Assembly (NCBI GenBank): GCA_026705465.1
Contig: JAPPAP010000025.1
Span: forward strand, 186,001 to 250,000
Length of the DNA: 64,000 bases
Reading direction: 5' to 3'
DNA from: a bacterium
GTDB taxonomy: Bacteria > Actinomycetota > Acidimicrobiia > Acidimicrobiales > Bin134
The notes under the pieces were generated by a model. It made no database searches. It had not been told where the DNA came from and saw nothing but the letters and a program-made list of their open reading frames with translations. Both the position numbers and the translations under genes were made by a program. Positions 1-64,000 of this stretch are shown piece by piece (positions within the stretch are counted from its first letter, which is position 1; each line of letters begins with the position of its first letter).

Positions 1-971
1 AGCACCACCCGGCCAATAACCTCGCGTGATTCCAAGGCCCTCATGGCCTCGGGAAGTTCTTCGAACCGATAGGAGGCCGTGACCACCGAGCTGATGCTGC
101 CCGCGTCCCACAGCGCGCTCAGCTCGCGGTGGTCCGCCAGGCGCTCTTCCCGGCTATAGCGAGCCGGTATGGCCCCCACCACCGAGTAGTTGCGCTGCAC
201 CACATGGCGGACGTTGACCGGCGCCCATTCACCACTGGCGAACCCGATGATTACCACGCGGGCGTCTCGGGCAACGCACCGGGTAGCCGCGGTGTAGGCA
301 TCGCCTCCCACCGGGTCGTACACCACGTCCACCCCGCGCCCGTCGGTCAGCTCCATGACTGCGGCGGCAATGTCGCCTTCTCGGTGGTCCACGGTCTGGT
401 GGGCGCCGAAAGAGGCTGCTGCCTCACACCGCTCCGGTCCACCGGCCACCGCGATCACCCGGGCGCCCAGCGCGGCCCCCAAAGAACAGGCTGCGGCCCC
501 CGTGCCTCCGGCCGCGCCCAGCACCAGCAGCGTCTCGGCTGCCGCCAGCCCTCCTCGCCGCACCAACCCGATCCAGGCGGTGTGGTAGGGGATCAAGAAC
601 CCGGCCGCGGCAACGTCGCCCATGGAGTCGGGCACGGTGAACCACGAGTGGCTCAGGCCTAGGCATTGCTCGGCAAATCCGCCATCGCCGGTCTGGAAGG
701 AAGTGACGGTCATCACCCTTTGGCCGGCTTCCAATCCCACGCCGTCGGTGGCCTCTATCACCGTTCCGCACACCTCTTGGCCGGGGGTGAACGACCCTTC
801 CTCTGGTGCGAGCGGATACGTCCCCTTGCACATGAATACGTCAGGCAGGCCGACACCGACCGCCCCCACCCTCATCAGGAATGTCCCCTCCCGGGGATCG
901 GGGGCATCCCTGTCAGTCAATTGCAGCACCTCACCCGGTGCCCCCGATCCTTCGACCACCCAAGCTCGCAT
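1..971 (-). CDS. Zinc-independent MDR oxidoreductase (quinone reductase-like), 3' end cut by window edge
   Basis: The minus-strand reading begins at ATG 969-971 and stays open to base 1, giving 323 codons with the C-terminus outside the window. The protein starts MRAWVVEGSG, has the GroES-like N-terminal half, and then the nucleotide-binding glycine motif VLGAAGGTGAAA near residue 150. A VDVVYDPVGGDAY stretch near residue 215 is typical of NADPH:quinone oxidoreductase/zeta-crystallin-like MDR enzymes. No zinc-ligand cysteine cluster is visible. It probably reduces a quinone or enone with NADPH in the cytosol. It is divergent from the enoyl-CoA hydratase gene, 46 bp away. The substrate cannot be read from sequence. 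A second MDR gene lies at 51602-52633. Confidence 0.85.
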   Translation of the reverse strand, partial: MRAWVVEGSGAPGEVLQLTDRDAPDPREGTFLMRVGAVGVGLPDVFMCKGTYPLAPEEGSFTPGQEVCGTVIEATDGVGLEAGQRVMTVTSFQTGDGGFAEQCLGLSHSWFTVPDSMGDVAAAGFLIPYHTAWIGLVRRGGLAAAETLLVLGAAGGTGAAACSLGAALGARVIAVAGGPERCEAAASFGAHQTVDHREGDIAAAVMELTDGRGVDVVYDPVGGDAYTAATRCVARDARVVIIGFASGEWAPVNVRHVVQRNYSVVGAIPARYSREERLADHRELSALWDAGSISSVVTASYRFEELPEAMRALESREVIGRVV

Positions 972-1017
972 CTGCCTAGCTTTCCCCACCCGGCCTACCA
1001 AGTGCGAAGCTAGCCCC

Positions 1018-1836
1018 ATGGGTGACAGGTACGGACTGGAAACCATTGCCACCGAGCTGGACTCCACAGGAGTGCTCACCGCCACACTGAACCGGCCTGA
1101 TCGGGGCAACGGCCTCAACAAGCAGATGCACCTCGACTTGCGGGATCTGTACCGCCGCATTGCCGAGGACGCCGAGGTCCGGGCGGTGGTGCTCACCGGA
1201 GCGGGGCGGTCGTTTTGCGTGGGGGCCGACTTCGCGGTCATGGAGGAGAACCTGGAGACGGGCTATCCCGAGGGCCGTCCCGACTTGCTCGACGACGGCA
1301 TCGACATCGCCCGGGGGGCGCTGCGGGTCCGCCAGCCCATGGTGGCTGCGGTCAACGGCCATGCCATAGGCCTGGGGGCGTCGCTGGCCCTGTTCTGCGA
1401 CATCGTCTACATGAGCGATGCAGCTCGGATCGGCGACCCCCATGTGAACGCCGGACTGGTGGCCGGTGATGGAGGAGCGGTTCTGTGGCCGCTGTTGGTG
1501 GGGCTCAACCGGGCCAAGGAGCTGCTCATGACCGGGGACCTGCTCGATGCTGACCAGGCCGAACGCTACGGGCTGGTCAACCACGTGGCGCCGGCCGATG
1601 AGGTGCTGGTGTCGGCCACGGCCACGGCCCAGCGGCTGGCTTCAGGCCCCCGCCACGCCATCGAATTCAACAAGCGGCTGTGCAACAAGGAGCTGGAAGA
1701 CCGGGTGAACCGCCTCTACGACCTGGCCTTCGCGCTGGAAGCGATCACCTTCGACACCGACGACCATCGGGAGGCGGTGGATGCCTTCTTGAACAAGCGC
1801 ACCCCCGATTTCAACCGCGGCAGCGATAAGGGCTGA
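1018..1836 (+). CDS. Enoyl-CoA hydratase/isomerase family protein (crotonase fold)
   Basis: This 272-residue protein starts at ATG 1018 (MGDRYGLETI). The open frame runs further upstream, but that part is antisense to the divergent MDR gene. The crotonase fold shows in LTGAGRSFCVGADF (first oxyanion-hole strand, about residues 61-74), AAVNGHAIGLGASLALFCDI and the VAGDGGA turn. Where classical hydratases carry the catalytic glutamate, this protein has the GDGG variant seen in several actinobacterial EchA-like proteins, so the exact reaction (hydration, isomerization or other acyl-CoA chemistry) is open. It is separated by 2 bp from the next gene, so the two are probably co-transcribed. Confidence 0.88.
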   Translation: MGDRYGLETIATELDSTGVLTATLNRPDRGNGLNKQMHLDLRDLYRRIAEDAEVRAVVLTGAGRSFCVGADFAVMEENLETGYPEGRPDLLDDGIDIARGALRVRQPMVAAVNGHAIGLGASLALFCDIVYMSDAARIGDPHVNAGLVAGDGGAVLWPLLVGLNRAKELLMTGDLLDADQAERYGLVNHVAPADEVLVSATATAQRLASGPRHAIEFNKRLCNKELEDRVNRLYDLAFALEAITFDTDDHREAVDAFLNKRTPDFNRGSDKG

Positions 1837-1838
1837 TC

Positions 1839-2579
1839 GTGGCCAACGAGAAGCTCTACATCCACGAGTTCATCGACATCATCGGCCATCACCGGGCCAA
1901 CTACATGCACCACATGACGGCCAACTGGTCGCCCATCGCCCAAGATGAGCGCGATCAGCTCTGCTATGGGGTGTGGGCCATCGTCGGCACCACCCGGGGC
2001 TGGCCTCAGGTGCTGAACCTGTGGGAGGAGGATGGGTGGGACGGCATGGCCACCTCGTTCCGCCTCGAGTGCCAGGGCGCCGGTGCCCAAGACCCCAAGC
2101 TGGCCAAGTGGTGGGCTCAAGCGGCTGACTACCGCAGCGGGGGCACCGACCGGCTGCTGGTGCCCGCCCCGTGGACCCGGACCATCGAGGAGCTGTGCAA
2201 CGACGGGGTGACCGGCGAGTGCTACGCCCACGAGCAGGTGAGCCTCAAGCGGGGGGCTTCATCCGAGTTCTTGGAGCGGGTGCGCACCGACGCCGTTCCT
2301 GCCTATGAGACCTTCGGCTGGGAGCTGGCCGGAGCGTGGGAGACGGCCATGGTGGCCGACGACGAGGCCTTCTTGCTGTGGGCCATTCCCACCTGGGAAG
2401 CGTGGGCCGACTTCGAAAAGGCCCAGACCACCGATCAGGGCCTAGCCCGGTGGCGGGCCGAGGTGGACGACCTGGTGGAAGGCTGGCACCGGTTCTTACT
2501 GGTAGACGCCCCGCTATGCCCGTTCCGCACCGGCCGCCAACCCCACCGCAGCGACCGGATTGACTACGAGGATCTCTAA
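1839..2579 (+). CDS. Two-repeat dimeric alpha/beta-barrel-like protein (NIPSNAP/EthD-like)
   Basis: A GTG start at 1839, two bases after the enoyl-CoA hydratase stop, gives 246 residues. Two halves look alike: residues about 5-65 (YIHEFIDIIG...WEEDGWDGMATSF) and about 150-215 (YAHEQVSLKRG...PTWEAWADFEKA). Each has a short strand, a long helix and a tryptophan-rich strand, the pattern of tandem ferredoxin-like repeats in NIPSNAP/EthD-type proteins. No catalytic motif or signal peptide is visible. Tight coupling to the upstream gene suggests a role in the same catabolic step, but I do not recognise a specific function. Confidence 0.6.
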   Translation: MANEKLYIHEFIDIIGHHRANYMHHMTANWSPIAQDERDQLCYGVWAIVGTTRGWPQVLNLWEEDGWDGMATSFRLECQGAGAQDPKLAKWWAQAADYRSGGTDRLLVPAPWTRTIEELCNDGVTGECYAHEQVSLKRGASSEFLERVRTDAVPAYETFGWELAGAWETAMVADDEAFLLWAIPTWEAWADFEKAQTTDQGLARWRAEVDDLVEGWHRFLLVDAPLCPFRTGRQPHRSDRIDYEDL

Positions 2580-2582
2580 GAC

Positions 2583-3764
2583 TTAGACCGCGATCTTGTA
2601 GAGCTCGGCGGCGTTGTCCTGGAGGACCTTGCGGGCCACGTCGTCGCCCACATCGCTCAACGCATCGGTGGCTTGATCTAGGCCGAAGGGGTACAAGCAG
2701 GTGGGGTGGGGGAAGTCGGTCTCGAACAGCACGTTGTCGGGTCCGACTTGGTTGATGAGTTTGTCGGGGGACAGGTCCTCGAACCAGTAGCAGCCGTACA
2801 TCTGGCGGCGGAAGTACTCGCTGGGGCTCAGGCTGAACTGGGCCTGTACGTCGGTACGCAATTGCTCCATCTGGTAGTCCAGCGACTCCAACACGAACGG
2901 GATCCAGCCGACCCCCGACTCCACGGACACGATCTTGAGCGTCGGATGCCGCTCCATCACCCCGGAGAAGATCAAGTTGGCCAGCACTCGGGCGTTGGTC
3001 AAATACATCATGGCCGAGCCGATGGCCAGCTTTTCGTCGTCTCCCTGTGAGGGCCAGGGTGAGGTGCCGAACCAGCCCATCGAACTCTCGCTTGCCCCGA
3101 TGTGGAAGTTCACCGGCAGCTCGTGGTCGCAGCAGAACTCCCACATCGGTCGCCACGCTTCCTCACCCAGATCGGGCAGGCCCCGGAGCTGGGGATCACT
3201 GCACATCACGATTCCTCGCAAGCCCAAATCCACGATGCGCTCGGACTCGGCCAGCGAGCCTTCAATGTCCCACCATGGGATCAGCCCCATGGGGAACAGC
3301 CGCTCTCCGGAGTTCTCTTGGATCTCGGCCATGGCGTCGTTGTACACCGACACACACAACCTTTTGAGCTCCACGTCTTCGATCTGTCCGAACTTCTGGC
3401 TGCCGAAGCCGGCCAGGTTGGGGTAGATGATCTGGGCGTGGATGCCGACCTGGTCCATGACCTCCAACCGGGCGTCCATGTCGTAGGCGCCGGGATGGAC
3501 TTCGTCGATGGTCCAGCCCATAAATTCGGTGCCCAGCGCTTTGGAGCCGTCAGGGCGCACCACCCCGCTGGCGGTGGCGAAGCCCAGCGGTTCCCCGTCG
3601 AGGACCCAGTGGGGCCGTCCGTCCACGTCGGCCACCCTCGGGAGGCGGTCGACGTAGTCCGCTGGCGCCCGACTGCTCCACAGGTCGTGGGGCTCGGTCA
3701 AGTGGGTGTCGACGTCGATGACTCGGATCTGATCTCGCGTTGCGGCCATGTTCAAGTCTGGCAT
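2583..3764 (-). CDS. Amidohydrolase-2 family metal-dependent hydrolase/decarboxylase
   Basis: This is a 393-residue protein starting at ATG 3762-3764 (MPDLNMAATR). The frame extends to 3887, but the extra residues are Arg/Ala-rich and look like leader DNA. The first strand carries the metal site in the form VIDVDTHLTEPHDLW. A late ETDFPHPT motif supplies the Asp that ends the TIM-barrel active site. Family members include ACMSD-like decarboxylases and LigW/LigY-type enzymes of aromatic breakdown. It converges on the enoyl-CoA hydratase pair with a 3 bp gap between stop codons. Relatives lie at 50360-51538 and 62333-63619. The substrate is unknown. Confidence 0.85.
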   Translation of the reverse strand: MPDLNMAATRDQIRVIDVDTHLTEPHDLWSSRAPADYVDRLPRVADVDGRPHWVLDGEPLGFATASGVVRPDGSKALGTEFMGWTIDEVHPGAYDMDARLEVMDQVGIHAQIIYPNLAGFGSQKFGQIEDVELKRLCVSVYNDAMAEIQENSGERLFPMGLIPWWDIEGSLAESERIVDLGLRGIVMCSDPQLRGLPDLGEEAWRPMWEFCCDHELPVNFHIGASESSMGWFGTSPWPSQGDDEKLAIGSAMMYLTNARVLANLIFSGVMERHPTLKIVSVESGVGWIPFVLESLDYQMEQLRTDVQAQFSLSPSEYFRRQMYGCYWFEDLSPDKLINQVGPDNVLFETDFPHPTCLYPFGLDQATDALSDVGDDVARKVLQDNAAELYKIAV

Positions 3765-3960
3765 GAATTGATTCCCGCCGGCGTGGCGGCGGGCTCTCTT
3801 TCGTCGGGTCGTGGCGGCGGGTCCTGTCCCGGCCCAGCCCGCCGTCCTCCATAGAGTCCGGGCGGCGGGCGCCCTGAGCCGGGCCACCCCCCACCACGAC
3901 CCATTTTTAGGCCCGCCGCCCCTCCTATCGCTGGCTGAGCAATCGACTGGTTGTTGTTGG

Positions 3961-4701
3961 TTAGGGGGTTGCTCCGTCGGAGAGGTAGGCGCGGGCGACG
4001 GTTAGAACCGCCTGGGCCAGGGGGCCGTTCGCCACCAGGTCGGAGTCAGCAGCGTCCATGCGGCGGGTGGCCACTCGGCACCAGTGGGCGGCCGAGCCGG
4101 TGATGGATTGGGGGGCGTTGTCGTCGCCGTAAATCCAGTCTTCCCCCGATGGTGAGACCAGCTCCAAGCGGAGCTCCGATAGCGGGGCGGGCGGGTTCAC
4201 CCCCTGGCTCCGGAAGGCGTAGGGGAGGGCCCGGTAGCCGATGTGGGCTACATGGCGGAGGCGGTCGGTATCCACCGGTTCGACCCCGACGGTGGTGAAG
4301 CAATCCAGTCCGTGGGCCCAGGTCTCCATGAGTCGGGAGGTGGCAAAGGAACGACAGGTCATGGGGCCGTCGCCCCAGACCACCGAGGCTTTGGCGTCCA
4401 GTCCTGTCATTGCCTCCCAGCTGGCTGTCCGAGAAGTCCGCCAGTTGTCCAGCACTTCGGCCGGATCGTTGGGCAGGGGGCGGTCGGGCCAGCGGCCGGT
4501 GGGGGCGAATACCTGATCGCTGCGACCCGTCAGCGCCAGCAGGGCCGCGCCCTCGCTCACATCAAGATGGTGAATCTGGTGGGCCAGAGTCCACCCCGGG
4601 GATGGCGACGGCTTGGCCCACACCTCGGGGGGCAGCGGGGCCACCAGTTCGTCCAACACCTGGTGTTCGGCGGCCAGATCACTCAAGAGCACTTCGTCCA
4701 T
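3961..4701 (-). CDS. TIGR03084-type protein (DinB/MDMPI-like metal-binding fold)
   Basis: The 246-residue protein starts at ATG 4701 (MDEVLLSDLA). I prefer this to a GTG ten codons upstream because TACATT lies exactly six bases before the ATG. The N-terminal part has the four-helix DinB/mycothiol-dependent maleylpyruvate isomerase-like fold, with candidate metal ligands in WTLAHQIHHLDV (about residues 38-49) and ETWAHGLD (about 125-132). The C-terminal part resembles TIGR03084 family proteins, which are common in actinobacteria and have no proven reaction. By analogy with MDMPI it may use a low-molecular-weight thiol, but that is inference. Confidence 0.7.
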   Translation of the reverse strand: MDEVLLSDLAAEHQVLDELVAPLPPEVWAKPSPSPGWTLAHQIHHLDVSEGAALLALTGRSDQVFAPTGRWPDRPLPNDPAEVLDNWRTSRTASWEAMTGLDAKASVVWGDGPMTCRSFATSRLMETWAHGLDCFTTVGVEPVDTDRLRHVAHIGYRALPYAFRSQGVNPPAPLSELRLELVSPSGEDWIYGDDNAPQSITGSAAHWCRVATRRMDAADSDLVANGPLAQAVLTVARAYLSDGATP

Positions 4702-4707
4702 CCAACG

Positions 4708-4713
4708 AATGTA
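4708..4713 (-). promoter_or_regulatory. -10 box TACATT, leaderless start
   Basis: TACATT on the minus strand ends six bases before ATG 4701. This is the spacing shared by many starts in this window, and it decides the start of the TIGR03084-type gene. Confidence 0.55.
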
Positions 4714-4772
4714 CTGATTAGAGCGGGCCACTAGAGTGGCGCTGGTCGAATAGTTGAGGGGGGAAAAGTCGG

Positions 4773-7700
4773 GTGGGCGAGTTCATCCAATTGCTCGTGA
4801 GCGGGGCCATCGCCGGCTCTATCTACTCGCTGATCGCCGCCGGGCTCACGCTGAGCTACACCTCCACTGGCATATTCAACCTGGCCTATGGGGGCATCGC
4901 CTTCAGTTCGGCGATGCTCTATTTCCAGCTGATCAGCGCCTTGGGTGTCGAGAGTTTCGCCATGCGCCTGATCTCGTTCGTGATTGTGGTGTTCGTGTTC
5001 TGTCCTCTTCTGGGCCAGCTCTTGAACGTGGCGGTGTTCCGACCTCTGGCCCGAGCCAGCGACGCGGCCAAAGTCATGGCCACCATCGGCATCCTGGTGG
5101 CCCTGCCTGCCTTGACTGAGCTCATTGTGGACCTGGGCACCAAGACCTGGGACTGGGGTCTTCAGAGCACCGACTACGTATTCCTCACCCCTGGCGTATG
5201 GAAGGTGCCCAGCGAAACCTGGATCTACGACGAAGGCGGCTTGGATCTACGCATCAGCAGCAACCAATGGACCGTGCTTGTCGTGGCGGTAGTAGTCGCG
5301 GTGCTGTTGTGGGCGCTGATGCGCCATACCCGCCTCGGGCTGCAAATGCGGGCGGTGGTGGACCGCCCCGAGTTGGCCGGATTGCGGGGAGTGAGCGAGT
5401 CGTTCACGTCGTCGGCCGCTTGGATCATCGGCACCATGTTGGCCGGATTGGCCGGTGTGATCGGCGCCCCGGTATTCAACTCCCTTGACGCGAATCAGTA
5501 CAACGTGTTCATGTTCATCGCCACCGCTGCTGCGGTGGTTGGTGGATTGCGCTCCATCCCACTGGCGTTTGTCGGCGGTGTGGCCTTGGGCGTGGTTACC
5601 AGTTGGGTGGGCCGCTACGCCACCTTTGCCCAGGACATCCGAGGCTTCCACAACTCGGTGCCGTTTGTGGTTCTGCTGGTTGGCCTGCTGTTCATGGCTC
5701 GGGAGCGAACCCGTCGCAGCGGCATGGTGGCTGATGCCACGCCGATAACCGAGTACACCGACGACCTCCCCCCCTGGCGTGTTCGGATGCCGTGGTTGCT
5801 GGGTGGCGTCTTCATACTGCTTCAGGTCTTCATCTTCGCCGATCAGTTCTGGCTCGGTCTGTGGATCACGGGCTTGGCTCTCGCTTTGGTGTTCATGTCG
5901 TGGGTGCTGCTCACCGGCCTTGGGGGCATGGTCAGCTTGGCTCAAGCGGCGTTCGTGACCATGGCGGCCATGACCGCGGGGCTGGTTCTGAACCGGTCTG
6001 GGTTGCCATTCATCCCCGCTTTGATTGTGGGCACGGTCATTGCCGGGGTGCTCGGCGTCATCGTGGCCCTTCCTGCCCTGCGGTTGGGCGGTTTGCCGCT
6101 GGCCCTGGCCACACTGGCGTTGGCCTTCATGAGTGAGCGAGTGCTGTTCGAGTGGAGTTGGCTCAAGAACGGCCAAGGCATCAAGGGATGGGACATCCCC
6201 CGCCCCAAGATCGGGCCGTTCGATTTCGAGGATGAGAACTCGTTGGCAGTACTGGTGGTGCTATTGGTGTTCCTTGCCGGCTGGCTGGTGAGAAACCTGC
6301 AACGCTCGGTCACTGGACGGGCCATCATCGCAGTGCGCAACTCCGAGCCCGCCGCGGCCACGTCAGGCCATTCGGTGGTCCGCACCAAACTGGCCGTGTT
6401 CGCGCTTTCAGCCCTGCTTGCCGGGTTCGGCGGGGTGTTCTTCGCCACCTTCATTGGCAACGTCACTCCATTCACCGCCACCACCCAAGCCGGGCTGTTC
6501 TGGCTGGCGGTGGTGATCTTGGTTGGCATCCGCCGCCCGGGAGGCGCGGTGATGGCTGGCATCATGGTGGCGGCCAGCGGCCACTTGATGGGCACTGGCT
6601 GGCATTTGCAATGGCTGGAGTCGTGGCATGTGGTGTTGGCGTGCTCGATATTGGGAGCGGCGGCACTGGCCACCGCCATTCGGGACAGGCAAGTGGGGCT
6701 GCCGTTCTCGCCGCCCATACTCGGTGTGCTGGCGGTGCTGGCGTTTATCTGCCTGGCCCGGGTGTACTCCTGGTATCCCATCGATTGGGACGGCTTCGAT
6801 CAGTACGACGAAGCCCGCAACATCCCGGCCATCATGTTCGGGCTGGGCGCCATGCAGTTGGCCATCCAGCCTGACGGGATAATCGCATTCACCGCGGCCC
6901 AAAACCGGGCCCGTCGCGACGCGTGGCGTCGGCGGCTAGCCGCGTGGCGGGGAGAGGTCGAGGATGCGGGGCCGAGTCCGGCAGTCGAATCGGCCCCGGC
7001 AGTTGCGGTGACGGGTTCGACCCCATCTGATGTGGTCGAACCCCGCGCAGCAGCGGGCGACCAATACGTCGGCGATCACCCGCCGGCGTTGGAACTCGTA
7101 AATGTTCGGGCCGGTTACGGGTTGGTGGAGGCCCTCCACGGGATCGACCTGTCGGTGCCCCGAGGCGAGATCACCGCCCTGCTCGGCCCCAACGGCGCAG
7201 GAAAGTCCACCACTTGTGCAGTAGCAGCTGGTTCTCAGCTAGCCACCCAAGGAACCATCCGATTGGACGGGGAGGACATTACCGCCTTGCGCAGCCATCG
7301 CCGTGCTCACCGGGGCGTGGTGCTGGCCCCCGAGGCTCGAGGCATCTTCAGCGGTCTGACCGTGCGGGAGAACATGCAACTCTGGCTGCCCAATCCAGAG
7401 GACCGCGATCTGTGCTGTGAGCGATTCCCCATCTTGGGGGACCGCCAAGACCAGTTGGCTGGCAACCTTTCGGGAGGTGAGCAGCAGATCCTCACGCTGG
7501 CCCCGCTGTTGGCCCACCCGCCGGAGGTGCTGATTGCCGACGAGCCGTCGCTGGGGTTAGCCCCGCTCATCGTGAATCAGATCCTCGAGCTGTTCATCGA
7601 GTTCAAAGAACGGGGGGTGGCCCTCCTGCTCGTTGAGGAGAAGGCCCGCGACGTGCTGGAAATCGCCGACTCGGTGGCCTTCATCAGCTTGGGCCACATC

Positions 7701-7784
7701 ACCTGGCACGGTCCCCGCTCTGATGTGGACCACGACCAACTCGACGCCGCTTATCTGGGCGAGGCGACTTCCTCGGCAGACTGA
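4773..7784 (+). CDS. LivH-LivM-LivF triple fusion, branched-chain-type ABC transporter
   Basis: This is one 1003-residue reading frame, GTG 4773, with a strong Shine-Dalgarno run (GAGGGGGG, 4756-4763). Residues about 1-315 are a LivH permease, about 330-690 a LivM permease (it contains the repeated GLGGMVSLAQAAF-type motif), about 690-760 a charged/Pro-rich linker, and about 765-1003 an ATPase. The ATPase has Walker A GPNGAGKST at 805-813, signature LSGGEQQ and Walker B VLIADEPSLGLAP. Features such as PEARGIFSGLTV and LLVEEKARD identify it as LivF, not LivG. No LivG gene is nearby. The transporter should import amino acids or other small carboxylates, delivered by the binding lipoprotein encoded next. 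Confidence 0.92.
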   Translation: MGEFIQLLVSGAIAGSIYSLIAAGLTLSYTSTGIFNLAYGGIAFSSAMLYFQLISALGVESFAMRLISFVIVVFVFCPLLGQLLNVAVFRPLARASDAAKVMATIGILVALPALTELIVDLGTKTWDWGLQSTDYVFLTPGVWKVPSETWIYDEGGLDLRISSNQWTVLVVAVVVAVLLWALMRHTRLGLQMRAVVDRPELAGLRGVSESFTSSAAWIIGTMLAGLAGVIGAPVFNSLDANQYNVFMFIATAAAVVGGLRSIPLAFVGGVALGVVTSWVGRYATFAQDIRGFHNSVPFVVLLVGLLFMARERTRRSGMVADATPITEYTDDLPPWRVRMPWLLGGVFILLQVFIFADQFWLGLWITGLALALVFMSWVLLTGLGGMVSLAQAAFVTMAAMTAGLVLNRSGLPFIPALIVGTVIAGVLGVIVALPALRLGGLPLALATLALAFMSERVLFEWSWLKNGQGIKGWDIPRPKIGPFDFEDENSLAVLVVLLVFLAGWLVRNLQRSVTGRAIIAVRNSEPAAATSGHSVVRTKLAVFALSALLAGFGGVFFATFIGNVTPFTATTQAGLFWLAVVILVGIRRPGGAVMAGIMVAASGHLMGTGWHLQWLESWHVVLACSILGAAALATAIRDRQVGLPFSPPILGVLAVLAFICLARVYSWYPIDWDGFDQYDEARNIPAIMFGLGAMQLAIQPDGIIAFTAAQNRARRDAWRRRLAAWRGEVEDAGPSPAVESAPAVAVTGSTPSDVVEPRAAAGDQYVGDHPPALELVNVRAGYGLVEALHGIDLSVPRGEITALLGPNGAGKSTTCAVAAGSQLATQGTIRLDGEDITALRSHRRAHRGVVLAPEARGIFSGLTVRENMQLWLPNPEDRDLCCERFPILGDRQDQLAGNLSGGEQQILTLAPLLAHPPEVLIADEPSLGLAPLIVNQILELFIEFKERGVALLLVEEKARDVLEIADSVAFISLGHITWHGPRSDVDHDQLDAAYLGEATSSAD

Positions 7785-7805
7785 TCGAGTCATAGCAGCG
7801 CGAGG

Positions 7806-7834
7806 GTGACAGGCGAGAAGCTCTGTCCTACTAT
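7806..7834 (+). promoter_or_regulatory. Promoter of the binding-protein gene (GTGACA-17-TACTAT)
   Basis: GTGACA at 7806-7811 and TACTAT at 7829-7834 are 17 bp apart and sit 29 bp before ATG 7864. The binding-protein gene could therefore be expressed at a higher level than the permease gene upstream. Confidence 0.5.
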
Positions 7835-7863
7835 GTCGCGCAGCCCATTTCTCGGAGGGGGAC

Positions 7864-9339
7864 ATGAAGAAATCACTGCTGTACAAGCTCCTCGCGCTTT
7901 TAGCCGCGCTGACGTTGGTTGTCGCCGCCTGCGGCAACGACGACGATGACGCTCCGGCCCAAGATGCTGCTCCCGCCCCGGCTGAAGAGCCGGCTGAGGA
8001 GCCGATGGACGACGACGACCACGAGCACGAGGACGACGACGACCACGACCACGAGCACGAGGACGACGACGACCACGAACACGACGAGGAGCCGATGGAC
8101 GACGCCGAGCCGATGGACGACGCCGAGCCCATGGACGATGAGGAGATGGCGACTTCTCGGACGTGGGGTGCCTTCACCTACGAGATCGACTTCGAGCCCT
8201 CTACCCGAGGTGTCACCGATGACACGGTACGTCTCGGCGCCTTGTATCAAGCAGTGCAGTTTTCTGGCTATGAGGTCGGCATCAAGGCACGCCTCGAGCG
8301 AGCCAACCGCGACGGCGAGTTGCCCGGTGGGCGCAGCATTGAGCTGGTCCAAATTATTGACGACAACAGCGATCCGCAGGCCAACTTCGACGGCGCCCGC
8401 AGTCTGGTGGAAAACGATGAGGTGTTTGGGATCATCTCCACTTCGGCCCTGTTGCTGCCCCAGACCACGGACTACCTGGCCGAGAATCAGGTGCCGTTCA
8501 CCGGCTGGGGATTCATGCCCGGCTTCTGTGCTCCCAACGACTGGGGCTTCGGCTTCAACGGCTGTCTGAGCGGCTTCGCCTTCGGCGTCGAGGGCGCCGA
8601 TCCACTGGTTTCGGTTCAGAACATCTGGTACGACTACTTCGGCACCGAGGACATCATCGTCGGCATATTCAACAGCGATGATGACGCCGGGCGTGGTGGA
8701 CACGCACTGTACGAGGACCTGTGGGCCGGCAAGCTGGCGTTCAACGACTTCGTTCCCACGGAGAGCGCGGGCGGCATCACCGATCCCACCCGGTTTATCA
8801 ATACCGTGCTGGAAACCAATCCCGATCTCGTGATCGCCTCCACCGACTTCCCCGGAGCCATCACCCTCAAGGCGTCCATCGCCGCCTCCGGTTATGAAGG
8901 CCCGGTGGCTGACTACCTGACCTACGTGCCCGGACTGCCCCAGATGAGTCCCGACCTGGGCCAGGCGCTCGAGGGCGGGTTTGCCGTCACCCAGGTGCCC
9001 CCCGTTGAGGCTTCATCGCAGCCGGCCATCCAGCAGCTATTGGCCGACTTCGATGCGATAGAGGCCGATCCCGGTTTCGGCGCTTTGGTTGGCTACTGGT
9101 CGGCCGATCTGATGGTGCAGATGATCGCTGCGGCTGGCGAGGATCTAAACACCGCCAGCTTCTACCAAGCGGTCAACATCGACGGCTTCGAGGCCACCCA
9201 GCTTGCTGGAGGAGTCGGGGCGCAGAGGTATCCGGCCGACCACGTCGTTGCCCCCGACTGCACCGGAATGGTGCAGGTGGTAGACGGCTTCTACGAGGTT
9301 GCCCACGAGTTCGTTTGCTACGGCGATCCCAACCGGTAA
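7864..9339 (+). CDS. Branched-chain-type ABC substrate-binding lipoprotein with His/Asp-rich linker
   Basis: This 491-residue exported protein starts at ATG 7864, preceded by CGGAGGGGG. The signal peptide KKSLLYKLLALLAALTLV ends in a lipobox with Cys23 (VVAAC), so it is a lipoprotein. Residues about 25-95 are a low-complexity linker of Ala/Pro/Glu, then Asp/His/Glu blocks with seven histidines, then three EPMDD units. From about residue 100 the type I periplasmic-binding fold of LivJ/LivK-like proteins follows (VTDDTVRLGALYQ; later YWSADLMVQMI). It sits directly downstream of the LivHMF fusion and is its expected partner. The linker is unusual and could bind metal, but this is untested. Confidence 0.9.
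   Translation: MKKSLLYKLLALLAALTLVVAACGNDDDDAPAQDAAPAPAEEPAEEPMDDDDHEHEDDDDHDHEHEDDDDHEHDEEPMDDAEPMDDAEPMDDEEMATSRTWGAFTYEIDFEPSTRGVTDDTVRLGALYQAVQFSGYEVGIKARLERANRDGELPGGRSIELVQIIDDNSDPQANFDGARSLVENDEVFGIISTSALLLPQTTDYLAENQVPFTGWGFMPGFCAPNDWGFGFNGCLSGFAFGVEGADPLVSVQNIWYDYFGTEDIIVGIFNSDDDAGRGGHALYEDLWAGKLAFNDFVPTESAGGITDPTRFINTVLETNPDLVIASTDFPGAITLKASIAASGYEGPVADYLTYVPGLPQMSPDLGQALEGGFAVTQVPPVEASSQPAIQQLLADFDAIEADPGFGALVGYWSADLMVQMIAAAGEDLNTASFYQAVNIDGFEATQLAGGVGAQRYPADHVVAPDCTGMVQVVDGFYEVAHEFVCYGDPNR
7999..8145 (+). repeat. In-frame tandem repeat encoding Asp/His/Glu and EPMDD units
   Basis: Short GAC/CAC/GAG codon repeats (three related DDDD-H-E-H blocks) are followed by three copies of a GAGCCGATGGACGAC-type unit. 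Repeats of this kind expand and contract by slippage, so the length may vary between strains. Confidence 0.8.
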
Positions 9340-9363
9340 ACCAACTGAACTAATAGCGACTGT

Positions 9364-9408
9364 GCCGGGCCCGATCAGCTGCCCCACCGGCGGCAGGTCG
9401 GGTCCGGC
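9364..9408 (+). terminator. Strong hairpin after the binding-protein gene
   Basis: GCCGGGCCCGA (9364-9374) pairs with TCGGGTCCGGC (9398-9408) through one G-U pair. An inner CTGCC/GGCAG stem lies at 9379-9383 and 9392-9396. There is no T-run. It lies 25 bp after the stop, so it is a terminator or a 3'-end stabiliser. Confidence 0.55.
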
Positions 9409-9423
9409 CGCGTCTGAGCGCTG

Positions 9424-10581
9424 ATGACCAAGGGGCCGCTCGACGGCATCCGGGTGGTGGACCTCACCCGGATCTTCTCCGGTCCCATTTGCGGACGGGT
9501 GCTGGCCGATTTGGGCGCCGATGTGATCAAGATCGAGCCCCCCGCTGGCGACCTCACCCGGCCGGTCCCCCCGGTGGACGACGACGGCATCGGTCCCACC
9601 TTCAGCCACATGAACGCGGGCAAGCGCAACATCTGCGTTGACCTCAAAGCCGACGGCGGCCCCGGGGTGGTGGCCGCGCTGGCCGACCGGGCCGATGTGC
9701 TGCTGGAGAACTACCGCTCCGGCGTGATGGCTCGCTACGGACTGTCGTATGAGGAGCTGTCGGCTCGCAACCCCCGGCTGGTGTTCTGCTCGATCACCGG
9801 GTTCGGCCAGACCGGTCCGTGGTCGGACCGCAAAACCCATGCCCCGCTGATGCACGCTGAAGCCGGCACCATCGAGTTGGCCGCTCGCCTTCGGGGGGCC
9901 GAGCCGCTCCAGGAGATCCACCAGCACGGCGACCTGTACGCCGGGTTCTTGTCGGTATCGGCGGTGCTGGCCGCCCTCTACCAACGCGAGCACACTGGTG
10001 CCGGGCAGCATCTCGACATCGCCATGGCCGAGACCCTCATCTACGCTAACGACCAGGCGGGCAACGACCTGTCGGGCTATGACGGCCCTCGGGAGTTCGA
10101 CACCTGGAACTACGCCGTGGTCCACACCGCCGATGGCCAGGCGGTATCGCTGGTCGGGAACCCCCAGCGCCTGCTGCCCCGGTGGGTGGATGCCCTCGGC
10201 GGTGACCCGACTGCCTGCCCTGAGAATCCCACCCACGAGGAGGCTGTCACGATATTGCAGGAGTTGGCCTGCGGCTTCGCCACCCATGCCGATTTGGCCG
10301 CAGCCGTCGAGGGTCTGCGCCTGCCCGCGGCCCGCATCGGTTCGGTGGCCGAGCTGGCCGCCACCGACTGGGCTCAAGACCGGGGTCTGGTCGCTGAGAT
10401 CCGTCCCGGTATCCCGGTGCCGGCCAAGCCCTTCGCCATGAGCGACGCCACCGTCGGAGTCACCCCCCGAACCGCCCGCCTCGGCGAGGACACCCGATCC
10501 ATCCTGGCCGACGACCTTGGGAAGAACGACGAGGAGATCGACAAGCTGATCGCCCAAGGCACCGTCCAAACCCCCGACTAG
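9424..10581 (+). CDS. CaiB/BaiF family CoA-transferase (class III)
   Basis: This 385-residue protein starts at ATG 9424 (MTKGPLDGIRVVDLTRIFSGP), the standard opening of class III CoA-transferases. It has GADVIKIEPPAGD and LLENYRSGVMARYGL, and the expected catalytic aspartate within QHGDLYAG near residue 170. These enzymes move CoA from one acyl group to another in the cytosol as an interlocked dimer. The next gene is an acyl-CoA ligase, so the pair offers two routes to activate an acid. No clear -10 box or Shine-Dalgarno precedes the start. The start follows closely on the hairpin at 9364-9408. Confidence 0.9.
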   Translation: MTKGPLDGIRVVDLTRIFSGPICGRVLADLGADVIKIEPPAGDLTRPVPPVDDDGIGPTFSHMNAGKRNICVDLKADGGPGVVAALADRADVLLENYRSGVMARYGLSYEELSARNPRLVFCSITGFGQTGPWSDRKTHAPLMHAEAGTIELAARLRGAEPLQEIHQHGDLYAGFLSVSAVLAALYQREHTGAGQHLDIAMAETLIYANDQAGNDLSGYDGPREFDTWNYAVVHTADGQAVSLVGNPQRLLPRWVDALGGDPTACPENPTHEEAVTILQELACGFATHADLAAAVEGLRLPAARIGSVAELAATDWAQDRGLVAEIRPGIPVPAKPFAMSDATVGVTPRTARLGEDTRSILADDLGKNDEEIDKLIAQGTVQTPD

Positions 10582-10614
10582 CTGGCCAACTCCGTTGCGT
10601 CGAAAGCAGTGAAT

Positions 10615-10620
10615 TAGGGT
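10615..10620 (+). promoter_or_regulatory. -10 box TAGGGT, leaderless start
   Basis: TAGGGT ends seven bases before ATG 10628, matching the leaderless pattern and supporting that start for the acyl-CoA ligase. Confidence 0.55.
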
Positions 10621-10627
10621 CGCAGCC

Positions 10628-12205
10628 ATGTCCGACGCTTCGTGGAGCACCATCTGCGAGTTGGTTGACGACGCTGCCCAGCGGTTTCCCGAGATGGAGG
10701 CGCTGGTGGACGGCGATGTGCGCTGGACCTTTCCCGAGCTGCGCGACCACATTAGGGCCTCGGCCCGGGCCCTGATGGCCTCGGGCATCGAGCCTGGTGA
10801 TCGGGTGGCGGTTTGGGCTCCCAACATCTGGGAGTGGGTGGTGGCCGGCCTGGGTGTCCATCTGGCCGGCGGTGTGCTGGTGCCGGTGAACACCCGATTC
10901 AAGGGCCGCGAGGCCGACTTCATTCTCCAGAAGTCGGGGGCCCGCATTCTGTTCACCGTCACCGACTTCTTGGACACCGACTATGTGGCTCTGCTGCGAG
11001 CCGCCGACGGCGGCTCCGGTCTCGACGAGATCGTGGTGCTGCGAGGGGCCGCGCCTGAGGGCACGACAGAGTTTGCCCAGTTCTTGGACCGGGCCGAGCA
11101 GGTGTCCGAAGCGGATGGCGACGTCCGGGCGGCTTCGGTGAAAGGCGACGACTTGTGCCACATCATGTTCACCTCGGGCACCACCGGCCTGCCCAAGGGG
11201 GCCATGCTCATCCACTCCGCCATCTGCCGGGGCTTCCAAACGTGGTGCGAGGTGATCGGCCTGCGGGCTGGCGACCGCTATCTGATCGTCAACCCCTACT
11301 TCCATGCTTTCGGCCTCAACTCAGGCATCCTGGCCTGTCTCATGACGGGAGCCACCAATATCCCCCACGCGGTATTCGACGTCCCGTCGGTAATGGCTCG
11401 GGTGCCCGAAGAGCGCATCACCATGCTCCCCGGACCTCCGGCCATCTATCAGACCATCCTCAACCACCCCGACCTGGACAGCTTCGACATGTCCACCCTG
11501 CGTTTGGCGGTGACCGGGGCGGCGGTCATCCCAGTGGAGATGATCCTTCAGATGCGGGCTCGACTGGGATTCGAGACCATCGTCACCGGCTATGGCCTCA
11601 CCGAGGGATCGGGCATCGCCACCATGTGCCGCCATGACGACGATCCCGAGACCATCGCCAACACCTCGGGTCGGGCCATTCCCGACGTCGAGGTGCAGAT
11701 CGTGGACGATGACGGCAGCGAAGTGCCACGGGGCGAGCCCGGCGAGATCGTGGTCCGGGGCTACAACGTGATGCAGGGCTACTTGGACGACCCCGAGCAG
11801 ACCTCGGAGACCATCGATGCCGACGGCTGGCTCCACACCGGCGACATCGGGGTGATGGACGAACAGGGCAACATCGACATCACCGACCGCAAGAAGGACA
11901 TGTTCATCGTGGGCGGGTTCAACGCCTATCCCGCCGAGATCGAGAACATCATGCTGGCCCATCCCCAAATCGGACAGGTGGCGGTGATCGGGATGCCCGA
12001 CGACCGACTGGGCGAGGTGGCGGTGGCCACCGTGGTGCCCGCTCCCGGCGTCGAGCTCTCCGAGGCGGAGGTCATTGCCTGGTGCCGCGACCAAATGGCC
12101 AACTACAAGGTGCCCCGCCGGGTGCGATTTACCGATGCCCTGCCCCTGAACGCATCCGGCAAGGTGCTGAAGTACGTGCTCCGCGAGCAGGCAGCCGCGG
12201 AGTGA
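10628..12205 (+). CDS. AMP-forming acyl-CoA synthetase (FadD3-like)
   Basis: This 525-residue ANL-superfamily enzyme activates a carboxylic acid with ATP and joins it to CoA. The P-loop-like motif FTSGTTGLPKGAM lies near residues 180-192, YGLTEGSG near 320, GWLHTGDIG near 402, and the C-terminal catalytic lysine region NASGKVLKYVLR near the end. The motif DRKKDMFIVGGFNAYPAEIE marks the hinge. It resembles FadD3-type ligases of steroid/aromatic breakdown in actinobacteria, but the true substrate cannot be assigned. It has its own leaderless promoter, so it need not depend on the CoA-transferase gene upstream. Confidence 0.92.
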   Translation: MSDASWSTICELVDDAAQRFPEMEALVDGDVRWTFPELRDHIRASARALMASGIEPGDRVAVWAPNIWEWVVAGLGVHLAGGVLVPVNTRFKGREADFILQKSGARILFTVTDFLDTDYVALLRAADGGSGLDEIVVLRGAAPEGTTEFAQFLDRAEQVSEADGDVRAASVKGDDLCHIMFTSGTTGLPKGAMLIHSAICRGFQTWCEVIGLRAGDRYLIVNPYFHAFGLNSGILACLMTGATNIPHAVFDVPSVMARVPEERITMLPGPPAIYQTILNHPDLDSFDMSTLRLAVTGAAVIPVEMILQMRARLGFETIVTGYGLTEGSGIATMCRHDDDPETIANTSGRAIPDVEVQIVDDDGSEVPRGEPGEIVVRGYNVMQGYLDDPEQTSETIDADGWLHTGDIGVMDEQGNIDITDRKKDMFIVGGFNAYPAEIENIMLAHPQIGQVAVIGMPDDRLGEVAVATVVPAPGVELSEAEVIAWCRDQMANYKVPRRVRFTDALPLNASGKVLKYVLREQAAAE

Positions 12206-12245
12206 CTGCTGTTATAGCCCCTGACACTGCAATCATCGGCGTGTC

Positions 12246-13025
12246 ATGAACAACTCTCGGTGGGGGCCAGTCGGCGTCGGAGTGGCTACCGGCTTCTTGT
12301 CCGGGCTCTTCGGGGTGGGCGGGGGGATCCTCATGGTTCCCTGCCTGGTGCTGTTGCTGGGCATGGAGCAGCGTCGAGCCCACGGCACTTCGCTGGGGGC
12401 CATGGTGCTCATCTCTGCTTCGGCGCTCGGTGGGTTCCTGCTGGAGGGCTCAGTGGCTTGGGCCCCTGGTTTACTGATCTTCGCTGGGTCCGCAGTGGGG
12501 GTTACCGTTGGCACTTCGCTGCTCAATCATCTTCCCATCCGATCGCTTCGCATCGGATTCGCCCTGCTGCTTCTGGTCACTGCGGCTCGGTTCTTGGCTG
12601 CGGCCCCCGACACCGACGGCCACAGCGATATCACGGTGGCTCTGGCCTTTGCCTATGTGGCCTGCGGTCTGGCTACCGGGCTGCTGTCCGGAACCATGGG
12701 GGTGGGCGGAGGTGTGATCATGATCCCGGCCATGATCTTGCTGTTCGGTTTCTTGGATGCCACCGCCAAGGGCACCTCATTGCTGGTGATTCTTCCCACC
12801 TCCATCATCGGCACCCTGCGGAATCGTCGATCCGGCAATATCGATCCCAATACGGCGCTGGCCGTTGGCGGATCCGGGGTGGCCTCAGCATTCGTGGGTG
12901 CCCTGGGCGCCAGTGCTCTCAGTCCCCGGCTGTCGGGCATCCTGTTTGCCATCCTGCTGATTGCCAGCGCGGCGCAGATGCTGCGCCACGCCAACGACCC
13001 CTCGCCACCGAGCGAAGCGGTTTGA
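12246..13025 (+). CDS. TauE/SafE family membrane exporter
   Basis: This 259-residue integral membrane protein starts at ATG 12246. It shows the internal duplication typical of TauE/SafE (DUF81) proteins: GFLSGLFGVGGGILMVPCLVLL near residue 15 and GLLSGTMGVGGGVIMIPAMILL near residue 145. Each is followed by an A.GTSL motif (AHGTSLGAM, AKGTSLLVI). About eight membrane segments are expected. Characterised members export sulfite, sulfoacetate or related anions. It follows the acyl-CoA ligase by 40 bp, so it could export a by-product of that pathway, but nothing in the sequence names the ion. Confidence 0.88.
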   Translation: MNNSRWGPVGVGVATGFLSGLFGVGGGILMVPCLVLLLGMEQRRAHGTSLGAMVLISASALGGFLLEGSVAWAPGLLIFAGSAVGVTVGTSLLNHLPIRSLRIGFALLLLVTAARFLAAAPDTDGHSDITVALAFAYVACGLATGLLSGTMGVGGGVIMIPAMILLFGFLDATAKGTSLLVILPTSIIGTLRNRRSGNIDPNTALAVGGSGVASAFVGALGASALSPRLSGILFAILLIASAAQMLRHANDPSPPSEAV

Positions 13026-13095
13026 CCGGCCACTGGTGGTCCGTCCCCAAGTTTTTTGGAATACACAGCGGGGGAACAGGATAGAGTGTGGATAG

Positions 13096-13368
13096 ATGAG
13101 CGACACCCAGATTGTGTGGCTGAACACCGAGACCGCGGCGAAGCGGCTGGGAATCACCACGAGAACGCTGTACCGGTTCATCAATGAGGGGGGGCTGCCC
13201 GCCTATCGGATGGGACGGGTGATCCGCGTCAAGCAAGCTGACGTGGATGAATTCATCGAGCACAGCCGCATCGAGCCCGGCACGCTTGGCCATCTCTACC
13301 CCGATCCTGTTCCCGCCGGCAGCGCCGGTGAGGAGGGTGATGACGGCGACGCAGACGCTGACTCCTGA
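13096..13368 (+). CDS. Small HTH (excisionase/MerR-type helix_turn_helix_17) DNA-binding protein
   Basis: This 90-residue protein starts at ATG 13096. The text VWLNTETAAKRLGITTRTLYRFINEGGLPAYRMGRVIRVKQADVDEFIE is the winged-helix fold of excisionase-type DNA-binding proteins, with the recognition helix in TTRTLYRFI. The C-terminal 25 residues are acidic. The stop codon directly abuts the phoH start, so it is coupled to phoH. A TAGAGT box lies eight bases before the ATG. It is likely a small regulator, possibly of its own operon. No integrase is near, so a true excisionase role is unlikely. Confidence 0.8.
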   Translation: MSDTQIVWLNTETAAKRLGITTRTLYRFINEGGLPAYRMGRVIRVKQADVDEFIEHSRIEPGTLGHLYPDPVPAGSAGEEGDDGDADADS

Positions 13369-14316
13369 ATGACCACCGCAGCGCCGGTCACCATAGACAT
13401 CCCGCGAAATGGGCTCATGGCGGCCCTTCTGGGTGAGCGCGATCAACACCTTCGCCAAATCGAGCAATCGTTTCCCGATGCCGACATCTTCGTGCGGGGC
13501 AACCGGATCACTGTGTCGGGCCGAAGCGCCGACCGGGTGGCTGGCCTCTTCGATGAGATGGTCCTGCTCTTGCAGGGTGGACACCAGCTCGACTCCCGGA
13601 CGCTGGATCGGGCGATCCAGATGGTGGAGGCTGACGAGAGCCCTTCGGGGGTGATGGACACCGACGTGCTGCGGTCGGGTCGAGGACGGGTGATCCGACC
13701 CCAATCTGCCGGACAGCGCCGTTACGTCGATGCCATGCGGGGCAACATCATCACGTTCAGCATTGGCCCGGCCGGTACCGGGAAAAGCTGGCTGGCGGTG
13801 GCCATGGCGGTTCGAGAGTTGAAGGCCCACACCGTAGAGCGCATCATTCTGACCCGGCCAGCGGTGGAGGCAGGAGAGCGGCTGGGGTTCTTGCCTGGTG
13901 ACATGATCGCCAAAGTCGATCCCTATCTGCGTCCGCTCTATGACGCCCTCTATGACATGCTCGACACCGAAGAAGTGCAGTCGCTGGTCGATCGGGGGGT
14001 CATTGAGATTGCTCCTCTGGCCTTTATGCGGGGCCGGACGCTCAACGACAGCTTTATCATTCTGGACGAGGCCCAGAACACCACCCCCGAGCAGATGAAG
14101 ATGTTCTTGACCAGAATCGGGTTCGGCTCCAAGGCAGTGGTCACCGGCGACGTGACCCAGGTGGACGTCGACCGCGGCCGCAGCGGGCTGGATTCCCTCG
14201 AAAAGATCTTGGGGGGAATCGACGGCTTGTCGTTCGTCCACCTCAGTTCCCGCGACGTTGTCCGCCACCGCATTGTGGCCGACATCGTGAACGCCTACGA
14301 GCAGGCCCAGCAGTGA
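13369..14316 (+). CDS. phoH: PhoH-like ATPase
   Basis: This 315-residue protein starts at ATG 13369, immediately after the preceding stop. It has an N-terminal KH-like region (IFVRGNRITVSG near residue 40) and the P-loop ATPase core: Walker A FSIGPAGTGKSWLAVAMAV near 125-143 and Walker B SFIILDEAQNTTPEQMKMFLTR near 225. PhoH family proteins are cytosolic nucleoside triphosphatases linked to RNA metabolism. Adjacency to ybeY is strongly conserved and points to a joint role in rRNA processing or ribosome quality control. The stop overlaps the ybeY start. Confidence 0.95.
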   Translation: MTTAAPVTIDIPRNGLMAALLGERDQHLRQIEQSFPDADIFVRGNRITVSGRSADRVAGLFDEMVLLLQGGHQLDSRTLDRAIQMVEADESPSGVMDTDVLRSGRGRVIRPQSAGQRRYVDAMRGNIITFSIGPAGTGKSWLAVAMAVRELKAHTVERIILTRPAVEAGERLGFLPGDMIAKVDPYLRPLYDALYDMLDTEEVQSLVDRGVIEIAPLAFMRGRTLNDSFIILDEAQNTTPEQMKMFLTRIGFGSKAVVTGDVTQVDVDRGRSGLDSLEKILGGIDGLSFVHLSSRDVVRHRIVADIVNAYEQAQQ

Positions 14317-14813
14317 TGGCTGACGGCGACGGAGTTCCCAAACCCGCCGGCTCTGGCATTGATCGAGAGGTGGTCGTGGTGTCCGACCGCCAACAAGATC
14401 TTCTTGTGGTCCAAGACCGCTGGGCCGGGCTGCTTCGCCGGGTGCTCGCTGAGGAGCGGGTGGACGTCCCCTGGGAGGCGGGCCTGTCGTTCGTGGCTGT
14501 CGACGAGATGGCGGCGCTCAATGCCGCCCACCGGGGTATCGACCGGCCCACCGATGTGTTGGCCTTCGGCGCGGACGACGGCCACGCCCCCCGAGCAGAC
14601 GATGAGCCCCGGCTGGTGGGCGACGTGGTGATCTGCCCCTCGGTGGCCGCGTCCAATGCTGAGGCCCACGGCAAGACCCTCGACGATGAATTGGCCCTGC
14701 TTGTGGTGCACGGCACCCTGCACCTGCTGGGCTATGACCACATCAACGACTCCGACGCCGAGCTGATGGAGGGTCGGGAGCAAGAGTTGCTGACGTCGGC
14801 AGAGTGGCGATGA
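14316..14813 (+). CDS. ybeY: YbeY endoribonuclease (16S rRNA maturation)
   Basis: This 165-residue protein starts at ATG 14316, which overlaps the phoH stop by one base. A GTG one codon earlier is the alternative. The zinc-binding signature of YbeY is present as HGTLHLLGYDH near residues 130-140, with three histidines. It is preceded by NAAHRGIDRPTDVLAFGADD, the usual RxxxxPTDVLSFP-type region. YbeY trims the 3' end of 16S rRNA and takes part in late 30S quality control. The stop overlaps the start of the next gene (ATGA), so translation is coupled. Confidence 0.95.
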   Translation: MADGDGVPKPAGSGIDREVVVVSDRQQDLLVVQDRWAGLLRRVLAEERVDVPWEAGLSFVAVDEMAALNAAHRGIDRPTDVLAFGADDGHAPRADDEPRLVGDVVICPSVAASNAEAHGKTLDDELALLVVHGTLHLLGYDHINDSDAELMEGREQELLTSAEWR

Positions 14814-15655
14814 GCGTCCTCGGCCGGTTCGGGCTGCTGGGGCGGCTATTGCGGGCCAGCTGGCGCCGGGAGGCGCCGCAGGTGTCAGAGGAAGAGCTGC
14901 TGGCCATGGCTGAGGCGGCCGAGGCGTCCGACGCCATCGAACCCGAAGAGCGGGAGCTGATCGGCCAGATCATCGAGTTCGGCGACACCGTGGCCCGAGA
15001 GGTGATGGTGCCCCGCACCGACATGGTGGCCATGAACGACCGGCACACGGTTGAGGAGGCCATTGCCATCGTCATCGAACACGGCTACAGCCGGGTGCCC
15101 GTGTATGGCGAAGGGATCGACGACGTTGTAGGCGTGGTCCACGCCAAAGATCTGATGCGGGCCGAGAGGGAGGAGGGCCCCGGTTCCCGGGCCGCAGTCG
15201 TGGCCCGAACCCCTCACTTCGTGCCCGAGACCAAGCGCATCTCCTTGTTGTTGCGGGAGATGCAGGCGGAGAAGTTCCACATCGCCATCGTGGTGGACGA
15301 GTACGGCGGAACAGCGGGCGTGGTCACGCTGGAAGACCTCATTGAAGAGCTGGTGGGCGAGATCGTCGACGAGTTCGATGTGGAGGAGCCCATGATCGAG
15401 CGGCTGGCACCCGGAACGGTGCGGGTGAACGGTCGGGTGCCCATCGACGAGCTGAGCGAGGTGCTGGGTGCGCCGCTGCCCAACGGCGACTGGGACACCG
15501 TGGGCGGCTTGATCTTCAACACCTTGGGCCATGTGCCCGACGAGGGGGAAACGCTGGTTATGGAGGGCTGGGAGCTACTGGTGGAGCGGGTTACCGGTCG
15601 GCGCATCGCCCGAGTGATCGTGAAGCCGGTTTCCCAGGCGGCATCTGACGGGTAA
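14810..15655 (+). CDS. CorC/HlyC-family protein with paired CBS domains
   Basis: This 281-residue protein starts at ATG 14810, overlapping the ybeY stop. Residues about 50-190 hold a tandem CBS pair (EVMVPRTDMVAMND...GYSRVPVYGEGIDDVVGVVHAKDL; FHIAIVVDEYGGTAGVVTLEDLIEELVGEI). Residues about 200-280 are the CorC_HlyC C-terminal domain. The DUF21 membrane domain of CNNM/CorB exporters is absent, so this is the short cytosolic form (CorC-like). Proteins of this type have been linked to magnesium/cobalt resistance. The phoH-ybeY-corC order is widely conserved. Confidence 0.92.
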   Translation: MSVLGRFGLLGRLLRASWRREAPQVSEEELLAMAEAAEASDAIEPEERELIGQIIEFGDTVAREVMVPRTDMVAMNDRHTVEEAIAIVIEHGYSRVPVYGEGIDDVVGVVHAKDLMRAEREEGPGSRAAVVARTPHFVPETKRISLLLREMQAEKFHIAIVVDEYGGTAGVVTLEDLIEELVGEIVDEFDVEEPMIERLAPGTVRVNGRVPIDELSEVLGAPLPNGDWDTVGGLIFNTLGHVPDEGETLVMEGWELLVERVTGRRIARVIVKPVSQAASDG

Positions 15656-15692
15656 CGCGGTTCTTTAGTCCGTTCATTCTTGGAGCAGTGGC

Positions 15693-16304
15693 GTGGGCAA
15701 AGTGAGCTTGACCGAGGCCAGCCGCGTTCTGAGTGATTCCTCCGAGGTGATGGCCGGACTGGTGAGCCGGTTCGGACCGCCTCGGTTGGGACCAAAGCCC
15801 GCTGTAGGGGAGCGGTTCGAGGTGCTGAGCCGGGAGATCGCCTACCAGCAGCTGGCAGGCAAGGCAGCCGGGGCGATTTGGGGCCGAGTACGGGGCCAAG
15901 TGCCGGAGTGGGCGCCTGGTGAAGTGCTGGCGCTGGGCAAGGAGCCGCTACGAGCGGCTGGGCTGTCGGGGGCCAAGACCCGGGCCATGCTCGACTTGGC
16001 CGCCCACTGCGAACAGGGCTCGCTCGACTTGGCCAAGCTGGGTCGGTTGTCCGACCAGGAGGTGATCGATCAGCTCAGTCAGGTCTGGGGTATCGGCACT
16101 TGGACTGCCCACATGTTCTTGATCTTCTCCCTGCGTCGCCTGGATGTGTGGCCGGTGGGAGATTTCGGAGTGCGCAAGGGGTACGGCCTGGCCCACAACT
16201 GGACCCAGCCCCCCACCGCTGGCGAACTGGAACCGCTGGGCGACCAGTTCCGTCCCTACCGCAGCGTTGCCGCCTGGTACTGCTGGCGAGCCACCGAGAT
16301 CTGA
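15693..16304 (+). CDS. HhH-GPD DNA-3-methyladenine glycosylase (AlkA-like)
   Basis: This 203-residue protein starts at GTG 15693, with TGGAG about eight bases upstream. It has the helix-hairpin-helix and catalytic aspartate of the HhH-GPD superfamily in LSQVWGIGTWTAHMFLIFSL and WPVGDFGVRKG near residues 130-160. The N-terminal RFEVLSREIAYQQLAGKAA segment matches AlkA/MagIII-type glycosylases. It should remove alkylated purines from DNA to start base-excision repair. It is shorter than E. coli AlkA because the N-terminal TBP-like domain is missing, which is common in actinobacterial versions. Confidence 0.88.
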   Translation: MGKVSLTEASRVLSDSSEVMAGLVSRFGPPRLGPKPAVGERFEVLSREIAYQQLAGKAAGAIWGRVRGQVPEWAPGEVLALGKEPLRAAGLSGAKTRAMLDLAAHCEQGSLDLAKLGRLSDQEVIDQLSQVWGIGTWTAHMFLIFSLRRLDVWPVGDFGVRKGYGLAHNWTQPPTAGELEPLGDQFRPYRSVAAWYCWRATEI

Positions 16305-16389
16305 TGCCTCCAGCCGCCATTATCAAGGTCCACGGCGGCTTGGCCCAGGCTCCCGGCTGAGGACGCCTGACGCCAGACTGAACGAGTTG

Positions 16390-16777
16390 GGTGGAGCTGG
16401 GGGGAATCGAACCCCCGTCCGCTGGGCGAGATCTGTCTGTGATACGACCATTCCCGGTGTGCGGCGTCGATGGCAGCTGCGTCGCCGGGTCGGGTGGCCT
16501 CCGTTAGGAGGCCCGCCACCGGGTCTGTTCCCCGGAGCCAGCGGTCTTTCCCGCCGTCAGTGGTCTGTCCCTACTGTCTCCGCCGCTTCTGTTGCCGGGC
16601 TGCGGTGGACTGGCCCCGCGTGCCGTTACCGGTCGCGGTTCTTCTCTTGGCCAGAATGATCAGGCTGCGAGAAGTTCACGGTCATTGCCGTTTAGTTGGT
16701 TGCCCCGTTTTGCGAGTCTGAGCAACTCGGGTCGCACAGCGCAGCCCCCGGTCCCAACGTCGAAACCGATCAGCCCC
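16390..16777 (-). ncRNA. ssrA: tmRNA (transfer-messenger RNA)
   Basis: The minus-strand RNA starts GGGGCTGATCGGTTTCGACG (16777 downward), the conserved tmRNA 5' end. It finishes with a T-arm (GGGGG-TTCGATT-CCCCC) and CAGCTCC-A-CC near 16390. The 5' GGGGCTG pairs with CAGCTCC and contains the G3-U70 pair that marks alanine acceptors. The final A of CCA is not encoded. The tag frame is 16689-16660 and reads GNDRELLAA followed by TGA, with GGC as the resume codon. A TATCAT box at 16812-16807 could be the promoter, 29 bases before the mature 5' end. SmpB, its protein partner, is encoded just upstream on the same strand. Confidence 0.95.
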
Positions 16778-16835
16778 GTGTGCACTTCTTGTCAAGGTGC
16801 CCTGCCATGATATCGGCTCACTCTGACAGCGAACC

Positions 16836-17333
16836 CTAGGATTTGGCCGTCCGGCCCATCTCGTGACGGGCCTCGCGGCGGGCGTCTTGTTCGGCAATGG
16901 CTTGTCGCTTGTCGGCTCGGCGGCGGCCCCGGGCGACCCCAATCAGCACCTTGGCCCGTCCCTGCTTGAAGTACAGCGACAGTGGGACGACGGTCAGGCG
17001 GTCTTGTTCGAGGCGGGCCTTGATGCGGCTGAGCTCGCCCCGGTGCAACAGCAGCTTCTTGGGCCGGTCAGGGTCGTGGCCGGCGATTCCGCCAGCGTGG
17101 GAGTAGGGGGCTATGTGCAACGACTGGAGCCAAAGCTCGCCATCGGCCATGCGGGCGTACGACTCGGTCAGCGTCACTTTGGACTCCCGCAGCGACTTCA
17201 CCTCCGATCCCACCAGCACCAGGCCGGCTTCGTACTCGTCGAGGATCTCGAAATCCCGCCGGGCGCGGCGATTGGTGGCCACCACCTTGGTGCGCCTCTG
17301 CTCGCTGTCTGATCCCGGTTTTGACCCGGCCAT
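16836..17333 (-). CDS. smpB: SmpB, tmRNA-binding protein
   Basis: This 165-residue protein starts at ATG 17331-17333 (MAGSKPGSDS). Conserved SmpB landmarks are NRRARRDFEILDEYEAGLVL, GSEVKSLRESKVTLTESYA and KKLLLHRGELSRI. The basic tail RRRADKRQAIAEQDARR enters the decoding centre when tmRNA rescues a stalled ribosome. A TACCGT box six bases before the ATG supports this start over the GTG 21 codons upstream. The gene lies directly upstream of ssrA on the same strand and divergent from era, 62 bp apart. The rescue RNA and its cofactor are therefore encoded together. Confidence 0.95.
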   Translation of the reverse strand: MAGSKPGSDSEQRRTKVVATNRRARRDFEILDEYEAGLVLVGSEVKSLRESKVTLTESYARMADGELWLQSLHIAPYSHAGGIAGHDPDRPKKLLLHRGELSRIKARLEQDRLTVVPLSLYFKQGRAKVLIGVARGRRRADKRQAIAEQDARREARHEMGRTAKS

Positions 17334-17339
17334 GGGCTC

Positions 17340-17345
17340 ACGGTA
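17340..17345 (-). promoter_or_regulatory. -10 box TACCGT, leaderless smpB start
   Basis: TACCGT on the minus strand ends six bases before the smpB ATG at 17333 and fixes the start. Confidence 0.55.
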
Positions 17346-17382
17346 CCTGGACCACTGGGGATGGGCGGCGGCAATTGAGGGG

Positions 17383-17388
17383 TAGTGT
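17383..17388 (+). promoter_or_regulatory. -10 box TAGTGT, leaderless era start
   Basis: TAGTGT ends seven bases before ATG 17396 of era. The smpB and era boxes face away from each other within 49 bp. Confidence 0.55.
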
Positions 17389-17395
17389 GGGCGCA

Positions 17396-18334
17396 ATGGC
17401 CGACCAGGAAGACACGCCGACGCCCGAAATTGTCGGCGACTTCGGCGCCGACAATCCGTGGGAGGGCTTCCGGTCGGGGTTTGTGACCTTGCTGGGTCGG
17501 CCCAACTCGGGCAAGTCCACCCTGGTCAACGCCATCGTGGGCACCAAGGTGGCCATCGTGTCCGACAAGGCCCAGACCACCCGGCATGCGGTGCGGGGAG
17601 TGCTGCACCGCGACGGGGTTCAGGTGGTGTTCGTGGACACCCCCGGCATCCACAAGCCCCGCACGGCGCTGGGGGAGCGGCTGAACGCCACCGCGGCCGA
17701 CGCGGCCGACGATGTGGACGTGGTGTGCCTGTGCATCGACGCCACCCGCCCGCTGGGCCGGGGGGACCGGTTCATCGCCGAGCGGCTCAGCCCCGACTCC
17801 ATCGTGGTGGTGACCAAGATCGACGCCGCCCCCCGCTCCAAAGTGGTGGCCCAGCTGGCCGCGGCCGGCGAGCTCGGGTTCGCCGAGTACTTTCCCACCT
17901 CAGCCCGCACCGGCAAGGGGGTAGACGCCTTGGTGAACCGGCTGTGTGAGCTGATGCCCCCCGGTCCGCCGCTGTATCCGCCCGAAATGGTGCGCGACAT
18001 GCCCGAGGCCCGCTGGGTGGCCGAGTTGGTGCGGGAGCAGCTTCTGGCTGTGACCCGAGAGGAACTGCCCCATTCCATCACCGTGGCGGTGACCGAGTGG
18101 GAGTGGCCCCGCATCAAGGTGGAGATCCTGGTGGAGCGGGAGTCGCAGAAGCCTATGGTGATCGGCAAGCGGGGCTCAGTGCTCAAAGAAGTGGGCACCG
18201 CGGCCCGGGCCCAGCTTCCCGAGGGCGTGTTTCTCGAGTTGCACGTGGGTGTGGAGAAGAACTGGCAGCGCCGCCCTGAGATGCTCGATCGCTTCGGCTA
18301 CGGACCGGGGTCCATGGCCAGCCCCGATCTGTAG
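17396..18334 (+). CDS. era: Era GTPase (30S ribosome assembly)
   Basis: This 312-residue protein starts at ATG 17396 (MADQEDTPTP). The longer frame from 17321 runs back through the smpB promoter and is not used. GTPase motifs are G1 GRPNSGKST, G2 QTTRHAVRG, G3 DTPG, G4 VVTKID and G5 TSARTG. A C-terminal KH domain includes VIGKRGSVLKEVGTAAR. Era binds the 3' end of 16S rRNA and couples ribosome assembly to growth. Its stop codon abuts the stop of the convergent helicase gene with no spacer. Confidence 0.95.
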   Translation: MADQEDTPTPEIVGDFGADNPWEGFRSGFVTLLGRPNSGKSTLVNAIVGTKVAIVSDKAQTTRHAVRGVLHRDGVQVVFVDTPGIHKPRTALGERLNATAADAADDVDVVCLCIDATRPLGRGDRFIAERLSPDSIVVVTKIDAAPRSKVVAQLAAAGELGFAEYFPTSARTGKGVDALVNRLCELMPPGPPLYPPEMVRDMPEARWVAELVREQLLAVTREELPHSITVAVTEWEWPRIKVEILVERESQKPMVIGKRGSVLKEVGTAARAQLPEGVFLELHVGVEKNWQRRPEMLDRFGYGPGSMASPDL

Positions 18335-20218
18335 TCAGACCCCGTCGCGGATTGAGCGCAAGAGGGTCACGGCCCGGTCCCGTTCGGCGGTGCGGGGGAA
18401 CTGGGGCAGGGCCCGCACCAGCTCCCAGCGGTAGCCGGCGGTGGCCATCCGGGAGTCCAGCACCGCCACCACGCCCCGGTCATCTCCCCGGCGGATAAGC
18501 CTCCCAGCGCCCTGAGCCAACCGGGTGGCAGCCCGAGGCAGGTCGACCAGGCGGAAGGCGTCGCTGCCGTAGCGCTCCCGGCGGGCCTCCAACAGGGGAT
18601 CGTCGGGCCGGGGAAACGGCAGGCGGTCGATCGCCACCAGCGACAGCGACTCGCCGGGCACGTCCACCCCCTGCCAAAAGCTCATGGTGGCGAACAGGCA
18701 GCTCTCGGTCTCGGCGGTGAAACGCCGCAACAGCTCAGGCTTGGGCAGGTCGCGCTGGGTGTAGATCTCGAAGTCGAGTTGCTCCCGCAGCACTTCGGCG
18801 GCCCGGTCCATGGCCCGGTAGCTGGTGAACAGGGCGAGTGTCCGGCCCCCGGCGGCCTCGATCAGCGCGGCCAGCTCTTCATGCAGGGCCGGCTCGTAGC
18901 CGGGGCTGCGGGGATCGGGCAGGTGCTTGGCACAGTACAGCAGCCCGTTGGCCTCATAGTCGAAGGGGCTGCCCACGTCGATGGCGTCGTGCTCGTCGGG
19001 GTCGAGGCCCAGCACCTCGCCAAGATTCATGGGAATGGTGGCGCTAGTCAGAACAGCGGTGGTGTGGTCCCACAGATGCTCGGTCAACAGCTCGCCGAGC
19101 TGAATGGGGGCGATGCGCCACGCGGGCGCCGATTCGGTGCCCGAAACCCAAGCCACCTCGGCGGGCGTGGCCTCAACCGCCCGGGCCAAGTCCTCAGCCA
19201 GGGCGCCGGCGGACAGCATGGCCCGCAGCTTTCGGGGACCGACGTCGCCGGGAGCATCGTCGGGCACCCCGCGCAGCTCGGCGATGGCCTGATCCACCCG
19301 GCCCCGGGCCAAAACGGCCACCCGCTGGAGCTCGTCGGGGAGGGGAACGGGCAGAGGCTTGTCTCTGAACGGAGCCAGGGTCTCCCGCATCAGCTCGCCG
19401 GCATCCTCAAGGTCGCCAGCGGCGGCCGAATCTGCCACCACCGCCCGCACACTGCGGGCCAACTCGTCGAACCGCCCTCCGGTCAAAGACAAGCCTGCGG
19501 TGTCGGACACGATGTCCTCCAAACCGTGGGCCTCGTCGATGACCACCGTGTCGTGCTCGGGCAGCAGGGGAGTATCGCTGAACAGGTGCAGGCAATACAG
19601 ATGGGTGTTCACCACCACGATGTCGGCGGTTTCAGCCCGGTGCCGGGCCTTCTCGGCGAAGCACACCGGACCCGACGGGCAGCGCTGGGCCCCCGGGCAC
19701 TCCCGGCCCGACACACTGAGCGCGTCCCAAGCCACAGGGGAGGGCTCGAATTCCAGCTCGGCCCGGTCGCCGGTCTCTGTCTGCCCGGCCCACGCCGCCA
19801 GCCGCTTGATCTCAGCTTTGGGACCGTCGGCGATCTCCAGGCTGAGCTGGTCGTCTTCGAGGTGCTCCTCCAAGCGCTGAAGGCACAGATAGTTGGACCG
19901 GCCCTTGAGCACGGCGAATCGGATCGATTGCTCCAGGGCTTCGGCCAGCTGGGGGAGGTCCTTGTCGACCAATTGGTCTTGGAGGGTCTTGGTGGCGGTG
20001 GCCACCACTGAGGGGCCCTCGCCTAGAACGAGTGGCACCAGATAGGCCAGCGACTTGCCGGTACCGGTACCGGCGGCTACCACCAGGTGCCGCCCCGACT
20101 CCATCGTCTCGGCCACCGCATGGCACATGTCTCGCTGGCCTGGCCGCCGCTCGCCCCCGCCGTCCAGCGACGAGACGGCCGCTTCCAGAGCCTCGTCGAC
20201 GGCGGCGATTTCGGGCAT
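18335..20218 (-). CDS. DinG/XPD-type ATP-dependent DNA helicase (4Fe-4S)
   Basis: This 627-residue protein starts at ATG 20216-20218 (MPEIAAVDEA). The frame extends 207 codons further, but that part is antisense to uppS. It is a superfamily 2 helicase: Walker A AAGTGTGKSLAYL near residue 45, DEAH box VVIDEAHGLEDI, and the iron-sulfur domain cysteines in NYLCLQRLEEH and RECPGAQRCPSGPVCF. The second RecA domain has LFATMSFWQGVDVPGESL and the late Q/R motif LAQGAGRLIRRGDDRG. It should unwind 5'-tailed or R-loop DNA during repair. TAGCGT seven bases before the ATG supports the start. Confidence 0.92.
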   Translation of the reverse strand: MPEIAAVDEALEAAVSSLDGGGERRPGQRDMCHAVAETMESGRHLVVAAGTGTGKSLAYLVPLVLGEGPSVVATATKTLQDQLVDKDLPQLAEALEQSIRFAVLKGRSNYLCLQRLEEHLEDDQLSLEIADGPKAEIKRLAAWAGQTETGDRAELEFEPSPVAWDALSVSGRECPGAQRCPSGPVCFAEKARHRAETADIVVVNTHLYCLHLFSDTPLLPEHDTVVIDEAHGLEDIVSDTAGLSLTGGRFDELARSVRAVVADSAAAGDLEDAGELMRETLAPFRDKPLPVPLPDELQRVAVLARGRVDQAIAELRGVPDDAPGDVGPRKLRAMLSAGALAEDLARAVEATPAEVAWVSGTESAPAWRIAPIQLGELLTEHLWDHTTAVLTSATIPMNLGEVLGLDPDEHDAIDVGSPFDYEANGLLYCAKHLPDPRSPGYEPALHEELAALIEAAGGRTLALFTSYRAMDRAAEVLREQLDFEIYTQRDLPKPELLRRFTAETESCLFATMSFWQGVDVPGESLSLVAIDRLPFPRPDDPLLEARRERYGSDAFRLVDLPRAATRLAQGAGRLIRRGDDRGVVAVLDSRMATAGYRWELVRALPQFPRTAERDRAVTLLRSIRDGV

Positions 20219-20225
20219 CACCCTG

Positions 20226-20231
20226 ACGCTA
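20226..20231 (-). promoter_or_regulatory. -10 box TAGCGT, leaderless helicase start
   Basis: TAGCGT on the minus strand ends seven bases before ATG 20218. Confidence 0.5.
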
Positions 20232-20308
20232 GTAGTGGGAGATAGAAGAATCGGGGAGAAACCCGAATAGCAGCCCTCTCCCGCACACAATCGGGGCTCG
20301 TGGGGGAG

Positions 20309-20314
20309 TACCGT
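20309..20314 (+). promoter_or_regulatory. -10 box TACCGT that places the uppS start at 20321
   Basis: TACCGT ends six bases before GTG 20321. An upstream GTG at 20300 lies before this box and would not be on a transcript starting at the usual distance. Confidence 0.55.
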
Positions 20315-20320
20315 GCAGGT

Positions 20321-21043
<723 letters not shown>

Positions 21044-21095
21044 AGGCCGCCCCGGTGCGCCCTTGCCGGGGCGAGGGGGTGAAAGACTGGTTGCG

Positions 21096-21809
21096 GTGAG
21101 CCTCTACCGGGACCAGGGAATCGTGTTGCGCACCTACAAGCTGGGCGAGGCCGACCGCATCGTGGTGTTCTGCACCCGGGACCACGGCAAGGTGCGTGCG
21201 GTGGCCAAAGGAGTCCGCAAGACCCGCAGCCGGTTCGGGGGGCGCCTGGAGCCCACCAGCCATGTTCAGGTCCAACTCCACCGGGGGAGAAGCGAGCTCG
21301 ACGTGGTGACTCAGACTGAGACGGTGGACCAGTTCCGGGAAGTGCGAGAGGACCTGGGTCGGCTGGGCAAGGCCATGGCCATGCTGGAGGCGGTCGACCG
21401 GGTTGGAGTCGACCGAGAAGCCGACGGCGCGCTGTATCGCATGCTGCTGGGTGGGCTGCGGGCGCTGGACGCGGGCGACTCGGCGCTGGTGGTCCCCGCC
21501 TTCTACCTCAAGCTCTTGGTCCACGACGGAGTAGGACCCGAGGTAGGGGCGTGCGCATCGTGCGGGGCTGAGGATGATTTGGTTGCCTTCGACTACGGCA
21601 GCGGCGGGGTGCTGTGCCGAAGTTGTCGACGAGGTTCGGCGCTGTCGTCCGGCGCGCTCGAGCTGATGCGCATGGTGCTGGGGGGCAGCCTCAGCGCCGC
21701 CTTAGCCTTGCCCCCCACGCCCGCCACCGGCGAGGTAGAGCACTTGGCCACCTCTGCCATGGAGCACCACCTCGAACGCCGCCTCCGCGCCGCCGGCGCT
21801 TACACTTGA
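21096..21809 (+). CDS. recO: RecO DNA repair protein
   Basis: This 237-residue protein starts at GTG 21096 (VSLYRDQGIVLRTYKLGEAD), the usual RecO opening. The N-terminal OB fold is followed by a helical part and a zinc finger, CASCGAEDD...CRSCRRG, near residues 150-185. RecO loads RecA onto SSB-coated single-stranded DNA with RecR in the RecFOR pathway. The Shine-Dalgarno-like GAGGGGG lies 17 bases upstream, rather far, so the exact start is slightly uncertain. Confidence 0.92.
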   Translation: MSLYRDQGIVLRTYKLGEADRIVVFCTRDHGKVRAVAKGVRKTRSRFGGRLEPTSHVQVQLHRGRSELDVVTQTETVDQFREVREDLGRLGKAMAMLEAVDRVGVDREADGALYRMLLGGLRALDAGDSALVVPAFYLKLLVHDGVGPEVGACASCGAEDDLVAFDYGSGGVLCRSCRRGSALSSGALELMRMVLGGSLSAALALPPTPATGEVEHLATSAMEHHLERRLRAAGAYT

Positions 21810-21831
21810 ACGTTCTATGGGAGGACAGGGT

Positions 21832-22023
21832 ATGAAGAAGGTCGTGATCACCAAAGACGACGATGGCAGCGGAGACTGGCTGGCCGAGGGCGACATTGGC
21901 GAATCCGCCTATTACGCCAACGCTGCCACCCTCAGCGAGCTTGAGGCCATGATCCAGGAAGCCGGAGAATTGGTAGGCGTTGACCCAGAGGTAGTCATCG
22001 CTCCAGAGGCAGCCACGGCCTGA
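21832..22023 (+). CDS. Small HicB-like single-domain protein
   Basis: This 63-residue protein starts at ATG 21832 after a good GGGAGG. The pattern KVVITKDDDGSGDWLAEGDI, then YYANAATLSELEAMIQEAGELV, resembles the partial-RNase-H fold of HicB-type antitoxins (I-x-K-D-x-DG, ... TL.E...I.EA..). There is no HicA-like toxin next to it and no C-terminal DNA-binding domain. It could be an orphan HicB-like protein or an unrelated small alpha/beta protein. It lies between recO and the low-GC protease gene, in the segment that interrupts the housekeeping block. Confidence 0.6.
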   Translation: MKKVVITKDDDGSGDWLAEGDIGESAYYANAATLSELEAMIQEAGELVGVDPEVVIAPEAATA

Positions 22024-22104
22024 TCATCACACAAAGCCGACATTATGCGGTTTGAGATGACGATTCTTCGCGCCGTTGGTGCCTATACCTAAGGTGAGAG
22101 AGCT

Positions 22105-23580
22105 ATGAGAAAGCTGGGCATAGCTCTCGTTGTGGTGGCGCTATTGGCTGCCTGGGGATGCGGCCAGGGCGGTCAAGACAGGGAGGCTGTCCGCGCTCCC
22201 GAAGGCACCTCAGACCCGACAACTGCCCCAGGAACCCCGTCGGCGGCTGGCGCTGTTGACCCGGTCCCCGCCCCGTCGGCAACCGCCGCTGTTGATCCGG
22301 TGCCCACCCCCCCAGCGACGGTTGCCATTGACCCGACGCCCACCGCATCAGCCTCCTCCGACGAAGACCTCGAACCTGGAGAATCGGAGGATGACGAGGA
22401 TAAGCGGAGGGCAGAGTTAGAACGATTGGAACAGGCAAGACTGGCGTATGGCATTGATCATGCCCCTTGTCGTCCAATTGGAAGAACAGGGTTTCCAATG
22501 CACGAAGACACTGTGCATTCGACTGGCATCGTTCGGGTGGCGGTGCTATTCGTCGAGTTTCCCGATGCAGAGGCCGACTATACGACGCATGAAGAAATTG
22601 GCCAAAGTCTGGATTACATGGAGAATTATCTCGAATCTGCAAGTTATGGAAGGTTAGATGTCGAATTCTCACTACTGCACAAGTGGTTGAAAACCGAAAA
22701 CGAACGAGACTTCTACAACATAGATGGGAGAAAGGAATATGGACCAGACGGATGGCAGCTTGTGGGAGTCACAATTCAAAGTGAGGCGATCCGACTAGCA
22801 GGGTCAGATATCGATTTGTCAGAGACAGATGCAATCTTGGTGGTTATGCCCAGTGTCCATTTTTCGGGTGGAAATGCCGGAGGAAGGCATGAGACACAGG
22901 ACGGAAACTCGTATTGGATGCCAGTGATTAATGGCATGAACACCATTGGAGGACCTGAAGGAGCAAAATTCTGGGGCTATATAGCTGCCCACGAATTTAC
23001 TCATGGACTTGGGTTGAATGATCTTTATGCTCATGTCGTATCAAGACCTGATCTACCTCCAGACAAGAGGTGGTCTGTGGCAGAATTTGGCCTCATGGGA
23101 CTCGATGTCAATTTTCCGACAGATTCCTCGTTTTATCCGCGTACCTACGCATTCGAAATGCTGGCGTGGAGTAGGTGGCTGTTGGGCTGGTTGCAACCAG
23201 AACAGGTCAGTTGTATAACTGGCCAAGATGCCGTCATTCCGTTGTCGCCGATAGCAGAACCCGGTGATGGAATCGCGATGGCTGCGATTCCCTTGTCGGA
23301 AACAGAGGTCATAGTCATAGAGAGCAGGCGGAAGCTCGGTTATGACACCGAAGAAAATGGAAATTTCTTGGATGGGGGTGTGTTCGTCTACACGGTTGAC
23401 GTAACCCTAGGGTCGGGAGAGTTGCCATTGAAGATCGGCGAAGATGCTGGAAATGGCTATATCGAGCGCTCCCCAATCCTCGGGATTGGCGAAAGCGTCA
23501 ATGTCCGCGGATACTCCGTCACATTCGAATCTTCGAGTCCTGAAACCGACACCGTGGTCATCACCAAGACGGGAGGCTGA
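22105..23580 (+). CDS. Secreted lipoprotein zinc metalloprotease, M6-like, low GC
   Basis: This 491-residue protein starts at ATG 22105, with AAGGTGAGAG upstream. The signal peptide MRKLGIALVVVALLAA ends in a lipobox with Cys19 (AAWGC). Residues about 30-110 are a Pro/Thr/Ala linker with imperfect AVDPVP repeats, then an acidic helix. The protease domain carries HEFTHGLGLNDLY near residue 296, the HExxHxxGxxD zinc motif of M6/metzincin-like enzymes, and a later FGLMGLD resembling the Met-turn. The body of the gene is far poorer in G+C than its neighbours (24 of 60 bases in 22621-22680 against 43 of 60 in 24361-24420), suggesting acquisition. The substrate is unknown. Confidence 0.82.
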   Translation: MRKLGIALVVVALLAAWGCGQGGQDREAVRAPEGTSDPTTAPGTPSAAGAVDPVPAPSATAAVDPVPTPPATVAIDPTPTASASSDEDLEPGESEDDEDKRRAELERLEQARLAYGIDHAPCRPIGRTGFPMHEDTVHSTGIVRVAVLFVEFPDAEADYTTHEEIGQSLDYMENYLESASYGRLDVEFSLLHKWLKTENERDFYNIDGRKEYGPDGWQLVGVTIQSEAIRLAGSDIDLSETDAILVVMPSVHFSGGNAGGRHETQDGNSYWMPVINGMNTIGGPEGAKFWGYIAAHEFTHGLGLNDLYAHVVSRPDLPPDKRWSVAEFGLMGLDVNFPTDSSFYPRTYAFEMLAWSRWLLGWLQPEQVSCITGQDAVIPLSPIAEPGDGIAMAAIPLSETEVIVIESRRKLGYDTEENGNFLDGGVFVYTVDVTLGSGELPLKIGEDAGNGYIERSPILGIGESVNVRGYSVTFESSSPETDTVVITKTGG

Positions 23581-23648
23581 TCTCCGGCTGTAGCGGGCTT
23601 CACCAGTGGCTAGACGAATTCGACTCTGGTGTGGTGGACGGCCCCCGG

Positions 23649-23654
23649 TAGCCT
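23649..23654 (+). promoter_or_regulatory. -10 box TAGCCT, leaderless glyS start
   Basis: TAGCCT ends seven bases before ATG 23662 and excludes the upstream in-frame ATG at 23629. Confidence 0.55.
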
Positions 23655-23661
23655 GCGGGCC

Positions 23662-24999
23662 ATGAGCGGTGGCGACGTCGACCGGGGTGCGGGCGACGAC
23701 CTGATGGACAAGGTGGTGAATCTCTGCAAGCGGCGGGGGTTCGTGTACCAGTCAGCCGAGATCTACGGCGGCTTCCGCAGCGCCTACGACTATGGCCCAT
23801 TGGGCGTGCTGCTGCTTCGCAACGTGAAGGACGCCTGGTGGCGGACCATGGTCCAACTCCGCACCGATGTGGTCGGCCTGGACGCCTCAATCCTGTCGCC
23901 TCCCGAGGTGTGGGAGGCGTCGGGACACTTGACCAACTTCACCGACCCCTTAGTGGACTGCCGCAACTGCGGTATGCGCTTTCGGGCAGATCAGTTGGAA
24001 GACCCCGACGTCTGCCCGAGCTGCGGGGCCCGGGGCCAGTTCACCGAGGCCCGGGAATTCAACCTGATGTTCCGCACCCAGGCTGGCCCGGTGGCTGGGG
24101 CCGGAGCTGACGTGTACCTGCGGCCCGAGACCGCCCAGGGCATGTTCATCAACTTCGCCAACGTGCTGAATACCGTGCGCAACAAGCCGCCGTTCGGCAT
24201 CGCCCAGATCGGCAAGTCGTTCCGCAACGAGATCACCCCGGGCAACTTCATATTCCGCACCCGGGAATTCGAGCAGATGGAAATGGAGTTCTTCGTGCCT
24301 CCCGACGAGGCCACCAAGTGGTTCGAGTACTGGTGTGGTGCTCGGATGGACTGGTACACCGAGCTGGGCATCCCCGCCGACAAGCTGAGGCTGCGGCCCC
24401 ACGATGCCGACGAGCTCAGCCACTACTCGGCTGGCACCGCCGATGTGGAGTACCTGTTCCCCTGGGGGTGGGGCGAGCTGGAGGGCATCGCCAACCGCAC
24501 CGACTACGACCTCACCCAGCACGCCCAGCATTCCGGCGTTGACTTGGAGTATTACGACCAACAGGCCGACGAGCGCTACCGGCCCCACGTGATCGAGCCG
24601 GCCGCCGGCGCTACCCGAACGATGATGGCGTTTCTGCTGGCGGCCTTTGACACTGAGGAGGTGCGAGGGGAGACCCGAACGGTGCTGCGGCTGCACCCCC
24701 GGCTGGCGCCCTACAAGGCGGCGGTTCTGCCCCTGTCGAAGAAGCCCGAGCTCCAGTCGGTGTGCGAGGAGGTGCTGGGTTTGCTCCAGCCCCGGTGGAT
24801 GACCGACTACGACGTGACCCAGTCGATTGGTCGCCGCTATCGCCGCCAAGACGAGATCGGTACCCCCTACTGCGTGACCGTGGACTTTGACTCTCTGGAA
24901 GACAGGGCAGTCACCGTGCGGGACCGTGACACGATGGACCAGGACCGGGTGCCCATCGAAGGGCTGGCCGAGCACTTGGACGCCAAGCTCGGTCTGTGA
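23662..24999 (+). CDS. glyQS: Glycyl-tRNA synthetase (dimeric class II type)
   Basis: This 445-residue protein starts at ATG 23662. Class II synthetase motifs are present: [25 protein letters not shown] at the N-terminus (within two lines of text), [38 protein letters not shown], and the C-terminal anticodon domain from about residue 340. A four-cysteine zinc site, CRNCGMRF...CPSCGARG, sits near residues 95-120. It charges tRNA-Gly in the cytosol. It is the eukaryote/archaea-like single-chain form usual in actinobacteria. The PPDK-like gene starts 10 bp after its stop. Confidence 0.95.
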
Positions 25000-25009
25000 G
25001 ATAGACACA

Positions 25010-26530
25010 GTGACCAGCCCGGTTGTTGCCGCGGTGCGAGCCGTCGAGCGCGGCGAAATGAAACAGACTGAGGCGGTGATGGGAGTTTCCCCTGGAGACG
25101 TCGAGGACCTGCTTCACGCCAAGATGACTGACGACTCGTCGGCGCCCGTGGTCGCCCATGGAGTGGCCGCCTCACCGGGGGCGGCTTCAGGCCGGGTGTG
25201 TCTCACGGTGGACGCCGTGCTGGATGCCGAGGACGAGGGTGTTCCCGCCGTCTTTGTCCGGCCGTTCACCAGTCCCGCCGACGAGGTGGCCATGTCGGCC
25301 GCCGCGGCCATCCTTACCGCCAAGGGGGGTATGGCCAGCCACGCGGCGGTGATCGCCCGGGGCTGGGGCATTCCTGCTGTGGTGGGAGTAGAGACGTTGG
25401 CGATCGACGTGGCGGCTGGGGCGGCCCGGTTGGGCGACGTGGAACTGCGCGATGGCGACCCCATTACTGTGGACGGCTCGGCGGGCACAGTCATGCTGGG
25501 GGCCGCTGAGGTGGACGAAATGGCGATCCCCGACGAGCTGTTCACGTTGTTGGGGTGGGCCGACGAACTGCGAGACGGGCGTTTGGCGGTGCGGGCCAAC
25601 GCCGACGACGCGTTCTCTGCCCAATTGGCCCGGCAGTTTGGGGCGACCGGGGTGGGGCTGTGCCGCACTGAGCACATGTTCTTGGGGGAGCGGCTGCCAT
25701 TGATCCAGCGGGCCATCACCGACGGCGGGCAGGCCGCCCTCGATGCGCTGGCTGAAGCTCAAGTTGAGGATCTGGTGGAGCTTTTGGCAGTCATGGACGG
25801 TTTGCCGGTGACCGTCCGCCTGCTCGATCCGCCCCTGCACGAGTTTCTGCCCGACCATCCTGAGCTGGTCGAGGAGAATCCCATGCTCGGAGTGAGGGGC
25901 GCTCGGCTGGGGGTGTTGCGCCCCGAGCTGTATCGGGCCCAGGCCAAAGCGGTGGCCGAAGCCGCGGCCCGCCGGGTGGCGGCCGGGGGCGACCCACAGG
26001 TGCAGATCATGGTGCCGTTGGTGGTGGGCGGCCCCGAGCTGGCCCATATTCGGGCTGCGGTGGCCGACGAGCTGGCGACTTTCGAGAATCGTCTGGGAGG
26101 CAGGAGCATTCCCGTTGGGGCCATGATCGAGACACCTCGCTCGGCGCTGGCTGCGGCCGAGATCGCGGTGTGGGCCGACTTTATGTCGGTGGGCACCAAC
26201 GACTTGACCCAAATGACCTTCGGATTCTGCCGTGACGACATCGAGGCCAAGATCATGCGTCCCTACATTGATCATGGCCTGTTGGAGGCCAATCCGTTTG
26301 AGACCCTGGATGAGGTGGGCGTGGGCCGGCTGGTGGCCGATGCGGTAGTTGCGGCTCGCTCCGCCCGGCCGGGCATTGAGATCGGGGTGTGCGGCGAGCA
26401 CGGCGGCGACCCGGCCTCCATCGCCATCTTGGCTGCCGCCGGCGTGGACTGCGTGTCCTGTTCTCCGCACCGGGTTCCGGTGGCTCGGTTGGCGGCCGCG
26501 CAAGCGGTTCTCGCCTCCGAACCTGGCTAG
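25010..26530 (+). CDS. Pyruvate phosphate dikinase-like protein lacking the ATP-grasp domain
   Basis: This 506-residue frame starts at GTG 25010. Residues about 1-40 match the linker before the swivel domain of PPDK. The phosphohistidine domain follows with AILTAKGGMASHAAVIARGWG near residue 105 (His in MASHA). The C-terminal TIM barrel has GLCRTEHMF, FMSVGTNDLTQMTFGF and the catalytic-cysteine motif GVCGEHGGDP near residue 460. The roughly 340-residue ATP-binding domain of complete PPDK is absent, and the glyS gene occupies that DNA. It could act on phosphoenolpyruvate/pyruvate with a phosphoryl partner encoded elsewhere, or have a regulatory role. Complete PPDK is excluded by length. Confidence 0.85.
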   Translation: MTSPVVAAVRAVERGEMKQTEAVMGVSPGDVEDLLHAKMTDDSSAPVVAHGVAASPGAASGRVCLTVDAVLDAEDEGVPAVFVRPFTSPADEVAMSAAAAILTAKGGMASHAAVIARGWGIPAVVGVETLAIDVAAGAARLGDVELRDGDPITVDGSAGTVMLGAAEVDEMAIPDELFTLLGWADELRDGRLAVRANADDAFSAQLARQFGATGVGLCRTEHMFLGERLPLIQRAITDGGQAALDALAEAQVEDLVELLAVMDGLPVTVRLLDPPLHEFLPDHPELVEENPMLGVRGARLGVLRPELYRAQAKAVAEAAARRVAAGGDPQVQIMVPLVVGGPELAHIRAAVADELATFENRLGGRSIPVGAMIETPRSALAAAEIAVWADFMSVGTNDLTQMTFGFCRDDIEAKIMRPYIDHGLLEANPFETLDEVGVGRLVADAVVAARSARPGIEIGVCGEHGGDPASIAILAAAGVDCVSCSPHRVPVARLAAAQAVLASEPG

Positions 26531-26559
26531 CGGCTGCCCAAGCTGTCATCGATTCCGCG

Positions 26560-26565
26560 TAGTCT
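26560..26565 (+). promoter_or_regulatory. -10 box TAGTCT, leaderless dnaG start
   Basis: TAGTCT ends six bases before GTG 26572. Confidence 0.55.
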
Positions 26566-26571
26566 CACACT

Positions 26572-28440
26572 GTGGGCATCCACGAGGAAGACGTGGCCCG
26601 GGTGAGAGAAGCGACGGACATCGTCGCGGTCATCAGCGAATACGTGCAGCTGAAGCGGGTCGGGCGCCGCTGGCAGGGACTATGTCCGTTCCATGCCGAG
26701 AAGACCCCGTCGTTCTCGGTGAACGCTGAGATGGGCGTGTACCACTGCTTCGGCTGCAAGGCCAGCGGCGACGCCATCACCTTCCTCCGAGAGGTGGAGC
26801 ACGCCGATTTCCCCGAGGCGGTGGAGCGCCTGGCCGGGCGGTCGGGGATTGCACTGCGCTACACCTCGCCCGGCGAAGGGGCCGACCGCCAAAAGCGAGG
26901 CAAGCTCACCGAGGCCTTGGAGCAGGCGGTTGAGTGGTATCACCAGCGGCTGTTGACCGCGCCCGACGCTGGCCCCGCCCGGGGCTATCTACGTCAGCGG
27001 GGTTACGACGGCGACATCGTGCGCCAGTACAAACTGGGATGGGCTCCCGACGAATGGGACGCCCTGGCGATGGACTTGGGGGTGGGTACCGATAGCGCCA
27101 TGTCCGCCCAGGTGTTCTCTGACGCCGGTCTGGGATTCCGCAACAAGGGTGGGCGCATCCAGGACAGCTTCCGGGCTCGGCTGTTGTTTCCCATTTTCGA
27201 CCCCAGCGGCAAGCCGGTGGGCTTCGGCGGGCGGGTTTTGCCCGGCGGGGAGGGGCCCAAGTACAAGAACTCGGTGGATAACGCCGTCTACCGCAAATCG
27301 CGAGTGTTGTACGGGCTCAATTGGGCCAAGCAGGACATCGTGAACGCGGGCGAGGTGATCGTGTGCGAGGGCTACACCGATGTGATCGGTTTTGCTCAGG
27401 CTGGCATCGCTCGGGCGGTGGCCACCTGCGGCACCGCCCTCACCGAGGACCACGTACGGGTGCTGCGCCGGTTCGCCTCCCGCATCGTGCTGGCCTTCGA
27501 CGCCGACTCCGCCGGCCAGACGGCGGCCGAGCGCTTCTCTCAGTGGGAACACGCTTTCGAGTTGGAGGTGGCGGTGGCCGATCTGCCTCCGGGGGCTGAT
27601 CCCGGCGACTTGGCCCAGAGCGATCCGGAGCGGCTGGCAGCTGTGGTCTCTGACGCGGTGGACTTCATGGACTTCCGCATCAACCGGGTGCTGGGCGGGG
27701 CCGACCTCTCGACGGTCAAGGGCCAAGTGCGGGCAGGGGAGCGGGCGGCCCAGCTGGTGGCCGAACATCCCAACCCCGAGATCAGAGACAAGTATCTGGT
27801 GGAGATTTCTGACCGCTGCTCGGTGAGCCCCGATCATCTGCGGGGGGTGGTGGCCGACGCCCGTCGCCGTGGTCCGAGTCGGCCCCCTCGCCCCGGGGTC
27901 GACGACGCGCCCCATCCGGCCGACGTGGGCTTCGGCCCAAGCGGTGACCGCGAGGATGCTTCAGCCTTTGAGCACAACGGGAGCAGCGATGGTCCTCCAC
28001 CCAACAATGTGGAGCGCCAGGTGCTGTGGTTGGCGGCCAATGAACCGAGTGCCGTGTGGCCGGAAATCGTTCCTGAGATGTTCGACTATCCCCTCTATCG
28101 AGGTGGGTTTGAGGCCCTACTGGAATATCCGGACATGGAAGCTCTGCTGGCCGAAGCCGAGACGGGGCTCACTGCCATGATGCGTGAGCTGCTGGTAGAC
28201 GATGACGAGGGATTGCGGGGCAGCACCCACCGCCAACAAGTAGTTATGGCGATCCTGCTGTTCGAGTCGGCTCAGCGAGAACTGGCCTATCTGGAGCGCC
28301 AAGCACGCACCGGCTCAGCCGACGACGAACTGCTGCGCCGAGTGGCCAGCTTGAAGACGGCGATGGACAAACTCCGGGAGTCGGAGTGGGATCCCGAGCA
28401 GGCTCGCGCCCTGCTTGAGCTGCTGCGGCCCAGCACCTAG
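26572..28440 (+). CDS. dnaG: DNA primase
   Basis: This 622-residue protein starts at GTG 26572. The CHC2 zinc-binding domain has Cys38, His41, Cys59 and Cys62 (LCPFHAEKTPSFSV...YHCFGCKASGD). The catalytic core includes YRKSRVLYGLNWAK, a TOPRIM domain with VIVCEGYTDVIGF and VLAFDADSAGQ, and a helical C-terminal domain that should bind the DnaB helicase. It makes RNA primers for replication. rpoD, often next to dnaG, is not downstream here. Instead the gene is followed by the regulatory region of the anchored-protein/two-component module. Confidence 0.95.
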   Translation: MGIHEEDVARVREATDIVAVISEYVQLKRVGRRWQGLCPFHAEKTPSFSVNAEMGVYHCFGCKASGDAITFLREVEHADFPEAVERLAGRSGIALRYTSPGEGADRQKRGKLTEALEQAVEWYHQRLLTAPDAGPARGYLRQRGYDGDIVRQYKLGWAPDEWDALAMDLGVGTDSAMSAQVFSDAGLGFRNKGGRIQDSFRARLLFPIFDPSGKPVGFGGRVLPGGEGPKYKNSVDNAVYRKSRVLYGLNWAKQDIVNAGEVIVCEGYTDVIGFAQAGIARAVATCGTALTEDHVRVLRRFASRIVLAFDADSAGQTAAERFSQWEHAFELEVAVADLPPGADPGDLAQSDPERLAAVVSDAVDFMDFRINRVLGGADLSTVKGQVRAGERAAQLVAEHPNPEIRDKYLVEISDRCSVSPDHLRGVVADARRRGPSRPPRPGVDDAPHPADVGFGPSGDREDASAFEHNGSSDGPPPNNVERQVLWLAANEPSAVWPEIVPEMFDYPLYRGGFEALLEYPDMEALLAEAETGLTAMMRELLVDDDEGLRGSTHRQQVVMAILLFESAQRELAYLERQARTGSADDELLRRVASLKTAMDKLRESEWDPEQARALLELLRPST

Positions 28441-28481
28441 CAATTCTCGTCCAACCCCTCAGCGCTGGTTTCGCTAAATCG

Positions 28482-28504
28482 CCTGCTTAAAGCAGGGTTA
28501 AAGC
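28482..28504 (+). promoter_or_regulatory. Operator candidate: palindrome CCTGCTT-A-AAGCAGG overlapping direct repeat TTAAAGC-N4-TTAAAGC
   Basis: CCTGCTT (28482-28488) and AAGCAGG (28490-28496) are perfectly inverted around one base. TTAAAGC occurs at 28487-28493 and 28498-28504, an 11 bp period with a four-base gap. The 7-4-7 direct repeat is the classic arrangement for OmpR/PhoP-type regulators, and a regulator of that family is encoded 1.8 kb downstream. Confidence 0.45.
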
Positions 28505-28546
28505 GCTCCGCATTCCAACCGTCCATTAACCATCTCCTCGGCACAC

Positions 28547-28585
28547 TGTGACCATCAGGTTCTGTGAGGAGCAGAACCGGTCACA
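28547..28585 (+). promoter_or_regulatory. Leader hairpin directly before the ribosome-binding site
   Basis: TGTGACC (28547-28553) and GGTTCTG (28558-28564) pair with CAGAACC (28572-28578) and GGTCACA (28579-28585). All 14 pairs are perfect, with a four-base bulge (ATCA) and a seven-base loop. The AAGGAGA ribosome-binding site starts three or four bases after the stem. The structure could control message stability or translation, or act as a DNA-level operator. Confidence 0.55.
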
Positions 28586-28601
28586 TCAAAGGAGATGGAA
28601 A

Positions 28602-30080
28602 ATGACCATCGACACCAGACCAGAGAACCAAGAGACCCAAGGAGACAAGAACAAAGTTCTCGGCTTCTTCGGCAAATCAAAGAAGCGGGTGGCCGCCGCG
28701 GCTGGTGCCGTCGTGCTGGCCATTGCCCTGGTGGCCGGTGCGTGCGCCGGCGGCGAGTCCGGCGATGGTGCCGGTCATGAAGGCAGCCGTGAAGGCGCCG
28801 GGGAACACTCAGGAAGCGGCGAAGGCGGCGGGATGGGTGAAGCGGCGGAAGCCGGTCACGGCGGCGAAGCTGGCCGCGGCGAAGCAGCCGAGGGCGGCAA
28901 CGTCACCCTGCTGACACCCGACCAGACCTACGACGAAACCATCGGAGGCGCCCGTCTCCAGCTGGCCTTCGACCCGGCGGCCAACGCCTTCGTGGGCACG
29001 GCGGAGAACACCACCAACCAGACTCTGACCCGAGTCCGAGTGGAGGTCCACCTATCCAACGGGACTGAGCTTGGCCCTACCACGCCAACCGATCTGCCAC
29101 CCGGCCAATCCCTCCGCCTGACACTGCCGTCGACGGCAGCTCCATTCGACACTTGGAGCGCCCACGTCGAAGTCGGATCGGGCGAAGCCGGTGAAGGCTC
29201 CGGCGGCGAGGGCAGCGAGGGTGCGGGCCACGAAAGTGGTGGCAGCGAAGGCCGCGGCGAGGGACCCGAGGGGACCGAAACCGGCCGCCAGGCGGCTAGG
29301 CCGGGCTCGGCTACCTATCTGGCCAGCACTGGCGTGAGCCGGGGAGTCATGTCGTCCCAGGTGCTCGACATCGGTGACTCCTACGCGGGGAATCTGAATG
29401 ACCTGGAGCTGGCCATCACCTACGACGAGCAGAACGACCGCTTCGTGGCTCGAGTCAAGAATGAGGCCACAGTGCCAGTCTGTGACACGTCGGTCAGGGT
29501 GGTGACCGATGGCCGATCCGCTCCCCAAGGTGTCCTGATTCCCGCCCTGGACGTGGCAGGCCGAGCGGACTTCACCATTGATGCCCCCCAATCCCGGTTC
29601 AGCACGTGGCAAGCCGAAACCGAGACCTTCACCTGTACCTCTGTTGCCAGCCACCCCGGCGAAGGCGCGGAAGGCGGCAGCGGTGAAACCGGAGGCGAGG
29701 GCCCCGGCCACGAAAGCGGCGGCGAGGGAGCGGGTCATGAAGGCGGTGGCAGCGAAGGCGGTGGCGAAGGCGGCGAGGAGACTAGCCCGTCCACACCCAT
29801 CAGCCAGCCCGTGTCCGGCACGTTCAACAACCTGGACTACCGCGTTGCCTATGACCGAGCCACCAACTCCTTCATGGCGACGGTGACCAACAACACCAGC
29901 CAAACGGTGTGCGCCTCCCGATTGGAGATCCACATGGGCGCTCAGGGACAGGTCATCGAACTGGGACCCACCATCGGCGTCGACCTGCGACCCGGCGAGT
30001 CCATCGATGTTGTGCTCTCGGCCGACCCGGTGGTTCCCGACACCTACAGCATCCACCCGGAATCCTCCCCATGCCCCTGA
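28602..30080 (+). CDS. Anchored extracytoplasmic protein with three repeated modules and Gly/Glu/His-rich linkers
   Basis: This 492-residue protein starts at ATG 28602, just after AAGGAGATGG. A cytosolic Lys-rich stretch is followed by a hydrophobic segment (residues 30-47) and Cys48 in VAGAC, so it is a likely lipoprotein or a membrane-anchored protein. Three related beta-rich modules lie at about 100-192, 235-346 and 405-492. They share L.F/Y.YD...N.F.A...N.T..T...R.E.H, ELGPT, DL.PG.S and F.TW elements. Linkers at 50-99, 193-234 and 351-397 are rich in Gly, Glu, Ser and His (GHESGG repeats). Modules 2 and 3 have extra cysteines. No enzyme motif is seen. It probably partners with the two-component system encoded next. 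Its last 12 residues recur at the end of the kinase. Confidence 0.8.
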   Translation: MTIDTRPENQETQGDKNKVLGFFGKSKKRVAAAAGAVVLAIALVAGACAGGESGDGAGHEGSREGAGEHSGSGEGGGMGEAAEAGHGGEAGRGEAAEGGNVTLLTPDQTYDETIGGARLQLAFDPAANAFVGTAENTTNQTLTRVRVEVHLSNGTELGPTTPTDLPPGQSLRLTLPSTAAPFDTWSAHVEVGSGEAGEGSGGEGSEGAGHESGGSEGRGEGPEGTETGRQAARPGSATYLASTGVSRGVMSSQVLDIGDSYAGNLNDLELAITYDEQNDRFVARVKNEATVPVCDTSVRVVTDGRSAPQGVLIPALDVAGRADFTIDAPQSRFSTWQAETETFTCTSVASHPGEGAEGGSGETGGEGPGHESGGEGAGHEGGGSEGGGEGGEETSPSTPISQPVSGTFNNLDYRVAYDRATNSFMATVTNNTSQTVCASRLEIHMGAQGQVIELGPTIGVDLRPGESIDVVLSADPVVPDTYSIHPESSPCP

Positions 30081-30162
30081 TCTGAGAAAGGAACCGCAAC
30101 CGGGCATGTGCGCCCCTGGGTCGACCCCCTCCGGCCCAGGGGCGCAGCACTTCCAGCCGACC
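30041..30162 (+). repeat. Repeat copy A: last codons plus terminator of the anchored-protein gene
   Basis: This stretch matches 32123-32244 almost base for base over the first 35 positions (CACCTACAGCATCCACCCGG onward), then with scattered changes through a GC-rich hairpin. It encodes the tail TYSIHPESSPCP in both places. Confidence 0.85.
30110..30145 (+). terminator. Perfect 11 bp hairpin after the anchored-protein gene
   Basis: GCGCCCCTGGG (30110-30120) pairs perfectly with CCCAGGGGCGC (30135-30145) around a 14-base loop. No T-run follows. It lies 30 bp after the stop. Confidence 0.65.
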
Positions 30163-30232
30163 CCTATGCACCAACTACTCCTCCGAGCAGCGCAATGTCG
30201 ACAAAGGCACGTGTTTCTGCGGACTGTTATGC

Positions 30233-30254
30233 CCCTCACTCGCAAGTGTGAGGG
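30233..30254 (+). promoter_or_regulatory. Inverted repeat CCCTCAC-N8-GTGAGGG before the response regulator
   Basis: Perfect seven-base arms at 30233-30239 and 30248-30254 end 13 bp before ATG 30268. A TGATGT sequence (30256-30261) six bases before the ATG could be a weak leaderless -10. The repeat would overlap the promoter and could be an operator. Confidence 0.4.
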
Positions 30255-30267
30255 ATGATGTAACCCA

Positions 30268-30939
30268 ATGCGCGTTCTGCTGGTAGAAGACGAAGAACGG
30301 CTGGCCGAAACGATCCGCGACGGGCTCAGCGAGCACGGCGTGACCGCCGACATCGAGCACGACGGCCGCGAAGGGCTGTTTCGCGCCAAGGTGGGCAGCT
30401 ATGACGTCATTGTGTTGGACATCATGCTGCCCGGGCTCAACGGCTATCAGATCTGCCGCAAACTGCGCGAGGCCGAGATCTGGACCCCGATTCTGATGCT
30501 TACGGCCAAGGACGGGGAGTGGGACGAAGCCGAGGCCCTCGACACTGGCGCCGATGACTATCTGTCCAAGCCGTTCTCGTTCGTCGTGTTGTTGGCTAGG
30601 TTGCGAGCGCTGGCCCGCCGCCCATCAGTGGAGCGGCCCGTCGTGCTCCAGGTAGGCGACCTGGTGTTTGATGTCGCCTCGTCGGCCGTGCGCCGGGGAG
30701 AGACGGCGATCGATTTGACCCGCACCGAAATGCAGGTGTTGGAAGTGCTCATGCGCGGGGGCGACACACCGGTGTCCAAGCAGCAGATTTATGATCGGGT
30801 TTGGGGATTCGACGCCGATGTCGATCCCAAGATCGTCGAGGTCTACATGCGCTATTTGAGACGCAAGATCGACGAGCCTTTCGACGTGAGCACCATCAAG
30901 AATCAGCGGGGTGTCGGCTACCGGATCGTGGCGGCATGA
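30268..30939 (+). CDS. OmpR/PhoB-family response regulator
   Basis: This 223-residue protein starts at ATG 30268. The receiver domain has VEDEERLAE, phospho-acceptor Asp51 in VIVLDIMLPGLNGY, and the conserved lysine at Lys101 (YLSKPFSF). The winged-helix output domain covers about residues 128-223 (RTEMQVLEVLMRG...SKQQIYDRVWGF, then VEVYMRYLRRKID and GVGYRIV). It should bind direct-repeat DNA when phosphorylated by the kinase encoded next, whose ATG overlaps this stop. The operator candidate before the anchored-protein gene is a plausible target. Confidence 0.95.
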   Translation: MRVLLVEDEERLAETIRDGLSEHGVTADIEHDGREGLFRAKVGSYDVIVLDIMLPGLNGYQICRKLREAEIWTPILMLTAKDGEWDEAEALDTGADDYLSKPFSFVVLLARLRALARRPSVERPVVLQVGDLVFDVASSAVRRGETAIDLTRTEMQVLEVLMRGGDTPVSKQQIYDRVWGFDADVDPKIVEVYMRYLRRKIDEPFDVSTIKNQRGVGYRIVAA

Positions 30940-32162
30940 AGCTTGGCCGGTTGCGGTCGGTGCGGTGGAAGACCACGGTGGCGGCCACTCTGCTGACGGC
31001 GCTCGTGCTGGGGTTGGCATCGTATTTCATCGTCCGGCTGGTGGAGCGCGATCTGGAGGGCAACGCCAGAAGCGCGCTCAGCAGCGCGTTGGAATCGGCC
31101 TCCCACTCCGTCAGCGGCGAAGGCAGTTCCAGCGGCGAAGGCGGTGAGGGCTCGGGCGAATCAGGATCGCCTGGCGATGCTCAGCAGCGTGCCTTGGCCG
31201 ATGCTTCCGTCCGGGAGGTAGAAGCCGGGGTTGATGCCGCGTCGAATGCGCTGCTGATCATCGTTCCCGTGGTAGTGGTGGCGCTTGGTCTCGCCATCTG
31301 GTGGACAGTTGGGCGGGCCCTGCGGCCGGTGCGTGACATCTCTGCCCAAGTCACTGAGATCTCAGGGTCTACCCTCGATGAGAGGGTTCCGGTGCCGGCT
31401 AGCGAGGACGAGATCGCTGAGCTTGCGGCTCTGATGAACGAGATGCTCGACCGGCTTCAGTCCTCATCGGAGCGACAGCGCGCCTTCGTAGCCGACGCTA
31501 GCCATGAACTTCGCTCCCCGCTCTCGACGATTATGGCAGCGGCCGAGATTGCGTCGGTCAGCCCCGACCCGATCAAGCTCCAAAAGCTGGCCGAGACGGT
31601 GTCGGGCGAGGCTCAGCGCATGCAGTTGCTGGTTGCCAATCTGCTGGATCTGGCCCGGCTCGAAGAGGATCGCTTGGAACTCGACACCAACGAGGTTGAC
31701 GTTGCCGCTGTGTGCCGTGACGCGGTTGATCGCTTCGAAGAAGAAGTGACCGCAATCTCATTGAATTGCCCGGCAGTGGCGCGAGCCGATGGCGTGGCCT
31801 CGCAGATCGAGCAGGTGGTGTTCAATTTGGTGGATAACGCAGTCATTCATGCCGCGGGTCGCGTGGTGGTAACCGTGACGGCTAAGGACACCAGAGTTTT
31901 GATCGCGGTTGAGGACGACGGACCGGGAATTAGCCCTGAGGACCGCGAGCGCATCTTTGAACGCTTCGTTCGCCTCGATGGCAGCCGAACCAGAATGACC
32001 GGCGGCATTGGCATTGGCCTCTCCCTCGTCAAGGCCATCGTCGACCGCCACCGGGGTGCCATTCAGGTGGGCGACTCCGCCGAACTCGGCGGTGCCCGCT
32101 TCGAGGTCACCCTCCAAGCCGCCACCTACAGCATCCACCCGGAATCCTCACCGTGCCCATAG
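30936..32162 (+). CDS. Membrane histidine kinase with Gly/Ser/Glu-rich sensor loop and an added tail
   Basis: This 408-residue protein starts at ATG 30936, overlapping the regulator stop (ATGA). Membrane segments lie at about 12-34 and 104-125. Between them is a 70-residue extracytoplasmic loop with a Ser/Gly/Glu-rich stretch (60-80) like the linkers of the anchored protein. HAMP follows at about 126-180. The phospho-acceptor is His190 in FVADASHELRSPLS. The ATPase domain has NLVDNAV, DDGPGISPEDRERIFERF and GIGIGLSLVKAIV. Normal kinases of this type end near FEVTL. Here 12 extra residues, TYSIHPESSPCP, are identical to the end of the anchored protein. Confidence 0.93.
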   Translation: MKLGRLRSVRWKTTVAATLLTALVLGLASYFIVRLVERDLEGNARSALSSALESASHSVSGEGSSSGEGGEGSGESGSPGDAQQRALADASVREVEAGVDAASNALLIIVPVVVVALGLAIWWTVGRALRPVRDISAQVTEISGSTLDERVPVPASEDEIAELAALMNEMLDRLQSSSERQRAFVADASHELRSPLSTIMAAAEIASVSPDPIKLQKLAETVSGEAQRMQLLVANLLDLARLEEDRLELDTNEVDVAAVCRDAVDRFEEEVTAISLNCPAVARADGVASQIEQVVFNLVDNAVIHAAGRVVVTVTAKDTRVLIAVEDDGPGISPEDRERIFERFVRLDGSRTRMTGGIGIGLSLVKAIVDRHRGAIQVGDSAELGGARFEVTLQAATYSIHPESSPCP

Positions 32163-32244
32163 CCTGATAGGAGATCCCTCAACAGGGCAAGTGCGCCCTT
32201 GGGCTGCCCCCCTCCGGCCCGGGGGCGCGGCGCGTCCGGCCGAC
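32123..32244 (+). repeat. Repeat copy B: kinase tail codons plus terminator
   Basis: Second copy of 30041-30162. The reading frame is kept, so the kinase gained the same C-terminal residues. The stop codon differs (TAG here, TGA in copy A). Confidence 0.85.
32193..32228 (+). terminator. Hairpin between the kinase gene and convergent nrdB
   Basis: GCGCCCTTGGG (32193-32203) pairs with CCCGGGGGCGC (32218-32228) through two G-U pairs. It is the diverged twin of 30110-30145 and may stop transcription from both sides. Confidence 0.55.
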
Positions 32245-32297
32245 AGTTGGGGAAGCAGCGGATTTCGGTCGCCGCGAACGTCGCAGAAGCGGTGCGG

Positions 32298-33395
32298 TTA
32301 GAAATCCTCGTCGAAGGCGACGTCGCCCTCTACGCCTACTTGGTAGGAGGCCACGGTGCGCTCGAAGAAGTTGGTCAGCTCCTGTACGTCTTGGAGCTCC
32401 ATGAACGAGAACGGGTTCTTGGAGCCGAACTGCTTAGGCAGACCGAGCTGGGTGAGGCGCTGGTCGGCCACGAATTCCAGGTAGCGGCGGGTGTCGGCCA
32501 CCGACATGCCGGGCACGCCCTGGCCAAGCAGATCTTCGGCGAACTGGTACTCGCAGTCCACCGCTTCGCGGATCATGGTGGTGACCTGCTCGCTGAGCTC
32601 GGCGTCGAACAGCTCTGGTTCCTCGGCCCGAACGGTGTTGACCACCTCGAGGGCGAAGTTCATGTGGCAGCTCTCGTCGCGGAACACCCAGTTGGTGCCG
32701 GCAGCCAGCCCGTTCAGCAGTCCCTTGGAGCGCAGGAAGTACACATAGGCGAACGCGGCGAAAAAGAACAGCCCCTCGATGCAGGTGGCAAAGCAGATCA
32801 GGTTCAATAGGAACTGGCGGCGCTGCTGGTGGGTGTCGCATTGGTCGATGTCGTCCATTGAATTCATCCACCGGAAGCAGAACTCGGCCTTCTGGCGGAT
32901 GGAGGGGATGTTGTCGATGGCGGCGAAAGCGGCCTCCCGCTCATCGAGGTCGGGGATGTAGTTGTCCAGCAGGGTCAGATAGAACTGAACGTGCAGAGCC
33001 TCCTCGTAGAGCTGCCGGGACAGATACATCCGAGCCTCGGGGGCGTTGACGTGCTTGTAAAGGTTCAGCACCAGGTTGTTGGCCACGATGGAGTCCCCAG
33101 TGGCGAAGAAGGCCACCAGCCGATTCACCAAGTGCTTCTCGGCGGGGAGCAGGGTGCGCTCCAGATCGACCAAGTCATCGGAGAAATCGATCTCGTCCAC
33201 TGTCCAGGTGTTCTTGATGGCGTCGCGGTACATGTCGAAGAACTGCGGATAGCGCATGGGGCGAAGCGTCAGCTTGAAGCCGGGATCAAGGATCCGCCCT
33301 AGGGCTGGAGTCGCCTCAGGCGCCGGAAGCGTCGATTCTGATGACGGGCTGAGGCCCAGTTCTTCTCCAAGGAGGGGGGTTTCTGCCAGAGCCAT
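32298..33395 (-). CDS. nrdB: Class I ribonucleotide reductase, small (radical) subunit
   Basis: This 365-residue protein starts at ATG 33393-33395, which overlaps the nrdA stop (TAATG) with GAGG about ten bases upstream. An ATG three codons earlier is less well placed. Ligands align with E. coli R2 at a constant offset of 17: Asp101, Glu132, His135 and the radical tyrosine Tyr139 (YEEALHVQFY). Thus it is a tyrosyl-radical diiron (or Mn/Fe) enzyme. Later ligands lie in FLLNLICFATCIEGLFFFAAF and CHMNFALEV. It supplies the radical for NrdA to make deoxyribonucleotides. It converges on the kinase gene. Confidence 0.95.
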   Translation of the reverse strand: MALAETPLLGEELGLSPSSESTLPAPEATPALGRILDPGFKLTLRPMRYPQFFDMYRDAIKNTWTVDEIDFSDDLVDLERTLLPAEKHLVNRLVAFFATGDSIVANNLVLNLYKHVNAPEARMYLSRQLYEEALHVQFYLTLLDNYIPDLDEREAAFAAIDNIPSIRQKAEFCFRWMNSMDDIDQCDTHQQRRQFLLNLICFATCIEGLFFFAAFAYVYFLRSKGLLNGLAAGTNWVFRDESCHMNFALEVVNTVRAEEPELFDAELSEQVTTMIREAVDCEYQFAEDLLGQGVPGMSVADTRRYLEFVADQRLTQLGLPKQFGSKNPFSFMELQDVQELTNFFERTVASYQVGVEGDVAFDEDF

Positions 33396-35824
33396 TATTC
33401 GCATGCCTCACAGGTCTCGGGGTTTTCCAAGGAGCAGGCCACCGCTTCGGCGTCGGTTACCGGGGCAGAAGCAGGGGCAGCGGGAGTACCGCCGGTGGTG
33501 GTCTGATTTATCCGGGTGGCTGGTCGGGATCTCAGGTAGTAGGTGGTTTTCAGCCCCGACTTCCAGGCGTGCGAGTACATGGAGCTGAGCTTGCCGATGG
33601 TGGGCGACTCCATGAACAAATTCAGCGACTGGGACTGGTCGATAAATGCCCCCCGGTCGGCGGCCATGTCGATGAGCGAGCGCTGGGGGAGCTCCCACGC
33701 CGTGCGGTATATCGACTTGAGGCCGTCGGGAATGCGCTCGATGTCGGCCACCGAGCCCTCGGATCGCTTGACGTCGGCGATCATCTGGTCGTCCCACAGG
33801 CCCAGTTCCTGGAGATCGCGGACCAGATAGCGGTTGATCTGTAAGAACTCACCGGAGAGGGTCTCCCGCTTGAACAGATTGGACACCTGGGGCTCGATGC
33901 ACTCGTAGCACCCGGCAATGGAGGCGATGGTGGCGGTGGGGGCGATGGCGATGAGCAGGGAGTTGCGAAGGCCGTGCTCGGCGATGCGGTCTCGCAGTGT
34001 CTGCCACCGGGCCGGATCGGAAGACTCCTTGTCCCACAGGTCGAATTGGAGCTGGCCGCTGGCCGCCCGGGTTTCGGGGAACGCCGAATGGGGTCCGTGC
34101 TTCTCGGCCAGCTCGGTAGAGGCCCACAAGGCGTTGAAATAGATCTCCTCGGAGATGCGGGCCGACAGTTGGCGAGCCTCGTCGCTGTCGAAGGGCATAG
34201 CCAAATGGAAGAACACGTCTTGGAGGCCCATAAGCCCCAGGCCCACTGGGCGCCACTTGGCATTGGAGTTGGCCGCCTCGGGGGTGGGGTAGAAGTTGAT
34301 GTCGATTACCCGGTCCAAGAAGGGCACGACGCTGCGGACGACCTCGCCCAGCCGTTCGAAGTCCATCTTGCCGGTATCGGTGTCGACAAATGCCCCCAGG
34401 TTGACCGAGCCCAGGTTGCACACTGCGGTCTCATCGGCGCTGGTGACCTCGATGATCTCGGTGCACAGGTTGGACAGGTGCACGGTGCGGCCTTCTTGGC
34501 CGGTTTGGTTGCACCGCAGGTTGGAGGCGTCCTTGAAGGTCATCCAGCCGTTGCCGGTCTGGGCCAGGCACCGCATCATGCGGCTGTAGAGCTGGCGGGC
34601 GGGTAGCTGGCGCTCGTACAGCCCGGCAGCCTCGGCTTCTGCATAAGCCTCCCGGAACTCATCCCCATACAGGTCTGTGAAATGGGGGACCTTCTTGGGG
34701 TCGAACAGCGACCACTGCCAGTCCTGCTCCACCCGCTCCATGAACAGATCGGGAACCCAGTTGGCCAAATTGAGGTTGTGGGCCCGGCGGTTGTGGTCGC
34801 CGGTGTTCTCTTTGAGCTCCAGGAAGTCCTCGATGTCGGCGTGCCAACTCTCCAGGTACACGCAGGCCGCGCCCTTGCGCTTGCCGCCCTGGTTGACGGC
34901 GGCCACAGAGCTGTCCAGGGTCTTGAGCCACGGCACGATGCCGTTGGACAGCCCGTTGGTGCCCCGGATGAGCGATCCCTTGGAGCGGATGCGGTGCCAG
35001 GCCACGCCGATGCCGCCGGCGAACTTGGATAGCCGGGCGATGTCGGTATAGCGCTCGTAGATGCCCTCCAGGCTGTCCTCGGGGGAGTCGAGCAGATAGC
35101 ACGACGACATCTGGGGATGGGCGGTGCCCGAGTTGAACAGGGTCGGGCTCGAGGGCAGGTAGGCCAGCGAGCTCATCAGGTCGTAGAAGGCGATGGCCTC
35201 ATCCGCATCCACCGACAGACCGCAGGCCACCCGCAAGAAGAAGTACTGGGGGGTCTCAATCACCTGGCGGGTGTCGGGATGGCGCAACAGGTAGCGGTCG
35301 TACACCGTGCGCAGGCCGAAGAACTCGAAGTTCCGATCGCGAAGCGAGCTGATGGAGGCATTCAGCGCCGGGGCGTGAGTTTCGGCGAAAGCAGCCGTCT
35401 CCTCGCTGATAAGGCCCAGGCTGTGGCCGGTTTTGATCGACTCGGTGAACCACGGGATGTTCTGGTTGCGGACCTCTTTGTCGATGCAGGTGGACAGGAG
35501 GCGGGCAGCCAGCTTGGAGTAGTGGGGCTCGGTGACGATCAGCCCGGCCGCGGTGCGGATGGACAGCTCATCCAGTTCTCGGGTGGTGGCCCCATCGGCC
35601 AAGGCGGAGATGGTCCGGGTGGCCACCCGCATCGGGTCGACTCCCACCAGTCCCTCGGCACAGCGGGCCACCGCGTTGACGATCTTGTTGACGTCGACCG
35701 GTTCCAACTCTCCGTTGCGCTTTCGCACCCGCATCCCGGTGTCGCCGGTTGCCTGATCCCCGTTCTGGACGGCATCGGACCCGTTGGTGCCTACTGCGGC
35801 CAGTGGCTCCTGTATGAGTGTCAT
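33395..35824 (-). CDS. nrdA: Class I ribonucleotide reductase, large (catalytic) subunit
   Basis: This 809-residue protein starts at ATG 35822-35824 with GGGGGG nearby. Residues about 30-115 form an ATP-cone allosteric domain (VRKRNGELEPVDVNKIV). The ten-stranded barrel has NLCTEIIEV, CNLGSVNLGAFVD and PTATIASIAGCYECIEP. The C-terminal CEACE carries the shuttle cysteine pair that re-reduces the active site. It converts ribonucleoside diphosphates to deoxy forms with the radical from NrdB. The operon order is nrdA then nrdB. A promoter and an inverted repeat lie upstream at 35868-35943. Confidence 0.95.
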   Translation of the reverse strand: MTLIQEPLAAVGTNGSDAVQNGDQATGDTGMRVRKRNGELEPVDVNKIVNAVARCAEGLVGVDPMRVATRTISALADGATTRELDELSIRTAAGLIVTEPHYSKLAARLLSTCIDKEVRNQNIPWFTESIKTGHSLGLISEETAAFAETHAPALNASISSLRDRNFEFFGLRTVYDRYLLRHPDTRQVIETPQYFFLRVACGLSVDADEAIAFYDLMSSLAYLPSSPTLFNSGTAHPQMSSCYLLDSPEDSLEGIYERYTDIARLSKFAGGIGVAWHRIRSKGSLIRGTNGLSNGIVPWLKTLDSSVAAVNQGGKRKGAACVYLESWHADIEDFLELKENTGDHNRRAHNLNLANWVPDLFMERVEQDWQWSLFDPKKVPHFTDLYGDEFREAYAEAEAAGLYERQLPARQLYSRMMRCLAQTGNGWMTFKDASNLRCNQTGQEGRTVHLSNLCTEIIEVTSADETAVCNLGSVNLGAFVDTDTGKMDFERLGEVVRSVVPFLDRVIDINFYPTPEAANSNAKWRPVGLGLMGLQDVFFHLAMPFDSDEARQLSARISEEIYFNALWASTELAEKHGPHSAFPETRAASGQLQFDLWDKESSDPARWQTLRDRIAEHGLRNSLLIAIAPTATIASIAGCYECIEPQVSNLFKRETLSGEFLQINRYLVRDLQELGLWDDQMIADVKRSEGSVADIERIPDGLKSIYRTAWELPQRSLIDMAADRGAFIDQSQSLNLFMESPTIGKLSSMYSHAWKSGLKTTYYLRSRPATRINQTTTGGTPAAPASAPVTDAEAVACSLENPETCEACE

Positions 35825-35867
35825 CAGTCCCCCCTGCGGACGAGGCTTGTCAGCGCGAAGTTCTCAA

Positions 35868-35897
35868 AGTGTAATTACAAAGGGGAAACTTCATCAA
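35868..35897 (-). promoter_or_regulatory. nrdAB promoter (TTGATG-18-TACACT)
   Basis: On the minus strand TTGATG (35897-35892) and TACACT (35873-35868) are 18 bp apart, with the nrdA ATG 43 bp further on. The -10 overlaps a perfect palindrome TGTAATTACA (35879-35870). It does not match a standard NrdR box well. Confidence 0.5.
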
Positions 35898-35904
35898 TGA
35901 ACTT

Positions 35905-35943
35905 CTTGAGCGCGACGCTATAACCAGGGATTTCGCGCTCAAG
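35905..35943 (-). promoter_or_regulatory. Inverted repeat upstream of the nrdAB promoter
   Basis: CTTGAGCGCGA (35905-35915) and TCGCGCTCAAG (35933-35943) are perfect 11 bp arms with a 17 bp spacer. The repeat lies just upstream of the -35 box and is a candidate activator or repressor site. Confidence 0.5.
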
Positions 35944-35974
35944 GAATTTCTCAAGGTGCTCCAGAAGGCTCTTT

Positions 35975-35997
35975 GGCGCGCGCGGGCGCGCGCGCGG
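35975..35997 (-). terminator. Alternating GC palindrome after modC
   Basis: A (GC)-rich self-complementary run lies immediately after the modC stop. It can form a hairpin or left-handed DNA and probably separates modC from nrdAB transcription. Confidence 0.5.
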
Positions 35998-35998
35998 A

Positions 35999-37039
35999 TT
36001 ACGCCTCCCGGACGGTCAATTCGGTGGCCTTGAGAGCGGCCCAGCACTTCGATCCGGCGCTGAGGCCGAGCTCGCTGGCGGCCTGGGGCGTGACCCATAC
36101 ATGGCAGGGTGCCGGTGCCCCTAACAGCACCCGTACGCGGTCGCTCTCGGGCTGGATGCGGGCCACCTCGGCCTCCCAGGTGTTGCGGGCGCTGGTGTGG
36201 GGCTGGGCCGTTGACAGAGTGACGGCGGCGGGGGAGAAGGTGACCAGTACTGGTCCGGTCATGGGCGTGGCCGTGGTGAGGGCGAGCCCGCAGTCAAGGG
36301 CCACTTGGGTACCGGCGGCATGCCCGGTGAGCAAGTTGATGTCCAGAAGTCCGGCGGTCCACGGAGTTCGGGGGTCGGCAGTCACCTCCTCGGGGGTGCC
36401 GGCCTGCACAATCTGTCCCTGCTCCATGACGAGGAGTTGGTCGGCCAGCACCCGGGTCTCCACCGGGTCGTGAGTGATCAGCACTCGGGTGGCGGGAATG
36501 TCGGCCAACAGGTGGCGAACGTCGGTGCGGGTCTCGGCGTCGAGGGAGGCCAGAGATTCGTCGAGCAGCAGCACGTCGGGCTGGCAGGCTGCGGCCCGGG
36601 CCAAACCCACCCGCTGGGCCTGACCGCCGGAGAGCTGGGTGGGACGCAGGTGGGCCAAGTCGGCCAGCCCCAGCTTTTGGAGCCACCCCTCTGCTTGCTG
36701 GCGGGCCGGTCGGGTGGCCATACCCGAGCACCGAGGGCCGAACGCCACATTGTCCAGCACGCTGAGGTGGGGAAACAGCAGGTTGTGCTGGCTGTGCAAG
36801 GCGATGGGGCGGCGGTCGGAGGGCACCCAGATACCTTGAGCAGGATTGTCGACCACCTGACCAGCCAGCGCGATCTTGCCCTGTTGCAAGGGGATCAGCC
36901 CGGCCAGCGCATGAATCAAGGTGGTCTTGCCTGCCCCGTTGGGACCGACGATGGCGGTGCAGCTTCCTTGGGGGGCGTCGAACACGGCTTGGATAGTGAA
37001 GCCTCCGGTGGCGGCGTGGATCTCGGCTTGGATGCTCAT
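35999..37039 (-). CDS. modC: Molybdate ABC transporter ATP-binding protein
   Basis: This 346-residue protein starts at ATG 37037-37039, overlapping the modB stop by four bases. It has Walker A GPNGAGKTTLIHALAG near residue 33, signature LSGGQAQRVGLARA, Walker B VLLLDESLASLD and switch VLITHDPVE. A C-terminal MOP/TOBE domain (about 285-346) would bind oxyanion for regulation. It energises molybdate (or tungstate) import with ModB and ModA. The last gene of the modABC set, it ends at the alternating GC palindrome. Confidence 0.92.
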   Translation of the reverse strand: MSIQAEIHAATGGFTIQAVFDAPQGSCTAIVGPNGAGKTTLIHALAGLIPLQQGKIALAGQVVDNPAQGIWVPSDRRPIALHSQHNLLFPHLSVLDNVAFGPRCSGMATRPARQQAEGWLQKLGLADLAHLRPTQLSGGQAQRVGLARAAACQPDVLLLDESLASLDAETRTDVRHLLADIPATRVLITHDPVETRVLADQLLVMEQGQIVQAGTPEEVTADPRTPWTAGLLDINLLTGHAAGTQVALDCGLALTTATPMTGPVLVTFSPAAVTLSTAQPHTSARNTWEAEVARIQPESDRVRVLLGAPAPCHVWVTPQAASELGLSAGSKCWAALKATELTVREA

Positions 37040-37890
37040 GACGGGGACGTCTTTGTGGAGTCAGCGGGCTGGCGGGTGCGGGGGGCGATCCAGCGGTGGC
37101 GCAGGCCGATGAGCACAAGCAGCGACACCCCGATCAGCAGCACCGACATGGCAATGGCTGTCTCTGGTTGGCCGGCCTCGTTGGCCTGGGCGATGGCCAA
37201 TGGCAGCGTGCGGGTGCGGCCCGGATGGTTGCCGGCGAAGGTAATGGTGGCGCCGAACTCGCCCAGGGCCCGGGCCCAAGACAGGGTGGCCCCTGCGGCC
37301 AGCGACGGGGCCAGCAGCGGCAGGGTGACCCGGCGAAAAACGGTCCAGCGTCGGGCGCCCAAGGTGGCCGCAGCCGACTCCAAACGGGGGTCGAGCTGGC
37401 GCAGGCCGGCCTCGGCGGTGATCACGAAGAACGGCATCGACACGAATGCGGCGGCGATCACCGCGCCCGCGGTGGTGCCGATGAGGGTGTCCAGGCCGAA
37501 CCAGTTGTGCAGCGCTCGACCCACGAGCCCCCGGCGACCGAGGGCGAAAAACAGGGCGATGCCGCCTACTACGGGAGGGAGCACCATGGGCAGCAGCACG
37601 ACGGCCCGCACCAGCGCCCGGCCCCGGAATGACAGTCGGGCCAACACCCAGGCCAGAGGCAGACCCAGCACCACCGAGGCCGCCGCGGCCAGAAGCGACA
37701 CCACCACTGACACCCGGAGGGCTTCCAGGGTGGCGGTTTCGCCCAGTGTGGTGCCCAGCGACGACCACGGCGTCCGCTGCAACAGGCCCACCAGGGGCAG
37801 CGCCAACACCGCTACTGCGATGAGGGCCATCACCACGATGGCGATAGGTGGCCGGCGGTTCGACTCTTTGGAGGAGGCCCGGTCGGTCAT
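37036..37890 (-). CDS. modB: Molybdate ABC transporter permease
   Basis: This 284-residue membrane protein starts at ATG 37888-37890, overlapping the modA stop. It has about six membrane segments and the cytoplasmic loop typical of importer permeases, SWARALGEFGATITFAGN (EAA-type motif that contacts ModC). Four-base overlaps on both sides show tight co-translation of modABC. Confidence 0.92.
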   Translation of the reverse strand: MTDRASSKESNRRPPIAIVVMALIAVAVLALPLVGLLQRTPWSSLGTTLGETATLEALRVSVVVSLLAAAASVVLGLPLAWVLARLSFRGRALVRAVVLLPMVLPPVVGGIALFFALGRRGLVGRALHNWFGLDTLIGTTAGAVIAAAFVSMPFFVITAEAGLRQLDPRLESAAATLGARRWTVFRRVTLPLLAPSLAAGATLSWARALGEFGATITFAGNHPGRTRTLPLAIAQANEAGQPETAIAMSVLLIGVSLLVLIGLRHRWIAPRTRQPADSTKTSPS

Positions 37891-38621
37891 GGGGTATCGA
37901 ATCCGTGGCTCCAGAGGATGCGCTGGCCGTCAGGACCGAGGACGAAATCCACGAAATCGGCCGCAACGGCCCGTTCGCTGACTGCGGCCACTGGATAGTC
38001 GTTGAAGCGAATCTGGGGGCCGAGGGGCACGGCGGCCACTTTGTCGCCGCCTGCCGCCACGTCGGTGGCATACATCAGACCCGCGTCGGCCTCGCCCAGC
38101 GTCACTTTGGTGAGCACGGCCCGCACGCTTGTTTCCTCGGTGTCGGGGTCAGCCTCGATCCCAGCGTCCAAAAGCACGGCCTGGGCGAGGGCACCGCAGG
38201 GCACCTCGGGGGCGCATGCTGCCAAAACCAAGTCGTCATTGGACAGGTCTTCGAGTGCGGTCACGTTGCCGGGGTTGTCGATCGGCACCACCAAAGCCAG
38301 TCGGTTGCGGACGAACAAAACAGGGGGTGTGGCGGTGCGCCCTTCGGCCACGACCCGGCTCATGGTGGCGGCGTTGGCCGATGCGAACACGTCGGCCCGG
38401 GCGCCGGCGCTGATCTGGGCGGACAGTCGAGCGCTGCCCGCGAAGTTGAGCTTCACGTCGATATCGGGATTGGCGGCCTCGTACTCGGTGGCCAGGTCCT
38501 CGAACGCCTCCGACAGCGATGCTGCTGCGTACACCGTCACCGTGGTCTCGCCTCCACCCCCGCATCCTGTCACCATCCAGGCCAGAACCCCGGCCAGAAC
38601 ACCGAGGCCCAGTGTGCGCAT
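37887..38621 (-). CDS. modA: Molybdate-binding lipoprotein
   Basis: This 244-residue protein starts at ATG 38619-38621. The signal peptide ends in a lipobox with Cys20 (VTGCGGGG). The mature protein starts TVTVYAAASLSEAFEDLA, the ModA hallmark with oxyanion-binding serines, and has NFAGSARLSAQI and GEADAGLMYATDV. It captures molybdate or tungstate outside the membrane for ModBC. It begins one base after the valS stop region, so it is probably transcribed with valS. Confidence 0.92.
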   Translation of the reverse strand: MRTLGLGVLAGVLAWMVTGCGGGGETTVTVYAAASLSEAFEDLATEYEAANPDIDVKLNFAGSARLSAQISAGARADVFASANAATMSRVVAEGRTATPPVLFVRNRLALVVPIDNPGNVTALEDLSNDDLVLAACAPEVPCGALAQAVLLDAGIEADPDTEETSVRAVLTKVTLGEADAGLMYATDVAAGGDKVAAVPLGPQIRFNDYPVAAVSERAVAADFVDFVLGPDGQRILWSHGFDTP

Positions 38622-38622
38622 G

Positions 38623-41163
38623 TCAGGCCGCGGACTCGGTTTCCAGTTCCGCGGTCACCGACAGCTCCAGACCCACCGCGGTGAGCAGTTCCCGACACCG
38701 TCCGGCATCGGCCACGTCGTCGGCCACCTGCTCCAAGATGGCCAGCCGCTCGGCGGTATCGGTGACGGTGGCGGTGGTGACCGCGGTAGCCAGCCGCACT
38801 TTGGCGTCGCTCTTGATGCGGCGGATCTCCCGCAGGGCGTCGGCCGCCACTGCAGTGGCCGAGGGGTTCACGTCGCCGGCCGCGGCCCGCAGCTCTGCGG
38901 CGTTTGGCCAGGCCGAGCGGTGTACCGAGCCCTCCTGCCACCACGACCACACCTCTTCGGTCACATAGGGCAAGAACGGGGCGAACAACTTGAGATAGGC
39001 GGTGAGGGCCGTTTCCAGTGTGTAGCGGGCCGACTCACCCGCTGGCCCGCCCCGGCCGCCGTAGGCCCGGTTCTTCACCAGCTCCAGGTAGTCGTCGGTG
39101 AACGACCAGAACGACGTCTCGGTGCTCTCCAAGGCTCGGGCGTAGTCACCTTTGTCAAAGGCGGCGGTGGCGTCGTCGATCAGATCAGCCAGATGCCCGA
39201 GTAGAGCCCGGTCGAGGGTCTCGGTGGCTTGGGCATTGGCGGCGGGCTCTTGGCCGAGCACGAATCGGCTGGCGTTGAGGATCTTCACCGCCAGGCGCCG
39301 GCCTACCTTCATCTGGCCCTCCTCGAAGGCGGTGTCGGTGCCGGGCCGTCCCGACGATGCCCAGTAGCGGAGGGCGTCGGCGCCGAATGACTCCAGGGTG
39401 TCCATGGGGGTGACCACGTTGCCCTTGGACTTGGACATCTTCTTGCGGTCGGGGTCGAGCACCCATCCGGAGATGGCCGCGGTGGTCCACGGCAAGCCGC
39501 TGTGCTCGAAGTGGGCCCGGGTCACGGTGGCGAACAGCCAAGTGCGGATGATCTCGTGGGCTTGGGGGCGCAGATCCATGGGGAAGGTGCGCTCGAACAG
39601 GTCGGGGTCGTCCTCCCAGTAGCAGGCGATCTGGGGGCTGAGCGAGGAGGTGGCCCACGTGTCCATCACGTCGGGGTCGGCGGTGAACCCTTCGGGCTGG
39701 TCCCGCTGGTCTTCGGTGTAGCCCGGAGGAGTGTCCGAGGAGGGGTCGATGGGGAGGCTGGCCTCGTCGGCGGCGATGGGGTGGTCGTAGTCGGGCTGTC
39801 GGTCGGCATCCAGCGGATACCAGATGGGGAAGGGGACGCCGAAGAAGCGCTGGCGGCTGATGAGCCAGTCGCCGTTCAACCCGCCAACCCAGTTCTCATA
39901 GCGGACCCGCATGTGCTCGGGTACCCAGTTGAGCTCCCGGCCCCGCTGGATGAGGGCGTCGCGCAGGGCCTGGTCGCGCCCGCCGTTGCGGATGTACCAC
40001 TGGCGGGAGGTGACTATTTCGAGGGGGCGCTGGCCCTTCTCGAAGAACTTTACCGGGTGGGTGATGGGCTGGGGCTCGCCGATCAGCTCGCCCGACTCGG
40101 TGAGCAGTTCGACCATGCGCTGCTGGGCCCCGTTGATGGTGCGCCCGGCAATCTCGGCGTAGGGGGCGGGATCGATCCCCCCTGGTGCGTCGGGCACCAG
40201 GCGGCCGCCCCGGTCGACGATGGCCCGCACCGGCAGGTCCAGCTCCCGCCACCAGGTCACGTCGGTGGTGTCGCCGAAGGTGCAGATCATGGCCGTGCCG
40301 GTGCCCTTTTCGGGGTCGGCCAGCTGATGGGCCACCATGGGGACCGACGCCTTGAACAGCGGGGTTGTGATGGTCTGGCCAAATAGGGGCTGGTAGCGCT
40401 GGTCGTCGGGATGCGCCACCACGGCGACGCACGCGGCCAGCAGTTCGGGCCGGGTGGTATCGATCAGCAGGTCGCTGCCGTCGGGGCGCTTGAAGGCCAG
40501 GCGGTGGTAGGCGCCGGGGCGCTCCCGGTCTTCCAGTTCGGCTTGGGCCACCGCGGTGCGAAAGGTCACGTCCCAAAGGCTGGGGGCCTCGCTTTGGTAG
40601 GCCTCGCCTCGGGCCAGGTTGCGCAGGAAAGCCCGCTGGGAGGCTCGCCGGCTGCGCTCATCGATGGTGGCGTAAGTGAGGGTCCAGTCGATGGACAGGC
40701 CCAAGCGGCGCCAGAGTTCCTCGAAGGCCTGCTCGTCGGTGGCGGTGAGCTGTTCGCACAGCTCGACGAAGTTGCGCCGGGAGATGGGGACCTGGTCTTT
40801 GCCGGGCTCGTCGGGGGGCTGGAAGTCGGGGTCGTAGGGGAGAGAGGGGTCGCAGCGGACGCCGAAGTAGTTCTGCACCCGGCGCTCGGTGGGCAGGCCG
40901 TTGTCGTCCCAACCCATGGGGTAGTACACCTGCTTGCCCTGCATGCGTCGGTAGCGGGCGAGGGTGTCGGTGTGGGTGTAGCTGAAGATGTGGCCGACGT
41001 GGAGGCTTCCGCTGACAGTGGGGGGTGGGGTGTCGATTGAGTAGACCTGATCGCGGGTCGCGGTGCGGTCGAACCTATACGTGCCGTTGGCTTCCCAGAT
41101 TTCGTCCCACTTGGCTTCGAGGCCCTCGAGCGCGGGCTTCTCGGGGACATTGCGGGCGGTCAT
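38623..41163 (-). CDS. valS: Valyl-tRNA synthetase
   Basis: This 846-residue protein starts at ATG 41161-41163 (MTARNVPEKP). The frame runs further upstream into psuG territory without homology. Class I motifs are PPTVSGSLHVGHIFSYTHTD (HIGH form HVGH) and DRKKMSKSKGN (KMSKS). The CP1 editing domain lies between them, and the anticodon-binding domain follows at about 600-760. The opening DNGLPTERRVQNYFG is the actinobacterial/archaeal-like version. A short C-terminal helical arm is present. psuG ends 20 bp upstream and modA begins one base downstream on the same strand. Confidence 0.94.
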   Translation of the reverse strand: MTARNVPEKPALEGLEAKWDEIWEANGTYRFDRTATRDQVYSIDTPPPTVSGSLHVGHIFSYTHTDTLARYRRMQGKQVYYPMGWDDNGLPTERRVQNYFGVRCDPSLPYDPDFQPPDEPGKDQVPISRRNFVELCEQLTATDEQAFEELWRRLGLSIDWTLTYATIDERSRRASQRAFLRNLARGEAYQSEAPSLWDVTFRTAVAQAELEDRERPGAYHRLAFKRPDGSDLLIDTTRPELLAACVAVVAHPDDQRYQPLFGQTITTPLFKASVPMVAHQLADPEKGTGTAMICTFGDTTDVTWWRELDLPVRAIVDRGGRLVPDAPGGIDPAPYAEIAGRTINGAQQRMVELLTESGELIGEPQPITHPVKFFEKGQRPLEIVTSRQWYIRNGGRDQALRDALIQRGRELNWVPEHMRVRYENWVGGLNGDWLISRQRFFGVPFPIWYPLDADRQPDYDHPIAADEASLPIDPSSDTPPGYTEDQRDQPEGFTADPDVMDTWATSSLSPQIACYWEDDPDLFERTFPMDLRPQAHEIIRTWLFATVTRAHFEHSGLPWTTAAISGWVLDPDRKKMSKSKGNVVTPMDTLESFGADALRYWASSGRPGTDTAFEEGQMKVGRRLAVKILNASRFVLGQEPAANAQATETLDRALLGHLADLIDDATAAFDKGDYARALESTETSFWSFTDDYLELVKNRAYGGRGGPAGESARYTLETALTAYLKLFAPFLPYVTEEVWSWWQEGSVHRSAWPNAAELRAAAGDVNPSATAVAADALREIRRIKSDAKVRLATAVTTATVTDTAERLAILEQVADDVADAGRCRELLTAVGLELSVTAELETESAA

Positions 41164-41183
41164 CGCCTGGTCATCGTACTTGG

Positions 41184-42125
41184 CTACTTGCCGTCGAACG
41201 CAGGCGAAGTTATGTGCTGGGCGATCAGCGCGGCGACCTTCGCGTTGTTGACCACCAGCTCTTTGTTCGCTTTTAGGCTCTCGCCGTCGGTTGCATCGAC
41301 GAGCCATTGCAGTAGGAATGGGGTGAGTTCTTTGCCGCTGATGCCCTCAGCATCGGCGTGAACGCACGCTTGGGCGATGGCCGCCTCGATGCGGTCGGTA
41401 GGGATCGCGGCGTGTTGTGGGATGGGGTTCGCGATCACGGCACCGCAGGCCGGGTCAAGGCTCCAGTGGGTGTGAAGGTAGGCGCCGATGGCTTCGGGAC
41501 TGTCCAGTTGGAGGTTGACCTCATGGGGACTGTCGATGCTGTAGAAGGACGGGAGCGTTTTCGTCTGGTAGCCGACGATCGGGACACCAAGGGTCTCTAG
41601 GTACTCGGTGGTCTTGGCGATGTCGAGGATCGACTTGAAGCCTGCGGACACAACGGCCACGGGGGTGCGGGCCAGCTCTTCGAGGTCGCCGCTGATGTCG
41701 AAGCTGTTTTGCGCGCCTCGGTGGACGCCGCCGATCCCGCCCGTGGCGAAGATCTTGATTCCGGCGAGAGCGGCGAGCTTCATCGTTACCGCGACGGTGG
41801 TACCACCAGTTTGCCCAAGGTGGAACGACGCGGCGAGATTCTGATTGCCGATCTTGACGAGCTCTGGATCGGGCTGGCCGAGCCGGTCAAGCTCCTGGTC
41901 AGTGAGTCCGATGCGGGCGACGCCGTCGACGACCGCGATCGTGGCTGGGGTTGCGCCGTAGGCGCGAACGGCTGCTTCCACGCGGCGGGCGGTCTCGACG
42001 TTGTCAGGTGCGGGCATTCCGTGGGTGATGATGGTGGACTCGAGAGCGACGATCGCTTCCTGGTTGGTTGCCGCGGCGGCGACCTCGTCGCTGAGCACGA
42101 TGGGGGGCGTGTCCTGCGAGTTCAA
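41184..42125 (-). CDS. psuG: Pseudouridine-5'-phosphate glycosidase
   Basis: This 313-residue protein starts at TTG 42123-42125 with AGGAGA five bases upstream, a rare start supported by the strong ribosome-binding site. Family signatures are ALESTIITHGMP (catalytic glutamate), GTTVAVTMKLAALAGIKIFATGGIGGVHRG and VSAGFKSILDIAKTTEYLE (catalytic lysine). The enzyme cleaves the C-C glycosidic bond of pseudouridine 5'-phosphate to uracil and ribose 5-phosphate. The kinase that makes its substrate is the next gene upstream. Confidence 0.94.
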   Translation of the reverse strand: MNSQDTPPIVLSDEVAAAATNQEAIVALESTIITHGMPAPDNVETARRVEAAVRAYGATPATIAVVDGVARIGLTDQELDRLGQPDPELVKIGNQNLAASFHLGQTGGTTVAVTMKLAALAGIKIFATGGIGGVHRGAQNSFDISGDLEELARTPVAVVSAGFKSILDIAKTTEYLETLGVPIVGYQTKTLPSFYSIDSPHEVNLQLDSPEAIGAYLHTHWSLDPACGAVIANPIPQHAAIPTDRIEAAIAQACVHADAEGISGKELTPFLLQWLVDATDGESLKANKELVVNNAKVAALIAQHITSPAFDGK

Positions 42126-42148
42126 TTCTTCTCCTGGGGCTTGCTGGC

Positions 42149-43030
42149 CTACTGGGGGCCGGGGGTGAGTTCGGTTGCGATGGCTGCTGCTTGCTCAGTG
42201 GCGAGCTCGACAAGTTCGTCGGGGCTGGTGAGGTTGCAAAATCCCTTTACGAGTGCTGCGGTGAATGCGTCACCAGCGCCGGTCGTGCTGAGCGCGTCTA
42301 CCTGTGGCGCCGAGAGGAATCCGTCGCAGCCTTCTTGGTCGGCCCAGACGACGCCGTTGGGTCCGAGCGTCACGTAGACGGTGGCGACACCAGCATCAAG
42401 GAGCCACTGCGCAGCTCTGCGAGCTGTCTCGGTGTTGTGAATGTCGATCCCGGTGAGCGCGGCCGCCTCGGCGCGGTTCGGCTTCAGCGTGTGGACGCGA
42501 TCTAGATAGGGCCGAATCCGGGGTGCCTTGGCCACCGAGGTTGTGTCGACGAACAAGGTAGGGGAGAGGCTGGTGATCTCATCGAGGGCCTCGTCACCGA
42601 CGTTGCAGTCCACGACCACAACCCGGGCGTGGCGCAAGAGCTCAGCGCGCGCCGCGACGGCTTTGCGGTCCACGACTGCGGTGATGGCCATATCGTTCAC
42701 GGCCATGAGGAGCTCGCCGTTCGCGTCAACGATCGACAGGTAGGTGGCCGTCGGGTGCTGGGAGGTCCACAGCACCGACGACAGATCAACACCGGTCGTT
42801 GATGTGCGGTCGTAGATGAGTTGGCCGTGGTCGTCCTCTCCGAGGGCGGTTACCAGGTGGGTTTGGAGTCCGGTAGCGGCGATGTTCGCGGCGATGTTGC
42901 GGGCGACGCCACCAGCCGAGATCGCCACGGCACCAGGGTTCGATTCGTGGGGCAGTGGTGGTGTGGAGCATCGGCCCTCGATATCGACGTTCGCTCCGCC
43001 AATGACGACAACATAGGGCTCGTCGGCCAC
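42149..43030 (-). CDS. psuK: Pseudouridine kinase (PfkB family)
   Basis: The kinase core is 293 residues from GTG 43028-43030 (VADEPYVVVIGGANVDIEG). It contains the PfkB signatures GGVARNIAANIAATG and STTGAGDAFTAALV (catalytic Asp in GAGD). It phosphorylates pseudouridine for PsuG, encoded 23 bp downstream. The frame stays open to GTG 43193-43195, and codons just before the chosen start encode a helix-turn-helix fragment (see 43031-43108). If that upstream GTG is used, the protein is 348 residues and overlaps the divergent oxygenase gene by 40 bp. No ATG, GTG or TTG occurs in frame between the two. Confidence 0.88.
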   Translation of the reverse strand: MADEPYVVVIGGANVDIEGRCSTPPLPHESNPGAVAISAGGVARNIAANIAATGLQTHLVTALGEDDHGQLIYDRTSTTGVDLSSVLWTSQHPTATYLSIVDANGELLMAVNDMAITAVVDRKAVAARAELLRHARVVVVDCNVGDEALDEITSLSPTLFVDTTSVAKAPRIRPYLDRVHTLKPNRAEAAALTGIDIHNTETARRAAQWLLDAGVATVYVTLGPNGVVWADQEGCDGFLSAPQVDALSTTGAGDAFTAALVKGFCNLTSPDELVELATEQAAAIATELTPGPQ

Positions 43031-43108
43031 GACGTAGCCGCGCCCCCTTTCCTTGCCTTGAGCAGTGAGGTTGCTGATGTGGGTGGCGACCGATGAGCGG
43101 GTGATGCC
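43031..43108 (-). pseudogene. Remnant of a winged-helix N-terminal domain fused to psuK
   Basis: In frame with psuK, this DNA encodes GITRSSVATHISNLTAQGKE then RGRGYV, the recognition helix and wing found at the N-terminus of many PfkB-type sugar kinases. The first two helices of that domain are missing, and the preceding codons do not resemble it. The divergent oxygenase gene starts 48 bp further on, so its insertion or a deletion probably removed the domain's front. Confidence 0.5.
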
Positions 43109-43155
43109 GACACTGTAATGCGGGGCATAATTGGCCTGAGGCTGAGGGAGGATCC

Positions 43156-44121
43156 ATGGCCATGAGCATTCCGGTCGTAGACCTGAGTGGCCCACGCGAC
43201 GCGGTCGTACGCCAGATCGATGACGCCGCAGCGAACGTTGGGTTTTTCGCCATTGTTGGCCATGGCGTCGACAGCCACACGATCGACACCGCTTGGAATG
43301 AGATCGTTGCGTTCTTCGGTCAATCTCACGACGTCAAGATGACTGCGCATCACCCGACGGATGCGAACCATCCCTATGGCTACCACCCGCCCCAACAAGA
43401 GACCCTCGCGGCATCTCTGGGGCAAGCGACACCCCCGGACCTCAAAGAGACCTTCAACGTGGCACCCCCCAAACACCACCCTGATCCCACTGGCGCGTTC
43501 GGGGGCAACGATCGACTCTGGCCGTCATACCCAACCACGCTCCGCCCGGCCTGGGAGGCGTACTACGACGCGATGGAGGACCTCGCCGGGCGCATCCTCC
43601 AACTGATGGCCGAAGCCCTCCACCTGCCGACAGCGCACTTCGAACCATCGATTGACCAACACCTGGCCGCGCTGCGCGGCATTCACTACCCGCCCGTCGT
43701 CCAGCCCGCGGAGGAGGGCCAGCTGCGAGCAGGTGTTCACACTGACTACGGGACCCTCACAATCCTGTTGCCGGGTGAGGGCACTGGAGGACTCGAAGTT
43801 GAACACGTCGAAGGTCACTGGGTTCCGGTCCAGCCAATCGACGGCTGCTTCGTGATCAACACTGGCGACCTCCTCGCGCAATGGACCAACGGTCGATGGC
43901 GCTCTACTCGTCACCGCGTGGCTCTCCCGGCCACCGAGCGGGCACGGCACGAACACCGCTATGCGATTGCGTTCTTCCATCTGCCGAACTGGCACACCGA
44001 GGTGACGCCAATCGAAACCTGCGTCAGTGCAACCAACCCGGCCAGGTATGGCACCGTGGAAGCCGGGCCGTGGCTTCAGGCAAAGTTCGATTCTGCGTAC
44101 GGGGGTGTGTCCCTAGCTTGA
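43156..44121 (+). CDS. Fe(II)/2-oxoglutarate oxygenase, isopenicillin N synthase-like
   Basis: This 321-residue protein starts at ATG 43156 with GGGAGGA at the right distance. The N-terminal DIOX_N region (IPVVDLSGPRDAVVRQIDDA...GFFAIVGHGV) and the core with HTDYGTLTILL (His and Asp metal ligands) and STRHRVALP (third His) mark the non-haem iron family. ERARHEHRYAIAFF supplies the expected Arg. It may hydroxylate, desaturate or demethylate a small molecule. Nearness to pseudouridine genes suggests a modified nucleoside or base as a possible substrate, but this is speculation. Its 3' end overlaps the next gene by nine bases. Confidence 0.88.
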   Translation: MAMSIPVVDLSGPRDAVVRQIDDAAANVGFFAIVGHGVDSHTIDTAWNEIVAFFGQSHDVKMTAHHPTDANHPYGYHPPQQETLAASLGQATPPDLKETFNVAPPKHHPDPTGAFGGNDRLWPSYPTTLRPAWEAYYDAMEDLAGRILQLMAEALHLPTAHFEPSIDQHLAALRGIHYPPVVQPAEEGQLRAGVHTDYGTLTILLPGEGTGGLEVEHVEGHWVPVQPIDGCFVINTGDLLAQWTNGRWRSTRHRVALPATERARHEHRYAIAFFHLPNWHTEVTPIETCVSATNPARYGTVEAGPWLQAKFDSAYGGVSLA

Positions 44122-44922
44122 TGCGGCAGGGCTATGGGCGTAGTGGTGGGGGTCTTGGCCTCTAATGAGGCGGATGTCCAGGCGGGGGTCGAAATCGCCG
44201 ATGGTTTTGGTTTCACCGTGCCAGATGTCTTCGCAGTGGGAGCTGGCGTAGTGGACGGCGATGGCCCGGCGTAGGTCCTCGGTGCGGTTGTAGCCGGAGC
44301 CGTGGACCAGCAGGGGATGGAAGAACAGGGTGTCCCCGGGGTCCATCTCCAGGTGGACTCGCTGGTCGACGTCGATGCCCTTGGCCCCGAAGAAGAGGAA
44401 GTTCTTGTGCTCCCAATCGGGGTAGTCGTGCTCGAGGAGCTCGCCGGCGTGGGTGCCGGGCAATACCACCAGGCAACCGTTTTCCCGGGTGATGGTGTCG
44501 AGCGCCGTCCACACCCCGACGATGCGGTCGGCGGGGCGGAGGGGGAAGTAGAGCAGATCCTGGTGCAAGGGGTGGCGGCCGTCGACGTCGGTGGGCTTGT
44601 TCAGGTACATGCTGTTCAAGGCGATGAGGTCGTCGCCGATGAGCCCTTGCACCTTGTCAATGATCGGCTCATAGAGCGCATAGCGGGACAGCACCGGGTC
44701 GCCGTTCACGAAGTTCACCTTGGCGATGCCGTGGGCCGGGGTACGGGGAGTGACAAATCCCTTGGCCACCTCCACGTTGCGGGCTATCTGCATGTTGGGG
44801 GCTTGGGCGATAGTGCCATCGGCGATATCGGCGAACCGCTGGTTGAGGTCGTCGATCATCTCTTCGGGCACCAACTGGCGCCGGATGACGTAGCCGTCAC
44901 GCCAGTAGTCAGTGCCCATCAT
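44113..44922 (-). CDS. Phytanoyl-CoA dioxygenase (PhyH) family protein
   Basis: This 269-residue protein starts at ATG 44920-44922 (MMGTDYWRDGYVIRRQLV) with GGGAG upstream. A GTG five codons earlier is possible. The iron site is HPLHQDLLYFP (His-x-Asp) and HPLLVHGSGYN (distal His). It has NGCLVVLPGTHAGELLEHDY, typical for the family. PhyH enzymes hydroxylate next to a carboxyl or CoA thioester group using 2-oxoglutarate and oxygen. It is tail to tail with an unrelated oxygenase of the same chemistry. The substrate cannot be named. Confidence 0.88.
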   Translation of the reverse strand: MMGTDYWRDGYVIRRQLVPEEMIDDLNQRFADIADGTIAQAPNMQIARNVEVAKGFVTPRTPAHGIAKVNFVNGDPVLSRYALYEPIIDKVQGLIGDDLIALNSMYLNKPTDVDGRHPLHQDLLYFPLRPADRIVGVWTALDTITRENGCLVVLPGTHAGELLEHDYPDWEHKNFLFFGAKGIDVDQRVHLEMDPGDTLFFHPLLVHGSGYNRTEDLRRAIAVHYASSHCEDIWHGETKTIGDFDPRLDIRLIRGQDPHHYAHSPAASS

Positions 44923-44971
44923 GGGCCATGCTCCCACAATCCCGATTGAGGGGCGGCGAGCGGGTCCGCTG

Positions 44972-44977
44972 TAAGTT
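44972..44977 (+). promoter_or_regulatory. -10 box TAAGTT, leaderless start
   Basis: TAAGTT ends six bases before GTG 44984. Confidence 0.5.
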
Positions 44978-44983
44978 CAGACT

Positions 44984-46207
44984 GTGGGCATGATTCGGAC
45001 GCTGCGGTCGGTGGCGCGGTTTCGGCGCTTCGAGCCCAATCGGGCCAAGCGGCGGTTGAGCCGGGCGGCGTCGGTGGCCGACCTGCGGGAATTGGCCCGC
45101 AAGCGGCTGCCCGCCGGGGTGTTCGACTACATCGACGGTGCGGCCGAGGACGAGCTGACCATGGAGCGCAACGCCGCCGTCTTCGACCAGTGGGAGTTCG
45201 CCCCCAGGGTGCTGCGGGACGTGTCGGAGCTGGACACCTCGGTGGAGTTGCTGGGCCGGCGCCATCCAGTGCCGTTCGCGCTGGCGCCCACCGGGTTCAC
45301 CCGCATCGTGTGCCCCGACGGAGAGTTGGCTGTGGCCCGGGCCGCGGCCCGCAAGGGCATCGCCTACTCGCTGTCCACGCTGAGCACCCGCTCCATCGAG
45401 GAGATAAGAGAGGTGAGCGACGGCCCGCTGTGGTTCCAGCTCTACTTCTGGCGAGACCGGGGCCTGGTGGCCGATTGGCTCCAACGGGCGGCCGACTGCG
45501 ACTACGAGGCGCTGCTAGTGGCGGTGGACACACCGGTGTTCGGACGACGGGAGAGAGACGTGCGCCGGGGCTTCACCCTGCCGCCCACGCTGGGCCCCGA
45601 CACGGTGCTGGACGGGTTGCGGCGGCCAGGATGGACGTGGTCGCTGCTGCGGTCCGATCCGATCACCTTCGCCAACCTGACCGGAGTGGCGGACTACGAC
45701 GGCAGCTCGGCGCTGGGCCTGGCCGAATTCGCCCACAACCAGTTCAACCAGGCGCTGTCGTGGGACGACCTGGACTGGCTGCGGGAGCGTTGGAACGGCA
45801 AGCTGGTGCTCAAGGGCGTGCAATCGGTGGCCGATGCCCAGATGGCGGTTGATCAGGGGGTTGACGGGATCATCCTGTCCAACCACGGCGGTCGCCAGCT
45901 CGATGGCGCACCCCCCATCCTGGAGTTGGTGCCCCAGGTGGCCGACGCGGTTGGCGGCAACATCGACATCATCTGCGACGGCGGCGTCCGTCGGGGCAGC
46001 CACGTCGCCATGGCCATGGCCCTCGGCGCCGGTGCGGTGATGTTCGGCCGCCCCTACCTCTACGTCCTGGCCGCCGCGGGCGAACCCGGCGTCGACCACC
46101 TCATCGACCAATTCACCGAAGACCTCCACCGCACCCTCGCCCTCCTCGGCGTCCCCAAGGCCTCCGACCTCACCCCCGCCTCAGTTCGACTTCGAGGGCA
46201 TTCCTAG
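44984..46207 (+). CDS. FMN-dependent alpha-hydroxy acid dehydrogenase (LldD-like)
   Basis: This 407-residue protein starts at GTG 44984. An ATG two codons later is the alternative, but the TAAGTT box favours the GTG. It shows the flavin TIM barrel: FDYIDGAAEDELTMERN, FALAPTGFTRIV, WFQLYFWRDR, the catalytic His in GIILSNHGGRQLDG and the phosphate-binding ICDGGVRRGSHVAMAMALGA. It oxidises L-lactate or a similar 2-hydroxy acid and passes electrons to a quinone, cytochrome or oxygen. Short- and long-chain hydroxy-acid oxidases, and mycofactocin-linked MftD, share this fold, so the substrate is open. Confidence 0.88.
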   Translation: MGMIRTLRSVARFRRFEPNRAKRRLSRAASVADLRELARKRLPAGVFDYIDGAAEDELTMERNAAVFDQWEFAPRVLRDVSELDTSVELLGRRHPVPFALAPTGFTRIVCPDGELAVARAAARKGIAYSLSTLSTRSIEEIREVSDGPLWFQLYFWRDRGLVADWLQRAADCDYEALLVAVDTPVFGRRERDVRRGFTLPPTLGPDTVLDGLRRPGWTWSLLRSDPITFANLTGVADYDGSSALGLAEFAHNQFNQALSWDDLDWLRERWNGKLVLKGVQSVADAQMAVDQGVDGIILSNHGGRQLDGAPPILELVPQVADAVGGNIDIICDGGVRRGSHVAMAMALGAGAVMFGRPYLYVLAAAGEPGVDHLIDQFTEDLHRTLALLGVPKASDLTPASVRLRGHS

Positions 46208-46211
46208 TCGA

Positions 46212-47378
46212 TCAGGGAGCGGCAGCAGGCATGAACGTGAACATGACATCGATGTTCGCCTTCCAGCTCCGTCCATCACGCACGATCAATCCTGCATTTG
46301 CCAGTCGGTTGAGATCCCGACTCAGCGTTCGGGGACCGGCTTTGGCGTAGAGAGCTGCTAGCGCCGGGGTGAGGGCAGCCAGGTCACTCCGGGCTACGGC
46401 CTCGTCAAATGGCATGGACAAGACCAAGGCCCGTTGGCGGTTGCTGGCTTGGCTGGTGGGGAAGCGATCCATTGCCTCATTCACGTAATTGGTCCAAGAG
46501 ACGCTTAGTTGCTGTTCTCGCACGAACTCGATTTGCTCCCGTAACCCGTCTACGAGTCCCTGAGCGGCATAGGCGAGGAAGCTCTGCGTTGAGCTCGTCT
46601 GGCTGGCGGCTTGCAATTCCCGGTAGTACCGGTCGCGGGTGAGGTTGTAGTGGTTGGAAAGCAGGTGTGCAGCCAACAGAGGCAGCTGCCCTGAACGCGC
46701 CAGGAGCATGAATTCCAGCAATCGGGCTGTGCGCCCATTGCCGTCTCCAAACGGATGTATCCAGGCAATGTAGAGGTGGGCGTAGATCGCTTGGATGACG
46801 GTGAGCGCGAAGGCCGTGTCAGGGTCGTCAGAGCTGAACATCTCGCTCTCCAGCCACTCGGCCAATCGGCGGGTCAGGTATGGACAATCTTGGGCTGGTG
46901 CCCCGCGGTAGTTGCCTGCCATGACTGAGTGGTCCCTGAATTCACCTGGTACGGCGTCTAGAGCGTGCTCGGTCGTATCGAGAACCTGGAGGTTGTAGTC
47001 GCATATGAGCTCGGAGGTGACGGGAGCGAGCGATCCACTCGTTGCCTGCTCATCGATCTTGGTGAGGGCATCCAACACGTTGCGCACTTCTCGTTCTTGG
47101 TATTGCCGTGATGGGGGTGCGGTGTACTCGCCGCGGTAGATGCCAGCGACCTGCTCCTCATTGAGGGTGTTTCCCTCGATAGCCGTGGTGGCCAGTGCAC
47201 CTTTAATCAGCGCTACTTCATTGAGGTGCTCGACGACACCGGGCTTAAGCGGAGTGCTGGTGATCTGCTCGCAGATCGCCCTAGCCTCACCCAGGAGCAT
47301 CCATGTTCGTGGCGGCAGATTGTTGACATCTGAGGCGCTGAACGTGATCCACGGATGGGACTCTGCGTAGGCCTTCAT
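46212..47378 (-). CDS. Fic-domain protein (AMPylase-type) with internal inhibitory motif
   Basis: This 388-residue protein starts at ATG 47376-47378. TACGGT seven bases upstream favours it over the GTG one codon earlier. The N-terminal region has TTAIEGN near residue 64, matching the (S/T)xxxE(G/N) inhibitory helix of class II Fic proteins. The active site is HPFGDGNGRTAR near residue 208. The C-terminal part looks like a winged helix (AKAGPRTLSRDLNRLANAGL). It should transfer AMP or another phospho-group to a target protein and be held in check by its own glutamate. It converges on the LldD-like gene with a 4 bp gap. Confidence 0.9.
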   Translation of the reverse strand: MKAYAESHPWITFSASDVNNLPPRTWMLLGEARAICEQITSTPLKPGVVEHLNEVALIKGALATTAIEGNTLNEEQVAGIYRGEYTAPPSRQYQEREVRNVLDALTKIDEQATSGSLAPVTSELICDYNLQVLDTTEHALDAVPGEFRDHSVMAGNYRGAPAQDCPYLTRRLAEWLESEMFSSDDPDTAFALTVIQAIYAHLYIAWIHPFGDGNGRTARLLEFMLLARSGQLPLLAAHLLSNHYNLTRDRYYRELQAASQTSSTQSFLAYAAQGLVDGLREQIEFVREQQLSVSWTNYVNEAMDRFPTSQASNRQRALVLSMPFDEAVARSDLAALTPALAALYAKAGPRTLSRDLNRLANAGLIVRDGRSWKANIDVMFTFMPAAAP

Positions 47379-47385
47379 CACCTGA

Positions 47386-47391
47386 ACCGTA
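47386..47391 (-). promoter_or_regulatory. -10 box TACGGT, fic start
   Basis: TACGGT on the minus strand ends seven bases before ATG 47378. AGGTG overlaps the gap and could also serve as a weak ribosome-binding site. Confidence 0.45.
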
Positions 47392-47505
47392 CTAACACAC
47401 CCCTAAATTGTCCACTGAATTGTCTCCAATATTGTCCCCACCCCTGTCCGCCAAGAGACGACGTAATCGTTACCCCTTCCAAGCTTCTTAGCCCGCGTGC
47501 TGCAC

Positions 47506-47511
47506 TACAGT
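47506..47511 (+). promoter_or_regulatory. -10 box TACAGT before a 43-codon frame
   Basis: TACAGT ends six bases before GTG 47518, which is the main reason to take the small frame seriously. Confidence 0.4.
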
Positions 47512-47517
47512 TGCGAG

Positions 47518-47649
47518 GTGACTCCGGAAGAAGAACACGCCTTCTATAGCGAACCTGAGAATCTCATGCCCCAGGGACCTGTCCATCGACGCCACATGCA
47601 CAAAGAGCCTGAAGAGTCATCGACAAACCCGGAATCTGAGGCCAGCTAG
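47518..47649 (+). CDS. Small 43-residue protein, possible truncated antitoxin front
   Basis: GTG 47518 opens a frame that begins VTPEEEHAFYSEPENLMPQG, continues with a short basic stretch (HRRHMHK) and stops at TAG 47649. From memory, the opening resembles the N-terminal extension of actinobacterial ribbon-helix-helix antitoxin-like proteins, but the DNA-binding part is missing. It is therefore either a remnant or a small protein of its own. It lies divergent from fic within the 372 bp gap 47379-47750, which otherwise shows only AT-rich stretches near the fic promoter and nothing I can name. Confidence 0.35.
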   Translation: MTPEEEHAFYSEPENLMPQGPVHRRHMHKEPEESSTNPESEAS

Positions 47650-47738
47650 TCAAAGAGCCAACCGGTAGTTTCCCAATCGAAGTGGCTAGTCATTGCTGGA
47701 GCACTCAGCAGTCTGTTCGCTTCTTCTGGCTGCTTGGG

Positions 47739-47744
47739 TAGGGT
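47739..47744 (+). promoter_or_regulatory. -10 box TAGGGT, leaderless HAD start
   Basis: TAGGGT ends six bases before GTG 47751. Confidence 0.5.
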
Positions 47745-47750
47745 CGGGCG

Positions 47751-48377
47751 GTGGTTGAGGCGGTGTTGTTCGACATGGGTGGGGTGATCGTGTCGGGGCC
47801 TTGGGAGGGGTTTGCGGCCTATGAGCGGGAGAATGGGCTGCCGGAGGGGTTGATTCGGCGGATCAATTCGACTGATTCCGATAGCAATGCTTGGGCGCGG
47901 ATGGAGCGGGGAGAGATCGGGCTGGAGGGGTTTGCCGAGGCGTTTGAGGCCGAGGCGGAGGGGCTGGGGTATCGGGTGGACGGGATGGCGGTTTTGAACG
48001 GGCTAGGTGGGGAGTTGCTTCCCAGCATGGCGGAGGCGGTTCGGCGCTGTTCGGAGCGGCTGAAGACGGGGCTCTTGACCAATAACTACTCTCCGATGGG
48101 GTCTTCAAAGCGGTCTGCGGAGCTGGCCGAGGTGCTGGGGTGGTTCGACGTGGTGATCGAGTCGTCAGTGGTGGGGGTGCGCAAGCCCGACCCGGTGTTC
48201 TACTCAATGGCCTGCGACGCGCTGGGCGTGAAGCCGTCGGCCTGTGTGTTTCTCGACGACTTGGGGGTGAACCTCAAGCCGGCTCGGGCCATGGGGATGA
48301 CCACCATCAAGGTGGTCGATCCTGATGAGGCGTTGGTCGAACTGGAAGCGGCGGTGGGGTTTTCGCTCAGGGGTTGA
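47751..48377 (+). CDS. HAD-superfamily hydrolase (HAD-IA)
   Basis: This 208-residue protein starts at GTG 47751. Motif I is VLFDMGGVIVSG with the nucleophile Asp. Motif II is LLTNNY, motif III the Lys in GVRKPDPVFY, and motif IV CVFLDDLGVNLKPA. A helical cap lies between motif I and II. The sequence resembles the HAD domain found fused to ACAD10-type and epoxide hydrolase proteins. It should dephosphorylate or dehalogenate a small molecule. Its 3' end overlaps the convergent engB gene by 11 bp. Confidence 0.88.
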   Translation: MVEAVLFDMGGVIVSGPWEGFAAYERENGLPEGLIRRINSTDSDSNAWARMERGEIGLEGFAEAFEAEAEGLGYRVDGMAVLNGLGGELLPSMAEAVRRCSERLKTGLLTNNYSPMGSSKRSAELAEVLGWFDVVIESSVVGVRKPDPVFYSMACDALGVKPSACVFLDDLGVNLKPARAMGMTTIKVVDPDEALVELEAAVGFSLRG

Positions 48378-48963
48378 GCCGCAGCGCAGCAGCCAATTCG
48401 GCCCGTAGTTCGGGGATGCCTTGGCCCTTGGCCGCGCTGGTCCACAAAACATCGCCCGGTTCGATTCCCAGGCCCTGGGCCAGCTCAGTTCGGCGGGCGC
48501 CGCGGCGGGAGGACTTCACCTTGTCGGCCTTGGTGGCCACCGGGCGCAGCGCAACGTCGTGGTGGGTCAGCCATTCCACGGTCTGAATATCCAATGGCGT
48601 GGGGCCGACCAGCCCATCGATCAGCAGCAGCACCTGCACTAAGGCGGGCCGGTCGATCAGGTAGCCGTCCATCATCTGCTGCCAGCGGTAGCGGTCGGAC
48701 TTGGGGGCTTTGGCGAAGCCGTAGCCGGGGAGGTCAACCAGCCAGCGGCCGGGCTCGCCCTCCAGTTCGAAGATGTTCAACAGCCGGGTGGCCCCCGGGG
48801 CTTTGGAGGTTCGGGCCAGTCCCTTGCGGTTGGCCACCGCGTTCAGCAGCGACGACTTGCCCACATTCGACCGGCCCACCAGCGCCACCTCACAGCGGGA
48901 CTCGGGCAGTTGGCCGGCATCGCTGGCCGACCGCAGAAAGCGCAGCGTCAGCGGCTTGGACAT
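48367..48963 (-). CDS. engB: EngB/YsxC ribosome-assembly GTPase
   Basis: This 198-residue protein starts at ATG 48961-48963 (MSKPLTLRFL). GTPase motifs are G1 GRSNVGKSSLLNA, G2 in SKAPGATRLLN, G3 DLPGYGFAK and G4 ATKADK. It assists late steps of 50S subunit assembly. TAGCCT six bases before the ATG fixes the start and rules out the TTG two codons earlier. Confidence 0.93.
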   Translation of the reverse strand: MSKPLTLRFLRSASDAGQLPESRCEVALVGRSNVGKSSLLNAVANRKGLARTSKAPGATRLLNIFELEGEPGRWLVDLPGYGFAKAPKSDRYRWQQMMDGYLIDRPALVQVLLLIDGLVGPTPLDIQTVEWLTHHDVALRPVATKADKVKSSRRGARRTELAQGLGIEPGDVLWTSAAKGQGIPELRAELAAALRLNP

Positions 48964-48969
48964 CCCCAA

Positions 48970-48975
48970 AGGCTA
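48970..48975 (-). promoter_or_regulatory. -10 box TAGCCT, leaderless engB start
   Basis: TAGCCT on the minus strand ends six bases before ATG 48963. Confidence 0.55.
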
Positions 48976-49003
48976 CCGGCCTCCTTACCCCGTGGAGCCG
49001 GAG

Positions 49004-50308
49004 CTAGCTGTTCATGACCTCGATGTCGAGGTGGTCGGCGAAGCGCTCGAGAGCGGCGGCCCGGCGAGTGGGGATGTGCTCGGTGGGAAAGCCGTCCACC
49101 GCGGCGTACTCCTTCAATGTGCGGCGGGCGATGGACACCTTGTGTACCTCGTCGGCTCCGTCCACCAGGCGTGAGGCTCGGGCGTTGCGGTACATCTCCT
49201 CTAGGGGCATGTCGGCCGAATAGCCCAGGGCGCCGTGAACCTGGATGGAGCGGTCGATGGCGTTGAACAGCATCTTGGTGCCGTACACCTTGATCATGGC
49301 GATCTCGGTGCGCGACCCCGAGGAGCCGTGCTTGTCCATGTGCCAGGCGGCGTGCAGGCACAGCAGCCGGGCCGAGGCGATGTCGATGCGGGTCTCGGCG
49401 ATGAAGTCCTGCACCATCTGTTTCTCAGCCAGCAGGCTGCCGTGGGCGAAGCGGGACAGGGCCCGCTCGCACATCATGTCCAGTGCCCGCTGCGACTGGC
49501 CGATCCAGCGCATGGCGTGGTGGATGCGGCCGGGGCCGAGGCGCTTCTGGGCCAGCACGAATCCGTCGCCTGGCTCGCCGATCAGATTCTCAGCCGGCAC
49601 CCGCACGTCGCGGTAGATCACCTCGGAGTGGCCTAGGGGATGGCGGGCGAACTGGCCCGGATACGGGTGGTGCATATTGGGCACGTCCCGCACGATGTCC
49701 AAGCCGGGGGTGTCGGTGGGCACCACGATCATGGACGACCCCTGGTAGGGGTGGACATCGGGGTTGGTCACCACCATGGCGATCAGGAAGTCGGCCCCTG
49801 ATCCGCCGGAGGTGAACCACTTGTGGCCGTTGATCACCCAGGTGTCGCCGTCGCGCACCGCATTGGTCTTCAACAAGGTGGGGTCGGAGCCGGCGGTGTC
49901 GGGCTCGGTCATGGAGAACCCCGAGCGCAGCTCGCCGGCCAATAGCGGCTCCATCCACTTCTTCTTCTGCTCCTCGTTGCCGCCGATGGCCAGCAGTTCG
50001 GCGTTGCCGGAGTCGGGGGCATTGTTGCCGAAGATGGCCGGCGCGATCGACGACCGGCCCAAGATCTCGTGCATCAACCCCAGCTTCACCTGGCCGAAGC
50101 CCTGGCCTCCCAGTTCGGGGTCGAGGTGGCAGGCCCACAGACCCCGGTCCTTGACCTGCTGCTTCAGCGGTGCGGTCAGCACCTTCCACTGTTCGTCGGT
50201 CACCTCTAGCTCGATGGTCTCCAGCGGAAGGATGTGCTCGTCGAGGAACTCCCGGGTCCAGTCCAGCTGCTCCTGGAACTCGGGCTCGGTCTCAAAATCC
50301 CAGGCCAT
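49004..50308 (-). CDS. Acyl-CoA dehydrogenase (ACAD10/11-like)
   Basis: This 434-residue flavoprotein starts at ATG 50306-50308 with AAAGGGG six bases upstream. It has the three-domain acyl-CoA dehydrogenase layout: FSMTEPDTAGSDPTLL and WVINGHKWFTSGG in the middle domain, then IRTE-type EIAMIKVYGTKM and QVHGALGYSADMPLEEMYRNAR in the C-terminal helices. The late DGADEVH fits the ACAD10/11 group, where an Asp acts as base. It introduces a 2,3 double bond into an acyl-CoA and passes electrons to ETF. It is transcribed after the amidohydrolase gene 52 bp upstream. Confidence 0.92.
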   Translation of the reverse strand: MAWDFETEPEFQEQLDWTREFLDEHILPLETIELEVTDEQWKVLTAPLKQQVKDRGLWACHLDPELGGQGFGQVKLGLMHEILGRSSIAPAIFGNNAPDSGNAELLAIGGNEEQKKKWMEPLLAGELRSGFSMTEPDTAGSDPTLLKTNAVRDGDTWVINGHKWFTSGGSGADFLIAMVVTNPDVHPYQGSSMIVVPTDTPGLDIVRDVPNMHHPYPGQFARHPLGHSEVIYRDVRVPAENLIGEPGDGFVLAQKRLGPGRIHHAMRWIGQSQRALDMMCERALSRFAHGSLLAEKQMVQDFIAETRIDIASARLLCLHAAWHMDKHGSSGSRTEIAMIKVYGTKMLFNAIDRSIQVHGALGYSADMPLEEMYRNARASRLVDGADEVHKVSIARRTLKEYAAVDGFPTEHIPTRRAAALERFADHLDIEVMNS

Positions 50309-50359
50309 ACAAGGCCCCTTTCAATTGGGTGGTGAACTCTCGCCGGGCGGCGGACTGGT

Positions 50360-51538
50360 CTAGACGGCCAGCTGCGAAAGGCCGGCGCCGTTGTCGCACA
50401 TGATGCGGCGTATGTCGTCGTCGCTGAACCCCTCCAGGTCGTTGACGAACGACACCGGGTCGGCCAAGCCCTCGGCGTGGGGGAAGTCGGAGCCGAACAG
50501 CATGTGATCGGTACCGATCAGCCCGGCCAGCTCGTGGAGGTCGTCCTCGTAGTAGGGCGACACCCACACTTGGTTGCGAAATGTCTCCACTGGGTCCTCG
50601 TCGAAGGCGTGGCGGTGTTGGCCGTAGGTTTTGGCCAGCTTCTGGATGAGGGGTCGTACCCAGTACGAGCCGGTTTCGATGGTGGCCACCCGCAGGTTGG
50701 GGAACCGCACCAGCACGCCGTCGGCCAGAAGCGATGCCATGGTGTCGCTGATGGGGGAGTGGGACAGCAGGCTTTGGAGCGGGTTGTAGCGGAAGGCCTC
50801 GGTCTCGGTGCCCAGCCCCCAGCGGTGGTTCATGAACGAGTAGCCCGAGTCGCCGGAGTGGAAGGCCACGCACACGCCATGGTCGTTGAGGAACTGCCAC
50901 ACCGGGTCGTGGGCGGGATGGCCCAGAGAGCGATAGTTGCCGTGGCCGTCGGGCACCGAGGTGGCCCGGAAGTTCACCAGCCGCAGGCCCCGGCCGATGG
51001 CCCATTCCAGCTCGCCCAGTGCCCAGTCCACGTCCACCAGGCTCAAATACATGGCCGTGAACAGGCGCTCCTGGTAGGAGAAGCCCCAGTCGTCGTCCAG
51101 CCAGCGGTTGAACGCGCCGAACGCGGCGGTGATGGCCCCGATGTCGTCTTCCAGGCAGGCCTCCATCCCCACGCCCAGGGTGGGGAACAGGAAGCAGCCG
51201 CCCAGCCCTTGGGAGTCCATGAGGGCCAGCCGCTCGTCGCGGTTGCGGTAGGCGGGGCTGATGGGGTCGAGCTCGCCGAACGCCTCCCGCATGTCGCTGG
51301 CCGAGGTCTTGGCCCTGAAGTACTCATCGAGGATGCCGGGCTTGGCCACCGGGTCGAAGGTGGGGTTGGGGATGAACCGGTTGATGCGCCCGCCCACGAT
51401 CAGCCGCTGCTTGCCCCCGATGTCGGCCCACTGCATGCAGCGCTTGGCCATCTTGGGGTCGATGTGGCGGGTGAAGGCGTCGGTGGCCTCGTAGTAGTGG
51501 TTGTCGGCGTCGAAGGCGAGATATCCGAGCTCGGTCAT
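50360..51538 (-). CDS. Amidohydrolase-2 family protein
   Basis: This 392-residue protein starts at ATG 51536-51538 (MTELGYLAFDADNHYYEATD). The metal site appears as DADNHYYE and the terminal Asp as MLFGSDFPHAEGL. Other barrel histidines lie in VCVAFHSGDSGYSF. It is distantly related to the proteins at 2583-3764 and 62333-63619. Grouping with an acyl-CoA dehydrogenase downstream and an MDR oxidoreductase upstream suggests that the three act on one substrate, possibly hydrolysing or decarboxylating a ring-derived acid. This is inference. Confidence 0.85.
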   Translation of the reverse strand: MTELGYLAFDADNHYYEATDAFTRHIDPKMAKRCMQWADIGGKQRLIVGGRINRFIPNPTFDPVAKPGILDEYFRAKTSASDMREAFGELDPISPAYRNRDERLALMDSQGLGGCFLFPTLGVGMEACLEDDIGAITAAFGAFNRWLDDDWGFSYQERLFTAMYLSLVDVDWALGELEWAIGRGLRLVNFRATSVPDGHGNYRSLGHPAHDPVWQFLNDHGVCVAFHSGDSGYSFMNHRWGLGTETEAFRYNPLQSLLSHSPISDTMASLLADGVLVRFPNLRVATIETGSYWVRPLIQKLAKTYGQHRHAFDEDPVETFRNQVWVSPYYEDDLHELAGLIGTDHMLFGSDFPHAEGLADPVSFVNDLEGFSDDDIRRIMCDNGAGLSQLAV

Positions 51539-51601
51539 GGCTCTATTTTGGCCTATCCATGCCGTTTGAGCCTTGCCGCCAGACCAACCTCTGGCCTGAG
51601 A

Positions 51602-52633
51602 TCAGCAGACCACCACAATGCGCCCGGTAGTAAGGCGGTCCTCCATCTGCTCCAGGGCGGAGGGGAGCTCCTCGAAGGCCACGGTGCCGCCCACCAGCGG
51701 GGCGATCCGGCCCTCGGCCAGCCGCCCGCACAGCTCGTCGTGGATCCGGTCGCCCAACGACCGGGGGTTGATGTTGAACCCGGCCATGCCGCCGTAGACC
51801 GCCGGGTTGCTGCTGTAGGCCAAAAGCACCCCGCCGATCGAGACTTGGGAGAAGCACAGCAGTCTCGGGGGGAGGCCGACGGCATCCTCGGCCTCGATCT
51901 TGCTGGCGAAGCCGATGATCATCAGCCGTCCGCCCCGGGTCATGCACCGCAGCGAGGCCTCGGTGACCTCGCCCCCCACTCCGTCGAATACCAGGTCGAC
52001 TCCAGCCCCGCCGGTGATGTCCCGCACCTCGGTGGCGAAGTCCCCGTCCCGGTAGTTGACCGCGGCCTCCGCCCCCAGAGAGCGCGCCAGCTCGCACTTG
52101 GCCTCGCTGCCCGCGGTGCCGATCACCCGGGCCCCGGCGTCCACGGCCAATTGCACCGCGGCCGATCCCACCCCGCCGGCCGCGGCGTGGATCAGCACCC
52201 ACTCCCCGGGTTGGACCTGGCCCCGCTCGTGCAACCCCAACCAGGCCAAATGGAAGGGAAAGAAGAAGGCGGCCGCCTCAGTGTCATCCAGCGACTCCGG
52301 GGCGTCGAACACCATGTCGGGCTGGGCGATCACCTTGTCGGCGTAGCCCCCGAAGGCACTCTCGGCGGTGGCGTGCACTCGGCGTCCGAGCCAGTCCTCG
52401 GCCCCCTCCCCAGCGGCGTCCACCGTGCCCAGCACCTCCATGCCCAAGGTGTAGGGGAGCTCGGGGTTCACGGTGCGGTAGCGCCCGTGGCAGCCGTCGA
52501 TCTCGTTGAAATTCAGCACCGTCCGAGTGGGCGCCACTCGGATCTTGCCCGGCTCCGGCACCGGCTCTTCGATGTCGTCCAGCCGCAGCGCCTCCGTCGG
52601 CCTCCCGTATTGATGAACTCGCCATGCTCGCAT
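51602..52633 (-). CDS. MDR-family NADPH:quinone oxidoreductase-like protein
   Basis: This 343-residue protein starts at ATG 52631-52633 (MRAWRVHQYGRPTEALRL). It has the quinone-oxidoreductase nucleotide site HAAAGGVGSAAVQLAVDAGA near residue 150 and GGAGVDLVFDGVGGEVT. No structural-zinc cysteines are visible. It opens like the cut gene at 1-971 (MRAWxV). A TAGTCT box lies eight bases before the ATG, one base more than the usual spacing. It is probably the first gene of the minus-strand set with the amidohydrolase and acyl-CoA dehydrogenase. Confidence 0.88.
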   Translation of the reverse strand: MRAWRVHQYGRPTEALRLDDIEEPVPEPGKIRVAPTRTVLNFNEIDGCHGRYRTVNPELPYTLGMEVLGTVDAAGEGAEDWLGRRVHATAESAFGGYADKVIAQPDMVFDAPESLDDTEAAAFFFPFHLAWLGLHERGQVQPGEWVLIHAAAGGVGSAAVQLAVDAGARVIGTAGSEAKCELARSLGAEAAVNYRDGDFATEVRDITGGAGVDLVFDGVGGEVTEASLRCMTRGGRLMIIGFASKIEAEDAVGLPPRLLCFSQVSIGGVLLAYSSNPAVYGGMAGFNINPRSLGDRIHDELCGRLAEGRIAPLVGGTVAFEELPSALEQMEDRLTTGRIVVVC

Positions 52634-52666
52634 GGCAGCGAAGACTAGTGGTGCGGCCTGAACGTT

Positions 52667-53437
52667 CTAATTGCGCGATGGGACCCAGCTGAATGTCCGC
52701 ATGGCAATGGCGATGGCTCCGATGCCCCAGATGGCCAGCACCAATGAGGCCCCGAGGGGCACACCGTCGGCTGTCGGGTCGTAGGCCGCGACAAGGAGCT
52801 CGACGAGCGCTTGGACGGGAAATAAGGAGACCAGAGTCTCCAACCAGCCGGGGATGTTGATGCTGGGATCGAATACGCCGGAGACCAGTGCCAGAGGAAG
52901 GTAGGTGGCATGGGTGATGGGCCCAGCAGCATCAGCATGGGAGATGGCTGAACTGAGTGCGAGTCCCAGGGCGGCAAAACAGATGATGCCGAGAACGAGA
53001 CCGAGTGCGAGAGCAAGCACACCCTCGGCTCGGGGCGAGACGTCGAAGGCGACGAATCCCAGAAGGATGGTCGCGGCGCTGGCCAGCAGGGTTGTGACCA
53101 GGGTGCTAAGGAGTTGTGCGGTGAGATACGCCCGCGGATCGAGTGGCGTGGTTCGAATCCTCTTCAAGACCCCATCGGCCCTGAGAACAGCCAGGCGAGA
53201 TGCCAGGTTGGCGTAGGCGGAAACCATTACCGCGAAGGCGACCACTCCGGGTACCACCAGGTCAATGGCGTTGATGTCGGTCCGGTCGCCAATTTCGTCC
53301 CCTGAGTTGACGGCCCCGAGCAGTGCCAGCAACAAAAGCGGCAATAGAAGAGTGAAGAAGGCATAGTCGGGGTTCCGCCAGAAGGCGCGCTGCTCGAGCT
53401 TTGTCTGGCGACCCAGTCGGACAAGGATGGACATCAT
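52667..53437 (-). CDS. ABC-2 type transporter permease
   Basis: This 256-residue membrane protein starts at ATG 53435-53437, overlapping the ATPase gene stop. About six membrane segments are visible (for example FFTLLLPLLLLALLGAV and VVPGVVAFAVMVSAYANLA). LAVLRADGVLKRIRTTPLDP is the amphipathic coupling segment typical of ABC-2/DrrB-like exporters. With the ATPase it should export a drug, lipid or polysaccharide-related molecule. Confidence 0.9.
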   Translation of the reverse strand: MMSILVRLGRQTKLEQRAFWRNPDYAFFTLLLPLLLLALLGAVNSGDEIGDRTDINAIDLVVPGVVAFAVMVSAYANLASRLAVLRADGVLKRIRTTPLDPRAYLTAQLLSTLVTTLLASAATILLGFVAFDVSPRAEGVLALALGLVLGIICFAALGLALSSAISHADAAGPITHATYLPLALVSGVFDPSINIPGWLETLVSLFPVQALVELLVAAYDPTADGVPLGASLVLAIWGIGAIAIAMRTFSWVPSRN

Positions 53438-54363
53438 TGTGGTGTTGAATCCATCGGGTCCGATTGCCTGCCGACCAGCGCGAGGTAGGCCTGCTCGAGG
53501 CTCGGAGGCTGAACCCGGAGGCTGGCGAAGGCACGCTGCGATGCGTGTTCGTCGAGCAATTCGAGTCGACGGGTGAGGGAGCGGACTTCGTCGACCTCAC
53601 CTTCCACGGTCTCGCTGGCTGCATCGAGTCCAGGAAACTCGCGAGCAAGCTGCTCGGCATCCTTGGACGGTGCCTGAAACGAGACTGTCGCCCTCAGATT
53701 GGCTAGCTGAGCCAGTTCCTGGGTACTACCGATTGCACCAGCCGCGCCGTCCAAGAGCACTGCAATCCGGTCTCCAAGGCGCTCGGCCTCGTCTAGATAG
53801 TGGGTGGTCAGCAGTATGGTCTTGCCCAGCTCGCGCAGACTAACGATGGCTTCCCAACACCGCGCTCGCGCCTCGGGGTCGAAGCCAGTAGTCGGCTCAT
53901 CGAGAAAGATGACCTCCGGATCGCCGGCAACCGCCAGAGCAAAATCGAGTCGGCGACGCTGCCCTCCAGAGAGTTTTCGAACCAACTTCGCCTCGTCGCT
54001 GCGCAGACCAACGAGGTCGAGAATGTCATCGTAAGCCAACGGATGGTCGTAGTAGGACCGCCAGGTTTCGATCATCTCCCCCACCCGAAAGAACTTTGGG
54101 AACCCGCTTTCCTGGAGTACGACCCCGACACGGCGCCGGAGGGCTTCACCAGATGCGAGAGGGTCGCACCCGAGAACCCGGACCGATCCGGAGTCAGGCT
54201 CGAGGAATCCCTCAAGAATCTCCAAGGTGGTGGTTTTGCCCGCACCGTTCGGTCCCAGCAGGCAGAAGATCTCACCTTGTTCAATGGAGAACGAGAGTTC
54301 CCGCAATACCGATTGGGCACCAAATGATCTCGAAACACGGTCGACCTCGACCACCGTCGTCAC
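53434..54363 (-). CDS. ABC-2 exporter ATP-binding protein (DrrA/CcmA-like)
   Basis: This 309-residue protein starts at GTG 54361-54363 (VTTVVEVDRVSRSFG), with GGGAGG six bases upstream. The longer frame to 54576 crosses the promoter of the divergent MFS gene. It has Walker A GPNGAGKTTTLEIL, signature LSGGQRRRLDFALAV, Walker B VIFLDEPTTGFDP and LTTHYLDEAERLGD. About 90 C-terminal residues form the regulatory tail seen in DrrA-type exporters. Co-translated with the permease. Confidence 0.92.
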   Translation of the reverse strand: MTTVVEVDRVSRSFGAQSVLRELSFSIEQGEIFCLLGPNGAGKTTTLEILEGFLEPDSGSVRVLGCDPLASGEALRRRVGVVLQESGFPKFFRVGEMIETWRSYYDHPLAYDDILDLVGLRSDEAKLVRKLSGGQRRRLDFALAVAGDPEVIFLDEPTTGFDPEARARCWEAIVSLRELGKTILLTTHYLDEAERLGDRIAVLLDGAAGAIGSTQELAQLANLRATVSFQAPSKDAEQLAREFPGLDAASETVEGEVDEVRSLTRRLELLDEHASQRAFASLRVQPPSLEQAYLALVGRQSDPMDSTPQ

Positions 54364-54472
54364 GACCACCCTCCCAACGCGGCCATGCTGATCCGTTGAA
54401 CGGACCATGCCCGCATGGGGCTGCATGTTACTGGCGGTGCTCCTGTCTCCGGTCATCCTGTAGTGCGGAGGG

Positions 54473-54478
54473 TAGGGT
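54473..54478 (+). promoter_or_regulatory. -10 box TAGGGT, leaderless MFS start
   Basis: TAGGGT ends six bases before GTG 54485. Confidence 0.5.
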
Positions 54479-54484
54479 CGCTGG

Positions 54485-55729
54485 GTGGCTGATCGAGCGG
54501 GGTTCCGAGCGTCGACTCGGGCCCTGCGGCTGCGCAACTTCCGGCTGTTCTGGTTCGGGGCCCTGGTGTCCAACACCGGAACGTGGATGCAGATCCTGGT
54601 GCTGGCCTATGTGATCGACGAGATCACCGACCGGGGGGCGTGGGTCGGGCTGGTGGCGATCACCCAGATGCTGATGACGGTGTTCACCAACCTATGGGCC
54701 GGGCCGCTGGCCGACCGGGTGCCCCGGCGCAGCATCATCCTGGTGACCCAGAGCCTGCTGTGCGTGGGGGCATTCGGATTTGCCGCCCTGTGGGCGACAG
54801 AGGTGCGCTCGCCGGTGATCTACATGCTGCTGGCCTGGGGTTACGGGATCCTCAACGGGTTCATGCTGCCTGCCTGGCAGGCATTCATTGCCGAACTGGT
54901 GCCCAAAGAACTGCTGTTGAACGCGGTGACCCTCAACTCCACCCAGTTCCAGGCCACCCGAGCAGTTGGACCGGCCCTCGGCGGTGTGCTGCTGGGATTC
55001 TTCGGGCCGGGCTGGGTGTTCTTCGCCAACGGGGTCTCTTTCTTCGCGGTGCTGTTTACCGTGGTACTGATCCAGGTGCCCCGACTGCTGCCCGACGACC
55101 CGCCTCCCATCAGAGTGTTCGCCGATCTGCGTGAGGTTGTGAGCTACTGGAGAACCCAGCCCGGCATCCAGAGGGCGTTCAAGACGGTGCTCATCACCGC
55201 CACTTGCGCCCAGCCCATCATCTTCTTGATCGTGGTGTTCGCCGAGGAGGAGTTCAACACCTCCGGGTGGCAGCTCGGCCTGCTGGCCGCCGGCACCGGC
55301 ATCGGATCGGTGATCTTCTTCCCGCTGGTGGCCGGGAGGGGTCAATTCACCGCCCGATCCCGACTGCTGGCCATCGGGCTGAGCGCCTACGGACTGGCGC
55401 TGGCCGGATTCGGGCTGGCCCCGTGGTACGCCATGGCCATCGTGTTTCTCCTCATCCTGGGAGGCTGCCACCTCGCCACTGCTTCGACGCTGAACACTGT
55501 CATCCAGCTCCAGGTGGACGAATCAATGCGGGGTCGGGTCATCGCCCTGTACCTGATGGTGATCAATGTGGCCATTGGCGTGGGCACCATGATCCAAGGG
55601 GCGCTGTACGACTGGATCGGCCCCCGAGTAACAGTGTCAATCAGCGCGGCCGCCATCGTGGTGCTGGCCGCCTGGCTGGTGAGCACCCGCCGGTTCGCCT
55701 CCATGGACGTGGGCACTGCCGCCAGTTAG
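54485..55729 (+). CDS. MFS transporter (enterobactin-exporter/DUF894-like)
   Basis: This 414-residue protein starts at GTG 54485. Its opening STRALRLRNFRLFWFGALVSNTGTWMQ is characteristic of the MFS_3/EntS-like group. It has about 12 membrane segments and the loop motif GPLADRVPRRSII between helices 2 and 3. It should export a small organic molecule by proton antiport. It is divergent from the ABC-2 exporter pair. Confidence 0.9.
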   Translation: MADRAGFRASTRALRLRNFRLFWFGALVSNTGTWMQILVLAYVIDEITDRGAWVGLVAITQMLMTVFTNLWAGPLADRVPRRSIILVTQSLLCVGAFGFAALWATEVRSPVIYMLLAWGYGILNGFMLPAWQAFIAELVPKELLLNAVTLNSTQFQATRAVGPALGGVLLGFFGPGWVFFANGVSFFAVLFTVVLIQVPRLLPDDPPPIRVFADLREVVSYWRTQPGIQRAFKTVLITATCAQPIIFLIVVFAEEEFNTSGWQLGLLAAGTGIGSVIFFPLVAGRGQFTARSRLLAIGLSAYGLALAGFGLAPWYAMAIVFLLILGGCHLATASTLNTVIQLQVDESMRGRVIALYLMVINVAIGVGTMIQGALYDWIGPRVTVSISAAAIVVLAAWLVSTRRFASMDVGTAAS

Positions 55730-55754
55730 CCCGCAGGCACTCGGTGAACAGGAG

Positions 55755-55760
55755 TACCGT
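55755..55760 (+). promoter_or_regulatory. -10 box TACCGT, leaderless start
   Basis: TACCGT ends seven bases before GTG 55768. AGGAG at 55750-55754 overlaps this region. Confidence 0.45.
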
Positions 55761-55767
55761 CGGGCCA

Positions 55768-56226
55768 GTGCGCGTGCTGGTGGTGTCTCACACCAAGACC
55801 GGGGGTACCCAGGCTATGACCGAGGCAGTAGTGGCCGGGGCTAGTCACCCCGATATCGAGGAGGTGGAAGTGGTGCAAGTAGCCGCCCTCGAGGCCACGC
55901 CCGACGATGTGATGGCGGCCGACGGCTATTTGCTAGGCACCCCAGAGAACTTCGGCTACATGAGCGGCGCCCTCAAGCACTTCTTCGACACCGTCTACTA
56001 CGACTGCCTCGACCACACCCGGGGCCGACCCTACGGGCTGTTTGTGCGGGCTGGCAACGACGGCACTGGCGCGGTGCGGGCAGTGGAGCCCCTGGTCACC
56101 GGGTTGGGCTGGAAGGCGGTGGCCCCACCGGTAATAGCCATGGGCGAGCTGACCGATGACCACCTGGAGTCCTGCCAGGAATTGGGCATGACCTTGGCCG
56201 CCGGCCTGGAGCTGGGCATCTACTGA
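55768..56226 (+). CDS. Flavodoxin-like / NAD(P)H-dependent FMN reductase-like protein
   Basis: This 152-residue protein starts at GTG 55768. The long upstream frame overlaps the MFS gene and is not coding. It has VRVLVVSHTKTGGTQAMTEAV (the phosphate-binding loop of flavodoxins), GTPENFGYMSGALKHFFDTV and GNDGTGAVRAVEPLVTGLGW. It is probably a small FMN-binding redox protein of the cytosol. Its partner is unknown. Confidence 0.85.
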   Translation: MRVLVVSHTKTGGTQAMTEAVVAGASHPDIEEVEVVQVAALEATPDDVMAADGYLLGTPENFGYMSGALKHFFDTVYYDCLDHTRGRPYGLFVRAGNDGTGAVRAVEPLVTGLGWKAVAPPVIAMGELTDDHLESCQELGMTLAAGLELGIY

Positions 56227-56289
56227 ATCCATCTGCCCCACAGGTCAGCGGGCATCCAGCCCGCATGGGGGCGACCGGGGAGTGGTTCG

Positions 56290-56295
56290 TAAGAT
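56290..56295 (+). promoter_or_regulatory. -10 box TAAGAT, leaderless start
   Basis: TAAGAT ends six bases before ATG 56302. Confidence 0.5.
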
Positions 56296-56301
56296 CAGTC
56301 C

Positions 56302-57066
56302 ATGAGCGATCTCTTCGATCTGACGGGCAAGGTGGCAGTGGTCACCGGGGGCACCAAAGGCATCGGCCGGTCCATCGCCAAGGGTTATGCCATGGCCGGC
56401 GCCGCGGTGGTGATTACCGGGCGGCGCCAGGAGGGTTGCGACGAGGCCGCCGCGGAGCTGAACGATGAACTGGACGGCCAGTCGGTGCGGGGCATCGCCT
56501 GCCATATGGGGGAGTGGGACCAAATCGATGGCCTGGTGGACCGGGTGTATAACGATTTGGGCCAGATTGACGTGCTGGTCAATAACGCGGGAATCAACCC
56601 CGCGCCAGTCACCGTGGCTGAGTGCACCGAGGCCTATTTCGACAAGGTGTACGCGGTAAACGTGAAAGGGCCTATTCGACTGGCAGGGCTAGTGGCCCCC
56701 CGTATGGGGGAGGTCGGTGGCGGGTCGATCATCAACGTGACCACCATGGGCGCCTATGGCGGTGGCCCCGGTGTCGGGATCTACACCTCAAGCAAGGCCG
56801 CTCTGCACAACCTCACCCGGGCCATGGCTGGCGAGTGGGCTGCGCTCAACGTTCGGGTCAACTCCTTGGTACCGGGGCCGTTCATGTCGGAGATGATGAA
56901 GGGATCAATGCGATTCGACCCTGAGTTTCCCGAACGATCGGGGCGGGCCACCATGATGAAGCGGGTGGCCGATTGCGACGAGATCATCGGGCTGGCCCTG
57001 TTTTTGGCCTCTGACGCCTCGTCGTATGCCACCGGCCACGACTTCAAGATCGCCGGAGGCATGTGA
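56302..57066 (+). CDS. Short-chain dehydrogenase/reductase
   Basis: This 254-residue protein starts at ATG 56302 (MSDLFDLTGKVAVVTGGTKGIGR). It has the cofactor motif TGGTKGIG, the NNAG motif (VLVNNAGINP), and the catalytic Tyr-x-x-x-Lys in GIYTSSKAALHNLTRAMA. The end SYATGHDFKIAGGM is standard. It is a classical SDR that oxidises or reduces an alcohol/ketone with NAD(P). The neighbouring SDR at 57662 lacks the catalytic tyrosine. Confidence 0.92.
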   Translation: MSDLFDLTGKVAVVTGGTKGIGRSIAKGYAMAGAAVVITGRRQEGCDEAAAELNDELDGQSVRGIACHMGEWDQIDGLVDRVYNDLGQIDVLVNNAGINPAPVTVAECTEAYFDKVYAVNVKGPIRLAGLVAPRMGEVGGGSIINVTTMGAYGGGPGVGIYTSSKAALHNLTRAMAGEWAALNVRVNSLVPGPFMSEMMKGSMRFDPEFPERSGRATMMKRVADCDEIIGLALFLASDASSYATGHDFKIAGGM

Positions 57067-57077
57067 GTCGCGGCTCT

Positions 57078-57587
57078 TCAGACTCCGGTAGCTAAGCGGG
57101 TGATCTGAGCCTCCTGCGAATGAGACTGGGGCCCCGCTGCGGGCCGGGCGGCTCGCACCGCGGCTACCGCGTCATCGAGGTCCATTCCCCGCGAGGTGAG
57201 GACCGAAATGCACACGATCCCGGCTCGGCCGTATCCGGCGCCGCAGTGGACCATCACCCCAGTGCCCTGGTCGAGGTGCTGGTTGATGTCGTCCACCAAC
57301 TCTCGAATGGTGTCGTCGCCGGTGACTCCTTGGTCGACCATCGGCACATGGAGGGCCTGGTGGGGAGCGGGGTCGGCCAACCACGCGGGATAGTCGGGAA
57401 ATCGCATAGCAATCTCCGAATCGGTGAGCAAGCACACCATCACCTCGGCGCCCACGTCCTCGAGGGCCGCTGCCGGGTCAGGTCCGGTTACTGCGAAGGC
57501 CGTGGCGTGGAGACTCCCCGCGGCGCTGGGTACCGGGATCCGGTGGATTCCTCCCGCCATCTGATACCGGGCCGCCCCCACCTGCAC
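57078..57587 (-). CDS. Dual-specificity/tyrosine phosphatase-like protein
   Basis: This 169-residue protein starts at GTG 57585-57587. The signature HCGAGYGRAG (His114, Cys115, Arg121) is the HCx5R loop of cysteine phosphatases, and Asp85 in VPMVDQG is a candidate general acid. It should act on a phosphoprotein or small phosphate ester. TAGGGT six bases before the GTG supports the start. It stands alone between two plus-strand SDR genes. Confidence 0.85.
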   Translation of the reverse strand: MQVGAARYQMAGGIHRIPVPSAAGSLHATAFAVTGPDPAAALEDVGAEVMVCLLTDSEIAMRFPDYPAWLADPAPHQALHVPMVDQGVTGDDTIRELVDDINQHLDQGTGVMVHCGAGYGRAGIVCISVLTSRGMDLDDAVAAVRAARPAAGPQSHSQEAQITRLATGV

Positions 57588-57593
57588 GCCGCC

Positions 57594-57599
57594 ACCCTA
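57594..57599 (-). promoter_or_regulatory. -10 box TAGGGT, leaderless phosphatase start
   Basis: TAGGGT on the minus strand ends six bases before GTG 57587. Confidence 0.5.
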
Positions 57600-57661
57600 C
57601 TGGCCGTCTTTCGGGGGACCAGTGGTGGAAGCCAGCACAGTGGGTGGGGGATGCTGGGGGG

Positions 57662-58492
57662 ATGCACGACTTTGCCGGAAAGGTGGCGCTGGTGATGGGG
57701 GCGGCGTGCCCGCCGGAAATTGGGCGGGCGGCTGCGGTGCGGTTGGCTCGGGCCGGGGCTGACGTGGCCTGTGCCGACCGGGTGGAGGTCGGTCATCCGG
57801 ATTCGGCTTGCGCATCGCCAGAAGCGCTGGATGCCACCGTCGAGGCGGTGCGGGCTGAAGGGCAGACGGCACTGCGATTGGAAACCGATGTCTCCGATGC
57901 CGCCCAGGTAAACGAGGCAGTCGAACGGTGTGCCAAGGAGTTGGGGCGGCTCGACCTGGTGGTGAATGTGGCCGGGGGGTTGGGTCCCGAGATGGGATGG
58001 GCACCGCTATTGGAGCTGACCGATGCGTCGTGGCGGCGGTCGACGGATGTGAACCTGACCGGAGCGTTCCTGGTGGCCCAAGCCTCCGCCCGCCAGATGG
58101 TTAGCCAGGGCGACGGCGGCTCGATTGTGCTGCTGTCGTCGTATGCCACGGTGGCTGCGGCTACTGGCACCTCGGCATTTGCCGCAGCCAAAGCCGGGGT
58201 GGACCGGCTAGTGGCCGCATTGGCCATGGAGTTGGCTCCGCACCAAATCCGGGTCAATGGTGTGCGTCCCTTGGGCGTGGACCCCGATGCCATCAGCGGC
58301 GGCCACCCCTACTTGGAGCAGACCGTGGCACAGTCGGGTGGCGACCGCAGCCAGTGGGTGCGGTCCAAGATCGCCCTCGAACGTCTCCAAGACCCCGATG
58401 AAACCGCCGCGGTCATCGCTTTCCTGCTCTCCGACGAGGCCTCGTTCGTCACCGGTGAGTGTGTGACCGTGGCCGGCGGGTCCCGCTGGTAG
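57662..58492 (+). CDS. Short-chain dehydrogenase-like protein with Phe in place of catalytic Tyr
   Basis: This 276-residue protein starts at ATG 57662 (MHDFAGKVALVMGAACPPEIG). The overall SDR pattern is intact (LVVNVAGGLG, IVLLSSYATVAAATG, end FVTGECVTVAGGSRW). The cofactor glycine motif is altered to MGAACPPEIG, and the YxxxK catalytic pair reads FAAAK (codon TTT at the tyrosine position). It may therefore bind a nucleotide without normal dehydrogenase activity, or use other chemistry. Its stop abuts the stop of convergent hyuB. Confidence 0.85.
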   Translation: MHDFAGKVALVMGAACPPEIGRAAAVRLARAGADVACADRVEVGHPDSACASPEALDATVEAVRAEGQTALRLETDVSDAAQVNEAVERCAKELGRLDLVVNVAGGLGPEMGWAPLLELTDASWRRSTDVNLTGAFLVAQASARQMVSQGDGGSIVLLSSYATVAAATGTSAFAAAKAGVDRLVAALAMELAPHQIRVNGVRPLGVDPDAISGGHPYLEQTVAQSGGDRSQWVRSKIALERLQDPDETAAVIAFLLSDEASFVTGECVTVAGGSRW

Positions 58493-60571
58493 TCAGGGAT
58501 CAATCAGTTCGGCGGTATCCAAGAGGGGGGCGTCGGCGAGGGCGACTTGGACGTCAGCCTGGATAGCGCAGGCGGGGCAGAAAAGGCGGCGGATCTCGAA
58601 TCGGTTGGCACCAGGGCGGGCGGAGGGCCAGGAGGTGCGCTCGTCGACGGGAGAGCGGGCCAGCATAAGCAGGCTCACCAGGGGCTCGATGGTGGGTCCA
58701 TGGTTGTGACCGCAGCGGCGGCATAGGTAGCGGCCATCAGCTTGGACCACGGTAGAGCTAAGCCGTCGACCAGCGAGGGGTTCTTCCAGCGGAGGCGCAG
58801 GGGCTCGTCCGATTCGCTCACGGCGACGCTGCGCTCGCAGTGCTTCAGTGGCGACTTCATCGCCCACTACTACGCCGTAGTCCCGGGCCGCGCCGGCCTC
58901 GGTGACCAGCCCCTCGGCCACATCGTGCTCCACCGCGGCGAGGTCGCGATCGAGAGGGTCGCCCACCCCGCCTCCTCCGCCGCAGAGGTTGGTGTAAACG
59001 TCGCCGGCGGCCAACTCGCCCACCTGCTTGGGGGGTGGCACTTCAATTGCCCCGTCAGACCGCTCGTATATACCGGTGTGCTGCATGCCGGGCTCACCGC
59101 CGACGATGCCAGCGGCGGTAGGAGGCTGCTGGCCGTGGGCGAACACCGTGGAAGTCACCGGGTCGGAAGCTCGGTGCAGTTGATAGGCGTGCTCTACGCC
59201 CACCCCACCCCGCCATCGGCCGGGCCCTCCGGAATCGACCCGTTCCCGACGGTAGCGGTAGAGCACCGGGTAGTGGTGCTCGTTCGTCTCGATGTTGGTG
59301 CATAAGCCGGCAGGAGAGGTGAGGTAGCCCCCGGTATCGGGTCCATCGCCGCCCCACCAAGCTCCAGAACCACCGGGCAGGCCATCGAGCAGCATGGCCG
59401 AGAAGTCCTGTCCGTCGTCGAAGGCGCCGGAGATTGTCTGGGTGAATGATCCGGACACGCACGAAGCCAATATGTGATTGCGCACCTCCGGGTCGTCGGA
59501 GGCGTCGAACATCCGGCTCAGGCAGACGTTCACCGCGGTGCGCACCTCCTGGCCCGCGGCGGTCACTCCCATCGACATGCCCGCGGGCCACTGACAGTCC
59601 ACGATTGTGCCCGGCGTGGTGTCAACCTCCATGACCCGCCAGAACCCGGCCGGTGTCCAGGGCAGGCCGTAGCCCAGCACGGTCATCACCGCGGCCATGG
59701 CGTAGCTGGAGGTGATGGCTCGGCTGGTGTTGATCAGCGCGGGGGCTTGAGGGCTGGCGTCTGTGAAGTCCAAATGCAGGGAGTCGTACCGCTTGGTCAT
59801 GGTCAAACCGATCTCGTACACCCGGTCATCGATGCCGTCGTGCTCCACCAGCCCCCGGTGACGCCACCGCCCGTCGGGCAACGAGGCCAGGCGAGCGCGA
59901 ACCGCCACCTCGGTTCGGTCGATGAGCCCCTCGAGCACCGCGACAACCGTGTCGGTGCCATAGCGATCGCACAGGCCGTTCAGTCGGCGGGCTACCACCC
60001 TGTTGGCCTCGATCTGGCCCAGCAGGTCGAGCCGGTTCAGCTCCGGGGTGCGAGAGCGTCCGAGGTACTCCCGCTCGACGACGGCCACCAGCTCCCCGTC
60101 CTCCACGATCCGGGTGGGGGCCATGGGCACCGCCTCATCGTAGATGGACTTCGCCCCCACGGTGATCGAACCCGGTACCGGTCCGCCCACATCGTTCTGG
60201 TGGACGCACGACCCGCACCAGGCGATCAGCTCGTCGCCCCGGAACACGGGGGCCACCACCATCACATCCGGCTGGTGGGGGGCGCCCACATAGGTGTCGT
60301 TGGTGATGAACATGTCGCCGGGGCCGATGCCGGGGTCTTCGCTGAATTGCTCGATGACGTAGCGCACCACCTGGCCCAGTGCCGCGGCGTGCACCAGTAC
60401 ATACGGTCCAGCCAGTGCCACTTCACCCGCCGCGGTCAAGATGCCGGAGTTGAAGTCGTTGCCCTCGGTGGCGATGGGCGACCCCGACACCGCCACGATG
60501 GCGTCCACCGCTTCGTCATTGATGGCCCACAGCCGATTGCGCAGCACCTCGAAGAGAGCGGCATCGGTCAT
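58493..60571 (-). CDS. Hydantoinase B/oxoprolinase-type subunit with C-terminal zinc-ribbon extension
   Basis: This 692-residue protein starts at ATG 60569-60571 (MTDAALFEVLRNRLWAIND), overlapping hyuA by four bases. The HyuB core has SGSPIATEGNDFNSGIL, GDMFITNDTYVGAPHQPDVM and HQNDVGG (metal ligands). From about residue 610 there is an extra domain with Cys617/Cys620 (CRRCGHNHG) and Cys665/Cys668 (CPAC), like the gamma subunit of acetone/acetophenone carboxylases. That suggests an ATP-dependent carboxylase or N-heterocycle hydrolase rather than plain oxoprolinase. The substrate is unknown. Confidence 0.88.
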   Translation of the reverse strand: MTDAALFEVLRNRLWAINDEAVDAIVAVSGSPIATEGNDFNSGILTAAGEVALAGPYVLVHAAALGQVVRYVIEQFSEDPGIGPGDMFITNDTYVGAPHQPDVMVVAPVFRGDELIAWCGSCVHQNDVGGPVPGSITVGAKSIYDEAVPMAPTRIVEDGELVAVVEREYLGRSRTPELNRLDLLGQIEANRVVARRLNGLCDRYGTDTVVAVLEGLIDRTEVAVRARLASLPDGRWRHRGLVEHDGIDDRVYEIGLTMTKRYDSLHLDFTDASPQAPALINTSRAITSSYAMAAVMTVLGYGLPWTPAGFWRVMEVDTTPGTIVDCQWPAGMSMGVTAAGQEVRTAVNVCLSRMFDASDDPEVRNHILASCVSGSFTQTISGAFDDGQDFSAMLLDGLPGGSGAWWGGDGPDTGGYLTSPAGLCTNIETNEHHYPVLYRYRRERVDSGGPGRWRGGVGVEHAYQLHRASDPVTSTVFAHGQQPPTAAGIVGGEPGMQHTGIYERSDGAIEVPPPKQVGELAAGDVYTNLCGGGGGVGDPLDRDLAAVEHDVAEGLVTEAGAARDYGVVVGDEVATEALRAQRRRERIGRAPAPPLEEPLAGRRLSSTVVQADGRYLCRRCGHNHGPTIEPLVSLLMLARSPVDERTSWPSARPGANRFEIRRLFCPACAIQADVQVALADAPLLDTAELIDP

Positions 60572-62295
60572 GACGGTGGCCCCGGGAACAATCGGGTGTG
60601 GCCCTCGGCGGTGATCTCGGCCCGGTCGCCGGGACGCAGCACGATGGAGGTGGACGGGTGGTCGACGAAAGCTGGCCCCTCCAGGCGGGTGCCCGGCGCC
60701 AGTCGTGGGCCGTCGTACACCGGACAGTCGACAATCTGGCGGTCGAACCAAGCGTCGCGGCGCTCCACGGTTGGCGGTTCCAGCGTCGAGGAGGATCTCG
60801 TTCCTGCCCCGATGTCGCCGCCCGCCGCACCCAGTGCCGAGAACACCGACGCGGCCGCGGGCACCACCACCTCGCCCACCCCCACCTCGGCGGCGTAGCG
60901 GGTGGCGTACTGGGGGGCAGCTCCCCCGTAGGCCAGCATGACGAAATTGGCGGGGTTGTGGCCCCGCTGCACGGTCACGCGGCGGATCAGATCGGCCATC
61001 TGGGAGCAGGCCACGCCTACCACCGCATCGGCGGCATCGGGAACCGACAACCCCAAAGGGGAGGCCACTTCTTGGTCTAGGGCAAGAGTCGCCGCCTCGC
61101 GGTCCAGGTCCACCACGCCGCCCAATTCACTCATGTGGCCCAGGGCCACCGCCGCGTCGGTGAGGGTTGGGGCAGTCCCACCTCGGCGGTAGCACGCGGG
61201 GCCAGGCTGGGCGCCGGCCGACTGCGGTCCCACCCGCAGGCTGCCCAGCACTGGGTCGATCCAGGCCAACGACCCGCCACCTGTGCCGATCGACACCACC
61301 TCCACCACAGGATGGGCCAGCGCCCATCGCCCGATCATCGGTCGACGGGCCACCGAGGCTTCACCATCGGTAATCAGCCCCACGTCGAAGCTGGTGCCGC
61401 CCACGTCGGTGGCGATGGCCTCGGAACGGCCCAGCGCCTTCGCCAGCTTGGCCGAAGCCAAGAGGCCGGCGACCGGCCCGGATTGCAGGGTCTCCACCGG
61501 CCGCAGGGCATCGCCAACCGGACACGAGCCGCCCCGGGACTGCATCACCCGGAGCTGGCCGGAGAACCCTCGTTCGGCCAGCGCATCAGCCAGCGCCTGA
61601 ATCTCGTCGGCCACCAGCGGGGCGACGTAGGCGTCGAGCATCGCGGTCATGGTCCGCTCGTACTCGCCGATTCGGGGTACAGCCGAAGACAGCGTCACCT
61701 GGGCTGCGGGGTGGATTTGGCCGATTAGTGCGGCGATGCGGTGTTCGTGGCGGGGATCGGCCACCGACCACAGCAGGCTGACCGCGTAGCTCGTCACCCC
61801 ATCGTCTCGCAGCGACTCCACCGCGGCGACAACCGCAGCCTCGTCCAGCGGGCGCAGTACCTCACCGGCTGAGTCGATGCGCTCGGGCACCCCCTTGATG
61901 CGTCGGCGGCTCAACAGCATCGGGGGCTTGGACCAGCAGACGGCCTCGGTGGCTTCGGCGGGCGATAGACCAGCGACTTTGGCGGCCCGGGCTACCGGCA
62001 AGGTGGCTTCAAATCCTTCGGTGGTAATGAGGCCAATGGGTGCTCCGCCTGCGGTCAGCAGTGCATTGAGCCCGACGGTGGTGGCGTAGTCGACCGTTTC
62101 AGCTCGGCTCAGCACTTCGCTGAGGGTCAGGCCGATATCAACGGCGGCGGCCTCAACCGAGGCCAGCGCCCCGGCAATGAGATTGCCCGGGGTCGACAGG
62201 GCCTTGCCCTGCCCCACTGGAAGGAGTCCCCCCGCCGCAGCAGGGATCACTACGGCATCGGTGAACGTCCCCCCGGTGTCAATGCCGATGCGCAC
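60568..62295 (-). CDS. Hydantoinase A/oxoprolinase-type ATPase subunit
   Basis: This 575-residue protein starts at GTG 62293-62295 (MRIGIDTGGTFTDAVVI). It shows the ASKHA-type phosphate motifs GIDTGGTFTD and ATDVGGTSFDVGLI, with VVSIGTGGGSLAWID between. It is shorter than the full family because the long C-terminal domain is reduced. With HyuB it should phosphorylate and open a ring amide or carboxylate a ketone. The amidohydrolase gene ends 37 bp upstream, so all three form one operon. Confidence 0.88.
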   Translation of the reverse strand: MRIGIDTGGTFTDAVVIPAAAGGLLPVGQGKALSTPGNLIAGALASVEAAAVDIGLTLSEVLSRAETVDYATTVGLNALLTAGGAPIGLITTEGFEATLPVARAAKVAGLSPAEATEAVCWSKPPMLLSRRRIKGVPERIDSAGEVLRPLDEAAVVAAVESLRDDGVTSYAVSLLWSVADPRHEHRIAALIGQIHPAAQVTLSSAVPRIGEYERTMTAMLDAYVAPLVADEIQALADALAERGFSGQLRVMQSRGGSCPVGDALRPVETLQSGPVAGLLASAKLAKALGRSEAIATDVGGTSFDVGLITDGEASVARRPMIGRWALAHPVVEVVSIGTGGGSLAWIDPVLGSLRVGPQSAGAQPGPACYRRGGTAPTLTDAAVALGHMSELGGVVDLDREAATLALDQEVASPLGLSVPDAADAVVGVACSQMADLIRRVTVQRGHNPANFVMLAYGGAAPQYATRYAAEVGVGEVVVPAAASVFSALGAAGGDIGAGTRSSSTLEPPTVERRDAWFDRQIVDCPVYDGPRLAPGTRLEGPAFVDHPSTSIVLRPGDRAEITAEGHTRLFPGPPS

Positions 62296-62332
62296 AGCTC
62301 CGAGGGCCGGAGGAGTCAGAGTAAGCGCAGCC

Positions 62333-63619
62333 TCAGCGGTTGACGCCCTTGTTCCGGGTGGTGAACCCGGCCAGGTCGCGGTCTTTGCCCTGGTGGCGTC
62401 CCTTGTCCAACGACCGCACCGAGATGTCGTGGTCGGCGGCCGAGGCCCGCAGCGCCCCCACCGTGCAGTCGGCCCGGTCCCGATGGGCGAACGGGTCGTA
62501 CTGGTACCAAGCCATGGCGTTGAGGTGGGTGATCTTGTCGACCTCGTCGTCGGGCACCCCGGTCAGCGTCTCATCCAACAGTTCGGGGGCGTTGGGCCAA
62601 GTGGAGTCGCTGTGGGGATAGTCCATCTCCCAGCAGATGTTGTCGATGCCGATCTCGTGGCGAAGGGCAACTCCCACCGGGTCGTTGATGAAGCAGGTCA
62701 GGAAGTTCCGCCGGAACACCTCGCTCGGCAACAGGTTCTCGAAGTCCTGCCCGGTCCACAGGTGGTGCATGTCGTAGGTGCGATCGGCCCGGTCCATGAA
62801 ATAGGGGATCCATCCGGTTCCACCCTCCGACAGGGCGATCTTCAGGTCGGGGAACCGGCGGGGGATGGGCGACCACAACAGGTCGGCAGCCGCCTGGCTG
62901 ATGTTCATGGGCTGAAGTTGGATCATCACATCCATAGGGGCGTCGGGAGCGGTGATGACCATTTCGCCCGAGGACCCAAGATGAATGGAGCAAACACTGC
63001 CGGTGTCGCTGAATGCCTGCCACAGGGGGTCCCAGTAGTCGCTGTGGAAGCTGGGCTCGCCCAGCTTGGCCGGATTCTCGGTGAAGGTCATGGAGTGGCA
63101 GCCCAGTTCGGCCACCCGGCGCACCTCGGCGGCGCACTCCTCGGCGCTCCAGATCATGGGCAGGGCCATGGGGATGAACCGGCCCGGATAGGCCCCGGCC
63201 CACTCGTGTATGTGCCAGTCGTTGTAGGCCCGGATCAGATCGGCGGCGAACTCCTTGTCGGGGTGGTTGGCAAACAGGCGGCCGGCAAAGCCGGGGAACG
63301 ACGGGAAGCACATGGAGCCCAGCACTCCGGCGGCATCCATGTCCTTGACGCGATCGTGGACGTTGTAGCACCCGGGGCGCATCTCATCGAAGGCGGTGGG
63401 CTCGATGCCGTACTCCTCCTTAGGCCGCCCGGCCACCGCATTCAGGCCCACATTGGGGATGATGGCGCCGTTGAACGACCACACATCATCGCCGGAATCG
63501 GTATGGATCACCTTGGGTGCCTCGTCCCGCCACTTGTTCGGGAGATGGTTGTCGAACATGTCAGGCGGTTCGCACAAGTGGTCGTCCACGCTGACCATGA
63601 TCATGTCGTTCAGGTCCAC
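62333..63619 (-). CDS. Amidohydrolase-2 family protein
   Basis: This 428-residue protein starts at GTG 63617-63619 with GGAGGA upstream. The metal site is SVDDHLCEPPDMF and the late Asp is in ICWEMDYPHSDSTWP. Middle-barrel histidines lie in CSIHLGSSGEM. It is the first gene of the operon with hyuA and hyuB, so a ring-opening or decarboxylation step on the same substrate is likely. The C-terminal 40 residues are basic. Confidence 0.87.
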   Translation of the reverse strand: MDLNDMIMVSVDDHLCEPPDMFDNHLPNKWRDEAPKVIHTDSGDDVWSFNGAIIPNVGLNAVAGRPKEEYGIEPTAFDEMRPGCYNVHDRVKDMDAAGVLGSMCFPSFPGFAGRLFANHPDKEFAADLIRAYNDWHIHEWAGAYPGRFIPMALPMIWSAEECAAEVRRVAELGCHSMTFTENPAKLGEPSFHSDYWDPLWQAFSDTGSVCSIHLGSSGEMVITAPDAPMDVMIQLQPMNISQAAADLLWSPIPRRFPDLKIALSEGGTGWIPYFMDRADRTYDMHHLWTGQDFENLLPSEVFRRNFLTCFINDPVGVALRHEIGIDNICWEMDYPHSDSTWPNAPELLDETLTGVPDDEVDKITHLNAMAWYQYDPFAHRDRADCTVGALRASAADHDISVRSLDKGRHQGKDRDLAGFTTRNKGVNR

Positions 63620-63725
63620 AGCGTCCTCCGTCGGTTTTCGTCGTTCGCCAGTGTGACCTCAACGATACTTGGCGCAGTAATATTCGCCAGCCGAGCTATC
63701 CCCCCAACCCCCAGGAGGCCCCCCG

Positions 63726-64000
63726 ATGTCCAACCCCATGAGCTACGAAGGCCGCAACGTCGTGGTCACCGGCGCCTACTCCGGCGTGGGAGCCGCGCTG
63801 GTGGAGCTGCTGGCCGATTTGGGTGCGGCGTCGATCACCGCACTGGACATCAAGGAACCTGAGGGCCCGATCACCCGGTACATCCCCACCAACATGGGCG
63901 ACCCGGTTGCAGTGGACGAGGCGGCCGCGGCCATCGACGCCCCGGTACACGTGCTGTTCAACAACGCCGGCATTGCGGCCACCTTCTCGCCCGAAGATGT
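63726..64000 (+). CDS. Short-chain dehydrogenase, 5' part only
   Basis: ATG 63726 with AGGAGG eight bases upstream opens a frame that runs off the window after 91 codons. It has VVVTGAYSGVGAALVELLAD (cofactor loop TGxxxGxG form) and VLFNNAGIA (NNAG motif), both diagnostic of classical SDRs. The catalytic YxxxK would lie beyond the edge. It is divergent from the amidohydrolase-hyuAB operon. Confidence 0.85.
   Translation, partial: MSNPMSYEGRNVVVTGAYSGVGAALVELLADLGAASITALDIKEPEGPITRYIPTNMGDPVAVDEAAAAIDAPVHVLFNNAGIAATFSPED

What the first reader, a model, noticed from the sequence alone, without database searches (positions are those of the whole stretch)
25010..26530. Pyruvate phosphate dikinase without its ATP-grasp half
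The swivel histidine and the PEP/pyruvate barrel with catalytic cysteine are intact, but the first domain is absent and glyS ends only 10 bp upstream. The protein cannot phosphorylate itself from ATP. A separately encoded ATP-grasp partner, or phosphotransfer from another protein (as in PTS enzyme I), would be a new arrangement.
Basis: partly seen in the sequence, partly recalled or inferred. Interest (0 to 1): 0.5.

Follow-up and report, generated by a model that had tools for sequence, protein, structure and literature searches.

The report
Dikinase missing its ATP-binding half
A gene in a group of actinobacteria encodes a metabolic enzyme that has lost the half that uses ATP but kept, under selection, the half that takes phosphate from phosphoenolpyruvate, which suggests that an old enzyme has been turned to another use.

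Summary
Window 25010-26530 (+) encodes 506 aa: linker, phosphohistidine swivel and PEP/pyruvate barrel of pyruvate phosphate dikinase (PPDK), without an ATP-grasp domain, between glyS and dnaG. It shows no sign of decay: 15 of 21 genus relatives keep it, dN/dS is 0.14 (dnaG 0.16), and seven catalytic residues of the PEP half-reaction are unchanged in 31 of 31 short or degenerate forms. Related families have full-length PPDK after glyS, so the ATP half was probably lost in place, at least twice. The simplest reading is a protein charged by PEP itself, the mirror image of VadK (ATP-grasp and swivel kept, barrel lost). Its acceptor is unknown. A winged-helix protein family, fused to one short form and adjacent to VadK-like genes in other Actinomycetota, is a candidate by indirect evidence. 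New variant of a known kind; no activity has been measured.

The parts
25010..26530 (+). ATP-grasp-less PPDK-derived gene, 506 aa, GTG start, TAG stop
25010..25144 (+). linker region (residues 1-45), least constrained part (dN/dS 0.275)
25145..25504 (+). phosphohistidine swivel domain (residues 46-165, PF00391 at 80-159)
25277..25285 (+). residues 90-92 (ADE), aligned to (E/D)-D-(V/L/I) of full-length PPDK; Ala at 90 and Glu at 92 in 27 of 31 short or degenerate forms
25340..25342 (+). His111, the phosphoryl acceptor (His455 in Clostridium symbiosum numbering, recalled; offset 344)
   Evidence: 31 of 31 short and 30 of 30 full-length sequences
25547..26518 (+). PEP/pyruvate-binding barrel (residues 180-503, PF02896 at 191-499)
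26129..26131 (+). Glu374 (E745 of PPDK; role as metal ligand recalled)
26198..26203 (+). Asn397-Asp398 (N768-D769 of PPDK, numbering recalled)
26390..26392 (+). Cys461 (C831 of PPDK; role as general acid/base recalled)
23629..24999 (+). glyS, upstream neighbour (context)
26572..28440 (+). dnaG, downstream neighbour (context)

Best explanation
The gene descends from a full-length PPDK that stood after glyS and lost its ATP-grasp half in place. The protein keeps the second PPDK half-reaction: its swivel His111 takes phosphate from PEP at the barrel, giving pyruvate and phosphohistidine, reversibly and without ATP. It should no longer make PEP from ATP or ATP from PEP. It most likely works as a PEP-charged phosphohistidine protein that passes the phosphate on, or signals its phosphorylation state: the mirror image of VadK, which keeps the ATP half. 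Shown here: the domain loss, the unchanged PEP active site, purifying selection, no PPDK-type ATP-grasp or HPr partner found, repeated loss. Inferred: charging by PEP in the cell, and use for phosphotransfer or regulation. The acceptor is not identified; a winged-helix protein family is the best candidate, by indirect evidence.
For: Domains. Same gene place as full-length PPDK in related families: glyS upstream in 17 of 20 and dnaG downstream in 13 of 20 fetched stretches. H111, R219, R270, E374, N397, D398 and C461 unchanged in 31 of 31 short or degenerate forms and 30 of 30 full-length ones; two rows (G104, CorioC) were left out of the full-length set as frame-broken or contig-cut. dN/dS median 0.138 over 105 of 105 pairs, against glyS 0.077 and dnaG 0.158. 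One clade for all short forms rejected (p-AU 2e-5); G233 lacks the ATP half that its same-genus relative G287 has. AlphaFold2 model pLDDT 91.9, with the swivel placed as in 5jvl_C (rmsd 1.7 A) and 2r82 (2.2 A), not as in 1kbl (10.8 A); 2R82 has the swivel alongside the PEP domain (PMC5371819, passages). No PPDK-type ATP-grasp, no HPr; pyruvate kinase is present, so the gene is not the only PEP-pyruvate enzyme. PPDK's two partial reactions are independent and spatially separate (PMC5556012, passages).
Against: No activity was measured. The direct neighbours, glyS and dnaG, suggest no acceptor. Three genus members with small genomes have lost it (G003, G016; G009 keeps a scar), so it is dispensable there. 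Some conserved barrel positions do change: R377 in 3 of 31 (all of family f20), N290 in G329, H277 and H464 in G316; f20 branches are long. The main short clade has weak support (73 and 67 of 100). Conserved residues could serve another reaction of the same barrel. PF01326 does match somewhere in 11 of the 30 short-form genomes searched with it, though not with the PPDK-specific profile beyond 28 bits. The genomes are mostly draft assemblies.
Confidence: 0.6

Rival explanations
1. PEP/pyruvate sensor or slow PEP phosphatase: His111 is charged by PEP, but there is no dedicated acceptor; the charged state itself is read out by binding, or the phosphate is lost to water.
For: PEP site unchanged; direct neighbours are glyS and dnaG; no HPr; VadK is proposed to act by binding methylcitrate-cycle enzymes (PMC13400623, section 16).
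Against: Cannot be told from phosphotransfer by sequence; the extra winged-helix-type domain on the short form of G312 argues for a partner.
Confidence: 0.2
2. Split PPDK: an unrecognised ATP-grasp protein elsewhere docks to the swivel and restores the full reaction, as in two-component dikinases.
For: Two-component dikinases exist (HpeHI, PMC12167813, abstract). PF01326 matches some protein in 11 of 30 short-form genomes, not all of which I scanned.
Against: 0 PF01326 matches in the own genome, with 13 of 14 control genomes ringing; PPDK ATP-grasp profile negative in 28 of 31; Ala replaces the E/D at residue 90 (434 of PPDK) in 27 of 31 short forms against 0 of 30 full-length, a residue that I recall, from no call, as part of the ATP-grasp docking face; the lone ATP-grasp of G352 is followed by its own PRK08296-type partner.
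Confidence: 0.07
3. Reductive relic: a truncated gene on its way out, without function.
For: Lost or reduced to a scar in three small genomes.
Against: dN/dS 0.14, conserved start codon, unchanged catalytic residues across several families, the same half kept after separate losses.
Confidence: 0.08
4. Enzyme I of a phosphotransferase system: PEP to His to HPr.
For: Same chemistry in swivel and barrel; structural match to enzyme I 2hwg, TM 0.61 over the query. G352 and G312 do have HPr matches.
Against: No HPr in the own genome or in 29 of 31; PTS_I_fam 129 bits against a cut-off of 342.
Confidence: 0.03

Closest known systems
Pyruvate phosphate dikinase (PPDK, TIGR01828; 5jvj, 1kbl)
   Same: Linker, swivel and barrel, seven PEP-side catalytic residues, gene place after glyS
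   Different: No ATP-grasp domain; scores below the equivalog cut-off; should not use ATP
VadK (Rv1127c; PMC13400623: abstract, sections 8, 16, 17 and passages seen)
   Same: PPDK-derived, one active site lost, swivel His kept; the paper reports His phosphorylation, no PPDK flux, and possibly repeated origin
   Different: VadK keeps the ATP-grasp and lost the barrel; the window protein is the opposite half and would be charged by PEP
Enzyme I of the PTS
   Same: Swivel His charged by PEP at a homologous barrel
   Different: Far below the family cut-off; no HPr in the genome
Two-component dikinases: HpeHI (PMC12167813, abstract seen) and phenylphosphate synthase (recalled)
   Same: ATP-grasp separated from the swivel
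   Different: Those have a separate ATP-grasp subunit and another substrate domain; here no such subunit is found

Membership tests
PPDK | N-terminal ATP-grasp domain | tested here: not met
PPDK | swivel domain with phosphoryl-accepting His | tested here: met
PPDK | PEP/pyruvate barrel with catalytic Cys and metal ligands | tested here: met
PPDK | score over the TIGR01828 cut-off | tested here: not met
   522.2 against 843.45 bits
PPDK | ATP + Pi + pyruvate to PEP + AMP + PPi activity | not testable with these tools
   needs protein; the nucleotide site is absent
PTS enzyme I | score over the PTS_I_fam cut-off | tested here: not met
   129.1 against 341.7 bits
PTS enzyme I | HPr partner in the genome | tested here: not met
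   PF00381: 0 in G000; 3 of 41 genomes in all
VadK | ATP-grasp plus swivel without barrel | tested here: not met
   opposite domain set
Two-component dikinase | separately encoded ATP-grasp subunit | tested here: not met
   none of PPDK type in the own genome

The most novel reading that the evidence does not exclude
PPDK has been broken both ways in Actinomycetota into stand-alone phosphohistidine signalling proteins, one charged by ATP (VadK-like) and one by PEP (this form), and both act with members of one winged-helix protein family whose invariant histidines could receive the phosphate. The window's protein would then be the PEP-reading arm of an ATP-independent, PTS-like regulatory relay in bacteria in which no HPr is found.
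Probability: 0.2. Interest if true: 0.8.

Novelty: new variant of a known kind. Interest (0 to 1): 0.55.

Why it matters
A core metabolic dikinase that more than once sheds its ATP half while its PEP half stays under selection shows a second route, opposite to VadK, by which PPDK becomes something other than a PPDK. If the protein is charged by PEP in the cell, it would let bacteria without HPr read or use the PEP/pyruvate ratio through phosphohistidine. It also warns that genomes annotated with PPDK from this domain set may lack the reaction, so PPDK-based gluconeogenesis or ATP synthesis should not be inferred for these lineages.

Tried and rejected
Split partner: PF01326 and a PPDK-specific ATP-grasp profile were searched; a PPDK-type partner was not found. 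PF01326 itself matches in 7 of the 15 genus relatives with the short form and in 4 of 14 short or degenerate genomes from other families (G352, G329, G147, G316); G312 was searched only with the profile. Six matching frames were scanned with Pfam: G018, 1274 aa with fn3 and cadherin matches; G016 and G008, which lack the short form, frames of 1151 and 971 aa with no other domain; G021, G005 and the second match of G002, a weak ATP-grasp match plus their own swivel. The first match of G002 and those of G004, G006, G015, G329, G147 and G316, and two of three in G352, were not scanned. The third in G352, a lone ATP-grasp gene, is followed by a PRK08296-type gene.

PTS route: HPr search, rejected for the own genome. 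Decay: dN/dS and residue counts speak against it.

Regulatory Thr: the residue two before the His is Ala in 29 of 31 short forms, but Val in 23, Thr in 6 and Ala in 1 of 30 full-length ones, so loss of Thr is not a mark of truncation.

A script with a tree under a mixture model timed out without output; LG+G4 was used instead. The number of losses beyond two is open: G352 inside the main short clade was not rejected (p-AU 0.30).

Homology of the winged-helix family to Rv1126c, VadK's operon partner, rests on gene order and recall; no sequence of Rv1126c was at hand. Paper searches listed no ATP-grasp-less PPDK, but searches showed 15 of 451 and 5 of 14,810 papers.

Full report
What is there. 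The gene at 25010-26530 (+) encodes 506 aa. Pfam sees PF00391 (residues 80-159) and PF02896 (191-499) and nothing else at E 0.001. The PPDK equivalog TIGR01828 matches from its position 345 on, at 522 bits, below its cut-off of 843. Against maize PPDK the match starts after the ATP-grasp domain. glyS ends at 24999 and dnaG begins at 26572. The closest named records are Acidimicrobiia metagenome-assembled genomes, at 83% among them Candidatus Poriferisocius aerobius; a record very near the window's own may be left out there.

It is conserved and selected. Of 21 genus relatives, 15 hold it at 83-89% identity. Of the six without it, G003 and G016 have glyS within about 150 bases of dnaG and no match between, G009 keeps a scar matching residues 476-502, G008 has only a piece of glyS, and G017 and G019 show no glyS, so that place may be unassembled there. 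All 16 genus sequences, the window's included, begin with GTG at the same place. Median dN/dS is 0.138 over 105 of 105 pairs (the window and 14 named loci), between glyS (0.077) and dnaG (0.158); the swivel is at 0.092, the barrel at 0.124, the linker at 0.275.

The ATP half was lost in place. In 20 fetched stretches with full-length PPDK from other families of the order, glyS lies upstream in 17 and dnaG downstream in 13; in G036 and G040 neither was seen in the stretch. Short forms with glyS directly upstream occur also in G033, G037, G047 and, from the class survey, in G352, G385, G218, G255, G371, G329, G271 and G147; G337 and G316 have dnaG but no glyS match, G233 and G312 neither. The class survey covered 395 genomes; its listing was cut, and I took up short frames from the rows shown, so the number is a lower bound. 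A phylum survey of 342 genomes showed, in its visible rows, only G000 and G147 as clear short forms; other frames under 700 aa (G538, G594, G670, G681, G685) were not examined.

Independent losses. A tree of 63 sequences puts most short forms in one clade with weak support (73 of 100), and G233, G352 and G312 elsewhere. In a set of 49 (dropped: 11 further genus members, G104, CorioC, CorioB; clade support 67) one clade for all short forms is rejected (p-AU 2e-5); joining G352 to the main clade is not (p-AU 0.30). G233 and G287 are of one genus and share the upstream DNA, but G233 lacks the ATP-grasp stretch; it is one draft genome. So at least two losses, by the test. G316 carries a longer N-terminus (750-aa frame) with no PF01326 match, which looks like a decayed ATP-grasp domain.

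The PEP site is unchanged. In 31 of 31 short or degenerate forms and 30 of 30 full-length ones the residues aligned with H455, R561, R617, E745, N768, D769 and C831 of PPDK are the same (numbering and roles recalled). Other conserved positions do vary in a few short forms: R377 (3), N290 (1), H277 (1), H464 (1). Residue 90 (434 in PPDK) is E or D in 30 of 30 full-length forms and Ala in 27 of 31 short ones; residue 92 is V, L or I in 30 of 30 against Glu in 27 of 31. I recall residue 434 as part of the face that docks to the ATP-grasp domain; no paper that I looked at here confirms it. The exceptions at residue 90 are G233, G352, G312 and G316. The predicted structure (pLDDT 91.9, pTM 0.92) has the swivel placed as in 5jvl_C and 2r82 and not as in 1kbl and 1dik, that is, at the PEP domain (PMC5371819, passages).

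No partner of the expected kinds. PF01326: 0 in the own genome, while 13 of 14 control genomes ring. A profile of 14 PPDK ATP-grasp halves finds the two full-length controls at 673 and 587 bits, nothing in 28 of 31 short-form genomes, and partial matches of at most 28 bits in G352, G147 and G329. PF01326 does match some protein in 11 of 30 short-form genomes searched with it: 7 of 15 genus relatives and 4 of 14 others. Those that I scanned are a large protein with fn3 and cadherin matches (G018), three with a weak ATP-grasp match and their own swivel (G021, G005, G002) and a lone ATP-grasp with a PRK08296-type neighbour (G352); the rest were not scanned. HPr: absent in 29 of 31, the own genome included; present in G352 and G312, and in full-length G053. 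Pyruvate kinase is present in 40 of 41 genomes.

A candidate acceptor or partner. In G312 the short form carries an extra C-terminal domain of about 230 aa. Relatives exist in 25 of 27 Acidimicrobiia tested at E 0.01, G312 itself counted; in the own genome the gene lies directly before a DapA-like gene and one gene after a DapB-like one (names are my reading of the sequences). G033, which has a short form, lacks it, as does G053. In the phylum, 27 of 346 genomes match at E 1e-12. At the 16 loci from outside the class, the gene lies beside a swivel-domain gene in 10: in 8 with ATP-grasp and swivel and no barrel match, VadK-like, and in 2 with a swivel match only; 6 have no such neighbour, though two of these show a weak swivel match over 1 kb away. 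Three of three neighbours scanned pass the cut-off of NF004531. Of five named plasmid records opened, three list a pyruvate, phosphate dikinase directly beside the gene (Streptomyces atratus, Rhodococcus sp. ZPP, and Rhodococcus sp. LW-XY12, where the gene is the end of an AMP-binding protein), one a PEP-utilizing enzyme with one gene between (R. pyridinivorans), and one has no annotation there. VadK's authors co-expressed it with its operon partner Rv1126c and saw better solubility (PMC13400623, passages); whether Rv1126c is of this family was not tested. In 36 of 36 aligned members two histidines are invariant. The model (pLDDT 95.3) is a winged helix followed by long helices, with no PDB match at E 0.001 or better. 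Among 24 order genomes in both phylum surveys, the family was found in 10 of 18 with a PPDK-type gene and 0 of 6 without; the genomes are related, so this is weak. The link to the window's own protein is indirect: the two genes are not neighbours in its genome.

How it most likely works. The PEP half-reaction should run alone, since PPDK's two partial reactions are independent and spatially separate (PMC5556012, passages). His111 would be charged by PEP and discharged to pyruvate or to an acceptor. That this serves phosphotransfer or regulation is inference. The nearest precedent is VadK, which keeps the other half and is reported to phosphorylate itself on His and to regulate the methylcitrate cycle (PMC13400623, abstract and sections 8, 16, 17); its authors suggest that VadK may have arisen from PPDK several times.

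Novelty. Paper searches listed no report of an ATP-grasp-less PPDK; they cover open-licence PubMed Central papers, and the listings were short parts of the papers found. The finding is a new variant of a known kind.

Noticed in passing
window 28548-30080 and 30801-32162 (+); repeats at 30037-30085/32119-32167 and 30094-30161/32177-32244: Two nearby ORFs end in the same tail TYSIHPESSPCP, because a direct repeat covers both 3' ends and runs on downstream (86% and 82% identity).
   Followed up: partly
L082, L083, L084, L085 (genus members G016, G018, G015, G002): A PPDK_N (ATP-grasp) match sits in frames of 1150 aa or more; the one in L083 also has fibronectin type III and cadherin matches, and L084/L085 begin with what looks to me like a signal peptide.
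   Followed up: partly
L151:3388-5637 (G316): PPDK-like protein with a long N-terminus that does not match PF01326: an apparently decayed ATP-grasp domain still attached.
   Followed up: partly
L098 (G009), between glyS and dnaG: Deletion scar: a start region and the C-terminal residues of the short PPDK remain.
   Followed up: yes
L245:2450-4621 (Rhodococcus sp. LW-XY12 plasmid pLW3): An AMP-binding protein whose C-terminal part matches the winged-helix family, next to a pyruvate, phosphate dikinase gene.
   Followed up: no
L190:3802-6770 (G352): Lone ATP-grasp gene followed by a PRK08296-type gene with a C-terminal swivel match: a two-component dikinase of the HpeHI kind by domain layout.
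   Followed up: partly
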